Origin: an uncultured Bacilli bacterium
Lineage (GTDB): Bacteria; Bacillota_I; Bacilli_A; RFN20; CAG-449
DNA length: 47,277 nucleotides
Assembly: GCA_947629415.1 (NCBI GenBank)
Contig: CANRDP010000010.1
Location: 1 to 47,277, forward strand
Direction of reading: 5' to 3'
Under the pieces are notes generated by a model that worked only from the letters and a program-made list of their open reading frames with translations, was not told where the DNA came from and did no database searches. This document shows positions 1 through 47,277 of this stretch, piece after piece; position 1 is the first letter of the stretch, and each line of letters opens with the position of its first letter. The position numbers were made by a program, and so were the translations under genes.

Positions 1-138
1 TCCAAAAAAATTTTTTTGTATTTATTTAGATAGTAATTATATTTCATCCTGTTTTCTCCCAATAATCCAATATTATTTCCACTAAATTTTAACAAATTTT
101 GCTATAATTTTGCAAGTATAATTTGAAAAGGAGAAAAA

Positions 139-1050
139 ATGATGCTAAAACACATAAATTATTTCTTAAACGAAATTTCGAACACAAAAAATCTGGATTT
201 TAAAACAATCAAAGCGTATAAATCAGATTTATTGGGACTAAATAATTTTCTTTTACAAAACAATATAAATAAATTAGAATCTAAACACATAGTAATATAT
301 ATATCTTACTTAAAAGACAAAAAGAAATTGAAAGAATCGTCGTTACGAAGAAAACTTATCAGTTTTAAATTGTTTTTTCACTATCTTTATATGAATAAAT
401 TTATTAAAAAAAATTATATGAACGAAATTCATTTTAAATTTAAGAAAGAACATCGTTTACCCAAAACTCTCAATGTGAATAATATTAAAAATCTTTTAAT
501 ATATCTTGCAAATTATTTAAAAAATGAACATAGTGATTTCAAAAAAAGATGCATTATACGGGATTTTGCGATAATAGATATTCTTATATCCACTGGAATA
601 AGAATTGGCGAATTGGCCTTAATTAAAATGGAAGATATAAATTTAGATGAAAAAACAATTCTTATACATGGTAAAGGAAAAAAGGAACGATTACTTTATT
701 TTTCAAGTGATGAAACCATAAAACATATAAAAAAGTGGATAAAAATCCGTGATAAGTGTTCTATAAAAACAGACAATTTATTCATAAACCGCTATGGCAA
801 CTCCTTATCCATTCATAGTATTGAAGCAATATATGAAAAATATCGAAAACTTGCTAATCTTCCAAAATCCACGCCACATTATTTAAGGCATACATTTGCT
901 ACAAATTTATTAAATAATGGCGCAGATATACGATCGGTTCAAGAATTATTAGGACATTCCAGTATTGCTACAACAGAAATATATACGGAAGTATCAACGA
1001 GTAGAAAGCAAGAAGTTTTAATGAAATTTAATTATAGAAATAGACTCTAA
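139..1050 (+). CDS. Tyrosine recombinase, XerC/XerD-like (303 aa)
   Basis: Site-specific recombinase of the phage-integrase/Xer family. The N-terminal ~105 residues form the SAM-like DNA-binding domain. The C-terminal catalytic domain shows the complete active site: Arg155 in the STGIRIGEL box, Lys around 179-182 in HGKGKKER, His247 and Arg250 in HYLRH, His273 in LGHSS and the nucleophile Tyr282. The length (303 aa) matches chromosomal Xer proteins and small mobile-element integrases. An AAAAGGAGAA ribosome-binding site precedes the ATG-ATG start. It stands alone, with the 3' end of a tRNA-Ala gene 275 bp downstream facing it. That is the geometry of an integrase whose element would extend to the left, out of the window. 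It could instead be a housekeeping Xer or an enzyme acting on the adjoining capsule locus; the sequence does not decide. Confidence 0.93.
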
Positions 1051-1279
1051 ATTCACGCATAATTTTTTGCAGATTATTATCTATCATTTCACTTTACCTT
1101 ACTCTACTGAATTTGAAGTCTAATATACTTTTTTGCATAAAAATTTATTCAATTTCATTGAAAAGATAGGCACATAAAAAATAACTCTTCGATAAAAGAA
1201 AAAGATAATTTTTTTCAATTGGATTTTTATAAATATTTTCAAGACTCACAAAGTAGCTTTTATGAAAGTATTATAAAAT

Positions 1280-1311
1280 AAAAAAATCGTGATAGATTTC
1301 TCATATCACAA
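1280..1311 (-). terminator. Intrinsic terminator of the tRNA-Ala gene
   Basis: Read on the minus strand, TTGTGATA pairs with TATCACGA (8 bp, one G-T wobble) around a 9-base loop and is followed by a run of seven T. It starts about 15 bases beyond the CCA end of the tRNA. Confidence 0.7.
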
Positions 1312-1325
1312 TTATGCATTCTTTT

Positions 1326-1401
1326 TGGTGGAGCTGACGAGGATCGAACTCGCTACCTCCTCCATGCCATGGAGGCGCTCTCCCAGGTGAGCTACAGCCC
1401 C
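1326..1401 (-). tRNA. tRNA-Ala (anticodon GGC)
   Basis: A 76-base cloverleaf on the minus strand. The acceptor arm GGGGCTG pairs with CAGCTCC. The D-arm starts GCTCACC. The anticodon stem CCTCC/GGAGG encloses the loop ATGGCAT, giving anticodon GGC. The T-arm is GCGAG-TTCGATC-CTCGT. The 3' CCA is encoded. Its 3' end faces the tyrosine recombinase gene, which makes it a plausible integration site. Confidence 0.95.
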
Positions 1402-1917
1402 AATTTCATTTGCTTTTTTAGCATAATAAAAATCTATCCATTTGTCAAATAAATTCGAAAGTGTTAATAATTTTATGAAACAAAATTCGAAAAGAAAAAC
1501 GTTTTAAAATTATTAAAATATAAAATCGCATTCGACACTTCTATATCTCTATTTTTTTATTTTCTTCTGTTTTTTATTTGATTGCCTTAATAATTTGAAA
1601 AAAATATTGTAATTTTTATTCAAAGTGTCGATTTTTGTCGATTCATTTTCTTATGTTTTTTCAGTAAAAACCAAAAATTATTGTAATTTTTTATTAATGT
1701 AATTTTTTTATAATAATATTTGGAGGTATTGCAATAATTGAATTTTAAATAATTTTAAAATTTCTTCATTTTTTTTGTTAAAATATCAAGTAAATTTTCT
1801 TATTTTATTTTACTTTGTCGAATCTTGTCGTAAAAATAGAAAATGCCTACATTCCCATTCCTATTTTTCCCCTTGTTTTAATAACGAACACACAAGGAAA
1901 TGCATTTTTAAAACCAC
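1402..1917. other. AT-rich intergenic region with paired TGTCG motifs
   Basis: No gene is seen. The stretch contains two direct pairs of TGTCG with exactly 10-bp spacing (1626 and 1636; 1816 and 1826), and one copy in the opposite orientation near 1532-1538. A short inverted repeat, CCTTGT (1871-1876) and ACAAGG (1892-1897), lies just ahead of the wzx promoter. These look like protein-binding sites, but no regulator is known. Confidence 0.4.
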
Positions 1918-1946
1918 TTGTTATTAATATCACGAACCGATATAAT
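1918..1946 (+). promoter_or_regulatory. Sigma-A promoter of the wzx operon
   Basis: TTGTTA at 1918-1923 and TATAAT at 1941-1946 are separated by 17 bp. The start of transcription would fall near 1952, about 94 bases ahead of the flippase start codon. Confidence 0.65.
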
Positions 1947-1951
1947 AATAG

Positions 1952-2009
1952 ATAGGTCAAAAACGATATTTTTATTAACTTTTTTAGAAAATCTATCATT
2001 TAGACCTAT
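1952..2009 (+). repeat. Two-part inverted repeat in the wzx 5' leader
   Basis: ATAGGTC (1952-1958) pairs with GACCTAT (2003-2009), and inside it GATA (1965-1968) pairs with TATC (1994-1997). The outer arm begins where the predicted promoter would start transcription, so the leader RNA could fold into a stem at its very 5' end. The role is unknown; RNA stabilisation or control of the flippase are possible. Confidence 0.45.
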
Positions 2010-2045
2010 ATTTTGAATAAAATTTTGAAAAAGAAATAAAGTGTA

Positions 2046-3503
2046 ATGAAAACCAAATCGTTAAAGCTAAATATGATTTTAAACGCAATTAATGGAGCGT
2101 TAAATGTCTTATTTCCATTAATTACTTTTCCGTTTATTTCCAACATATTTGGAGTTGATCTATTAGGAAAATATCAGTTTAGTTCTTCCTTTATTTCCTA
2201 TTTTCTTCTAATAGCCTCATTAGGTATTTCTACATATGCCATACGTGAAGGTGCCCGAATTCGCGACAATAAGGATCAGTTTAGTAAATTTGCCAATCAA
2301 ATGTTTACTATTAATATGGGGGCTACATTATTATCTTATTGTCTTTTAGCAATTTGTATGGTTGCTATACCTAAATTATATTCTTATACCGGAATTCTTT
2401 TGATTTTATCTATCAATATTTTACTGCAAACAATTGGAGTAGAATGGTTATATTCAATTTATGAAGATTATTTTTATATCACAATTCGAGGCATCGTTTT
2501 CCATATTTTATCTTTAGTTGCATTATTTGTTTTTGTGCGCACTCCTAATGACATTTATATTTATTCTATTATAAGTGTGGTAGCTTCAGGTGGAAGATAT
2601 TTATTAAACTTTTTTAGAGCTAGAAAATATTGCAAATTAAGATTTACAAAAGATTTAAATATAAAAGAACATTGGAAACCTATCATGCTTCTTTTTGGAA
2701 TGCAAATTGCTACGACGATCTTTGTTAGTTCTGACACAACCATTCTTGGATTTATGGTAAATGATTATGTTGTGGGAATATATTCAACATCGACAAAAAT
2801 TTATTCTGCTGTCAAAACAGTGTTATCGGCAATTTTAGTGGCATCTATACCAAGATTATCCGCAACATTAGCAAATGACAATTCTCGTTTTAATGATACT
2901 TTAACCGATATTTATAAAACTTTATTAACTTTCTTAATACCCGCAATTGTAGGTATTATTTTCATGCGAAATGAAATTGTTTTATTAATTTCTAATGTAG
3001 ATTATATAGAAGCAACGGAATCTTTATTCATTTTAAGCATTGCCCTATTTTTTTGCTTGGGTGCCTGGTTTTGGGGACAATGTGTTCTTGTACCAATGAG
3101 AAAAGAATCCTTTGTATTTAAAGTAACATTAATTTCTGCGGTTATTAATATAGTGTTAAATTTAATACTCATCCCATTTTGGAAAGAAAAAGCTGCAGCA
3201 TTAACTACGGTAATTTCCGAAGCAGTTGCTTTCTTTATGCAATGGTATGAAGGTAGAAAATATGCTAAAACATTTGGCATTATAAAAATAACAATCAAGA
3301 TTATTGCTGGATGTCTAGGAATTTGTCTAACGTGTTTATTAATTCAAAAATATATTAATCATTTTTATCTAAAAACTATCTTATGCTGTCTTATTTCTAT
3401 AGTTGTTTATATGCTTATTGAGTTCATTTTGAAAAATTCGGTTTTATATGATATTGTAAAAAAGATAAGGAGAAGACGGAATGGAAAAGCAACTGATGTA
3501 TAA
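2046..3503 (+). CDS. wzx: Wzx-type oligosaccharide flippase
   Basis: Polytopic membrane protein of the polysaccharide transporter/MOP superfamily (485 aa, about 12-14 hydrophobic segments). It should flip undecaprenyl-linked repeat units to the outer face of the membrane before Wzy polymerisation. The N-terminal region (NGALNVLFPLITFPFISNIF) and the conserved central SSDTTILGFM region are typical of Wzx proteins in Firmicutes capsule loci. A basic tail RRRRNGK ends the protein. The 3' end overlaps the next gene by 23 bases, so the two are co-transcribed. The ribosome-binding site is weak (AAGAAATAAAG). Its promoter and structured leader lie immediately upstream. It is the only flippase in the window, so it probably serves the whole locus although it lies far from wzy. 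Confidence 0.9.
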   Translation: MKTKSLKLNMILNAINGALNVLFPLITFPFISNIFGVDLLGKYQFSSSFISYFLLIASLGISTYAIREGARIRDNKDQFSKFANQMFTINMGATLLSYCLLAICMVAIPKLYSYTGILLILSINILLQTIGVEWLYSIYEDYFYITIRGIVFHILSLVALFVFVRTPNDIYIYSIISVVASGGRYLLNFFRARKYCKLRFTKDLNIKEHWKPIMLLFGMQIATTIFVSSDTTILGFMVNDYVVGIYSTSTKIYSAVKTVLSAILVASIPRLSATLANDNSRFNDTLTDIYKTLLTFLIPAIVGIIFMRNEIVLLISNVDYIEATESLFILSIALFFCLGAWFWGQCVLVPMRKESFVFKVTLISAVINIVLNLILIPFWKEKAAALTTVISEAVAFFMQWYEGRKYAKTFGIIKITIKIIAGCLGICLTCLLIQKYINHFYLKTILCCLISIVVYMLIEFILKNSVLYDIVKKIRRRRNGKATDV

Positions 3504-4590
3504 TGCATTAAATGAAAATTTTTTTGAAATTAAAAATAATTTTGAGATTTACCAAGACGTTAAATCTCACTTATTATATGGACAAAGAAAAAAATGTCAA
3601 ATATCCATTATGATTCCTACATATCTCAGAAATAAATATCTAAAAGAAACTCTTATCAGTGCTTTAAATCAAAATACTAATATTCCTTATGAAATTGTGG
3701 TTGTGGATAATAATGATAATTTTGATGATAATGAAACTTTGGAAATGATAAAGAATTTTAATTCTGATAATATTGCTTATTATAAAAATGAAAAAAATTT
3801 AGGAATGTTCGGCAATTGGAATAGATGCATTGAATTAGCAAATGGAGAATGGATTCTTATTCTTCATGATGATGATACTATTGAAAAAAATTATATTCAA
3901 GAAATGGTAAAGTATATCAACGCAACACCAAATGTGGCAGCAATTGAATGTACATACAATTCTATTAATGAAAAAAGTGAACAAATAATTGAGCAAAAAT
4001 CCTGGAAAAATAAATATGTGAATCGCATATTTAAAAATTATTTATTAAAAATAAATGCGAGAGATTTTTATTATTCTCATCCTATTGGTATAATGGGCTT
4101 GTTCTTTAACAAACAAAAAGCAATAGAAATTGGAGGATTTAATGATAAATGGTTCCCGACAAGTGATTATATATTTATTTTAAATTTAGCCTATAGATAC
4201 GATGTCCTATTATTAAATCATCCATTATTGAATTATCGGATCGCTGTAAATGCCAGTTTAACAATAAAACATTTAATTGGAATATTTGAAATGGATGCTT
4301 ATATGGTTAGATCAATATATCAAACTATTTTTAATGGTAAAAAATCAAAAAAACTTTCTAAAATTCAAGAGTGCTTTGTTTTGGAAAGAGAAAAATCACT
4401 AAAACCTTTAACCTTCAAATTATCCGAAGAGGAAATAAATTATTTTAATGAGGAAATCAAGAATTTTAATAAGTATATGGGATATGGTGAATATACCGCC
4501 AAAAAAGAACGATATTTTTCTTCTAAATATAAAAAACATAAATTATATATGTTATTATTTCATCGTGTTAAGGTAGGAAAAAAGAAATGA
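3481..4590 (+). CDS. Family 2 glycosyltransferase
   Basis: Cytoplasmic GT-A inverting glycosyltransferase (369 aa). It has the GT2 start ISIMIPTYLRNKYLKETL at about 42-59, then EIVVVDNNDN and the metal-binding HDDD motif (Asp130-132). The middle part (NKQKAIEIGGFND) is the usual GT2 acceptor-side motif. It probably adds one sugar to the undecaprenyl-linked repeat; donor and acceptor cannot be read from sequence. AAGGAGAAGACGGA precedes the ATG, inside the end of wzx. The last codon overlaps the following start as ATGA, indicating translational coupling with the nucleotidyltransferase. Confidence 0.88.
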   Translation: MEKQLMYNALNENFFEIKNNFEIYQDVKSHLLYGQRKKCQISIMIPTYLRNKYLKETLISALNQNTNIPYEIVVVDNNDNFDDNETLEMIKNFNSDNIAYYKNEKNLGMFGNWNRCIELANGEWILILHDDDTIEKNYIQEMVKYINATPNVAAIECTYNSINEKSEQIIEQKSWKNKYVNRIFKNYLLKINARDFYYSHPIGIMGLFFNKQKAIEIGGFNDKWFPTSDYIFILNLAYRYDVLLLNHPLLNYRIAVNASLTIKHLIGIFEMDAYMVRSIYQTIFNGKKSKKLSKIQECFVLEREKSLKPLTFKLSEEEINYFNEEIKNFNKYMGYGEYTAKKERYFSSKYKKHKLYMLLFHRVKVGKKK

Positions 4591-5339
4591 AAGCTTTATT
4601 AATTGTTGCATCAGGTAAATCTACAAGATTTGGAGGCTTTCCAAAAGCATTTTGTCAAATTGGGGAAGGAAGAAATATTGATAATATTCTTCATTATGCA
4701 TCTTCTTATTTTGATAAAATATTTTTAGTAGTCAATAATCATACTTATGAAAAATATCAAAATACCGTGAATGGTTGTGAAATGTTTAAAATTATCACTG
4801 GGCAAGGTGATGCCCATTCTTTATTAAAAAGTTTGCTATATATTCATTCAAAATATGAATCCTTAAAAGATATTTATATTTGTTGGGGAGATACATTTTT
4901 TGTTTCATCCAAGCCATTTATGCAATTCCTCAATAAAATAACTAAAGTAGATGTCGGTGCAGTCGCATGTTCATATGATGAAAAGCCATATGCTTGGTTT
5001 GAAACCGATGATAAAATGAAGATTATTACCTCTCATTTTGCTAAAACCGAAGGGACTATTCCTCTTGGATTACATGATCAATCTCTATTTCATTTCAATA
5101 TGGATTATATTCTTCAATATTTAGATGAATATAGAAAATCTTTAAACATCCCTTTTGATAATGATGAAAATTACGATGAAAATCATGAAATGAAATTGTT
5201 GTATTTTTTTGAATACATGTATGTGAAACAAAAACCCATAAAAGCGATCTTAATTGATTCAAAGAATGTGTTTTCATTTAATACGCAAGAAGAATTGAAT
5301 CATTTAATCAATTTAAAAAAATGGAAAGGAGATGTATAA
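4587..5339 (+). CDS. MobA/CofC-like nucleotidyltransferase
   Basis: A 250-residue GT-A-fold nucleotidyltransferase. The N-terminal motif is ASGKSTRFGGFPKAF (8-22), a variant of the GxG-T-R-x(n)-PK loop that binds the NTP. ICWGDTFF around 106-113 supplies the acidic metal-binding position. It is predicted to activate a phosphorylated small molecule or sugar phosphate with an NTP. It overlaps the GT2 gene by four bases (ATGA), and 39 bases later comes a CofD/YvcK-HAD fusion. In coenzyme F420 synthesis a MobA-like enzyme (CofC) feeds CofD, so the pairing may be functional; this is an inference. The substrate is unknown. Confidence 0.72.
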   Translation: MKALLIVASGKSTRFGGFPKAFCQIGEGRNIDNILHYASSYFDKIFLVVNNHTYEKYQNTVNGCEMFKIITGQGDAHSLLKSLLYIHSKYESLKDIYICWGDTFFVSSKPFMQFLNKITKVDVGAVACSYDEKPYAWFETDDKMKIITSHFAKTEGTIPLGLHDQSLFHFNMDYILQYLDEYRKSLNIPFDNDENYDENHEMKLLYFFEYMYVKQKPIKAILIDSKNVFSFNTQEELNHLINLKKWKGDV

Positions 5340-5378
5340 AATTATTCAATTTAAAGAATAATCTTATACAATGGTAAT

Positions 5379-7151
5379 ATGAAAAAAATAGTTGTTTTAT
5401 GTGGTGGCACAGGAAGTATTGCCCTTCAAAAAGGATTTGATGAATTATATGACATTAATAATTATCAAATCGATTTAATAATTAATGCTTATGATAATGG
5501 AAAATCTACGGGAGTTTGTAGAAAAATTTTTAATAATAAAATACTTGGGCCAAGTGATTTAAGAAAAAATCAATTAACCTACTTTTCCATAAAATATAAA
5601 AATGAACTTTTAAATCCTAATTCATATGAGTATAAAATGTATGAATTATTTGAACTAAGATTATCTGCAAAAAATTATGAAGATTATTATAAAAATGCTA
5701 AGAAAATCATCAAAGATTCTGTCTTTTTAGAAAAAGATATCAAAAAGAAATTTAATCAACTTATCAATTACTTCTTCTTTTCGAATTTCAAATTGAAACA
5801 ATGGAGAAAAGGTATTAAACAAGTTGATTTTACTGATTTTTCTTTATCAAATATATTTTATGCTTCATGTGCGGCTCTTCATAATAATTCTTTAGAATAT
5901 GCCGGAAAATATATGGCGAAAATACTAAGAATACCAAACAGAGTGCATTTGATTTCAAACATCAGCTTAATGTTAAAAGCCATTTCTGATTCTGGAAAAA
6001 TCATTGAAGATGAGGGTGATATAGTTACATGGGATAATCCAAAGGATAAAATTAAAAGTGTTTTTTTGGAGAAGGATAAAGGAGAAAAATATACTCCTTA
6101 TATGAATGAAAATAATCAATTCACTTCTTGTGACAAATTAATTCTTGATGCTGATATTTTGATTATTAGCTCCGGCACTCAATGGTCATCTTTAATTCCT
6201 ACCTATATGCATAAAGGATGTAAAGACGTTATTAAACAATCCAAAGCAAAAAAATACTTAATTATGAATAATTGTCATGATCATGATATGTATGGAGTAT
6301 CAGCAACGGAATGCTTAAATATATTGAATAATTATCTAGATATAAATCAATTTACTATTGTTATCAACGATAACGCTGAACAAGAAATGAATATTGTTGA
6401 TCAAAAATATAAGCAACTTCATGGTGAATTAAGCGAAAAAAATAATCGAAAGCACTCTCCTAAAAAACTAGTTAGTACCATTATGAAACATTATTTTTCC
6501 CTTAATTCAAAATTAACATTTATCTCGGATTTGGATGGTACATTATGGTCAGATGTAACCGAACAAGAAAAAAGAATAAGCATTGAAAATTTAAAAATTT
6601 TCGAAGGTATTATTTTTTCCGGTAATTCCTATAATCATGTAAAAGAAATTACAGATGCCTATTTTGTGAATAAAAATAACAACTATATTTATTGTGATTA
6701 TGGTAATACCTATTTTAGAAAAGATAAAAATAAAGAAACCTTATCCAAAGAATTTTATATTGAAGAAAGTTTATTAAATGATATAAACCAAATCCCAGAT
6801 TTTAAAAATAAATGTACCATAAGAGGTAATACTATATTAACGATTAAACCCTTAATAGATAGATCAAAGAAATTAGTAATCGTTAACGAAATCTTAAAGA
6901 AATATGATGGTAAATATCAAGCTTATATCGCCGGTCGTACTTCTATTGATATTGTGAAAGGTGGATTAGATAAAAGTAAAGCTTTAAGGCTACTTTTAGC
7001 ACAACAAAACCTTGATTTCAAAGACATTATTTATTTAGGAAATGAAATCGAATATGGAAATGAGACATGTATTAAATCTTTAAATGTCTTATCTCTTCAA
7101 GTAAATGATGTTTTTGAGATGAATATGTTACTTAAAACTTTATATTTTTAA
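5379..7151 (+). CDS. YvcK/CofD-like domain fused to a HAD phosphatase
   Basis: Two-domain protein of 590 aa. Residues 1 to ~370 follow the YvcK/CofD pattern: CGGTGSIALQKGF at the start, AYDNGKSTGVCRK where YvcK has ADDGGSSG, LGPSDLRKN where YvcK has PGDIRN, a central SLSNIFYASCAAL helix, and ADILIISSGTQWSSLIP late in the domain. CofD moves a phospho-lactyl group from a nucleotide carrier, while YvcK binds UDP-sugars. Residues ~380-590 are a HAD domain: DLDGT with Asp384 and Asp386, FSGN as motif II, GGLDKSKAL as motif III, and LGNEIEYGNE as a variant motif IV resembling phosphomannomutase-type HADs. No cofactor F420 pathway is nearby. A phosphate-bearing capsule modification is plausible. Each domain assignment is good; the joint function is unknown. 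Confidence 0.75.
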   Translation: MKKIVVLCGGTGSIALQKGFDELYDINNYQIDLIINAYDNGKSTGVCRKIFNNKILGPSDLRKNQLTYFSIKYKNELLNPNSYEYKMYELFELRLSAKNYEDYYKNAKKIIKDSVFLEKDIKKKFNQLINYFFFSNFKLKQWRKGIKQVDFTDFSLSNIFYASCAALHNNSLEYAGKYMAKILRIPNRVHLISNISLMLKAISDSGKIIEDEGDIVTWDNPKDKIKSVFLEKDKGEKYTPYMNENNQFTSCDKLILDADILIISSGTQWSSLIPTYMHKGCKDVIKQSKAKKYLIMNNCHDHDMYGVSATECLNILNNYLDINQFTIVINDNAEQEMNIVDQKYKQLHGELSEKNNRKHSPKKLVSTIMKHYFSLNSKLTFISDLDGTLWSDVTEQEKRISIENLKIFEGIIFSGNSYNHVKEITDAYFVNKNNNYIYCDYGNTYFRKDKNKETLSKEFYIEESLLNDINQIPDFKNKCTIRGNTILTIKPLIDRSKKLVIVNEILKKYDGKYQAYIAGRTSIDIVKGGLDKSKALRLLLAQQNLDFKDIIYLGNEIEYGNETCIKSLNVLSLQVNDVFEMNMLLKTLYF

Positions 7152-7240
7152 AGAATCTTTTAAATCATAAATCCTATTAATCAATATTAAATAAATACGA
7201 TTTAGCAAATAGCACTATAATCTTTTTTGAGTATCCTCAA

Positions 7241-8335
7241 TTACTTTATCTTCAGTTCGTTTTTGCTTGAAGCAGCAAAATTAGTCATATTACATAGCTG
7301 TCTGAGCTTAGGATCTAAAAATCTATCATACGGCACTTCATTCTCAAAAAAGTGTATTGATTCTTCTTCTTTAATATTTACATCTATTTTAATGCAGTCG
7401 GCGATATCTAATTCTCCTATATCACTTTTATATATATATTTTAAGATAGGATAAATAATTTTATTATTTTTCCATAAGCATATCCAACTATTATAAAGAG
7501 AAAACAACAATTCACCAAAATGAATAAAATAACAATTTTCAACATAGAAAGTATCTATTTTTATATTTTTATATTTTTTTAAATATGACATATACCAATC
7601 TAAATTAAAAGCACAATCATAATCTTTATATTTTTCGGTCCATTCTAAACTATTTTCATTTTTAAAGATATTCATGAAATCAATGGTATCATGAACAAAT
7701 AAAATTCCAAGAGACCAATGAACACCATTGGATTTACTTCTCCACATATCTAAAGAAAAAGCGTTAATATCTTTTTCAATAGCTATTTTTTCCGCAGCTT
7801 TTAAAATTTGAGCACCTTTTTTGGCATCAATTAGGAATATTGTATCATCGGCATCAATATCCCAATGATTAACGATGTTCGCTTTTTTAGCACAATAAAA
7901 TGGAGTTAAATGGGCTATCGTTGCCTTCTTCCAAAATTTATTATATAAATTCTTTTTAACTCTAAATAATTTTATTCGTTTACTTTTAATAAACGAAAAA
8001 TTGAGATGATCAAAATAACAATTTCTATATATTTGGTATCGCAATATATTATTATCACAAACAAAAATAAATCTATAACCTAGTTCATTTGCAATATTAA
8101 TCCATCCTTGAATACATTTTAAAGAATATTTAGATATTCGATTTATTTTGAAATATATAATTGTATTTTCCTGTAGTTTTATAGGATTACGAGATGTAAA
8201 AATATTGTGTCCAAAAAGTCTGAAACACCACAGTTTATGGTTCCCATTCGTATGCAATTTAACTACACCGGTATCTAAAATGGCAAACACAAAATATAAT
8301 ATTTTTTTTAAAATCTTTTTAAAAAAATGAAACAT
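7241..8335 (-). CDS. Probable glycosyltransferase with DxD-type motif
   Basis: A 364-residue protein without a signal peptide but with a hydrophobic, basic N-terminus (about residues 4-25) that may lie against the membrane. The key feature is WDIDADDTIFL, with acidic residues Asp159, Asp161, Asp163 and Asp164, typical of GT-A metal-binding sites. The section FNLDWYMSYLKKY and the late tryptophan-rich segment do not match a family I can name. A GGAGGGG ribosome-binding site precedes the ATG. It is the last gene of a four-gene minus-strand operon (10829 to 7241), and its 3' end faces the CofD-HAD gene across 89 bp. The assignment rests on the motif and the context. Confidence 0.55.
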   Translation of the reverse strand: MFHFFKKILKKILYFVFAILDTGVVKLHTNGNHKLWCFRLFGHNIFTSRNPIKLQENTIIYFKINRISKYSLKCIQGWINIANELGYRFIFVCDNNILRYQIYRNCYFDHLNFSFIKSKRIKLFRVKKNLYNKFWKKATIAHLTPFYCAKKANIVNHWDIDADDTIFLIDAKKGAQILKAAEKIAIEKDINAFSLDMWRSKSNGVHWSLGILFVHDTIDFMNIFKNENSLEWTEKYKDYDCAFNLDWYMSYLKKYKNIKIDTFYVENCYFIHFGELLFSLYNSWICLWKNNKIIYPILKYIYKSDIGELDIADCIKIDVNIKEEESIHFFENEVPYDRFLDPKLRQLCNMTNFAASSKNELKIK

Positions 8336-8358
8336 ACTTGTATACCCCTCCTGCCCAA

Positions 8359-8742
8359 TTATAAATCTTTATTAATCTTAAAAATCAATTTGCAAAATTC
8401 ATCTCTATTTGTATTAATCGAATAACTCATATCTAATCCACTCGGTTTTTTATCATTCATTAAAATTCTTTCTCCATATGGTAAATTATAAATAACTTGA
8501 TGAAAACGAATCCCATTTTCTTTCAAAAATTGTTCTGTTGTTGCTTTATAGCATTCATCTCTTGAAGTAAGAAGAATAACAAAATCATCCTCCTGAATCG
8601 TATTTGCAAAAAATTCTTTGACGCCTGGAAGTAATGTATCATGACCATCAATTTTATAGCCATTATGTTTTACTAATGTTCCATCTATATCAAAAATCCA
8701 CGTATGAGACAATGAAGATAATTCAATTACTTTGCTAGACAT
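8359..8742 (-). CDS. Small HAD-family phosphatase
   Basis: A minimal capless HAD protein (127 aa). Motif I is WIFDIDGTLV (16-25), motif II is VILLTSRDE with the conserved Thr/Ser, and motif III is a lysine in NDKKPSG. It should remove a phosphate from a small sugar phosphate or polyol phosphate. It overlaps the preceding isomerase gene by 8 bases, so the two are translationally coupled. Isomerase, phosphatase and nucleotidyltransferase-kinase together form a compact precursor-synthesis set. The order of steps and the substrate cannot be deduced. Confidence 0.75.
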   Translation of the reverse strand: MSSKVIELSSLSHTWIFDIDGTLVKHNGYKIDGHDTLLPGVKEFFANTIQEDDFVILLTSRDECYKATTEQFLKENGIRFHQVIYNLPYGERILMNDKKPSGLDMSYSINTNRDEFCKLIFKINKDL

Positions 8743-9319
8743 TTTTTAAAGCGTCTCCAATAGCACCACCGGGATGGTTCTTTTTAAAATCTTTTAAAGT
8801 GATACCTAACTTATCTGCTAGTTGTAAAGATAATCCTTGCAAAAGAATTAAAAAAGTTGTCGTTGAATTGTTAGGAACGATATTCCAATTATCTCCTTCA
8901 TCGCGAAGATATAAGTCAAATGAATGATCTAAAACTTTAGATAATTGACTATCTTTATTAAAAGTTACTGCCCAAGTACTTATATTTTTACGTTGCTTTA
9001 AATAGTTTGCCAACAATATTGATTCCGCGGTATTACCACTTTTGGATAATACAAAAATTAAATCATTTTCTTTAATAATACCTAAATCTCCATGTACGGC
9101 AGTATTGGTATGTAAGAAATTGGCATTTATACCTAAAGAATTTAATGTACCAACAATCTTTTCACAGATGGGAACGTTTTTACCTAATCCAGAAAAAATA
9201 AGTTTTCCACCTTTTTTTACTGTCCTATAACATTCTTCTAGTAATTGATTAAATAAATTTTCATCAATAGAGTCTAATGATTCAGTAATAGTTTTTAATT
9301 TATCATCAAAATATTTCAT
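8735..9319 (-). CDS. SIS-domain sugar-phosphate isomerase, KdsD/GutQ-like
   Basis: Cytoplasmic 194-residue SIS protein. The phosphate-binding loop is FSGLGKNVPICEKI (42-55), followed by AVHGDLG and VLSKSGNTAES, and it ends with HPGGAIGDAL, the signature of KdsD/KpsF/GutQ arabinose-5-phosphate isomerases. It lacks the C-terminal CBS pair of KdsD, as GutQ-like capsule versions often do. It would interconvert a ketose phosphate and an aldose phosphate. One base separates it from the upstream nucleotidyltransferase-kinase, and 8 bases overlap the downstream HAD gene. Gram-positive bacteria do not make KDO, so another pentose or hexose phosphate is likely the product. Confidence 0.82.
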   Translation of the reverse strand: MKYFDDKLKTITESLDSIDENLFNQLLEECYRTVKKGGKLIFSGLGKNVPICEKIVGTLNSLGINANFLHTNTAVHGDLGIIKENDLIFVLSKSGNTAESILLANYLKQRKNISTWAVTFNKDSQLSKVLDHSFDLYLRDEGDNWNIVPNNSTTTFLILLQGLSLQLADKLGITLKDFKKNHPGGAIGDALKNV

Positions 9320-9320
9320 C

Positions 9321-10829
9321 TTAGTTTTCCTCCATAAATCGATTTAAATAAAATAATCCATTATAAAATGCTCCGCAAATGGAATCATAATCTTCCCAAG
9401 CATAAGTACTTAATGATAACCATATTATCGCGTGTAGCAGCTCAATTTTATCAATATTACAATTCGGAATCAATGATAGATAATAATTTGTGAGATAATC
9501 ATATCCGGAACTTTCTATTGTTAAATTTACTCGATCTTCTAAAATATCTAAAATAAATCTTTTATTATTAAATTGATCATAATTTCCCTGGATGGAATAA
9601 TATAATTTTGCCCAATCATAATATTCATCACCATATAAAATAACATCACCAAAATATCCCCTCGGATCAATAAAGGTGATATTTAATTTATCATCAATCA
9701 AAGAATTAGAAAATGTACAATCGCCATGAATTAAGGTAAAGTTCGTATTATAAAGATATTTTTCTATGACTTTTTTCAACTTATCTTTATAGAAAAATAT
9801 ATTTTTGCATGCTTTATTATTTATAATAATTTCTTTTTGATCAGCAAAAGGTATCATGTTTCGTACTTTATTGATTCTATCCATGGTCTTAGCATAATAA
9901 TTTTCTTGTAAAGCAAAATAATCTGTTTCACATTGGCCTAAAGAATGCAATTCTAATAAAGCCTCAACAAAATTTTTAATTACTTTCTTTTTTTGCTCAT
10001 CAGTTAGAGGAACTTTAAAAATATTTGAACCTTTAATTTTTTCCATAATAAGAGGTTCATAAGAATAAATCTTAGGAATTCTTTTATATCCTAAATTTGT
10101 TAATTCTTTATACCAATTTTTTTCATGAATAGCAATTTGCTCCCCTTGCTTTGTGATAGCTTTTTTAATAATTCTGTCATCTTTAACTTCAATAGAATTA
10201 AAAGGTCTACAAACATTATCTTTTTTTTGAGCATCGTAAGCTAATAATGTACCGACTTCTACAACATCTTGAAGAACAAAGGATTTCGGCTTTATATTCT
10301 TCTCTTTTAACCATCTTACAAATTCTCCACTTTCCGGGACATCTTCAATAACTTTTTTATTTGCAAAAATAAAACAACCTGCGACTCCGTTTGTTTCTGT
10401 AGAGTGTTCTTCAAATAATCCGTTTTCATATCTCCATCTACACGGGAAAGTATTACTTACTCCTACATAGTTATCTTCTTTTTCTGGTAAGACAAAGTTT
10501 TCTTTAATAACTAAATCTGACCAAATTAACATAAAAGCATGATTATTTGGAATAATATTCAAAGCTTTTTTAATTCCGGCACATGTACCTTTTTCAGACG
10601 CATTTACAATAATATAATCTGCCGGAGAAAAAACCTCTAAATACTCTTCCATTACTTCATGTTTATAATCCGCAATAATGATAAATTTTTTATCTTTAAA
10701 ATGATTCATTAAATGAAATATCATTGGTAAATTATTAACAGGAACAATTCCTTTAGGTTTATTATGCGTTAAGTGCCCTAATCTAGTTCCTAAGCCACCA
10801 GCTTGAATAATAATATATTTCACGTTCAT
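9321..10829 (-). CDS. Nucleotidyltransferase fused to choline-kinase-like kinase
   Basis: A 502-residue fusion. Residues 1-230 are a sugar-nucleotidyltransferase-type domain: QAGGLGTRLG at 9-18, NKPKGIVPVNNLPM with the conserved PK, and LIWSDLV as the metal-binding Asp. Residues ~235-502 are an APH/choline-kinase fold: LIMEKIKGSN near 265, then HGDCTFSN with His368, Asp370 and Asn375, and FIDPRG with Asp388. It resembles LicC and LicA joined in one chain, so it may both phosphorylate and nucleotide-activate a small alcohol, amino alcohol or sugar. It heads the isomerase-phosphatase operon, with ribosome-binding site AAGGAG. No LicD-type transferase is visible nearby. The fold assignment is firm; the substrate is unknown. 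Confidence 0.8.
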   Translation of the reverse strand: MNVKYIIIQAGGLGTRLGHLTHNKPKGIVPVNNLPMIFHLMNHFKDKKFIIIADYKHEVMEEYLEVFSPADYIIVNASEKGTCAGIKKALNIIPNNHAFMLIWSDLVIKENFVLPEKEDNYVGVSNTFPCRWRYENGLFEEHSTETNGVAGCFIFANKKVIEDVPESGEFVRWLKEKNIKPKSFVLQDVVEVGTLLAYDAQKKDNVCRPFNSIEVKDDRIIKKAITKQGEQIAIHEKNWYKELTNLGYKRIPKIYSYEPLIMEKIKGSNIFKVPLTDEQKKKVIKNFVEALLELHSLGQCETDYFALQENYYAKTMDRINKVRNMIPFADQKEIIINNKACKNIFFYKDKLKKVIEKYLYNTNFTLIHGDCTFSNSLIDDKLNITFIDPRGYFGDVILYGDEYYDWAKLYYSIQGNYDQFNNKRFILDILEDRVNLTIESSGYDYLTNYYLSLIPNCNIDKIELLHAIIWLSLSTYAWEDYDSICGAFYNGLFYLNRFMEEN

Positions 10830-10883
10830 TTTAAATTCTCCTTGATTTTTTTTTCAATATCATTTTTATAATATAAATATGGG

Positions 10884-10941
10884 CTTTCAAATTAAAGACT
10901 TCCTTTAAGTCTTTATTATTATAGAAAAACAAATTTGAAAG
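10884..10941. repeat. Nested inverted repeats in a divergent promoter region
   Basis: The outer arms CTTTCAAATT (10884-10893) and AATTTGAAAG (10932-10941) are perfect. Directly inside is a hairpin, AAAGACTT (10894-10901) and AAGTCTTT (10907-10914) with a 5-base loop. A third small inverted repeat, TTAGTT-GCT-AACTAA, lies at 10958-10972. The region separates two divergent genes, so these may be operators or a structured leader. Confidence 0.45.
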
Positions 10942-11061
10942 TTCAAGTTAAAGGAAATTAGTTGCTAACTAATTACTAACATAAAATTGCTAGAATTATG
11001 TATAATTCAATATTTTTAATTTTAGTATTAAAAGTCGATTAAAAATGGAAGGAAGTTAGTT

Positions 11062-11982
11062 ATGGTCAAAGATTTTTCCATATTTTTAAAAAAAGCAATG
11101 AATAAACTAAGTCAATTTTATCATCGCTTTTTTTCTATGTTTTATTTAAAAAAACAGATGAGGCAAAATCCTAATGCTTGCTTAGCTTTTATTACTGAAC
11201 AAGGAATAGGAGATTTTATAATTTCTATAGCATATTTGAAGTCTTTTAAAGAACAAGCAAATAAAAAAATAATTTTATATATTAATGATTCTAATAGTCT
11301 AAGATATTTAGTTAATTTCTATCAAAGTTATGATGAAGTAAAATATTTGAAGATGAAAAAAATGAAAAAATTAAATAGAGCCGGATTATGTATGAAAAAA
11401 TGGTCATGGTATGAAAAATATCATGATCAAAAAAAAATGATTATGATTGGTCCTTGGCTATATGTTAACGAAGGTTTATTGTATTTTAAAAAATTAAATT
11501 GTTTAGATTTATTTGCAGATACAGTATTTAGATTTGAAGATACATATGAAATTGATTATCCAAAATTAAAATTTAAAACATTTACTGATAATAAAAAGGT
11601 GTTATTTAATATTTCATCTTACAGTTCAAAAATATCTAACGATTTATTTTTTCCAATAGTTGAATATTTTCAATCATTGGGATATGAAATCTATACAAAC
11701 TGTATAAGTGAGAATTCATTTTGTCTACCTAATACCAAACCTTATATTGCGTCCATAAATGATTTAATTGAAAATATAAAACAATTTGAATATATTATTT
11801 CCGTCCGATCTGGAATATTAGATCTTTTAGCTTCATCAAAAGTAAAACAAATCGTTATTTATGAAAATCATAGATTTATAAATTTATATTCATTAAAAAT
11901 GTGGAAGTGCATGGATGTATTAGAAATGCTTTCAACAGAACCAAAAATGATGGAAAAAATAAAATCTTTTACAAGCATTTAA
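11062..11982 (+). CDS. GT9-like (heptosyltransferase-type) glycosyltransferase
   Basis: A 306-residue GT-B protein. EQGIGDFIISIAYLKSF at about 45-61 is the GT9 N-terminal donor-loop motif (GxGD). The C-terminal YIISVRSGILDLLAS corresponds to the conserved nucleotide-sugar site of ADP-heptose heptosyltransferases. The segment between them is short, so the protein is smaller than typical GT9 members (~340 aa). GGAAGG precedes the ATG. It is a single plus-strand gene between two minus-strand blocks. Because the same locus makes GDP-heptose precursors (GmhA, HddA, HddC-GmhB), it is a candidate heptosyltransferase; that link is inferred. Confidence 0.65.
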   Translation: MVKDFSIFLKKAMNKLSQFYHRFFSMFYLKKQMRQNPNACLAFITEQGIGDFIISIAYLKSFKEQANKKIILYINDSNSLRYLVNFYQSYDEVKYLKMKKMKKLNRAGLCMKKWSWYEKYHDQKKMIMIGPWLYVNEGLLYFKKLNCLDLFADTVFRFEDTYEIDYPKLKFKTFTDNKKVLFNISSYSSKISNDLFFPIVEYFQSLGYEIYTNCISENSFCLPNTKPYIASINDLIENIKQFEYIISVRSGILDLLASSKVKQIVIYENHRFINLYSLKMWKCMDVLEMLSTEPKMMEKIKSFTSI

Positions 11983-12488
11983 AAATGATATTATGCAAAA
12001 ATACCGAAATTAATAGTTTTATAAAATAGAAAGATTAGAAGTATTGTATAACTAAAATATTAGAATTAAAGAAACCAATTTGAACCACTGAAGCTATCCA
12101 TGCTCTAAATTACATGTAATAAATCAAAAATCTGCAACTTAAGATGTTACTTGGTCTTTATTTTAGATTTTAATAAATGTGATAAACTTTTTTATTCTAT
12201 ATCTATTAAAAACTTAATATGCACTTTTCGATATTAGTAATTACTGTTAATTAATAATTTCTATTATTTTCCTTATTTTAAAAGAAAAAATTTTGATTAG
12301 ATTAGCAAAGATGGCACTAAAAAATGATAGTGTTGATGTGATGTCGAAGGTAAATTTTGAATTCTTACTTAATTTTACGTACAAAGTGTAGCAGCGATAT
12401 ATTGAAAATTTTCTCTCATTTGGCCGAAAATAAACAAATTTTGAAGCTTTTTTGCAAATGAATATTTAACATTCGCAAGTCAAATAAT
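11983..12488. other. Gene-free region holding repeat copy A
   Basis: No intact gene. It contains copy A of the direct repeat (12123-12220). A short open stretch on the plus strand around 12296-12390 encodes about 30 residues before a stop and may be a decayed gene; I cannot assign it. A 9-bp inverted repeat near 12450-12478 follows the stop of the minus-strand SGNH gene but has no T-tract. Confidence 0.4.
12123..12220 (+). repeat. Imperfect direct repeat, copy A
   Basis: About 75-100 bp that align by eye at roughly 75-80% with copy B at 18040-18142, in the same orientation. Shared blocks include ATCAAAAAT, TTAAGAT, GTCTTTATTTT and AATGTGAT. The two copies bracket the O-acylation module. They may be remnants of an insertion sequence or a shared intergenic element used in homologous exchange of the cassette. 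Confidence 0.6.
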
Positions 12489-13946
12489 TTAATAACTTTT
12501 TAACCTTTCTCGGTCCATAGCTCCCCAAAAGTAATTGGGCAAGTATTTACTTGCATAAACTTCTTCCGGTAAGTAAAACGAACAATTATCCGCACCATCC
12601 AATACATCTTTTGCCGGGTGATAAGAATCTGGATCATATGATGTGATATAGATACCTTCCAGCGAATAACAACCGCGAAATGCTCCCGTTTCGACAGTAT
12701 TTACATTTACACCGAAAGTTATTTTTTTGATATTCGTATTGCCGGCAAAAACATTAGCACCAATCTCTGTCACAGGAATCCCGGCTATCATATCCGGTAT
12801 TTCTATTTCAGAAAGAGCAGCACCATTCGTTGTGAGACCATCTATTCTCCATACTCTTTTTCCGTTGTAGGCTGAATGTAGCGTCAGATTGAATAGTTCT
12901 GCCGCTTTCGCAAATTCGGCCGAGACTCCACTTTCACCATCGGGATTGTTAGGAATAAGAGGCATATTGGGAATTTCAATCGTAACTGGTGTAAAATCTT
13001 CGGTTGCCGCCTTTATATCAAGTGCAAGTCGTCGTGTATAATATATTGCACCGCTGGCGTTTAAATGAAAATTGCTATCATAAAACCATCCGCTTTCCAT
13101 GATGCGACTTTCCGGATTTCCTAAAACATCAAAATCAAGTTTTTCGCGTAAATAATTATAATAGTCTGTTATCTTTTCTTTTGTTGTTCCGCTTTCAAGT
13201 GCTGAACCATTCATGGGGCAAAATGAAAAGAATACTGTTGCTCCGCGATCTTGCAGTTTTTTTGCATAAGTATTTATATAATCTATAAAATCATCATCAA
13301 TTACATCGTGTGAAAAGGAAATCGGTGTAGAAACATCATATCCTTCAGACATTTCGTTATATTCTCTTTTATCATAGCAAATGTCGCCAAAGGAGTTGAA
13401 AGAATGTACATTATATACGCCATCAGGTTGTGGTTTTACGCCTGAAGAAAATGCTTTGAATTTTCCACTGACAAAAGGTAAAAAACCCGAGACTAAATTT
13501 TCAATATTATCAAACGGAATTTTACTGAGTACATCAAAATTTCCGTCTGCAGAATACCAAACGGCTTCGCCATTAAAATAATTTGAAAGAGATTGGTTAT
13601 TTTGTTCGGGTGCAATAATGACAATGTCCCCTTCATGAATTGCATCCTCTGCTGTATCGAGCATGTATTTTGTGCCTAGATTGGCATACAAACCATAATT
13701 TACAACAGAATAGCCTAGTTCCTTCTCTAAAAGGTCACTTCTTAAACCGAAAGCCGTACTTGATCCGCCTATCATGACTGCCTTTTTGCCACGGATGCCA
13801 TAAAGTCTGTCATATTTTATTTTCATTCCACCATAAAACGACTGATCATATTGTGATGGTACAGCAAATGCAACTGCTATAAGCGTAAACGGCACCGATA
13901 TCAGTGCAAATAATATAATGATAATGGATAATATTTTTTTCTTCAT
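12489..13946 (-). CDS. SGNH-type acyl-transfer protein with C-terminal LRR_5 domain
   Basis: A 485-residue protein with an N-terminal membrane anchor (about residues 4-30), so the rest should be extracellular. The SGNH hydrolase-like domain starts with GGSS (60-63, nucleophile Ser) and closes with DSNFHLN. Partners of MBOAT proteins (AlgJ, PatB, DltD types) carry this domain to complete O-acyl transfer to polysaccharide. From about 380 to 450 there are BspA-type leucine-rich repeats (IPVTEIGANVF, then VNTVETGAFRGC). Nine bases separate it from the MBOAT gene. The domain order (SGNH then LRR) is the reverse of the other SGNH protein in the module. The GC content looks higher than in flanking genes, suggesting separate acquisition. 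Confidence 0.78.
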   Translation of the reverse strand: MKKKILSIIIILFALISVPFTLIAVAFAVPSQYDQSFYGGMKIKYDRLYGIRGKKAVMIGGSSTAFGLRSDLLEKELGYSVVNYGLYANLGTKYMLDTAEDAIHEGDIVIIAPEQNNQSLSNYFNGEAVWYSADGNFDVLSKIPFDNIENLVSGFLPFVSGKFKAFSSGVKPQPDGVYNVHSFNSFGDICYDKREYNEMSEGYDVSTPISFSHDVIDDDFIDYINTYAKKLQDRGATVFFSFCPMNGSALESGTTKEKITDYYNYLREKLDFDVLGNPESRIMESGWFYDSNFHLNASGAIYYTRRLALDIKAATEDFTPVTIEIPNMPLIPNNPDGESGVSAEFAKAAELFNLTLHSAYNGKRVWRIDGLTTNGAALSEIEIPDMIAGIPVTEIGANVFAGNTNIKKITFGVNVNTVETGAFRGCYSLEGIYITSYDPDSYHPAKDVLDGADNCSFYLPEEVYASKYLPNYFWGAMDRERLKSY

Positions 13947-13955
13947 AATGTTTAC

Positions 13956-15425
13956 CTAAAATTGAAAATAAATGAAGGAGCTTTCCTCTCCCGAGACGGC
14001 AAGTGCAATCCATGCAACCGTAATAGCTGCCAAGAAAAAGAGATAAGTAGCTTTGCGTCGTGTACTCGTCGCAGTATTGTTATCGGAAGATGGTTCATAA
14101 TGTATGATTTTTGCCAAAAGTGCAAGTACAAAACACGATAAAGCAATACGAATAACACCCATCATATTAAGACCCATTGCAGAAAGAGCTGCTCGGGTTT
14201 GTGACCAATCCGTAAATATTTTTGTTATTATCGTTCCACAGTCGGCAAGTGTATTTCCACGGAAAAAGATCCAAGCAAAACAGACAAGTGCAAATGTCAC
14301 GGTTCGTCTAAAAAAAGTCAAAGCAACATTATCTTCGGGTAACTTAAAAGAATATTTTGTGGCAAGTTTATTTAAGGCAATCCCCTTCAACTTGCCTATA
14401 ATTTGATATATTCCATGGATGGCTCCCCAAACGACAAAAGTCAAAGCTGCGCCATGCCACAATCCGCTCAACAAAAACACAATCATAACGTTCATTGCCC
14501 AACGCCATATTTTGCATCTATTACCACCGAGAGGGATATATACATAGTCTGTAAACCAACTTGTAAGGGAAATGTGCCATCTTCGCCAGAAATCTTTTAT
14601 ACTAACGGCAAGATATGGTTCATTGAAATTATCTCTCAATTTGATTCCCATCGTTCGAGCAGTTCCAATAGCAATGTCAGTATAACCCGAAAAATCACAA
14701 TAAATTTGTATAGCAAATAAAACTGTAGCAAGAATTGCCGTTACACCATTTGCAGTCTCAAGATTATTATAGACAGCGTTCACATAGCAAGCCACGCCGT
14801 CAGCAATTACCACTTTTTTGAAAAAACCAACCACCATAATTCTGAGCCCTGTACAGAAGTCGTCCATGTTGAACGTTCTTTCTGCTTTCAATTGAGGCAG
14901 AAGATTGTCTGGTCTTTCTATAGGCCCCGCCACTAGTTGTGGAAAATAGACGACAAATAGTGCGTAATAACCAAGATGTTTTTCCGCTTTAATTCTTCCT
15001 CTATATACATCAATCACATATGAAAGTGTTTGAAAGGTATAAAAGGAAATACCTACTGGTAAAAGAAGGCTGAAGGTAAACTGTGGAAGACCGGCATTGA
15101 ATAAATTAAAGAAATCAATTGTAAGATTAACTGCAAATGTAAAATATTTGAAGAAAAACAGAGTGCCGAGACAACAAACGAGAGTAAGAACCAGTAGAGT
15201 CTTTTTAATGTTTTTCCGCTCTCCGTATTTTTCCATGAATAGTCCCGAAAAATAAGATACTAATGTAGTAAATAAAATTAGAAAAATGAGCCAAGCATTC
15301 CAGCTCATGTAGAAAAGATAACTTGCAATAAGCAACATTATCCAACGAAATTTGGAGGGAAGCACCCAATATAATAGCAATACGATAGGTAGAAATATAA
15401 GGAATGTAACTGAGTTGAAATTCAT
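13956..15425 (-). CDS. MBOAT-family polysaccharide O-acyltransferase (AlgI/DltB/PatA type)
   Basis: Multispanning membrane acyltransferase (489 aa, about 10-12 hydrophobic segments). It carries the MBOAT hallmarks: DFWRRWHISLTSWFTDYVYIPLGG around the middle, and SGLWHGAALTFVVWG containing the invariant catalytic His. It should pass acyl groups, usually acetyl from cytoplasmic acetyl-CoA, across the membrane to the SGNH partner proteins, which place them on the capsule. It overlaps the upstream small membrane protein by ATGA, so it is translationally coupled. There is no dltA/dltC nearby, so D-alanylation is unlikely and polysaccharide O-acetylation is favoured. Confidence 0.93.
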   Translation of the reverse strand: MNFNSVTFLIFLPIVLLLYWVLPSKFRWIMLLIASYLFYMSWNAWLIFLILFTTLVSYFSGLFMEKYGERKNIKKTLLVLTLVCCLGTLFFFKYFTFAVNLTIDFFNLFNAGLPQFTFSLLLPVGISFYTFQTLSYVIDVYRGRIKAEKHLGYYALFVVYFPQLVAGPIERPDNLLPQLKAERTFNMDDFCTGLRIMVVGFFKKVVIADGVACYVNAVYNNLETANGVTAILATVLFAIQIYCDFSGYTDIAIGTARTMGIKLRDNFNEPYLAVSIKDFWRRWHISLTSWFTDYVYIPLGGNRCKIWRWAMNVMIVFLLSGLWHGAALTFVVWGAIHGIYQIIGKLKGIALNKLATKYSFKLPEDNVALTFFRRTVTFALVCFAWIFFRGNTLADCGTIITKIFTDWSQTRAALSAMGLNMMGVIRIALSCFVLALLAKIIHYEPSSDNNTATSTRRKATYLFFLAAITVAWIALAVSGEESSFIYFQF

Positions 15426-15868
15426 TGTTCTTCCTCCCTTTTACTATTTGAATCTTGCGGTATAGTCGAAATTATTGTTGTTTCAAGCTCATTTTCTACT
15501 TCCTTTTTGTAATTTTGAATTGCGGTTTCGTCTTTACTTAAAAGCTTGGCTTTATGTGTGAAATTATCAGCGTAACTACTATCATGAGATTCTTGTTCGT
15601 CTCTTTTCTTATGGTTTTCATTTTCGTTATGTGGTAGAAATGTTAGTGCCGAAAATGCGGCTAAGACCAAAATAAAAATTAACACCTCATAAAGATTGGC
15701 ACCAAGAAGCAGAGCATATGTAATACAAAATATTGCTAACACTGCTCCACATATAGAAACCATTGCGGAAACAATTTTATGTGGCACAAAATAAGCCGTG
15801 ATTGTGCAGAAAAGCGCAATCAGTCCAACAAAGAACAATAATGAATTTGTAAAAAATACACTTCCCAT
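15422..15868 (-). CDS. Small membrane protein of the O-acylation operon
   Basis: A 148-residue protein with about three hydrophobic segments in the first 80 residues, followed by a charged, Glu/Lys-rich tail (about 82-148) likely to be cytoplasmic. I do not recognise a family. It lies 2 bases after the lipoprotein gene and overlaps the MBOAT start by 4 bases, so it is surely expressed with the acylation machinery. It could be a partner or scaffold of the MBOAT protein. Confidence 0.65.
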   Translation of the reverse strand: MGSVFFTNSLLFFVGLIALFCTITAYFVPHKIVSAMVSICGAVLAIFCITYALLLGANLYEVLIFILVLAAFSALTFLPHNENENHKKRDEQESHDSSYADNFTHKAKLLSKDETAIQNYKKEVENELETTIISTIPQDSNSKREEEQ

Positions 15869-15870
15869 AA

Positions 15871-17732
15871 TTAATTCAACTCTTCAAGATAAGGTTTTAT
15901 TGCCTCTAATACTTTACTCGTATGCCCAATGCGCTGTGTGCGACCAAGGTGATAATCGCTATTACAAAACATTTCACTAGGATAAACTGAATCAAGTTGA
16001 GAAAGTAATACAGTAACGGGATAGGCTTGCAAGACTCTTTTAACATACTCGGTATAGCGAGTACAAGCTTCTTCCAATTCACTTTCTGAAGAATAGGTTT
16101 GTAATAGTTTAGATTGGTTCATTGTTGGAAAAGCAAAAAATGCCTTAATTCCTTTTTTAGCAAGAGGCTCGTATATTTTTTCTCCTGCTAAATAACATAT
16201 AGAATCTTCCTCATCTGCCCATTCAAGATTAAAATTGTTATCAGAATTCCAACTATAATCTTTAAAACCACTACACTCTCCAACGGCTACTGTTCCGTAA
16301 TCGTTTAAATAATCATTGTAATCACTATAACTTTTTTTCTGACCTTGTGAAAGGGCATCGTATTTATTTACAGTAAAATCATGATAAGTATCTATAAATG
16401 AGCAGTAATCGTTGATTTTTAAATATTTTAACAATGACCAATCACTTTCAAACATATAAAAAAGAATTTGCATGTAAAGTTTATCAATAAAAATAGCTTC
16501 ACATTCGGTTAAAGCAGAAGTTCCTATTAGTGCAGAAATTGATCCCCAATTTCTTTCAGGTGCATGTAAATAAAGGTCATCGTTACCAAGGAAATTAATC
16601 ATTAAATCTTTCCAGAAAATTGCAGGAATTCCTGCCATTAGGCCAAAATTAAACATTTTATAATCACTAAAAATTTCATTTCCAGTATCGGTATCAAAGC
16701 CATACATGACATTTGATCCTCCTGTAACAACAAGTTTCTTGCCTTGATACATTGAAAGACGATTTAATATATCGGCCTTTTTTGCTGCATCTTGATTCAT
16801 ATACACAGGATCCAAAATTGCATTAACGTGTAAAGTAGTAAAGTTTTTACAACCGCAAAAACTCATATCACTTATTTCAGCTATATTATCTGACATATAA
16901 AAATCTGTCAAAGTTTTACAGTTTTTAAAGGCTTCATTTTCTATCGTCGTCACTGTGGATGGAATATAAAAGCTCTTTGCCTTACAATTTTCAAATGCAT
17001 TGGCACATATCGTAGTGATGTCGTTGCCATTTATTCTACGCGGAATCACAACTTCCTCTTCAGTGCCTATATAATCGATTATTTTATCATCTTGTGCAAT
17101 GAATAAAGAAGTATCGGAATAATCTTTCCACACAGCCGAAAGAAATACCGATCCTTCACTTGAAACTTCAACTCTACTGCCAAGACCAATATATTCTCCG
17201 TCTTCGGTTTCCCAACCCACAAGCATTTTATCTGTTTCATCTAAAATATAACCGCGCTCTCTTAAATTTCGTTCCGTGAACGTGTTTGCTTTTGGATGAT
17301 GTTCGATTAATTCCGTACAATCTTGATAGATTGGATCGCTGTCTCCTAGATAATAATATATTGAATACATATAATCAGGTGCTTCTGTTGTATTGAGTTG
17401 AACCACACAACTATATTCAATATTTTTAAATTTTACTTCGTTTAATGAACGTGACTTAGGAATTATTTCACACTTGTCGCCGAATGATCCAGACACGATA
17501 AAACCATCATCTACAGTCACGTTAAAAGTAACCTCAAGATCGTTGTATGAATTGATTATTACCTTATTATCACCAATTACGTGATAATGCTCACCATTCA
17601 TGAGCGTGACCGTAATATTAGATTTTGTATTTATAACCCCCCCCGTTTATTTGATTCACATGCGGAAACAAAAATCATGCATAGTGCAACATACGGAATA
17701 AATAAAGGTTTTAAATTTTTCAATAATTTCAT
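15871..17732 (-). CDS. Phase-variable LRR_5-SGNH lipoprotein, currently frameshifted
   Basis: The main frame starts visibly at 17601 (576 aa) but has no ribosome-binding site or signal peptide there. Upstream, an ATG at 17732 preceded by AAAGGA encodes a lipoprotein signal peptide starting MKLLKNLK, with lipobox VSAC (Cys25). After codon 30 it runs into a G8 tract and stops (TTA TAA). Adding one G (or removing two) joins the frames into a 620-residue lipoprotein. Downstream domains, in ORF-17601 numbering: an InlB-type repeat near 115-160, BspA-like leucine-rich repeats at ~186-260, and an SGNH domain from ~285 with GGSN at the start and NSDYHLG at the end. It is the first gene of the O-acylation operon. 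As assembled, the gene is in the OFF state. Confidence 0.85.
17637..17644 (-). repeat. Poly-G8 contingency tract inside the lipoprotein gene
   Basis: Eight C on the plus strand, read as eight G in the minus-strand gene, directly after the codons for SNK of the mature lipoprotein N-terminus. With eight G the signal-peptide frame ends at TAA; with nine it continues into the LRR-SGNH frame. Long G runs are very rare in such AT-rich DNA and are prone to slipped-strand mispairing. Confidence 0.9.
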
Positions 17733-17954
17733 AATGTGCTTTTCCTTTGACACTTTCATTTACATTTGATGTTTATTCTGTTTCCAAAAAAATGCAAAAA
17801 TAAAGGGAGTCCAATCATAGAACATCTATTTTGAGTATCCCATAATAGGCATGTCGAAGTCATTTTATCGCAGTTATAAAGAATTTGCAAACGCTTTATC
17901 GCGAAATTAGTAATTACGTTAGTTATAGTTAAAATTTTCACTTTTCTCTCCCTT

Positions 17955-17960
17955 ATTATA
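17955..17960 (-). promoter_or_regulatory. Candidate -10 of the O-acylation operon promoter
   Basis: TATAAT on the minus strand, with a poor -35 (TTATTG at 18 bp or TTGAAT at 15 bp). It would give a leader of about 215 bases before the lipoprotein ATG. Only the -10 is convincing. Confidence 0.45.
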
Positions 17961-18039
17961 AAAGATAAATAATATATTCAATAAGATATCTTCTATCATT
18001 GTTACCATTCTTATTAATAATATAATTCATTAAGCACAC

Positions 18040-18142
18040 ATCAAAAATTTGCAATTTAAGATACTACTCCGTCTTTATTTTGGACTTTAATGAATGTGAT
18101 TTACTTTTTTCTTCTAATCTAATTTATTTAGTACTTAATATA
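18040..18142 (+). repeat. Imperfect direct repeat, copy B
   Basis: Second copy of the repeat at 12123-12220, same orientation, about 5.9 kb apart. It ends about 80 bp upstream of the promoter of the O-acylation operon, so the pair encloses the entire module with its own control region. Confidence 0.6.
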
Positions 18143-18245
18143 CGATTTAATTACAATCTTTAATATTCACATAGTTTATTTTCTTTATAAGTTTTTTAGT
18201 AATGTTTAAATATTTTCTTATTTTACATTGTTTTTTTAATCTTCT

Positions 18246-18307
18246 AACAATTAATTTAATTGTTAACAAAGTTTCTTTGTAAACACAGATTTTTTGATGT
18301 TTACAAA
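18246..18307 (-). repeat. Overlapping hairpins at the end of glf
   Basis: On the minus strand three elements follow each other. TTTGTAAAC, which includes the glf stop, can pair with GTTTACAAA (18276-18284 with 18299-18307). The same middle arm can instead pair with CTTTGTTAAC (18262-18271), with one mismatch. Then comes a perfect 9-bp palindrome, AACAATTAA-T-TTAATTGTT (18246-18264). There is no clear T-run. It may be a weak terminator or RNA end-protector. Confidence 0.45.
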
Positions 18308-19401
18308 TTAAACATTTTCAAGAATTCAAAAGCATCCATGATAATATCATCCATATCATAATATTTATATCTACCTAATCGTCCCCCAAAATAGACATTG
18401 GTTTGTTTTGCTAATTCCTTATATTTCTTATATAAAGCGTTATTCTTTTCATCACAAATTGGATAATATGGTTCATCTCCTTTTTTCCATGTTCCAGAAT
18501 ATTCCTTAGATATCACTGTTTTGGGACTTTCTGTATCAAATTCAAAATGCTTGTGTTCAATAATTCTAGTAAATGGTACTTCATATTCCGTATAATTCAC
18601 TACTGCATTTCCTTGATAATTAGATTTTTCTAATATTTCTGTTTCAAAGCGAATAGTTCGATATTCTAAAGATCCATAACAATAATCAAAGAATGTATCA
18701 ATTTGCCCTGTAAATATTACATCCTTTGCATCTTTTAATAATTCTTCTTTATGTTCAAAAAAATCACAATTTAATTGAACTTTAGAATCCTTTAACATCT
18801 TTTCGATAATTTGGGTATAACCTCCAATGGGAATACCTTGATATCTATCATTAAAGTAATTATTGTTAAAAGTAAACCTTACAGGAAGTCTTTTGATGAT
18901 AAAACTAGGTAATTCAGCGCAAGGCCTTCCCCATTGTTTAGCAGTATATCCCTTCACTAATTTTTCATAAATAGTGTGTCCCACTAAACTAATAGCTTGC
19001 TCTTCTAAGTTCTTTGGCACTTGAATGTTATAGTCCTTCTTTTCTTTTTCAATGCGCGCTTGAGCTTCTTCTGGAGTGAATACATCTTTCCATAACTTAG
19101 TGAAAGTATTCATATTAAAAGGAAGGTTATAACATTCATTTTTATATCGAGCGATAGGTTGATTAATGTAGTTATTAAATGTAGCAAATTGATTAATGTA
19201 ATCCCATACCCACTTTTCATTTGTATGGAAAATATGAGCACCATATTGATGAACATTAATACCCTCAATGTTTTTTGTATAAATATTACCTGCAATATGA
19301 TTTCTTTTATCAATTACTAAGCAAGATTTCCCTTTTTTAGTTAATTCTGAGGCACATATGGCCCCAAATAAGCCTGCACCGACAATTAAATAGTCATACA
19401 T
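18301..19401 (-). CDS. glf: UDP-galactopyranose mutase
   Basis: A flavoenzyme that converts UDP-galactopyranose to UDP-galactofuranose, so the polysaccharide probably contains galactofuranose. 366 aa, the normal length. The N-terminal FAD-binding site is DYLIVGAGLFGA. It is followed by RNHIAGNIYT, HIFHTN (substrate and FAD contacts), the central KQWGRP, and the C-terminal GRLGRYKYYDMDD. AAAGGAGATTAAAAG precedes the ATG. A 235-bp gap with no intact gene separates it from wzy upstream, and hairpins follow its stop. It is close to a DUF4422 glycosyltransferase, a family frequently found with glf. Confidence 0.96.
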   Translation of the reverse strand: MYDYLIVGAGLFGAICASELTKKGKSCLVIDKRNHIAGNIYTKNIEGINVHQYGAHIFHTNEKWVWDYINQFATFNNYINQPIARYKNECYNLPFNMNTFTKLWKDVFTPEEAQARIEKEKKDYNIQVPKNLEEQAISLVGHTIYEKLVKGYTAKQWGRPCAELPSFIIKRLPVRFTFNNNYFNDRYQGIPIGGYTQIIEKMLKDSKVQLNCDFFEHKEELLKDAKDVIFTGQIDTFFDYCYGSLEYRTIRFETEILEKSNYQGNAVVNYTEYEVPFTRIIEHKHFEFDTESPKTVISKEYSGTWKKGDEPYYPICDEKNNALYKKYKELAKQTNVYFGGRLGRYKYYDMDDIIMDAFEFLKMFNL

Positions 19402-19636
19402 CTTTTAATCTCCTTTATTTTATTGATTGCTTTTATCTTTTAAAATTTCATCCGATTGATTAAAATTATTTTTGAAAATTTCTAATGCTTTCTTGTTACA
19501 TAATATGTTCTAGTAATATCACCTTTAATTTTTAAATTATTATTTGCATTTAAATAAGTTGATACTTCTTATCCTAAACCAATAACATTGCAAGATGATA
19601 CTTATTTTTCTTAATGTTTAACATCAATTTCAATTT

Positions 19637-20875
19637 TCATGATCGTGCCTCATATAATAGCAATTTATTTGATCTTTTTTCTGCAGAATGATTGTAAAAA
19701 TAAAAAATAAATGAAACTAAAAATATCATTCTATAATTGAAAAATACATCTTCAAAAATCATATAGATTATAAATAATAATATAAACGAAAGGGTTAGAT
19801 AATCTTTAGTATACTTTTTTAAAATATAGATGCATAGCCCAATTAAAGATATGTATCCTAAAATTCCAAATTGAACAAGGTATGTTGAAAACGTTGATCC
19901 ACTATTAAGATTAATTTCATCAAATGCAGTATTGATAGAATAATATGTCATGTAATTTGAAATATTATTTAATCCAACACCAAAAACTTTATTAAAATCC
20001 GACAAAGTATTAAAAAGAATAAATCCTCGACTAATTCTCGCGTTAAACGAGCCTCCTAAAACTCTTTGGAATAATCCTGTATTGATTACTAAAAAAAGTA
20101 ATAGTAATGCAAAAATAATCGAAGCAGCAAAGTATTTATTGAATGAGATATATAACGTTTTTTTACCAATTTTAACAAATTTAGAAAGAACATACATTCC
20201 CCAAAAAAAGACACCAAATGCTATTGCTGCACCAGATGCTGATAATATAATTGAAGAGGTAATAAAAATAGAAAATAGTATTTTATTTTCTTTTAAAAGA
20301 TTAATGCCTAAACAAGGCAAAACGAAAAGAGCATAATATCCAGGTTCTAAGAAAAGTGAAGAAGGCCGATAATTATAATAATTCGCTATTTCTGGCCTTT
20401 TTTCCCAAGAAAATAGCCAATTATAGTTAAGATAATTCGGCAAATAATTATTTGTTATTTTGGCATATATATATTGTATCCATAGATAAGTAGCAAAAAT
20501 AAAGACTAATTTATTATAAATGCTTAATATATATTTTAAATCAAACAATCGATAAGCTACGGATAATGCTAAAGTATATAAAATGATTTTCAAGAAAATA
20601 GTAAAGAAATCATATAATACAAAAAATGGACTTCCGAAAATCGATATCATATTAATAAGTATAATAATAATATCAATAATTAAAATTGGCCTATATATCT
20701 TAACTTTATCATATCTAACTAATACTAATAATGAATAAAACGTTACTAATGTTAAGCAAAAATCTCCGAGAGATAAAATCGGTAAAGGACTAGCATATTG
20801 ATATAAAAAAGGAATTAAAATAATCACTATGCTAAAAATCTTTTTTGCAAAGGTCATTCTTTTTTCTTTTTTCAT
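19637..20875 (-). CDS. wzy: Wzy-type polysaccharide polymerase
   Basis: Integral membrane protein (412 aa) with about ten or more hydrophobic helices. It carries the O-antigen-ligase/polymerase-type loop: FLEPGYYALFVLPCLGINLL, then SGAAIAFGVF, and GVGLNNISNY in the long extracellular loop. It should polymerise flipped repeat units on the outer face of the membrane, with chain length set by CpsC and CpsD. Its start overlaps the GT4 stop as ATGA. Wzy sequences diverge strongly; the assignment rests on topology, the motif FLEPGYYA and context. Confidence 0.82.
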   Translation of the reverse strand: MKKEKRMTFAKKIFSIVIILIPFLYQYASPLPILSLGDFCLTLVTFYSLLVLVRYDKVKIYRPILIIDIIIILINMISIFGSPFFVLYDFFTIFLKIILYTLALSVAYRLFDLKYILSIYNKLVFIFATYLWIQYIYAKITNNYLPNYLNYNWLFSWEKRPEIANYYNYRPSSLFLEPGYYALFVLPCLGINLLKENKILFSIFITSSIILSASGAAIAFGVFFWGMYVLSKFVKIGKKTLYISFNKYFAASIIFALLLLFLVINTGLFQRVLGGSFNARISRGFILFNTLSDFNKVFGVGLNNISNYMTYYSINTAFDEINLNSGSTFSTYLVQFGILGYISLIGLCIYILKKYTKDYLTLSFILLFIIYMIFEDVFFNYRMIFLVSFIFYFYNHSAEKRSNKLLLYEARS

Positions 20876-21954
20876 AGTTCATTAGCCTCGATAAATGTAA
20901 GAAAATCATTATAAGTTGCACGAATTATGTTATCTAAGACATACCTAGAATCATAAACTTTCTTAGCATTGATAGATAATTGCTTTCTATATTCGTCATT
21001 ACTCAATACGCTTTCCAATGCCTGAGCTAGTGCTTTAGGATTTTCTCTTTCAACAATCAATCCTCCATCTAAAACGTATTCTGGGAATGTGCCTACATTC
21101 GTAGCAATTACTGGTTTCCCATAGTAAAAACTACAACCAATCGTAAAAGATCCCGTTGCATCACGATAAGGTAGAACTACAATTTTGCTTTCATTTATAT
21201 AATCTATTAATTGCTGGTCAGAGATATATTGATTAATAAAAGTAATATTTTTGGAAAGTTCTATATTTTTTTGATTACAGGCAGTATTTAAATCACCTTT
21301 TCCTATCATGATACATGAATATTTATTATTTAATAAACTCATTGCCTCAATTAAAATATCAATACCTTTGTAATATTCAATTCTGCCAAAAAATAGAATA
21401 TCATATTTTTCCTTTACTGGTTTTTTATCAAATTTTAAACTATCAATCACACCAAATGGATACACCAAAATTTTCTTTTCCAATTTTGGATATTTATGAG
21501 TGATTTGTTTTTTTAAGGAATCTCCGCAAACAATTAATTTATTAGCATATTTATAATATCTTTTTAATTGCATTTTAAGAACAACCCTATCCAATAATGC
21601 AGTATGGCTATGTGGTTCTGGATCGTGTACTTGAAAAATAAGAAGATATTTTTTTAAAAATCTAGCCAATAAAATATTTGCAGGATGTGGAGTAAAAACA
21701 TACACCAAATCAGGATTAATTTTTTTAACAAAATTTTTAATTAATTTAATCTTTTTCAATGAAAAATAACCTAATTTTTCATTTCTCTTATATCTTACAT
21801 TTAAAGTTTCAATTGCGGTTAACTCATCATTTGAAACATTATCATTTGTTACACAATATAATTCGGAATAACATGAAAATTTTCGAGCATAGTATATAAA
21901 ATGATCTCTCATAACACCAGTTGTACATAAACTTATAATTATTATTTTAGACAT
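20872..21954 (-). CDS. Family 4 (group 1) glycosyltransferase
   Basis: Cytoplasmic GT-B retaining glycosyltransferase (360 aa). The C-terminal half has DILFFGRIEYYKGIDILIEA (the start of the donor domain), VVLPYRDATGSFTIGCSFYY with the expected acidic/glycine features, and GKPVIATNVGTFPEYV, typical of GT4. GAGGTAAAAAT precedes the ATG. It overlaps wzy by four bases. The start lies just after a broken copy of hddA. The sugar transferred is unknown. Confidence 0.92.
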   Translation of the reverse strand: MSKIIIISLCTTGVMRDHFIYYARKFSCYSELYCVTNDNVSNDELTAIETLNVRYKRNEKLGYFSLKKIKLIKNFVKKINPDLVYVFTPHPANILLARFLKKYLLIFQVHDPEPHSHTALLDRVVLKMQLKRYYKYANKLIVCGDSLKKQITHKYPKLEKKILVYPFGVIDSLKFDKKPVKEKYDILFFGRIEYYKGIDILIEAMSLLNNKYSCIMIGKGDLNTACNQKNIELSKNITFINQYISDQQLIDYINESKIVVLPYRDATGSFTIGCSFYYGKPVIATNVGTFPEYVLDGGLIVERENPKALAQALESVLSNDEYRKQLSINAKKVYDSRYVLDNIIRATYNDFLTFIEANEL

Positions 21955-21960
21955 ATATTT

Positions 21961-22203
21961 TTACCTCGATTTTAAGTGCTTTTTTTCATTATAATCATTA
22001 AAACAACTACAATCATATTTTACAACTTGATTTAAAATTGGTGCAATAAATTTATTCTTAACATCTTTTTTGGGCCTTAATGTGCAATAAGAGTACATAT
22101 TGATAGTATTATTTAATGCACAATTACCATAAAAATCGCAATATGGAGATACAATCATGCCTTCTTCAACTAATTTTAAAGGTTTTCTAAATTCAATAAT
22201 CAT
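21961..22203 (-). pseudogene. Truncated, decayed copy of hddA
   Basis: About 80 codons that match the first ~80 residues of the intact HddA at 24812-25846. Shared are TINMYSYCTL and LNQVV in the same spacing, and the start MIIEFRKPLKL against MIIRSRTPLRL. The ATP-binding GGGTD of HddA is replaced by EEGMI, and the reading frame ends soon after. An AAGGATATAAAA site precedes the ATG. It lies between the DUF4422 and GT4 genes and indicates a past duplication or recombination inside the locus. Confidence 0.85.
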
Positions 22204-22234
22204 TTTTATATCCTTCATTTTTCTCTTATTTTGT

Positions 22235-23017
22235 TTATTTTCCAACTGAATTTTTTCTAAATTTTCTTTTAATAAAATTAAAACCTTTTTTTAACCAATT
22301 TTGCTTTTCCATAAACATATATGATAAATCTTTAGTATTTATTTTGTTTTTTAATAAGTAAACGTCCAGTAATCTTTCTGCAAGATAACCATAAACTCTT
22401 TGTTCTGATTGATTCCAATCAGTAATATTTGTCATTTTTTCTACTTTAAACAAAATATCAAATAGCCATTCACAATACGCATCAAAAACAGATTTTTCCA
22501 TTATAAACATATTAAATCTATGTCCTGAGCGTTTTTTCATTGTATAGTTCCAAAATTCAAGATATTCTGGATAGTCATCTTTAATTACTTTTTCCGTATT
22601 ATCTAGGCCTTCTTGATGATGTGCATGTAAATATTGATTTCGATTTGTTTCTATCCAATAATGCCTTTTTTTAGGTAAAAATACTGTATTTGAATATTTT
22701 TGAATGAGTTTTAATAATTGTTTTTTGCTAAGAACATTTTTAATTTTTTTACCATGTCCTTTTCCTTTGAAATGTCTCCGATAATGTACCAAACCAATGT
22801 AATCGCACGATAAATTTTTCCATCCCCAATAAATAGCAGTTAATTCACAAAAAAACGGATTTTTAGTAGAAATATTATCTCCTGTATTATCAGAGATAAA
22901 TCCGATAGCTTCCTTACCTTCTGCACCAACATGGATAGGTAAATAAATTTCATCAGTAGGCATTTCATATTTTTTATGTGCCGCAACTAAAATTTTAATC
23001 TCTTTATTTTGCTCCAT
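22235..23017 (-). CDS. DUF4422-family capsule glycosyltransferase
   Basis: A 260-residue protein with the DUF4422 pattern: IKILVAAHKKYEMP at the start, PIHVGAEGK, FCELTAIYWGWKNL, YIGLVHYRRHF, and late YGYLAERLLDVYL. DUF4422 proteins are common in capsule and O-antigen clusters. I recall that some have been assigned galactofuranosyltransferase activity, which would fit with glf nearby; I could not check this. It overlaps hddC-gmhB by 14 bases (upstream) and ends next to the decayed hddA copy. Confidence 0.8.
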   Translation of the reverse strand: MEQNKEIKILVAAHKKYEMPTDEIYLPIHVGAEGKEAIGFISDNTGDNISTKNPFFCELTAIYWGWKNLSCDYIGLVHYRRHFKGKGHGKKIKNVLSKKQLLKLIQKYSNTVFLPKKRHYWIETNRNQYLHAHHQEGLDNTEKVIKDDYPEYLEFWNYTMKKRSGHRFNMFIMEKSVFDAYCEWLFDILFKVEKMTNITDWNQSEQRVYGYLAERLLDVYLLKNKINTKDLSYMFMEKQNWLKKGFNFIKRKFRKNSVGK

Positions 23018-24182
23018 TATTTTTAAATACTCCTATATAATTATAACGAAATTCCACCGGATATTCATCATAATTCGTTTTTCTGAAGAATAATTGCTTT
23101 ACTCCAGCTTTATAAGCGGCCTCTAAATCAGATAACTTATCCCCAATAGCAATTGATTCACTAGGATCAATATTAAATTCTTTTATTGCTTTAATAAATA
23201 ATCCCGGCTCAGGCTTTCTGCACGAACAATGGTCTTCAGGTTTATGAGGACAATAATATATTTTAGAAATAATGATATCTCGTTTCTTAAATTCATCCAT
23301 CACATAATTATTTAATTTAATTGTATCCGATTCAGGATATAATCCTTTCCCTATACCCGCTTGATTGGTAATGATAAAGATTAAATATCCTTTCTTTTGA
23401 TATTTTTTACATAAATCAAAGATGAAATCGGTAAATTGAAATTGTTCAATGGTGTGTACATGGCCATAATCGATATTAATAATTCCATCTCGATCTAAAA
23501 ATAAAGCTTTTTTCTTTTGAAAATCTTCTTGTGCTCTTAAATAATCTTCCGGTATTCCGATATCAATGAAATAATCCTCCGCTAAGAAAGCATGAATTTC
23601 TAGTTCATGAATATATTTTTCAAAAAAATCCTTTTCAAGAGAAAATACAGATGGTAAATCATACACATCAAATAAATTTTTGGGCATATAATATATGCCT
23701 CCGTTTATATATCCTTCCTGAACATGTTTTTTTTCAGAAAAAGCTATAACCTTACCATTAAAAATTTTTATTTCTCCATATCGATCAAAATGATACATAT
23801 GCTTACATGCAATTGTCAGTTGCCTTGATTTCGACATGGCATGAAAATCAATTTTAAACATCGTATCGCCATTTAAAACAAATACATAGGGATCATCTAT
23901 AAAAGATAAAGCTTTTTTAATACACCCTCCTGTACCAAGAGGCTCGTCCTCAATAGAATAAACTAGTTTTATATTTTTATAAGAATTACCAAAATAATTC
24001 ATGATAACTTCTTTTTTATATCCGACAGTAAGTACAACTTTTTCAAACTTAAAATCGTTTAATTCATCAAGTATATATTCCAAAAATGGCTTCCCGTTAA
24101 TAGAAGCCATCGGCTTTGGTAAATCCGAAACAACACTTCTTAATCGAGTGCCAAGTCCTCCCGCCAAGACAATTGCTTGCAT
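23004..24182 (-). CDS. hddC-gmhB: HddC-GmhB fusion: heptose-1-P guanylyltransferase and heptose-1,7-bisphosphatase
   Basis: Bifunctional protein of 392 aa. Residues 1 to ~225 are a nucleotidyltransferase: LAGGLGTRLRSV, LPKPMASINGKPFLEY, and FVLNGDTMF. Residues ~226-385 are an HAD-IIIA phosphatase of the GmhB type: FLDRDGIINIDYG, FIITNQAGIGKG, and a zinc-binding CPHKPEDHCSCRKPEPG, then AIGDKLSDLEAA. With GmhA and HddA it completes GDP-D-glycero-alpha-D-manno-heptose synthesis from sedoheptulose-7-phosphate: isomerisation, kinase, phosphatase, guanylylation. The two last activities are separate proteins in Aneurinibacillus and in Campylobacter. The ribosome-binding site AGAGGAAAA lies just after the gmhA stop. 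Confidence 0.9.
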   Translation of the reverse strand: MQAIVLAGGLGTRLRSVVSDLPKPMASINGKPFLEYILDELNDFKFEKVVLTVGYKKEVIMNYFGNSYKNIKLVYSIEDEPLGTGGCIKKALSFIDDPYVFVLNGDTMFKIDFHAMSKSRQLTIACKHMYHFDRYGEIKIFNGKVIAFSEKKHVQEGYINGGIYYMPKNLFDVYDLPSVFSLEKDFFEKYIHELEIHAFLAEDYFIDIGIPEDYLRAQEDFQKKKALFLDRDGIINIDYGHVHTIEQFQFTDFIFDLCKKYQKKGYLIFIITNQAGIGKGLYPESDTIKLNNYVMDEFKKRDIIISKIYYCPHKPEDHCSCRKPEPGLFIKAIKEFNIDPSESIAIGDKLSDLEAAYKAGVKQLFFRKTNYDEYPVEFRYNYIGVFKNNGAK

Positions 24183-24183
24183 T

Positions 24184-24849
24184 TTAATTTTCCTCTAATC
24201 CAAAAAATTCTTCTTCCAATGCCAAACAAATAGCATGATAAATCGGCAAATGAAGTTCTTGGATTTTAAAAGTCTCACTTTCAGTAGCTTTTATCGTTAA
24301 ATCACTCAATAATTCCAATTTTGAATTTTTCTTCCCCGTTAAAGAGATGACATTCATGCCAATAGCCTTGGCCACTTTCGCAGCATAAATACAATTTAAA
24401 GAATTTCCGGAAGTAGATATACAAAGAAGCGTATCTCCTTTTTTTCCATATCCTAAAACTTGTTGTGCAAAAACCGCACTGGGTAATTGATCATTTGAAA
24501 ATGCCGTGGACAAAGCAACTTCGGAAACCAAAGAAATCGCCGGTAATCCATATTGCAAGCAAGAAGAAAGTTCTTCATCATTAATTTTATTTACTAAATC
24601 TTTATCAAGCTTTCTAGGTAAAATGAATCCTTTCATTAATTCTCCGACAATATGTTCCGAATCAGAAGCAGATCCCCCATTTCCGCACACTAAAAGTTTC
24701 TTACCAGTTTGAAATGTTTCAATTAACATTTCTACACTAGAAAGAATATCTTTTTTACACACCTCAAGTTGAGGATATCTTTCCATTAATGTTTCAATAT
24801 GTTTTAAACTACTATTCTTCATCATAAATTGTCCAAGCTTGTGCTCCAT
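24184..24849 (-). CDS. gmhA: Sedoheptulose-7-phosphate isomerase
   Basis: SIS-family isomerase, 221 aa, first step of heptose synthesis. The motif VCGNGGSASDSEHIVGELMK (near 56-75) is diagnostic for GmhA, with SSCLQYGLPAISL and CISTSGNSLNCI following. The C-terminal ESETFKIQELHLPIYHAICL carries the Glu and His of the active site. The start at 24849 overlaps hddA by 38 bases; ATG codons at 24825 or 24822 are possible alternatives, and no strong ribosome-binding site decides between them. The active site is fully present. Confidence 0.94.
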   Translation of the reverse strand: MEHKLGQFMMKNSSLKHIETLMERYPQLEVCKKDILSSVEMLIETFQTGKKLLVCGNGGSASDSEHIVGELMKGFILPRKLDKDLVNKINDEELSSCLQYGLPAISLVSEVALSTAFSNDQLPSAVFAQQVLGYGKKGDTLLCISTSGNSLNCIYAAKVAKAIGMNVISLTGKKNSKLELLSDLTIKATESETFKIQELHLPIYHAICLALEEEFFGLEEN

Positions 24850-25846
24850 ATTCTACAAGATCTACGACTTTTGTTTTTCCTTCATCTCTATTTTTTAATT
24901 CTCTTATTAAATCATATCGCTTTTCGGGATCACACCATATAATCATGAATCCTCCGCCTCCAGCACCGCTGATTTTAGCAGCTTTACCGCCATGAGTCAT
25001 AATAAAATCATAGATTTCTTCCATTTGAGGGTTGGAAATACAGTCGGCCATTTTCTTTTTTTCCATCCAATTTTGATTTAAACAATTCGCAATTTCTTCA
25101 AAACGCCCTTTTAAAATCGCTTCTTTCATTGCAATAGTTTGCTCTTTTATATGCATCATTGCTTCTAAAGATTTTTCATTTTTTGCCGCTTCAATTTGAT
25201 TTTCTATAATTTTTCCGGAATCGCGAGAAACACCTGTATAATATAATACAATAGAATTTTGAATCTCATTTTTTATCCATTTTTTCATTCGTAAAGGATT
25301 TACAATTACACGATTATTTTCATAAAATTCCATATAATTAAATCCCCCGAAAGTCGCGGCATATTGGTCTTGTTTTCCACCTTTAAACTTCAAATCATTT
25401 CTTTCAATATCAAAAGCCAATTGTGCAGTATCATATTCCCCTAAAGGTAAATTTAACCATTCCTGAAAAGCTTTTATAATGGTCACTACCATAGTAGATG
25501 ATGTTCCAAGTCCAGAACCGGCCGGTGCATCGCTATATGTTGTCATTTCAAAAGATAAAGGTTTATGCCGATTAAAATCTTTGACAATTCGGTTATATAT
25601 ACCGCAATGCAAAGGAAGTTTATCATCAATAGGAATCTCTTTTGCAGTATCAAATTCAACTACTTGATTTAAATCAGATGCAATAAATTTTATTTTGCCA
25701 TTCTTTGTAGGTTTTAATGTACAATAAGAATACATATTAATTGTTACATTTAATACGCAACCACCATATTCATCACAAAACGGAGAGATGTCTGTTCCTC
25801 CCCCGGCTAAACCTAATCGTAATGGCGTTCTTGAACGAATAATCAT
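24812..25846 (-). CDS. hddA: D-glycero-alpha-D-manno-heptose-7-phosphate kinase
   Basis: GHMP-family kinase, 344 aa from the ATG at 25846, which has GGAGGAAG eight bases before it. The family's conserved start RSRTPLRLGLAGGGTDISPF follows at once. The GHMP ATP-binding motif PAGSGLGTSSTM lies near residues 100-111. The C-terminal KISGAGGGGFMIIW matches motif 3. It adds phosphate at C1 of heptose-7-phosphate to make the 1,7-bisphosphate that GmhB and HddC use. A partial duplicate lies at 21961-22203. It is the second gene of the operon that begins with the initiating sugar transferase. Confidence 0.94.
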   Translation of the reverse strand: MIIRSRTPLRLGLAGGGTDISPFCDEYGGCVLNVTINMYSYCTLKPTKNGKIKFIASDLNQVVEFDTAKEIPIDDKLPLHCGIYNRIVKDFNRHKPLSFEMTTYSDAPAGSGLGTSSTMVVTIIKAFQEWLNLPLGEYDTAQLAFDIERNDLKFKGGKQDQYAATFGGFNYMEFYENNRVIVNPLRMKKWIKNEIQNSIVLYYTGVSRDSGKIIENQIEAAKNEKSLEAMMHIKEQTIAMKEAILKGRFEEIANCLNQNWMEKKKMADCISNPQMEEIYDFIMTHGGKAAKISGAGGGGFMIIWCDPEKRYDLIRELKNRDEGKTKVVDLVEYGAQAWTIYDEE

Positions 25847-25882
25847 CGTGACTTCCTCCACTCAAATATATTTTAATGAAAA

Positions 25883-26677
25883 TCAGTGTGCTTCGTCTGA
25901 TTTAAACAAAACTCCAAAAGTCTTAAAAATAAGTTTTAAATCAAACCAAATACTGCGATATTCAAAATACTCTAATTCCATTCTTTGCCGTTCAGTAGAT
26001 TGATAAGTAACTTGACTTCTTCCATGTGTTTGCCAATACCCAGTTAAACCAGGTCGTGCACATAAAAGAATTTTTTGTTCTTCTTCGGAATAATATTTTT
26101 TTAATTCATTTTCGCTTATCGGTCGCGGACCAACAAAAGACATACTGCCGAATAAAATATTGAATAATTGAGGCAATTCATCGATTGAAGTTTTTCGTAA
26201 AATATGTCCTATTTTTGTGATACGAGGATCATGCTCTAATTTTCTTTCTTCAAGCCAAATATTATATTCTTCTTCCGTAAGATAATCTTTGATTCTCTTT
26301 TCAGCATCTTTATACATTGTTCGAAATTTATATGCTTTGATGGTTTTTCCATTTTTACCTACTCTTTTGTCTTTAAATAAAATAGGACCACGCGAAGTAA
26401 TTTTCACAAGAATTCCAGTAATAAGAAGCAATGGTGACAATATAATTATTGCCAGAAAAGAAGCGAAAATATCAAAGGATCTTTTTAAAAATAAGTAAAA
26501 CTTTCCTCCTCGGATTTTCCTTTCTTTTTTTGAATCCACGGATGTACTTAACTTTTCTTTTTCGTCTGAAACATCGGTTACCGATATTTTATCCGTGTTT
26601 TTTGTTTCCTCAGATTTTATAGTTTCTTGTTTCATTATGTTTTCCATGTTACTATCATTTTTTTGAATGTCATCCAT
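25883..26677 (-). CDS. Initiating undecaprenyl-phosphate sugar phosphotransferase
   Basis: Bacterial sugar transferase (264 aa) that starts the repeat unit by moving a sugar-1-phosphate to undecaprenyl phosphate. After a polar, low-complexity N-terminus (about 1-55) comes the re-entrant membrane helix KRSFDIFASFLAIIILSPLL. The catalytic core follows with FKDKRVGKNGK, KFRTM, KIGHILRKTSIDELPQLFN and GSMSFVGPRP, then RPGLTGYWQTHGRS and the C-terminal DLKLIFKTFGVLF. This is the short PglC-like form without the WbaP N-terminal domain. It heads the operon running to wzy. Its promoter and an adjoining G9 tract lie 180-230 bp upstream. Confidence 0.95.
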   Translation of the reverse strand: MDDIQKNDSNMENIMKQETIKSEETKNTDKISVTDVSDEKEKLSTSVDSKKERKIRGGKFYLFLKRSFDIFASFLAIIILSPLLLITGILVKITSRGPILFKDKRVGKNGKTIKAYKFRTMYKDAEKRIKDYLTEEEYNIWLEERKLEHDPRITKIGHILRKTSIDELPQLFNILFGSMSFVGPRPISENELKKYYSEEEQKILLCARPGLTGYWQTHGRSQVTYQSTERQRMELEYFEYRSIWFDLKLIFKTFGVLFKSDEAH

Positions 26678-26861
26678 AAGTTAATCTCACTTCCCAAAGC
26701 TTTAAAATATTCCAAAATTACCATAAAAAAAGAATCTTTTCGACATTTTTTACTAAAAACGATTTATTGCAAAATTGGATTTCCATAATTTTTTTATTAA
26801 AATACAACAACCTTAAGTGTTTCCCATAGAAATATCGGGTACAAAGTATTTTAACGTTTTT

Positions 26862-26890
26862 ATTATACCTTAACAAAACTCCATTGACAA
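26862..26890 (-). promoter_or_regulatory. Sigma-A promoter of the initiating-transferase/heptose operon
   Basis: On the minus strand, TTGTCA (26885-26890) and TATAAT (26862-26867) are separated by exactly 17 bp. The leader would be about 175 bases long. The rest of the 301-bp gap between cpsB and this gene holds no gene. Confidence 0.75.
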
Positions 26891-26899
26891 TAAAAATGA

Positions 26900-26908
26900 C
26901 CCCCCCCC
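26900..26908 (-). repeat. Poly-G9 tract upstream of the -35
   Basis: Nine C on the plus strand. On the minus strand it is a C-G9 run ending nine bases before TTGTCA, i.e. about positions -46 to -54 of the promoter. Length changes would rotate or shift any activator or UP element placed further upstream. Confidence 0.8.
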
Positions 26909-26978
26909 GTTTTTTTATTTGTGCGCCCAAATTTTTTCTTGAAATTAAATGCTTAGAATGCGCTATACCATACTCTTT

Positions 26979-27710
26979 TTAAGATAAGGGAACTGTTTTC
27001 GCGGATTCTTTTATTTTTTGAAGTAAATGATTTGCATTCGTTTCAAATATTCTTCTTGCCGCTGTAACACCGAATTTCTTAGAGACATATGTCAATGCTT
27101 TTTTTAAATTCGGTCCTCGTTTTTCTATGGAATGACAATCACTTGCTATGATATCCACACAATCTTTTGCCATCAATTGATGGGATAATTTTTTCGCTTT
27201 TTTTCCGAAATCACCAAAGAAACTTGAGGCATCCAGTTGAAACAAAATACCTCTGGATTTCAACTCTTCTAATCGCGATATTGTAAAATAATTATATCGC
27301 TCCGGATGTGCCAAAATGGGAATAAATCCATTTGCAAGCAAATCATCCAAAGCATTATCTACATTTTCCAATTCATAATGCAAATTAAATTCCAAAAGAA
27401 TATATCTCGATTGATTTAAAGTAATAAGTTGTTGCTGATGTAAGGCATCAAACAAAATATCCGTATAAAAAATTTCTCCTCCAAGCAAAAATTCAACTTT
27501 TTTTCCTTGAAATTTTTGACAAAAGCAATCAAAAGTTTGTTTTACTTTTTTACAAGTCAAAAAGAAATCTTTGGAATAAAAAATATGTGGTGTTAAAAAA
27601 ATAGTCGTCACACCATCGATAATTTCCAAATCCATCATTTTTGCAGAAAAAGAGAGATTTTTTGCTCCATCATCGATATTCGGAAGGATATGCGTATGAA
27701 AATCAATCAT
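26979..27710 (-). CDS. cpsB: CpsB/YwqE-type PHP phosphotyrosine phosphatase
   Basis: A 243-residue metal-dependent PHP-fold phosphatase that removes phosphate from the tyrosine tail of the CpsD kinase and so controls capsule assembly. Metal-binding motifs are DFHTHILPNIDDG at the start, LLGGEIFY around 94-101, ILAHPERYNY in the middle and ASDCHSIEKRGPNL near the C-terminus. It is the third gene of the cpsC-cpsD-cpsB unit. The intergenic space is 18 bases, and its ribosome-binding site is a run of seven G. Confidence 0.95.
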   Translation of the reverse strand: MIDFHTHILPNIDDGAKNLSFSAKMMDLEIIDGVTTIFLTPHIFYSKDFFLTCKKVKQTFDCFCQKFQGKKVEFLLGGEIFYTDILFDALHQQQLITLNQSRYILLEFNLHYELENVDNALDDLLANGFIPILAHPERYNYFTISRLEELKSRGILFQLDASSFFGDFGKKAKKLSHQLMAKDCVDIIASDCHSIEKRGPNLKKALTYVSKKFGVTAARRIFETNANHLLQKIKESAKTVPLS

Positions 27711-27716
27711 CTTCTT

Positions 27717-27723
27717 CCCCCCC
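27717..27723 (-). repeat. Poly-G7 tract forming the cpsB ribosome-binding site
   Basis: The bases between the cpsD stop and the cpsB ATG read AAAAA-GGGGGGG-AAGAAG on the minus strand. No other Shine-Dalgarno is present, so the G run must serve as one, six bases before ATG. Length changes would alter its pairing and spacing. Confidence 0.7.
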
Positions 27724-27728
27724 TTTTT

Positions 27729-28457
27729 TTAAAGTTTTACTTTTTCATTCTTCTTGTATTTCATCGCTTTTTCTTTATCCGAATAAGCATAATAAGTATC
27801 ATAAGATTTTTTCAAAACATCATGTGTCGCCACAATACCGAGAATTTTTATTTCCGCTTCTTTTAAAATATGAATCGTTTTTTCTAAATCTTTTTTCTTC
27901 GTCATCCCTATGGAAACAACGCAAAGAATACCGTCAATGCAATTTTTCAACAAAAGAGAATCATTGACCATTAAAAGCGGAGGAGTATCCAAAATAATAT
28001 AATCGTATTTTGATCTGCATTTTTTTATTAGTTTTGCAAGAATATTGCTACCGACAATCAATTCAGGAAAAATAGTTTTCTTCCCCGCGGTTAAAATGTC
28101 TAAGGCATGATAATGTTTAAGTATATCCTTAAAAGTAGCCTCATTTGTGCAATAATCCACAATCCCTATCCGATTTTCCAATCCAAAAACACGATGTATA
28201 TTATTGCGATATAAATCCAGATCTATCAATAAAACTTTTTTCCCTTTATATGCCCATATATTTGCCAGATTGCATGCTGTCGTCGTTTTTCCTTCACCGC
28301 AAGAAGGAGAAGTAATGGCAAATACTTTCATTCGTCGATTGATGGAAGATAAGTCAATATTGGTTTGGATTCTTTGATACGCCTGGGCATAAACGGAATC
28401 TAAATTTTCCACTAAAATATCTTTTGGATTTTGTATCCATTTATCTTTCTTTTTCAT
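27729..28457 (-). CDS. cpsD: CpsD/YwqD-type bacterial tyrosine kinase
   Basis: Cytoplasmic BY-kinase, 242 aa. Walker A is SPSCGEGKTTTACN (50s), Walker A' is VLLIDLDLYRNN and Walker B is YDYIILDTPPLL. The C-terminal tail has a tyrosine cluster (SYDTYYAYSDKEK and KYK) that is the autophosphorylation site. It works with CpsC, whose cytoplasmic C-terminus activates it, and is reset by CpsB. It overlaps cpsC by 17 bases. Confidence 0.95.
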   Translation of the reverse strand: MKKKDKWIQNPKDILVENLDSVYAQAYQRIQTNIDLSSINRRMKVFAITSPSCGEGKTTTACNLANIWAYKGKKVLLIDLDLYRNNIHRVFGLENRIGIVDYCTNEATFKDILKHYHALDILTAGKKTIFPELIVGSNILAKLIKKCRSKYDYIILDTPPLLMVNDSLLLKNCIDGILCVVSIGMTKKKDLEKTIHILKEAEIKILGIVATHDVLKKSYDTYYAYSDKEKAMKYKKNEKVKL

Positions 28458-29205
28458 ACTTTTTTTTCCTTATATCAAAAGCAGGAATGACTCCCAAAAC
28501 TTTCAGATCCACAATTTTTTCTATTTCCTCGCTTTTATAAATTACCGAATGAAGAAATTCTTTTGTAACCGAAAGCAAAATACCGATAGATAAACCAAGA
28601 ATCGCGGCGATAAGAATATATCCCATCCTTCCGTTAGAAATTTCATAATACTCCGTCGCAGAAGAAGATCTTTTGACAATACCGGATAAAAATTCATATT
28701 CCGTGCTATCCACGGAAGTGATTCTTACCAAAATCGATTCCATCATTATTTGTGCAAATTCGCCGTTTGTATCCGTATAATAAAGTTGCAAAACCAAAGA
28801 ATTCGCCGAATTTTCCACAGTTAGTTTTTCTTTATATGTATTCAACAAATCAAAAAATTCTTTTTGCTCTTTTAATTCTTGAATGTAACTATCCGTATAA
28901 ACATTCTGATGAATTAATTCCTCTACGACACCTTCCAAAAACCGATCTTCATAAAAATAATCTCGTATCGTGGCAACATATTTTAAACCATCCATAATAA
29001 TATCTTCGCTGGTCTCTTTCTGAAGCATTCGTTCGCTCGTATCGATAATAACCGAACCGCGAGATTGATACTGTGGCTTTAATCCAAAAAAAACAAATCC
29101 TGCACCTAGAAAAGTGGCAATGAAAGTTGAAATTAAAATCAAAAAAACATTTTTTTTAAGAATCCAAACAATATCTGAAAGAGCAATTCCTTCCTTTTCT
29201 TCCAT
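28441..29205 (-). CDS. cpsC: CpsC/Wzd-type chain-length regulator and kinase activator
   Basis: Wzz-family membrane protein (254 aa). A first transmembrane helix lies at about 18-40 (FLILISTFIATFLGAGFVFF), followed by an extracellular Wzz domain and a second helix at about 203-223 (MGYILIAAILGLSIGILLSV). A short cytoplasmic tail ends in a Lys-rich segment that should bind and activate CpsD. The ribosome-binding site is AGGAGA. It is the first gene of the regulatory operon, with a poly-G promoter tract 50 bases upstream. Confidence 0.93.
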   Translation of the reverse strand: MEEKEGIALSDIVWILKKNVFLILISTFIATFLGAGFVFFGLKPQYQSRGSVIIDTSERMLQKETSEDIIMDGLKYVATIRDYFYEDRFLEGVVEELIHQNVYTDSYIQELKEQKEFFDLLNTYKEKLTVENSANSLVLQLYYTDTNGEFAQIMMESILVRITSVDSTEYEFLSGIVKRSSSATEYYEISNGRMGYILIAAILGLSIGILLSVTKEFLHSVIYKSEEIEKIVDLKVLGVIPAFDIRKKKYEKER

Positions 29206-29235
29206 TTTTTTACATCTCCTATTTTTCTATTCTCT

Positions 29236-29267
29236 ATTTAAGCAAAAATTTACCCCCCCCCCGTCAA
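29236..29267 (-). promoter_or_regulatory. Candidate cpsC promoter with poly-G spacer
   Basis: On the minus strand TTGACG (29262-29267) is a near-consensus -35. The spacer starts with the G run. TTAAAT (29236-29241) is the best -10-like hexamer at 20 bp; shortening the run by three G would give 17 bp. The -10 is weak, so the -35 plus tract is the firm part. Confidence 0.55.
29253..29262 (-). repeat. Poly-G10 tract in the cpsC promoter
   Basis: Ten C on the plus strand, ten G on the coding strand, immediately after TTGAC. It is not in a reading frame: stops flank it closely in all frames. It is the longest G run in the window and lies where spacer-length phase variation is known in Neisseria porA. 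Confidence 0.85.
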
Positions 29268-29673
29268 CTTATTTACCTAATTTTTTATCCTTTTCATTTT
29301 TTTCTTATTACCTTTCCCAAAATTCTTTCCTATATCTTTATTATTGCGAATCAAAGAAAACAAATAAAGAAAAAGAAAACGTCTTTTTTTTGTAAAAAAT
29401 ACGTTTTTTTGCGTTTTTTTCTCTATTTATTCTTTTTTCTATCAACAATGTTTCTTTTTCTCTTTCTACCTTTTATTTCTTATATATAAAATAAGGATAG
29501 AAATTTTCTTTTTTCTTTTTTCAAAATTTTCTATTTCCCTTACTATTACTAAAAATTCTTATATTTTAAAATTTAGGTTCATTATTATTTGTTGCACTTA
29601 GATGAATAATTAACGCTATTTTAAAATTTGAAACATTTTACTTGCACTTTCATATCTATTGATATAAAATTTA

Positions 29674-29700
29674 AAAATCTTTCATTCATCGAAAGATTTT
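29674..29700. repeat. Perfect 10-bp hairpin
   Basis: AAAATCTTTC and GAAAGATTTT around a 7-base loop. Minus-strand reading gives a T-rich run after it, but no gene ends nearby. It may block read-through between the divergent units. Confidence 0.5.
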
Positions 29701-29799
29701 GTGAGTTTTATTCTAATTTTTATAAATAAACTCATAGCAATGCATATATTGGATTAACTTAAATTCTTATTTGTTGATAAAAGTACTTTAGGTTTCCGA

Positions 29800-29805
29800 T
29801 ATAAT
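29800..29805 (+). promoter_or_regulatory. Candidate -10 of the BspA-like lipoprotein promoter
   Basis: TATAAT 34 bp before the start codon. The only -35-like hexamer, TTGATA, is at 20 bp. A strong AAAGGAGA ribosome-binding site follows. Confidence 0.5.
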
Positions 29806-29838
29806 GCACAATAAGGATTAAGAAAGGAGATCTATTTT

Positions 29839-32800
29839 ATGAAGAAAAAAGCTTTATATCCTTTACTTCTTACTTTAGCGTTAGTAGGATGTCAAAATGC
29901 AGATCCAAATAGCTTGTCGTCTTCTTCATCGTCTTCCGTTTCTTCTGTTTCTTCCTCCAGTTCAAGTTCAGCTACTGGAGAAGCTTTAAAAGGAAGAGGT
30001 GCACCGCAAAATAATTTGGGTGAAAACGGCGATACCTATACGGATACCATTACCGGAGATGAATATGTCAAAGAAAATGGCCAATGGAGAAAAGTAAAAG
30101 ACGGCGACAATACTGTCTTTACGGTTACCTTTGATTTAAATGGTGGTGTCATGAACGACCCGAGTTTCTCTTTGAATCATTTGGTCAAAGAAGGTGAATG
30201 GATTGATGAACCTTTGGTAACCCCTGTCAAACAACATTCCACCTTTGGAGGTTGGACAACCGTAAGAAATGATATCAGCACAAAATATAATTTCATGAAA
30301 CCCGTTTCCAGTGATTTGACTTTATATGCTTATTTTACTGTTAATGAAGAGGAACGAGTTATTTTAACCGTTGATCCGAATAATGGACAACCGCCATATA
30401 CTGTGGAAACCTTTGTCGGTGATTCCCCGGTTTTAAGTATTCCTTATAAAGAGGGCTTTAACTTTGCCGGATGGTACAATAAAGCAACACAAGAAAGATA
30501 TACTTATGTTACCGGAACGATGACCATTGAAGCACATTATGAAAAATCCGAATTCAATGTGTCTTATAAAGTAGAAGATGATCAATCTGCAACGATTATC
30601 GGTGTACGGGATTTTGATGTTGCTCAACTTCGTATTCCTTCTTCTATCAATGGCCATCCGGTGAAAAAGATTGGTAATAGTGCATTTGTCACATGTCAAT
30701 TATTATTAGAAATTTCCATTCCGTCTTCGGTTACGGAAATTGATGATGGTGCCTTTAATGGTTGCGGAAATCTTCAATCCATTAAAGTCGATAGTGACAA
30801 CTCCCGTTACTGTGATGTCGATGGTGTCTTGTTTAGCAAAGACATGAAAACTCTCGTTCGTTTCGCACCAAAGAAGGGTTCAGCCTATACTGTTCCTAGT
30901 TCGGTAACAAAATTAGCGCCATATTCATTCTATGGATATAAAACCAATTGTATTTCGAATATTACTTTGAATGAAGGACTTTTGGAAATCGGTGATTATG
31001 CTTTCTCCTTGAATGAGCAAATGACTTCGATTTCTTTCCCTTCAACATTACAAAAAGTCGGTTCTCATGCCTTCTCGGTTTATAGTAACGGTGTCAATTT
31101 GACTCAGGTTAGCTTCAATGAAGGACTTTTGGAAATCGGTGATTATGCTTTTGCCGGTATCTATTTCAAAGATAATCAACCAAATCTTCCTTCTACTTTG
31201 GAAACAATCGGTGATTATGCTTTTGCCAATTGTAATGCCATTGTCAATTTGACTTTACCTTCCGGATTACAAAATCTCGGAAAGAATGTCTTTGCAGGTT
31301 GTACCGGTATTTTAACTGTATCTCTTCAACCGGGAAACTCTGCTTTCAAAGTTCAAGATAATATCTTATACGATCATGATATGAAGAAAGTCGTCTTCTG
31401 CCCATCCGGTCGTACCGATAAAGCGGAAATTCCCGATGGCGTTACCGAAATCGGTGATTATGCTTTCTATATGTGTGATCTTTTGAAAGAATATGATTTC
31501 CCATCTTCTTTAACTAAGATTGGTGTGGAAGCCTTTGGTCAATGCTATGGCTTAGAAGAATTCACTATTCCGGATTCGGTTACATCCATCGGAGAAGATG
31601 CTTTCTCCAATTGTGACAAGTTAACAACGATTAATTTCGGAACCGGATTAGCAGAAATTCCCGACTACGCTTTCTATCTGGATTCTTCGCTACGAAATCT
31701 CAATTTCCCAAGCAATGTGAAAAAGATTGGTAATGATGCTTTCTATGGTTGCTCCGGACTTCAAAGTGTAACCTTCCAAGAAAATGGTGTTACCGAAATC
31801 GGTGAATGGGCTTTCCATTTTGTAGGCTCCATCGGTGGCGATGAAGAATATGGCGGAGTAACGCAAACATCGAGATTAACTACCATTACTTTCCCGAATA
31901 GTTTAACTAAGATCGGCGATTACGCTTTCGATGGTAATAGTGCCTTAACTACGGTTAATATGGGTACTGGTGTCTCGGATATCGGTGTTTCTGTTTTCAG
32001 CGGAACCGGTATTACTACTTTGAATACTGCGGGAAACAGCAATTTATCTTATGAAGATGGTATCTTATATAATGGAGATAAATCCACATTGTTCTTTGCT
32101 CTTCCTTCTGTAGTGGCACAAAATGGGAAATTAACCATAAACGATAATGTTACGACCATTCGTCCTTTTGCTTTCGAATCTTGCAAGAAAGTATTAAAGG
32201 AAATTGCTTTCAATAGTTCTTCTAAGGTCGAAACCATCGGTGAAGGTGCATTCAAAGAGTGCTATGCCACAAAAATCAATTTCCCTGCAAGTCTTCGAAC
32301 AATTGAAGATGGTGCATTCTATATGGCTGATTTAGAAGATGTCACCTTTGCAGAAGGTGTCACATCTATCGGTGATTCCAGCTTCTTTGCAAATCCGATT
32401 AAAAATTTGGCTTTACCGAATTCTTTACAAACGATTGGTGATGAAGCCTTTGCTACCGGAAATGCAAATGGTAATAAGTTAGAAACCTTATCTTTAGGTA
32501 CCGGCTTAACAAGCATTGGCGAACGTGCTTTCATGAATAGTATTCTTTGCACAAGTGCAATTACACTTCCTGCATCTTTAGAAACATTAGGAAATGGCGC
32601 TTTCGCTGCCACAGCAATCTCATCTTTCACATCGAATTCCACGAATTTTGCTGTAGTCGATAATGTGGTCTATTCCTCGGATTATTCCAAAATTTATTGC
32701 TATGCCTATGGTGACGCAAGAACTTCTTTGGCTTTATCACAATCCGGAACTACGGAAATCATGCCTTATGCTTTTGCCGGTGCAACAAAGTTAACCAGTT

Positions 32801-33063
32801 TGACTTTGCCTACTCAATTACAAAAAATCGGTGAAAAAGCTTTTGCAAATTGCTATAATATTCAAACTTTATCTATTCCAAGTACGGTATCTTATATCGG
32901 TGAAAGTGCCTTCCAAAACTGGGGCTTTAAGGGATCTTCCGTGGCACAGCAAACCATTACTTTCGGAGTCAGCAAAGATGTTGCAACAATGCTCTATGAT
33001 GTAGGTTATTTATACAACATGCTCACCTCGAAACCGGTTAATTTGGAATATGCCCATGCCTAA
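29839..33063 (+). CDS. BspA-like leucine-rich surface lipoprotein
   Basis: A 1074-residue secreted lipoprotein. The signal peptide has lipobox LVGC (Cys18), followed by a Ser-rich linker (about 25-46) probably spanning the wall. Then come two InlB B-type/Listeria-Bacteroides repeats (first around 95-170 with FTVTFDLNGG, second around 172-235 with FAGWYNK). From ~240 to the end there are some two dozen LRR_5/TpLRR units with the recurrent IGDYAF, SIGEDAF and LPSSL patterns. BspA-type proteins bind host matrix, mucin or other bacteria. Two 35-bp identical repeats (30970-31004 and 31117-31151) in frame could recombine. AAAGGAGA precedes the ATG. It is probably co-transcribed with the next lipoprotein gene. 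Confidence 0.93.
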   Translation: MKKKALYPLLLTLALVGCQNADPNSLSSSSSSSVSSVSSSSSSSATGEALKGRGAPQNNLGENGDTYTDTITGDEYVKENGQWRKVKDGDNTVFTVTFDLNGGVMNDPSFSLNHLVKEGEWIDEPLVTPVKQHSTFGGWTTVRNDISTKYNFMKPVSSDLTLYAYFTVNEEERVILTVDPNNGQPPYTVETFVGDSPVLSIPYKEGFNFAGWYNKATQERYTYVTGTMTIEAHYEKSEFNVSYKVEDDQSATIIGVRDFDVAQLRIPSSINGHPVKKIGNSAFVTCQLLLEISIPSSVTEIDDGAFNGCGNLQSIKVDSDNSRYCDVDGVLFSKDMKTLVRFAPKKGSAYTVPSSVTKLAPYSFYGYKTNCISNITLNEGLLEIGDYAFSLNEQMTSISFPSTLQKVGSHAFSVYSNGVNLTQVSFNEGLLEIGDYAFAGIYFKDNQPNLPSTLETIGDYAFANCNAIVNLTLPSGLQNLGKNVFAGCTGILTVSLQPGNSAFKVQDNILYDHDMKKVVFCPSGRTDKAEIPDGVTEIGDYAFYMCDLLKEYDFPSSLTKIGVEAFGQCYGLEEFTIPDSVTSIGEDAFSNCDKLTTINFGTGLAEIPDYAFYLDSSLRNLNFPSNVKKIGNDAFYGCSGLQSVTFQENGVTEIGEWAFHFVGSIGGDEEYGGVTQTSRLTTITFPNSLTKIGDYAFDGNSALTTVNMGTGVSDIGVSVFSGTGITTLNTAGNSNLSYEDGILYNGDKSTLFFALPSVVAQNGKLTINDNVTTIRPFAFESCKKVLKEIAFNSSSKVETIGEGAFKECYATKINFPASLRTIEDGAFYMADLEDVTFAEGVTSIGDSSFFANPIKNLALPNSLQTIGDEAFATGNANGNKLETLSLGTGLTSIGERAFMNSILCTSAITLPASLETLGNGAFAATAISSFTSNSTNFAVVDNVVYSSDYSKIYCYAYGDARTSLALSQSGTTEIMPYAFAGATKLTSLTLPTQLQKIGEKAFANCYNIQTLSIPSTVSYIGESAFQNWGFKGSSVAQQTITFGVSKDVATMLYDVGYLYNMLTSKPVNLEYAHA

Positions 33064-33085
33064 AGGCAAATGATTGGAAAATTTT

Positions 33086-34144
33086 ATGAAAAACAAAGTT
33101 TTAAATCTCTTATGTATTACTTCCTTTTTGGGAATCATGGTAGCATGTAACAATGAAGTGGAGAAGAAGACCATTACATACTACTATAATGATCCGGAAA
33201 ACACTGTTTACCAAACACAACAGTTAGCCGTAAATGAAGGTTTAATCGAACCCGAAGAACCAAATCGCAAAGATTTGGTCTTCGATGGTTGGTACTTGGA
33301 TAAAGAAGGAAAAAACGCTTTTGAAGGCTTTAATAAACCTATCACTGAAGATCTTACTTTATATGCTTCCTGGTATGATTATGACGATTTGGAAGACTAT
33401 GAAAAAATTCAAAAATTCATCGATAAGTTACAATCTGCCGAAGGAAATGTTTCCGCAGTAACGCAACGTATCTCGGGAACACAACGTTATTACACTCCTG
33501 TTGATTATTTATTCCCTATTGGAGAAACACAAACCTATCATCGTTATGAAGATATTCTGACTGTCGATAAATATTCTTTGGAAGATGCAAAAGAAGTTTT
33601 ATATGAGCAGCAACAATTCTTTTACGATCAGGATAACTTTTATTCTCTTACCAAAGATATCGAAAATAGTGGCCGAGATGATGCCAAAGTTACTTCAAAA
33701 TACAACAAAAACAAAGTAGAAACTTTCCTCAACATCGGCTTTACTCAAATGAGTTTTGCTTGTTTGAGAACGGTATTGGATGTAGCGGAAAACGGAGCTA
33801 GTCATACGCAACAAATCTATGACATTTCCGGTCTTAATTACACGGATTTCTCTTTAACCGATAATTCTTACGAGTTTTCATTTGATTATATCCAAGATGA
33901 TTATTCCGAAGAGTTAGGAGCATATGTAACACAAGTCTTCCAATATGAAGTCGGTGTTTCTTTCTTAAATAAAAAGATTTCCCGTTCGAATGTACGTGAA
34001 AAATATATCTTTGCGATCGATGATGAAGCTTGGCAAGTCGCGGATACGTATGTAAAAAGCGAATATACGATAACCGATAAATATGAAGCTTATAGCGGTA
34101 CAAGATTCAATCCCGATGACTTCCCGGTTCAAACCGCTTCTTAA
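33086..34144 (+). CDS. Lipoprotein with one InlB-type repeat
   Basis: A 352-residue lipoprotein from the ATG at 33086 (a TTG at 33074 in frame is a less likely start). The signal peptide ends in lipobox MVAC (Cys21). Residues ~25-95 form an InlB B-type repeat (FDGWYLDKEGKNAF, LTLYASW). The rest (about 100-352) is acidic and rich in Tyr, Asp and Gln, without a family I recognise; it looks like a beta-rich extracellular domain. It starts 22 bases after the BspA-like gene, and a strong terminator follows, so the two form an operon. Confidence 0.85.
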   Translation: MKNKVLNLLCITSFLGIMVACNNEVEKKTITYYYNDPENTVYQTQQLAVNEGLIEPEEPNRKDLVFDGWYLDKEGKNAFEGFNKPITEDLTLYASWYDYDDLEDYEKIQKFIDKLQSAEGNVSAVTQRISGTQRYYTPVDYLFPIGETQTYHRYEDILTVDKYSLEDAKEVLYEQQQFFYDQDNFYSLTKDIENSGRDDAKVTSKYNKNKVETFLNIGFTQMSFACLRTVLDVAENGASHTQQIYDISGLNYTDFSLTDNSYEFSFDYIQDDYSEELGAYVTQVFQYEVGVSFLNKKISRSNVREKYIFAIDDEAWQVADTYVKSEYTITDKYEAYSGTRFNPDDFPVQTAS

Positions 34145-34170
34145 AAATCGATAGATAAAAACAATTTTTT

Positions 34171-34197
34171 GAGAGTCTTATGGACTCTCTTTTTTTT
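34171..34197 (+). terminator. Intrinsic terminator of the surface-lipoprotein operon
   Basis: GAGAGTC and GACTCTC around a 5-base loop, followed by eight T. It acts on the plus strand only; the opposite reading has no T-run. Confidence 0.9.
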
Positions 34198-34204
34198 GAT
34201 GTCT

Positions 34205-35029
34205 TTATTTTCGCTTTTTATAAAGTATTTTTTTATAATATTCTTCTGCTTCTTCTTTTGTTTTGAATTCAAAAACAACTTTGCTTCCGATTTTATGAAT
34301 GGCAATCCCCGTTTTCATGTAGAAATTTTCCACTCTTTTATCTTGGGATTTTCTCCCTTTATATAAGGAAATAAGATGTTCGACATCGCGCACCGAAAGA
34401 TTTTTTTCCAAAATTTGTCGAAGATACTCTTCCTGCTTTTCATCTTTAAGACCGACAAGCATCCGTGCTTGCCCATACGTAATTTTTTCTTCTTTTAGTG
34501 CCTTTTTCACATTATCATTTAATTTTAAAATTCGCAAAGTATTGGTAATTTGCGAAACCGATGCATCCATCAGTTGCGATAGATCTTTCCGGGAAATCGG
34601 ATAAAGTTTTAAAATAGCATCATAAATATAGGCTTTATTTAAAATATTTTCATCATTATACGTGCGAAATCGTTGCGCAACAAGTAAAAGCATATTTTCA
34701 TCGGAAACATCACGAATAATCACCGGGATAGAATCAAAATGATTTTTTTTGGCCAAATAATATCGTTTAAAACCAGTCAGAACCTGATATTTTTCACTTT
34801 TCTTTCGCACTAAAATCGGATCCATCACTTCTTTTTTATTCATTTGAATTTCCAAAGGAGATATTTGTGATTTCCGGACAAAGTATTTGGAACAAATCGG
34901 ATTCATTTCAATTTGATCCAAAGGAATATTGATGGAATATTCCTTTTTGATATTTTCCTCTAACTCTTGTAAAAGATTAGAATCTTTATATTTTTCAATC
35001 CAATCACTTAATCGGGTTTTCTGTTTCAT
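34205..35029 (-). CDS. parB: ParB/Spo0J-family chromosome partition protein (divergent)
   Basis: A 274-residue ParB-like protein. The N-terminal domain has INIPLDQIEMNP, VMDPILVRKK and then QVLTGFKRYYLAKKN where canonical ParB has the GERRxRA CTP-binding motif. The second box (ENxQR in most ParB) reads VAQRFRTYNDEN. The helix-turn-helix ISRKDLSQLMDASVSQITNTL is preserved. The gene overlaps parA by 26 bases, and GGGAGA inside parA serves as its ribosome-binding site. No parS sequence is seen in the window. It could also be a Noc-like paralogue, but the parA overlap favours ParB. Confidence 0.82.
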   Translation of the reverse strand: MKQKTRLSDWIEKYKDSNLLQELEENIKKEYSINIPLDQIEMNPICSKYFVRKSQISPLEIQMNKKEVMDPILVRKKSEKYQVLTGFKRYYLAKKNHFDSIPVIIRDVSDENMLLLVAQRFRTYNDENILNKAYIYDAILKLYPISRKDLSQLMDASVSQITNTLRILKLNDNVKKALKEEKITYGQARMLVGLKDEKQEEYLRQILEKNLSVRDVEHLISLYKGRKSQDKRVENFYMKTGIAIHKIGSKVVFEFKTKEEAEEYYKKILYKKRK

Positions 35030-35780
35030 TATTCAAAATCTCCCTGGCTAAAGCCACATAAGCGATGGCACCGGATGCAGTCGGTCGAAATACCGTGACC
35101 GGAGTTCCTTCTCGCTGTGCCTCAACAATCGAAGAATTTTTGGGAATTTGAGTGACAAAAGTTTTTTCTTTGAATAATCCCCGAATTTCCATAGTCACAT
35201 CCGTGGCAAGTTTTAATCTGGGATCATACATGGTCATGACAAATCCCAAGATCGTTAAATCAAGATTATACATTTGTTGAACATTGGCAATTGTTCCCAA
35301 AATCTGTGCCACAGCCTCCAAAGCAAAATATTCGCATTGCACCGGAATCAAAACTTGATGCGCCGCGACAAGAGAACTCAAAGTTAAAAATCCAAAAGAC
35401 GGAGGAGTATCAATCAAAATATAATCATAATTTTCTTCCACCGAAGATAGCATCTTTTTCAATGCAAAAAAAGGATTTTCCGTATGTATTTTTGTTTCCG
35501 CAATGGCAAGGTTTACTTTACTTGGTAGTAAATCCAAATTTTTAAATGTTGTTTTTCGAATGGCTTCCTCCATCCGACATTTACCATATAAAACTTCGGA
35601 AATCGTATTGGGAAGCATGGATGTGTCGATACCAAGTCCACCGGCACAATTACCTTGAGGATCCATATCGATGAGCAAAACCCTTTTTCCAAATTCGGCG
35701 AATGCCGCAGATAAAGAAATAGCTGTCGTGGTCTTCCCAACGCCTCCTTTATGATTTGATATTGCAATTATTCTTCCCAT
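35004..35780 (-). CDS. parA: ParA/Soj-family partition ATPase
   Basis: Deviant Walker-type ATPase (258 aa) that works with ParB in origin segregation and replication control. The P-loop is NHKGGVGKTTTAISL (8-22), Walker A' is LLIDMDPQGNCAGGLG, and Walker B is YDYILIDTPPSFG. Length and motifs are those of Soj in Bacillus. AGGAGGAAG precedes the ATG. It follows rsmG after 13 bases, in the order mnmG-rsmG-parA-parB that is usual near oriC in Firmicutes. Confidence 0.95.
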   Translation of the reverse strand: MGRIIAISNHKGGVGKTTTAISLSAAFAEFGKRVLLIDMDPQGNCAGGLGIDTSMLPNTISEVLYGKCRMEEAIRKTTFKNLDLLPSKVNLAIAETKIHTENPFFALKKMLSSVEENYDYILIDTPPSFGFLTLSSLVAAHQVLIPVQCEYFALEAVAQILGTIANVQQMYNLDLTILGFVMTMYDPRLKLATDVTMEIRGLFKEKTFVTQIPKNSSIVEAQREGTPVTVFRPTASGAIAYVALAREILNNETENPIK

Positions 35781-35793
35781 CGCTTACTTCCTC

Positions 35794-36498
35794 CTATAAT
35801 GGTTTTTTCTTGATTTGTGCATAAGATCGCGGATATTTTTTATCCGAGATTTTTGTTTTTTGATATAAAGCATTCCATCGTTGTTCCTTATTGGTCGGTA
35901 AAAGATATTTTTGCAAAGTGACCCGTTGAATACCGAAAATTGAAAATGCTTTTTCCGCTTCTTTTTCTTCTTCAAAAAGTCTTGGCCCTTTTAAAGCAAG
36001 AAAATGTCCATGAACTTTCAATAAAGGAAGAATCATTTCAAATAAAATCGATAATCTTGCCACACCGCGTGCGGAAGCATAATCGTAAAATTCTCTTTTT
36101 TCTTTCGCGTATTCTTCAGCTCGCAAAGAAAGAATTTCAACATTTTTTAATTGCAATTTTTTTTGGCATTCTTTCAAAAATTCTGCACGTTTTTTCATTG
36201 GTTCCAATAAAGTAAATTGCATAGACGGAAGCAAAATGGCATATAAAATTCCCGGAAATCCGGCACCACTTCCGATATCAATACAATTCTTTTTCAAAGG
36301 ATCTATCAGTTGAGAACTAAGTATCCCATCCAAAAAATTTTTTTCCAATATTTCTTCTCTTGTCACATTTGCCGTCAAATCCATGACTTGATTTTTTAAT
36401 TCGATTTCCTCTAAATAAAGACAAATTTGTTCCTTTTGTAAAGAAGAAAAAACGATCTTCTTTTCTTTGCAAAAATCAAAAAACTCAACGAGATTCAT
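35794..36498 (-). CDS. rsmG: 16S rRNA (guanine527-N7)-methyltransferase
   Basis: SAM-dependent methyltransferase (234 aa) modifying G527 of 16S rRNA. The SAM-binding motif is CIDIGSGAGFPGILYAI (near 88-104); EILEKNFLDGIL precedes it, and YASARGVARL (near 153-162) is conserved in RsmG/GidB. GAGGA precedes the ATG. It overlaps the end of mnmG by 14 bases. Confidence 0.95.
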   Translation of the reverse strand: MNLVEFFDFCKEKKIVFSSLQKEQICLYLEEIELKNQVMDLTANVTREEILEKNFLDGILSSQLIDPLKKNCIDIGSGAGFPGILYAILLPSMQFTLLEPMKKRAEFLKECQKKLQLKNVEILSLRAEEYAKEKREFYDYASARGVARLSILFEMILPLLKVHGHFLALKGPRLFEEEKEAEKAFSIFGIQRVTLQKYLLPTNKEQRWNALYQKTKISDKKYPRSYAQIKKKPL

Positions 36499-38362
36499 AT
36501 TTTCCTCTTTTTACCATCATCAATAGCACGGCAATATCCGCGGGATTTACTCCCGGTATCCGCTGTGCCTGAGCTAAAGTTCTCGGCTGTACTTTGCTTA
36601 ATTTTTGTCTTGCTTCTAGCGCCAAGCCTTGCATGTTTTGATAATCCCAATTCGTCGGAAGAGATATCGATTCTAACTTTTTCATTCGTTCCGCTTCCTG
36701 AACTTCCTTTTGAATGTATCCTTCATATTTTACTTCCGTCTCTAATTGAAAAAGAGCATTTTCATCTAGTGAAGAAAAATCGATGGGAAGAAAATCTTTG
36801 ATTTCTTGCAAAGAAACTCCGGGACGCTTTATCAAATTTTCCGCGGAAGTGGAAACTTTCAATCCACAATCAGTATGTTGATATAGATAAGCATCTAATG
36901 CTTCGTTTTCCCGTAAATAATAATTTTTCAATTCTTCTTTTAATCGCTTTAAATTTGCTTCTTTTGATTTGAATTTTTGATATCTTTTTTCCGAAATCAA
37001 GCCAATTTCATAACCAATGGGAGTAAGTCTTCGATCGGCATTATCATGTCGCATTAATAAACGATATTCCGCACGGGAAGACATTAATCGATAAGGTTCT
37101 TCCGTTCCTTTGGAAATTAAATCATCAATCATAACACCGATATAAGCCTGATCTCTTCTTAAAATAATCGGTTCTTTTCCCTGAATACTTCTGGAGGCAT
37201 TAATCCCCGCCATTAATCCAAGGCCTGCAGCTTCCTCATATCCGGAAGTTCCGCATATTTGTCCGGCACAATAAAGGCCTTGCCATTTTTTTACCATCAA
37301 TGAAGCATCTAATTGCAGTGGTCGAATGGCATCATATTCAATAGCATAAGCATATTTCAAAAAAACAGCGTCTTCCAATCCCGGTAATGAATGTACCATT
37401 TCTTCTTGTACTTGCTCCGGCATGGAAGTGGAAAATCCTTGCAAATATATCGAATTCATCTCTTTTGATTCCGGTTCCAAAAATAATTGATGGCGCGGTT
37501 TATCGGCAAATCGAACGATTTTATCTTCAATAGAAGGACAATACCTTGGCCCTACCCCATGAATCATTCCCCCATACATTGCCGAATCTTTTAAATGATT
37601 TTTAATAATTTCATGCGTCTTTTCCGTTGTATACGTCAAATAGCAAACCATTTGTTGTTCCCACGGAATTCCTTTTTCCGTTTCATAAGAAAAAGTATAA
37701 TTCCCTTTTGTTCCATATTGCGGCTCCAATTTTTCATAATGAATGGAATCTTCCCGAATTCTGGGAGGTGTTCCCGTTTTCAACCGGAAAAGTTCAATTC
37801 CCATTTCTTTTAAGCATTGTGATAATCCAAGCGAAGGTTTTTCATTATCCGGGCCACTGGAAAAAGAATTATGTCCTCTTAAAACTTTTGCTTCCATATA
37901 TGTTCCAGTGGTTAAAATAATTTTTTTCGAATAATATATTTTATCTTCGGTAGCTACACCAACAACTTTTTGATCATCATGCAAAATTTTTGTTACCATA
38001 CCTTCGATAATTGTCAGATTCTCTGTATTTTCTGCGATACGTTTCATAGCTCTGGGATATCCTTTTTTATCCGCTTGAGCTCTCAAGCAACGAACTCCCG
38101 GTCCTTTCCCGGTATTTAACATTTTCATTTGTAATGTGCTTTGGTCTGCGGCAATTCCCATCATGCCTCCCAATGCGTCAATCTCACGAACGACAATTCC
38201 TTTTGCACTTCCACCGATTGATGGATTACAAGGCATTTCCGCCATATGATTTTTATTTAAAGTAATACATAATGTTTGCATGCCCAAATGTGCAGCAGAA
38301 ATAGCCGCTTCCATTCCGGCATGACCGGCTCCGACAACAATTACATCATAAAACTCCTGCAT
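36485..38362 (-). CDS. mnmG: tRNA uridine-5-carboxymethylaminomethyl modification enzyme
   Basis: FAD-dependent enzyme (625 aa, typical length) acting with MnmE to modify U34 of certain tRNAs. N-terminal FAD motif: VVGAGHAGMEAAISAAHLG. MnmG signatures follow: MPCNPSIGGSAKGIVVREID, VRCLRAQADKK, then RPLQLDASL and CGTSGYEEAAGLGLMAGINA, and YIQKEVQEAERMKKLE in the C-terminal domain. Its start lies 4 bases after the sufB stop with no strong ribosome-binding site, so it may depend on read-through from the suf operon. Confidence 0.97.
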   Translation of the reverse strand: MQEFYDVIVVGAGHAGMEAAISAAHLGMQTLCITLNKNHMAEMPCNPSIGGSAKGIVVREIDALGGMMGIAADQSTLQMKMLNTGKGPGVRCLRAQADKKGYPRAMKRIAENTENLTIIEGMVTKILHDDQKVVGVATEDKIYYSKKIILTTGTYMEAKVLRGHNSFSSGPDNEKPSLGLSQCLKEMGIELFRLKTGTPPRIREDSIHYEKLEPQYGTKGNYTFSYETEKGIPWEQQMVCYLTYTTEKTHEIIKNHLKDSAMYGGMIHGVGPRYCPSIEDKIVRFADKPRHQLFLEPESKEMNSIYLQGFSTSMPEQVQEEMVHSLPGLEDAVFLKYAYAIEYDAIRPLQLDASLMVKKWQGLYCAGQICGTSGYEEAAGLGLMAGINASRSIQGKEPIILRRDQAYIGVMIDDLISKGTEEPYRLMSSRAEYRLLMRHDNADRRLTPIGYEIGLISEKRYQKFKSKEANLKRLKEELKNYYLRENEALDAYLYQHTDCGLKVSTSAENLIKRPGVSLQEIKDFLPIDFSSLDENALFQLETEVKYEGYIQKEVQEAERMKKLESISLPTNWDYQNMQGLALEARQKLSKVQPRTLAQAQRIPGVNPADIAVLLMMVKRGKYESR

Positions 38363-38366
38363 GATT

Positions 38367-39776
38367 TTATCCGATACTACCTTCCATATCCATTTTAATC
38401 AATTGATTCAATTCCACTGCATATTCCATCGGTAATTCTTTGGCAAAAGGCTCGATAAAGCCCATAATAATCATTTGCGTTGCCTGCTGTTCGCTCAATC
38501 CGCGAGACATTAAATAGAATAATTGATCTTCATTGATTTTCGATACCGTTGCTTCATGTTCCAAAAAAGAAGAATCATTCCCTACTTCATTTGTAGGTAT
38601 GGTATCGGAACAAGAAATATCATCTAAAATTAAAGTATCGCATTCCACATGTGCTTTACTGTTTGAAGAATTCGGGCCAATTTTTACTAGTCCCCGATAA
38701 TTAGCGATTCCTCCTTTTTTCACAACGGATTTTGAAATAATCGTCGAAGAGGTATCTTTCCCGATATGAATCATTTTTGCCCCCGCATCTTGATATTGTC
38801 CTTTTGACGCAACGGCAATGGAAATACAATTACCTTTTGCACGATCTCCTTTTAAAACACAACACGGGTATTTCATATTGGTCATGGAACCGATATTTCC
38901 GTCAATCCATTCCATCAACCCGTCTTCTTCCACGAGAGCTCTTTTCGTTACAAGATTCACAATATTATCCGACCAGTTCTGTATCGTCGAATAACGACAT
39001 TTTGCTCCTTTTCCGACATAAATTTCCACGACCGCGGCATGAAGCGATTCTTTGGAATAAGTCGGAGCCGTACATCCTTCAACATAATGTACTTCCGCTC
39101 CGTCATCGACAATAATCAGAGTTCTTTCAAATTGACCGGATTTTTCATTATTTATACGAAAATACGATTGCAAAGGTTTTTCCAATTTTACTCCTTTGGG
39201 AACATAAATAAAAGAACCTCCGGACCAAACCGCTCCATTCAGAGCCGCAAATTTATTATCATTATAAGAAACAATATGATTAAAATATTTTTTAAAAATA
39301 TCCGGACAAGTTTTTAAAGCCATATCGGTAGAAAGAAAAATCACACCTTTTTCTTCTACTTCTTTAAGCATATTGTGATAAACCACTTCGGATTCATATT
39401 GCGTTGATACTCCGGCCAAATACTTTTGTTCGGCTTCCGGAATACCCAATTTTCGGAAAGTCTCTTTAATCGTTTCCGGAACTTTATCCCAACTTTTTTC
39501 TTCTTTTTCACTTGGTCTTGTAAAATAAGTATAAGAAGAAAAATCCAATCCATCTAATTTCGGTCCAAAAGAAGGAAGAGGATGCGAAACGAATTCCCGA
39601 TAAGAACGTAAACGGAATTCCAACATCCATTCCGGTTCCTTTTTTAATCGTGAAATTTCACGAATGATTTCCTCGGATATTCCTTTCTCGGTTTTTTTGA
39701 TGGAAACATCCGCATTTTTAAAACCATAGGCATATTCTTTTTCTTCAAAAAATTTATCTGTCTTTTTTGTTTCCAT
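38367..39776 (-). CDS. sufB: Fe-S cluster assembly scaffold SufB
   Basis: Scaffold protein (469 aa, normal length) of the SUF machinery, forming the SufBC2D complex where Fe-S clusters are built. It has [12 protein letters not shown], the beta-helix core with [13 protein letters not shown], and the conserved C-terminus [20 protein letters not shown], then [18 protein letters not shown]. It is the last gene of the operon and overlaps sufU by 23 bases. Confidence 0.97.
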
Positions 39777-40197
39777 TTAATATTTTCTCCATTCCGTTCC
39801 AACCAATCGTCGCACACTTGATTCTTGCCGGTTGACGGGACGTATTCATAAAAACAATCGCTTCATCCAGGACACTTTCATCAAAAGGTTCTTCATGAAT
39901 CATTTTCAAATATTGATCTAAAATATACTGTGCCTGTTTTGTTGTTTTTCCTTTCAATAATTCGGTCATAATGGAAGTTGATGCCGTGGAAATCGCACAA
40001 CCGACTCCATGCCAAAGAACATCGATTAAAACATCGTTTTTAACCAATGCTTGAATATAAATTTTATCAATGCAAGAAACGGAATCCATAAAAATGGTTT
40101 GATATTCCGAATTGTCTGTTTCTTTTTTATTTCTGGGATTCCCATAATGATCCATGATGATTTCCCGCATCATTTCATTTGTCATCGAAAAACGCAT
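39754..40197 (-). CDS. sufU: SufU zinc-dependent sulfurtransferase
   Basis: Sulfur acceptor (147 aa) that takes persulfide from SufS. The zinc ligands are all visible: Cys and Asp in VSCID, Cys in [11 protein letters not shown] and Cys in [14 protein letters not shown]. The 18-residue insert between the second and third Cys regions that distinguishes SufU from IscU fits the length. GGAGGG precedes the ATG at 40197, inside the end of sufS (23-base overlap). An in-frame ATG at 40185 is an alternative. Confidence 0.95.
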
Positions 40198-41404
40198 CTA
40201 AAAAATTCCCTCCGTTTCTGCAAGCTTCCACAAAAGTATCGATTTCCGCTTCGGTATTATAAAAAGCAAAACTGGCTCTTACCGTACCATCGGTTTTCAA
40301 AAAATCCGTTAATATTTTGGCACAATGTAACCCGGTCCGGACACAAATCCCTTTAGAATTAAAATAACTTCCCGCATCTTGGGAAAAAACTCCCTTGATG
40401 TTAAAGGTTACAATACCGCTTTCGCTTTCTTTATTGTAAAGAATCACATTTTCACACTGCTGTAATTCTTGAATGGCATATTTTTTTAATGCCCGTTCTC
40501 TTTTATCGATATTTTCCATCCCAATCGCATTCAAATAATCGATGGCTGCATAAAAACCGACTACTCCTTCAATATTCGGTGTTCCCGCTTCAAACCGCAA
40601 AGGAGGATTTTGCAGTCCCACTTTGCCGCACATATTGAAATGTGTATTCATGCCACCTCCGCTCATCAGAGGTTCCATATCGCAAAGTAAATCATATTTC
40701 CCATACAAAACGCCGATACCTGTAGGGGCTAACATTTTATGGCCCGAAAAACATAAAAAATCACAATCCAAATCTTGTACATCGATTTTCATATGCGGAA
40801 CACTTTGCGCTCCATCGACAACAAAAAGAGCTTGTGTTTTATGAATTTCTTTTGCAAAAGATTTTACATCCAAAATATAACCCAATACATTACTGACATG
40901 AGCCAAAGAAACAATCTTTGTTCGTGGAGATAAAGATTTCTTTAAATTTTCTACCGTCAATCGCCCTTCTTTTGTAAGAGGAATATAGCGAATTATCGCT
41001 TTTTTTTCTTCGGCAACTTTAAACCAAGGCAAAAGATTTGAAGCATGTTCCGCTTCGGAAAGAAGAATTTCATCTCCTTCTTTAATTTTCGGCATTAATC
41101 CATAGGCTACCATGTTTAATCCCATGGAAGTATTTGCGGTAAAAACGATTTCGTTTGCATTGGCATTGATGAATCCGGCAATTTTTTCCCTTGTTTCTTC
41201 AAAAAGAACATCCACATGATGTGCAATATCATAATCACCACGATGAGAATTGGCATTAAAATTCCTATAATAATCCAAAATGGCATCTAAAACACATTGC
41301 GGTTTCAAAGAAGTCGCTGCATTATCAAAATAAATGAGCGGTTTTCCTTGCATTTTTATTCCTCTTAACATGGGAAAATCTTGACGAATCTTATCAACAT
41401 CCAT
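40175..41404 (-). CDS. sufS: Cysteine desulfurase SufS
   Basis: PLP enzyme (409 aa) that releases sulfur from cysteine. It shows the class II pattern: YFDNAATSLKP near the start, NSHRGDYDIAHHV, then DFLCFSGHKMLAPTGIGVLYG with the PLP Lys, and the catalytic Cys in VRTGLHCAKI. AAAGGATATGAG precedes the ATG. It is the third gene of the sufCDSUB operon and delivers sulfur to SufU. Confidence 0.97.
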   Translation of the reverse strand: MDVDKIRQDFPMLRGIKMQGKPLIYFDNAATSLKPQCVLDAILDYYRNFNANSHRGDYDIAHHVDVLFEETREKIAGFINANANEIVFTANTSMGLNMVAYGLMPKIKEGDEILLSEAEHASNLLPWFKVAEEKKAIIRYIPLTKEGRLTVENLKKSLSPRTKIVSLAHVSNVLGYILDVKSFAKEIHKTQALFVVDGAQSVPHMKIDVQDLDCDFLCFSGHKMLAPTGIGVLYGKYDLLCDMEPLMSGGGMNTHFNMCGKVGLQNPPLRFEAGTPNIEGVVGFYAAIDYLNAIGMENIDKRERALKKYAIQELQQCENVILYNKESESGIVTFNIKGVFSQDAGSYFNSKGICVRTGLHCAKILTDFLKTDGTVRASFAFYNTEAEIDTFVEACRNGGNFLDAFFDDK

Positions 41405-41410
41405 ATCTTC

Positions 41411-42241
41411 TCATATCCTTTCCATAATATTTTTGCGCACTTCTTCTTTGGCTTCATCGTCAAAAATAAAAGTCGTAATCGGATTCAAATATCCTAAAGT
41501 AATTAATCGTTTTGCTTCATCTTCTTTTAATCCCCGAGACATCAAATAAAATAGATGTTCTTCATTGATTTTTCCTTCTGCGGCAGCATGTGAAGCCAGG
41601 ACATCATTTTCATCAATTTTTAAAATAGGACTGGCGGATGCTTGACATTTAGGGTCAAAAATCATAATTTTTGCGATTTGCGCCGCTTTTGATTTTTTTG
41701 CTCCCTGCTGAATAAAACTGGTGCCAATAAAGGATAAAGAAGAATTTTCGCGAACTACTCCGTAATTTTCCATAATGCTTTCTGTGTTTGGTGCTTTATG
41801 AATAAAGTTGATATTAAATACTTTTTTCGTTTCTTTTCTTCCTAAACCGGAAAGATGAAAAAATCCTTTTGCTCCTTCTTCTTCCAAAATACAATTTATG
41901 TTCAAGGTATGAGAAGTAAAAGAAAAATCCGCATAGGCGGCTTCCCAACAGGCATTCCGATAGAGAAGAATTTCTCTTTGCTCTTCTCCGCCTTCACAAA
42001 AAGAAAGAAAATTATGATGAAGTACCGCTCCTTCTTTTAATCGATAACTTCTTTTCTTTTCCGAAGTTTCTCTTTCCAAAAGATGCAAAGAGACATTTTT
42101 TTCCAGAAGAATTTCTATTTCTTCATCGAAAGAAGGTAAAAAAATCGGTTCATCTATCGTCTTTAAAACAGAAAAAAGAATTCCTTTCTTGCTTTTTTCT
42201 TTTTTTATATTCAAAATCGAATCTTTCAAAAGATTCTTCAT
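41411..42241 (-). CDS. sufD: SufD, short form
   Basis: A 276-residue SufD/SufB-family protein, much shorter than SufD of Bacillus (about 430 aa). It lacks most of the N-terminal helical part but keeps the beta-helix core (HTLNINCILEEEGAKGF) and the C-terminal SHAAAEGKINEEHLFYLMSR, then GLKEDEAKRLITLGYLNP, where the functional His and SufC contacts lie. Start ATG at once after the sufC stop. It is likely functional as the SufB partner; the shortening resembles that in other reduced Firmicutes. Confidence 0.92.
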   Translation of the reverse strand: MKNLLKDSILNIKKEKSKKGILFSVLKTIDEPIFLPSFDEEIEILLEKNVSLHLLERETSEKKRSYRLKEGAVLHHNFLSFCEGGEEQREILLYRNACWEAAYADFSFTSHTLNINCILEEEGAKGFFHLSGLGRKETKKVFNINFIHKAPNTESIMENYGVVRENSSLSFIGTSFIQQGAKKSKAAQIAKIMIFDPKCQASASPILKIDENDVLASHAAAEGKINEEHLFYLMSRGLKEDEAKRLITLGYLNPITTFIFDDEAKEEVRKNIMERI

Positions 42242-43075
42242 TTACTTTTCCTCTTTCCGATTTAATGATTCTTTCACACCACATGTACCGATAGAAGTGG
42301 AATTCATCGTCATTTCTTCTTTTTTAATTTGTATACCAAGTTCATCTTGAATCCATTCGTATCCTTCATGATCAATGCGTTCGATTAAAGACGGATCTCC
42401 ATCCAAGACAATCTTACCATTAATCATTACCATAGCTCTCGTCGGATGAATTAAGTGATAAAGTCTTGCATAATGCGAAACAACAAAAAAGGATCGTTTC
42501 GCATCTTTCATTTCCTCGATAGCTTGACTTACCATGGTCAAAGCATCGACATCCAAACCGGAATCAATTTCATCTAACATTGCAAGTGATGGTTTTAATA
42601 ACATCATTTGGAGAATTTCATTGCGTTTTTTCTCTCCGCCGGAAAATCCTTCATTTAAATAGCGTGTTGCCATATCCATCGGAATAGACATTTTGCTTGA
42701 AGCTTTTTCCATTTCTTTATAAAATTCAAAAAGTTTTATCGGTTCTTCCCGATGTGCATTCATTGCGGCTTTCAAAAAATCGGCATTTACCACTCCGGGA
42801 ACTTCACTAGGATATTGCATAGCCAAAAATATGCCGTTTTTTGATCGTTCATCGACATGCATCGACAAAATATTTTTTCCATCCAAAAGAATTTCTCCAT
42901 CGGTAACCCGATACTTTGGATTTCCCATAATTACCGACAATAAAGTGGACTTACCATGACCGTTTGGTCCCAATAAAGCAATGGTTTCTCCGGCATGAAT
43001 CGTCCCATTGACACCTTTCAAAATTTCTTTTCCATCGACGGAAACATGAAGATTACGAAAAATTAAAGTGTCCAT
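42242..43075 (-). CDS. sufC: SufC ATPase
   Basis: ABC-type ATPase (277 aa) powering SufBCD. Walker A GPNGHGKST (near 36-44), signature FSGGEKKRNEIL, Walker B SLAMLDEIDSGLD, and the switch His in FFVVSHYARL. It is about 25 residues longer than usual, owing to a C-terminal tail after residue 250 that ends with CGVKESLNRKEEK. GAGGTGA precedes the ATG. First gene of the suf operon. Confidence 0.97.
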   Translation of the reverse strand: MDTLIFRNLHVSVDGKEILKGVNGTIHAGETIALLGPNGHGKSTLLSVIMGNPKYRVTDGEILLDGKNILSMHVDERSKNGIFLAMQYPSEVPGVVNADFLKAAMNAHREEPIKLFEFYKEMEKASSKMSIPMDMATRYLNEGFSGGEKKRNEILQMMLLKPSLAMLDEIDSGLDVDALTMVSQAIEEMKDAKRSFFVVSHYARLYHLIHPTRAMVMINGKIVLDGDPSLIERIDHEGYEWIQDELGIQIKKEEMTMNSTSIGTCGVKESLNRKEEK

Positions 43076-43096
43076 AAAATCACCTCAAGCGTTATT

Positions 43097-43125
43097 ATTT
43101 TACACTAATTTATAAATGAGTACAA
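43097..43125 (-). promoter_or_regulatory. Promoter of the suf operon
   Basis: On the minus strand TTGTAC (43120-43125) and TAAAAT (43097-43102) are 17 bp apart, about 22 bases before the sufC ATG. No Rrf2-type operator is obvious. Confidence 0.7.
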
Positions 43126-43169
43126 TTTGATTAAATTAGTTTTCAAATTTCGTGAAACTTTTATGAAAT

Positions 43170-43198
43170 AAAAAAAATGGGCAAAGTTTCCTTTGCCC
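43170..43198 (-). terminator. Intrinsic terminator after the tiny membrane proteins
   Basis: On the minus strand GGGCAAAG and CTTTGCCC around a GAAA tetraloop, followed by a T-run of eight (after one A). It separates the two tiny genes from the suf operon promoter. Confidence 0.92.
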
Positions 43199-43219
43199 TC
43201 CGAAACCCATGTCTGCGAA

Positions 43220-43321
43220 TTAGCAGCCACAGCCACAATTTCCGAACCATCCGCCGCAACCGACGATGACCAGAAGGATAAATAAAACCAAAATAATCGC
43301 AAATGTACTGTTCGTATTCAT
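43220..43321 (-). CDS. Tiny YjcZ-like membrane protein (33 aa)
   Basis: Too short for ordinary gene calling, but preceded by a perfect GGAGGTG ribosome-binding site. The protein is a single transmembrane helix, FAIILVLFILLVIVG (7-21), followed by a Gly/Cys-rich tail CGGWFGNCGCGC. It matches the 'tiny TM' family found in Bacillus (YjcZ/TIGR01732 type, core FALIVVLFILLVIIG), in which several members are linked to sporulation. It shares operon and layout with the second tiny protein upstream. Confidence 0.82.
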   Translation of the reverse strand: MNTNSTFAIILVLFILLVIVGCGGWFGNCGCGC

Positions 43322-43339
43322 CTGAGAAGCACCTCCTTT

Positions 43340-43462
43340 TTAGTAACATTGACAATAACAGCCAATGATTGCAATCAGGATAAACAAAATGAGTATATAG
43401 GCGAAAAAGCCGTTGCCACAACCACAAGAAGAGTTGCCGCAGGTACCAGCCATCGGATTCAT
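43340..43462 (-). CDS. Tiny YjcZ-like membrane protein (40 aa)
   Basis: Preceded by AAAGGAGGTC. The N-terminus is Gly/Cys-rich (MAGTCGNSSCGCGNG), then a transmembrane helix FFAYILILFILIAIIG (19-34) and the tail CYCQCY. Eight cysteines in 40 residues suggest disulfides or metal binding. It belongs to the same tiny-TM family as the downstream gene (18 bases between them), and both end at the terminator at 43170-43198. Confidence 0.82.
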   Translation of the reverse strand: MNPMAGTCGNSSCGCGNGFFAYILILFILIAIIGCYCQCY

Positions 43463-43570
43463 AAGTTTTCTGACCTCCTTTGTTTTCAGGATATACTATG
43501 TAAAAGTTTTTATTTGGCACCTCATTTCTTATGAATTTTCCTTTTCGCGCCCATGCCGTTGCCCAAAATA

Positions 43571-43584
43571 GCGCGCGCACGCGC
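43571..43584. repeat. Alternating GC run
   Basis: A 14-base alternating purine-pyrimidine run, GCGCGCGCACGCGC, in an otherwise AT-rich region between the divergent tiny-protein and PrsA-like genes. Such DNA can adopt the Z form; a role is not known. The rest of the region 43463-43632 shows no gene. Confidence 0.5.
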
Positions 43585-43632
43585 AAGATATTAAATATAA
43601 ATATATTTTTGTAATCTAAGCACCATTTTTTC

Positions 43633-43662
43633 TTGAAATTAACTAGTCTATTAAGGTAAAAT
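43633..43662 (+). promoter_or_regulatory. Promoter of the PrsA-like lipoprotein operon
   Basis: TTGAAA (43633-43638) and TAAAAT (43657-43662) with an 18-bp spacer. A strong GAGGAGGAA ribosome-binding site follows before the ATG at 43698. Confidence 0.65.
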
Positions 43663-43697
43663 AATCGTGCTATATAAATTTAGAGGAGGAATTCTTT

Positions 43698-45473
43698 ATG
43701 AACAAAAAACACTTTGTTGCTCTCTCTGCGGCCGGAATTATGTCTTTATGTTCACTTGTGGGATGTTCACAAAATACCAGTCCTTTACAAATTGATGGTG
43801 AAGATGTAATTGTCAGTATTGAGAATGACGTTTCTAAAGAGACCTATACAGCAAATGATTTGTTTGGAAAATATCTTTCGACAACATCTGGTGCCTCTGC
43901 AGCATTTAATGCAGTTTATGATGTTTTAATTCGAAAAGGAGTTCCCATTACCCAAGAAATCTCAAATGAAGTTGCTACTCAAGTAGCTCAAATTCAACAA
44001 AATGCCAATGATAATGCTTCGAGTAATGGTACAACATATAATGAAGAACTTTCAAAACTATTAGAAAGTAATGGTGCGGATGATCTCGCGGATCTTTCGA
44101 AAATCAAAGAATTAGGTCTACAAAAATCAAAATTTGAAGATGATTATTACGATAGTCAAATTTTTTCCGGAACGATGACGGATACCATTTCCGTGACGAA
44201 TCCTGAAGATCCTTTCAGTGATTATTATTTATCTAAGGAATTTATTCAAAATGAAAATCCTTATCATATTCGTCATATCTTGGTAAAAATCAGTGCCTCC
44301 GGTAATTCTTTTTTACCCAGTGCACAAACCATTTCTGCAGATGAAGCCAAAAAACTCGGCAATACCATTAAGGATTTGGCTCGACCTTCTTTAACTTATG
44401 GTGAAGTCGCCCGAAGTTATTCGGATGATGGTTCTGTGAGCAGCTTTGGTTCGTTAAACGAAATTATGGGTCGTACCACAGGTTATGTCGATGAATTCAA
44501 ATTCGCCGTTTTCCAATATGATGCTTATCATAATGCAAATGTTACCAATGGTAGCGAAACCTTAGGTATCCCAGAAAAAGTTCGCCTTTCCGGAAATACA
44601 AATAGTGATGATGCCGAAAATATGGTGAATACCAAAGATGTTTTGGATGCATGTGTGAATTTCATTCCTTTTGAAGTTGCCGATCAACTGATTCAATATG
44701 CTGAAACCACGACAGATTCCGAAGGAAAAAATGTTCGTGACGGAAAAGATATTTATTACCCAAGAAATATATTGTTTAATCATTATTTCAATAATCATGG
44801 TTTGAGCTTTATCGTCAAGGGTAACGCAACCGTCGCTGATAATTCGAATTTCCGTTATCTGGAAGGTGTAAGTAAAAGTACGGAAGAAAAGGATAAAATT
44901 CTTTGCGATGAAAACGGACGTCCGATTCTTGTTACAAGAGCAGGTACAAGTGGTGACGAAGGTTACCAAGGAATTCATTTCATTTTGATTGAAAATTCTC
45001 CGTTGGTAAATGAAGAAAATCTCGGAAAATCCGGTTATAGTTATTCTGTAGAACAAGAATTAAAATATTACTCGATAAATGTTCCGAGAAACAATGCGGA
45101 TATTTCTCAAGATAAACGTTATGTTACCTTCATTGATTCACAACGCGGAGATTATTCGGATCGTGCCAGTGAAATCGAATCCGCGGTCAAATCGTATGAT
45201 TCCAATATCAATTTCCGTTTATATGAAAAAATATTCTCTGTTTTGAAATCCGATGGTTATAACATCACGTTGGATTCCAGAATAAAAGATAGTATTGAAA
45301 AATATATGACTTCAACCCGTGCCAGAAGTGCTTTGGATCGGAATGAAAATTATGAGTCCAGTTGGGAAAGTTATTTACGAAAACTTTGTGCACAATTGGA
45401 ATTCAAATCCACCGAAATTTCCTTAAATGTCATTAAAGATTTCGATAGTGGTTTTGAACCGGTGGTTGAATAG
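43698..45473 (+). CDS. PrsA-like foldase lipoprotein with PpiC-type domain
   Basis: A 591-residue lipoprotein with lipobox LVGC (Cys23). The N-terminal region (about 45-185) is helical, SurA/PrsA-like. A parvulin-type peptidyl-prolyl isomerase domain begins at about 188 with YHIRHILVKIS and includes YGEVARSYSDDGSVSSFGSL. The C-terminal ~300 residues include a second region with GYQGIHFILIENSPL that may be a degenerate second parvulin repeat. It is roughly twice the length of Bacillus PrsA. It should help secreted proteins, such as the large surface lipoproteins, to fold outside the membrane. Confidence 0.85.
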   Translation: MNKKHFVALSAAGIMSLCSLVGCSQNTSPLQIDGEDVIVSIENDVSKETYTANDLFGKYLSTTSGASAAFNAVYDVLIRKGVPITQEISNEVATQVAQIQQNANDNASSNGTTYNEELSKLLESNGADDLADLSKIKELGLQKSKFEDDYYDSQIFSGTMTDTISVTNPEDPFSDYYLSKEFIQNENPYHIRHILVKISASGNSFLPSAQTISADEAKKLGNTIKDLARPSLTYGEVARSYSDDGSVSSFGSLNEIMGRTTGYVDEFKFAVFQYDAYHNANVTNGSETLGIPEKVRLSGNTNSDDAENMVNTKDVLDACVNFIPFEVADQLIQYAETTTDSEGKNVRDGKDIYYPRNILFNHYFNNHGLSFIVKGNATVADNSNFRYLEGVSKSTEEKDKILCDENGRPILVTRAGTSGDEGYQGIHFILIENSPLVNEENLGKSGYSYSVEQELKYYSINVPRNNADISQDKRYVTFIDSQRGDYSDRASEIESAVKSYDSNINFRLYEKIFSVLKSDGYNITLDSRIKDSIEKYMTSTRARSALDRNENYESSWESYLRKLCAQLEFKSTEISLNVIKDFDSGFEPVVE

Positions 45474-45486
45474 GAGGAAAAGCAGG

Positions 45487-47154
45487 ATGAAAAAGAAAAA
45501 TGTTATTGCAGTACTTGCTGCTACAGCCTTGTTAGTCGGTTGTTCCACCGAAATTAAAGCAAAACCGAATTATGTAGAGGATTCCTTGGTTCAAGTTTCT
45601 GGTAACAGTGGTAACGAAGAAATCTATAACAATGAATTTACCGATTTATATGATGCTTTGGTTGATGCCGGAACAAGTAATTCCACCATCGTGGACTATT
45701 TAATCAATCAAATGGCAAAAAAAGAAATCGGTGTCTCGGAACAAGATCCGGAATTGGCAAGTTTAAAAGCACTCGGCTATAAGACTTTAAACGAAATTGA
45801 TTTCTTGGCTTCGACATCTCCGAATAGTACATCGGAAGAAGAATTCCAAAAATTAATGGATGATTATATGGTGGATGCGATTTATGATGGTGGTTATACG
45901 AAAGATTCTAACTATCAGGAAGAAAAATTTGCGCGAGAACAAAGAGATGCTCTTTATATAATTAAAGATTATGATAATTCCGAAGTCGCAGAAAATTTTG
46001 GTGAAGAACGATTATTGGTACCGAATTTGACTTTTGATGAATTATTCCCGAATAACGGACGAGAAAGATATAAGGATTATCGGGAGAAAGTGGTATCTCC
46101 TATTATTTACAAACGCTTATTGACGGCAAAATATTTATATCAAAATAAATATAAAGTCTTAGGTCGTGCCGCAGCAAGGAATGTTCGTGCCGTAGAACTT
46201 GATAATGGTTCCATTAACGATAAGACCGCTGCAAACCGTACGATTAACAACTATATCGGTGGTTTCTTATATGCACAAACCAGCGGAAATGCAGATGCCG
46301 CAAATTATTTCCCGGGAGAAAAAGATAGTGATGGAAACTACATTTTCTCGGTAGAAGCAATTTCCAATATTTGGAAAGGTGTCGATGAGGGATTAACGGA
46401 AAAAGAAAAGAATTTCATCAATAGCGGAAATATCAGTGGTGAAAAACTTTATACTCGAAATTCTGCCATTGAAGAAGATTTAGCCAAAATTGCCGACAAT
46501 AAAAATGGCCATTATCATTTAAAATCCGGATTGGATTTTGAATTAAGTACCATTAACGATACGGTTTCAAAATATACCGGAAGCTTCGCTTATCCGATTG
46601 ATTGGGGCGTTACGCTTGCCGAACGAGAAATTTTAGCCGATGATATTGTCTATGATGATTTTTATGTCGAACGAACCGGCTTAATCGACTTCCCTTCTTC
46701 CATTCGTAGCCGTCTTTTTTCCATGAGTGTGGAAAACAATCTGGTAACCGTCGGAAACACTACTTTCCTGATGCCGGAGAAAAAAGTGAATTCCGGTTCT
46801 TCCGGAGAAGGTGAAAGTACCTCGAAGAATCTGGTTTGCAACAGTACTTCTTCTTGTATCGCGCAAGCAGCAAATTTATATCATTATGACGCGGAATCTT
46901 CAACCTATTATGTGGTTATCGTCGATCAATATGATTATAATACCGCAGACTTAAAAGGCGGCGAAGAAGATGGTACCAATGAAGAGGTGAAAAACAAAGC
47001 AATTCGTATTGCCACTTTACTCGGTGAAAATGAATCTTATCAACAAGATGCTTTAATCCATTACTTCAAAGAATATAACATTTCTTATCATGATGACGAT
47101 TTCTATAGTTATCTTGAATCCACTTATCCGGATATCTTTGAAGAGGATGAATAA
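45487..47154 (+). CDS. PrsA-related lipoprotein without clear isomerase motif
   Basis: A 555-residue lipoprotein with lipobox LVGC (Cys19). The ATG at 45487 has GGAGGAAAAGC before it; an upstream in-frame start would lie inside the previous gene and is unlikely. The N-terminal NEEIYNNEFTDLYDALVDAG and following helices resemble the SurA/PrsA N-domain of its upstream neighbour. No HIRHIL-type parvulin motif is seen. The Asp/Glu-rich C-terminus ends ESTYPDIFEEDE. It starts 13 bases after the PrsA-like gene, so the two form an operon, possibly as paired chaperones. Confidence 0.78.
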   Translation: MKKKNVIAVLAATALLVGCSTEIKAKPNYVEDSLVQVSGNSGNEEIYNNEFTDLYDALVDAGTSNSTIVDYLINQMAKKEIGVSEQDPELASLKALGYKTLNEIDFLASTSPNSTSEEEFQKLMDDYMVDAIYDGGYTKDSNYQEEKFAREQRDALYIIKDYDNSEVAENFGEERLLVPNLTFDELFPNNGRERYKDYREKVVSPIIYKRLLTAKYLYQNKYKVLGRAAARNVRAVELDNGSINDKTAANRTINNYIGGFLYAQTSGNADAANYFPGEKDSDGNYIFSVEAISNIWKGVDEGLTEKEKNFINSGNISGEKLYTRNSAIEEDLAKIADNKNGHYHLKSGLDFELSTINDTVSKYTGSFAYPIDWGVTLAEREILADDIVYDDFYVERTGLIDFPSSIRSRLFSMSVENNLVTVGNTTFLMPEKKVNSGSSGEGESTSKNLVCNSTSSCIAQAANLYHYDAESSTYYVVIVDQYDYNTADLKGGEEDGTNEEVKNKAIRIATLLGENESYQQDALIHYFKEYNISYHDDDFYSYLESTYPDIFEEDE

Positions 47155-47174
47155 GAAGAAAACCTATTGTTTTT

Positions 47175-47205
47175 AAAAGCCAAGGAGCAAAACCTTGGCT
47201 TTTTT
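47175..47205 (+). terminator. Intrinsic terminator after the PrsA-like operon
   Basis: AAAAGCCAAGG and CCTTGGCTTTT around a 7-base loop, ending in six T. It closes the two-gene operon 20 bases after the stop. Confidence 0.92.
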
Positions 47206-47273
47206 CTTTCTTTTCAAAAAGCTGTCTTTTTTCTTCATGTTAATCGTGATAAAATATTTTCGAGGTAAAAAAA

Positions 47274-47277
47274 ATGT
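47274..47277 (+). CDS. Possible start of the next gene (cut by the window edge)
   Basis: ATG at 47274 preceded by CGAGGTAAAAA as ribosome-binding site, with GATAAAAT about 25 bases upstream as a possible -10. Only one codon is inside the window, so nothing can be said about the product. Confidence 0.35.

Follow-up and report, generated by a model that had tools for sequence, protein, structure and literature searches.

A poly-G tract and the probable phase variation of an LRR-SGNH lipoprotein in the polysaccharide region of an uncultured Bacilli bacterium

In Campylobacter, Neisseria and Helicobacter, the length of poly-G tracts sets the reading frame of surface genes (PMC2823697, PMC4965091). 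In Bifidobacterium breve, a gut commensal, G-tract control of sortase pili has been proven at read level (PMC9187656). At Neisseria porA, a poly-G tract lies between the −35 and −10 boxes, and transcriptional switching is listed among known modes (PMC4235727). On the enzymatic side, an acyl-shuttle hexapeptide, FXYXXF, is known from MBOAT-SGNH systems (PMC12148441). Here we analyse a G8 tract that interrupts a gene for an LRR-SGNH lipoprotein in a 47,277-nucleotide stretch of an uncultured Bacilli bacterium (contig CANRDP010000010.1; hereafter, the window). Judging from sister loci and precedent, we estimate at roughly 80% the probability that this tract is a simple-sequence contingency locus, at which slippage makes the lipoprotein phase-variable.

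The tract separates two frames on the minus strand. The upstream frame (17631–17732, 33 codons, MKLLKNLKPLFIPYVALCMIFVSACESNKRGGL) opens at ATG 17732, 10 nt behind a ribosome-binding site AAAGGA (17743–17748), and encodes a lipoprotein signal peptide with the lipobox VSAC at residues 22–25 (Cys25). At precursor codon 30 it enters eight G on the coding strand (17637–17644), bordered by AAAC in 5′ and TTATAA in 3′. Direct reading of the sequence shows that it ends two codons past the tract, at the TAA in 17633–17631, where the preliminary description had it stop at once. The downstream frame (15871–17636, 587 codons) is open from 17634 to 15874 and encodes a BspA-type LRR region followed by a DltD-like SGNH domain. 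This frame has no start signal of its own: the ORF caller places its start at 17601, the first ATG, which is devoid of a ribosome-binding site. Predicted sites for an own promoter of this ORF were not above chance, and an Rfam search returned tRNA only and no leader RNA. Register between the two frames requires a G count divisible by three; the assembled tract has eight. One additional G thus fuses the signal to the LRR-SGNH frame, in agreement with the earlier claim. The 620 residues first assigned to the mature protein are those of the precursor; the mature lipoprotein, counted from Cys25, would have about 596.

Such a run is out of proportion to the composition of the window, where G8 matches occur 6 times against 0.27 expected, a number reached in 0 of 100 shuffles. 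Runs of three G number 258 and runs of five number 7; there is no run of six, and lengths 7, 8, 9 and 10 are represented once each.

Homologs of the LRR-SGNH protein were found in two families of the same order (f4 and f5), with 22–27% overall identity. Six loci (L151, L154, L156, L163, L165 and L169) have an in-frame lipoprotein signal at the start and are free of G-runs of six or longer, both within the frame and close to it; a further homolog, L155, also has an N-terminal lipobox. The best homolog, L151, aligns from the lipobox side across ATG 17601 (ITVTLMNGEHYHV / IDVVLVSGEHYQV). Because this alignment extends over ATG 17601 back towards the tract, the true start of LRR-SGNH should be located upstream, at the signal peptide. 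In addition, since the homologs combine an in-frame lipobox with the lack of a tract, the G8 is, on this comparison, a gain in the present lineage at the point where the signal meets the mature protein. Closer counterparts were also sought. A search of 40 relatives for full-length orthologs gave, outside the genome itself, LRR matches only, and a scan of named genomes gave three distant LRR matches. The other two genomes of the genus yielded no close ortholog.

The assignment of the C-terminal part to the SGNH fold relies on structure prediction and residue conservation. The AlphaFold model (pLDDT 77) has DltD as its best PDB match (E 5e-5), with GDSL lipases weaker and BspA-type LRR proteins matching too; whole-chain TM-scores to DltD are low (0.24–0.35). 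Among 18 homologs, the candidate active-site residues Ser296, part of a GGS/GDS-like block, and His551 are found in 15 and 18, respectively, and Asp549 and His551 are invariant in 7. Ser296, Asp549 and His551 would therefore fit an SGNH active site. At the profile level, the curated SGNH profile gave no match, Pfam identified LRR only, and NCBIfam gave only a weak LRR-adhesin match.

The LRR-SGNH gene is the first of four that follow each other on the minus strand with gaps near nil. A gene for a 148-residue membrane protein of no confident family (15422–15868) lies directly after its stop codon, followed by an MBOAT acyltransferase (13956–15425; PF03062, E 1e-24) and by a second SGNH protein (12489–13946), which is membrane-anchored, carries a C-terminal LRR and is a paralog of the probably switched one. 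The MBOAT C-terminus reads FIYFQF, and fits the FXYXXF shuttle motif. Similar arrangements occur elsewhere in the order: L151 directly precedes an MBOAT gene whose product is 51% identical to that of the window, and L153, L163 and L169 adjoin a homolog of the second SGNH. The SGNH-MBOAT partnership proposed in the preliminary description thus draws support from the fold, the order of the operon and the synteny seen in other families; synteny and the motif also make a role of the operon in O-acylation plausible. D-alanylation by the Dlt pathway was considered and set aside. Profile scores for DltB (157 bits, cut-off 375) and DltA (98.6 bits, cut-off 560) remain below their cut-offs in a genome that is about 91% complete, so that O-acylation with acyl-CoA as the source is the likelier of the two chemistries. 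As a UDP-galactopyranose mutase gene (18301–19401, minus strand) and a capsule-type cluster lie upstream of the operon, the acyl groups probably go to a surface polysaccharide. More specifically, the acceptor may be the capsule, and the outcome may be adhesion.

Three other long G-runs of the window, all on the minus strand, are found in the same polysaccharide region. Upstream of a Wzz-like gene (28441–29205), a G10 tract (29253–29262) starts within a −35-like box, TTGAC(G). This tract is a candidate phase-variable promoter and probably acts as a transcriptional switch of the capsule operon. A G9 tract (26900–26908) precedes a sugar transferase gene (25883–26677); a promoter-like site, TTGTCA-17-TATAAT, follows 9 nt downstream of the tract, which, unlike the other promoter tracts, is outside the spacer. 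Finally, a G7 run (27717–27723) occupies the ribosome-binding region of a CpsB/CapC phosphatase gene (26979–27710) and might affect its translation.

We then placed the tract in its genomic context, using pattern searches and fetched stretches for all tract statistics. The 1.19 Mb genome contains 11 G-runs of at least eight, three of them within the window. Hence, the single tract of the preliminary description is one among 11 genome-wide, three of which are inside the polysaccharide region. Four of the 11 are positioned between good −35 and −10 boxes, namely TTGACA-N9-G10-TATAAT (L046), TTGTCA-N9-G10-TATAAT (L048), TTGACA-N9-G9-TATAAT (L049) and TTGACT-N9-G9-TAATAT (L045). Five are in genes (two on, three off), and the two at 26900 and 29253 are those upstream of capsule genes. 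Run lengths are bimodal across the genus: its three genomes have 38 runs of six, 5 of seven and 40 of eight or longer.

Across 17 genomes (this one and 16 related), 121 tracts were collected. In the G orientation, 64 of the 121 scored as promoter spacers, compared with 9 of the 121 in the opposite orientation and 5.8% of random positions. The spacers of promoter-like tracts are mostly 17–20 nt long, 18 and 19 being the commonest. Of 196 genomes of the order, 48 contain the pattern TTGAC-N6..11-G8 and two (G041 and G187) the reversed pattern. In a sample of the phylum, the former was found in 13 of 40 same-order genomes versus 15 of 255 others.

About 30 of the tracts in the 17 genomes are coding, some 19 in frame and some 11 out of frame; the off ones leave 165–999 codons open downstream. 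The genes concerned encode LRR surface proteins, lipoproteins, a GDSL lipoprotein, a GH3 protein, a glycosyltransferase, an acyltransferase, and PglX and type III methyltransferases. The commonest in-frame length in the genus is nine. A second SGNH/GDSL lipoprotein of the same genome (L042, 2909–4003) carries a G9 tract, in the on state, at the same place behind the lipobox region. In another locus (L102, around position 3002), a type III DNA methyltransferase gene contains an in-frame G9, and a phase-variable methylome is possible there. Two contigs (G002:C8 at L073 and G010:C15 at L104) end exactly within a poly-G tract, which could result from mixed tract lengths in the reads or from sequencing trouble.

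The most surprising part of the analysis is a flank signature common to the long tracts. In the genus, 34 of 39 are preceded by AC and 35 of 40 are followed by T. The 5′ AC is found in promoter tracts (17/18) as well as in the others, mostly located in genes (17/21), and in more than one reading frame. The corresponding values for ordinary G3–G5 runs are 4–6% for AC and 16–29% for T, and a C precedes only 7 of the 38 G6 runs. Genus g16 of family f8 has TC rather than AC on the 5′ side. These shared flanks suggest a constraint at the DNA level on where long tracts arise or persist, and are a lead on the origin of such tracts. A further step would be that a sequence-directed mechanism makes or maintains the long tracts of the genus, which would then not be ordinary slippage products. 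The occurrence of AC-Gn-T in promoter and gene tracts, in several frames, together with the scarcity of lengths 6 and 7, is the basis for this idea, which we regard as unlikely.

Sister loci were compared in their on and off states. A pglX-like gene present in three genomes of two families has G11 (off) in L052, G12 (on) in L100 and G11 (off) in L119; PglX, a BREX-type methyltransferase, is probably phase-variable on this comparison. Two species have GH3 proteins of 98.4% identity; the gene is on, with G9, in the first and off, with G8, in the second. The pair shows a dN of 0.007 and a dS of 0.113 (dN/dS 0.06), which indicates that the off copy has not decayed. The tract difference amounts to two bases, one G and the next T, and the change is therefore tract-associated rather than a pure slip of one G. 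Another pair, L044 (G8) and L083 (G10), was dropped as evidence of selection: signal peptide and linker are the same and the remainder is 25% identical.

The genome of the window encodes a full-length MutS1. Loss of MutS was thus ruled out as a cause of instability in this genome, and the switch is not explained by a mismatch-repair defect; MutS1 would restrain slippage relative to MutS-less species. In a genome without full-length MutS1 (G027, L144–L146), the tracts, three only, are G12, G13 and G16, versus mostly G8–G10 in MutS1-bearing relatives.

Slipped-strand phase variation, as put forward in the preliminary description, is strongly supported by comparison, namely by the many like tracts, the on and off lengths of sister loci and the purifying selection acting on one copy that is off. 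Three other explanations were weighed. A fixed pseudogene, in which a one-off frameshift was followed by decay, would account for the off state in the sole assembly, and the genus offers no ortholog for comparison. Against this, the frame stays open for 587 codons past the tract, the catalytic residues are conserved, and signal peptide and ribosome-binding site are intact. Furthermore, other lipoproteins have tracts of at least eight at the same position, and some of these are on. We hold this explanation to be the least probable of the three. A stable tract could also yield a fixed, low level of full-length protein, through transcriptional slippage or programmed ribosomal frameshifting. RNA polymerase slippage can indeed be provoked by 8–9 identical bases. 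Such a mechanism leaves unexplained both the tracts located between −35 and −10 boxes (64/121 versus 9/121 in the opposite orientation) and the length differences between close relatives, and appears very unlikely, if slightly less so than a pseudogene.

The remaining explanation is an error of one G in the assembly or sequencing of this single MAG, with a tract that is in reality in frame in every cell and a gene that is always on. G homopolymers are error-prone, Illumina trouble at G-tracts has been described (PMC9187656), and nine is the commonest in-frame length in the genus. Even then, the tract would be long and slippage-prone in a tract-rich genome, and about 11 of 30 coding tracts are off. 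An error is unlikely, although it ranks ahead of the two explanations above.

According to the preferred reading, phase variation by slippage, slipped-strand mispairing would alter the number of G and thereby decide whether the LRR-SGNH lipoprotein is translated. As assembled, the gene would yield the signal peptide, with translation ending just past the tract and the protein off. In the on state, the lipoprotein may take acyl groups from the MBOAT of the same operon through an acyl-Tyr shuttle at FIYFQF, and the putative active site formed by Ser296, Asp549 and His551 would then place them on the surface polysaccharide. As the genes are packed end to end, the off state may in addition have a polar effect that lowers expression of the MBOAT and SGNH genes further down the operon.

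A literature search for RF39 together with phase variation found nothing. The mechanism of the switch is known, the locus and the lineage are apparently new. Equally new, it appears, is that this order employs poly-G tracts in two architectures and within one polysaccharide region. Overall, the data indicate random surface switching in an uncultured, small-genome order on the Bacilli side, affecting lipoproteins, capsule genes, acylation and DNA methyltransferases, on a scale described so far mainly in pathogens, e.g. Neisseria and Campylobacter.

Compared with the poly-G loci of Campylobacter, Neisseria and Helicobacter, the present locus shares a tract within the range of about 8–12 G in a surface gene, a frame set by tract length and an intact downstream part. 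The target classes are also common to both: surface proteins, glycosyltransferases and DNA methyltransferases. Unlike those loci, it belongs to an uncultured AT-rich lineage that has MutS1, its tract is located right behind the lipobox, and long tracts of the genus have AC-Gn-T flanks. The pili of B. breve (PMC9187656) provide a close parallel, with a G-tract inside the gene that opens an operon, a reference sequence that is out of frame and a downstream ORF without its own start. Here, however, the product is an acyl-transfer lipoprotein and switching is deduced from comparison, whereas read-level proof exists in B. breve. The likeness to Neisseria porA concerns many of the sister tracts, of the form TTGACA-N9-G(8-11)-TATAAT with spacers mostly of 17–20 nt, rather than the LRR-SGNH G8, and dozens of such tracts occur in this order. 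Finally, as in PatA/PatB, AlgI/AlgJ and DltB/DltD (PMC12148441), an MBOAT with FXYXXF and an SGNH protein are encoded in one operon, and the SGNH model is nearest to DltD. In contrast to these systems, the SGNH domain is fused to a BspA-type LRR region and lipid-anchored, and two SGNH proteins accompany one MBOAT, one of them probably switched by poly-G.
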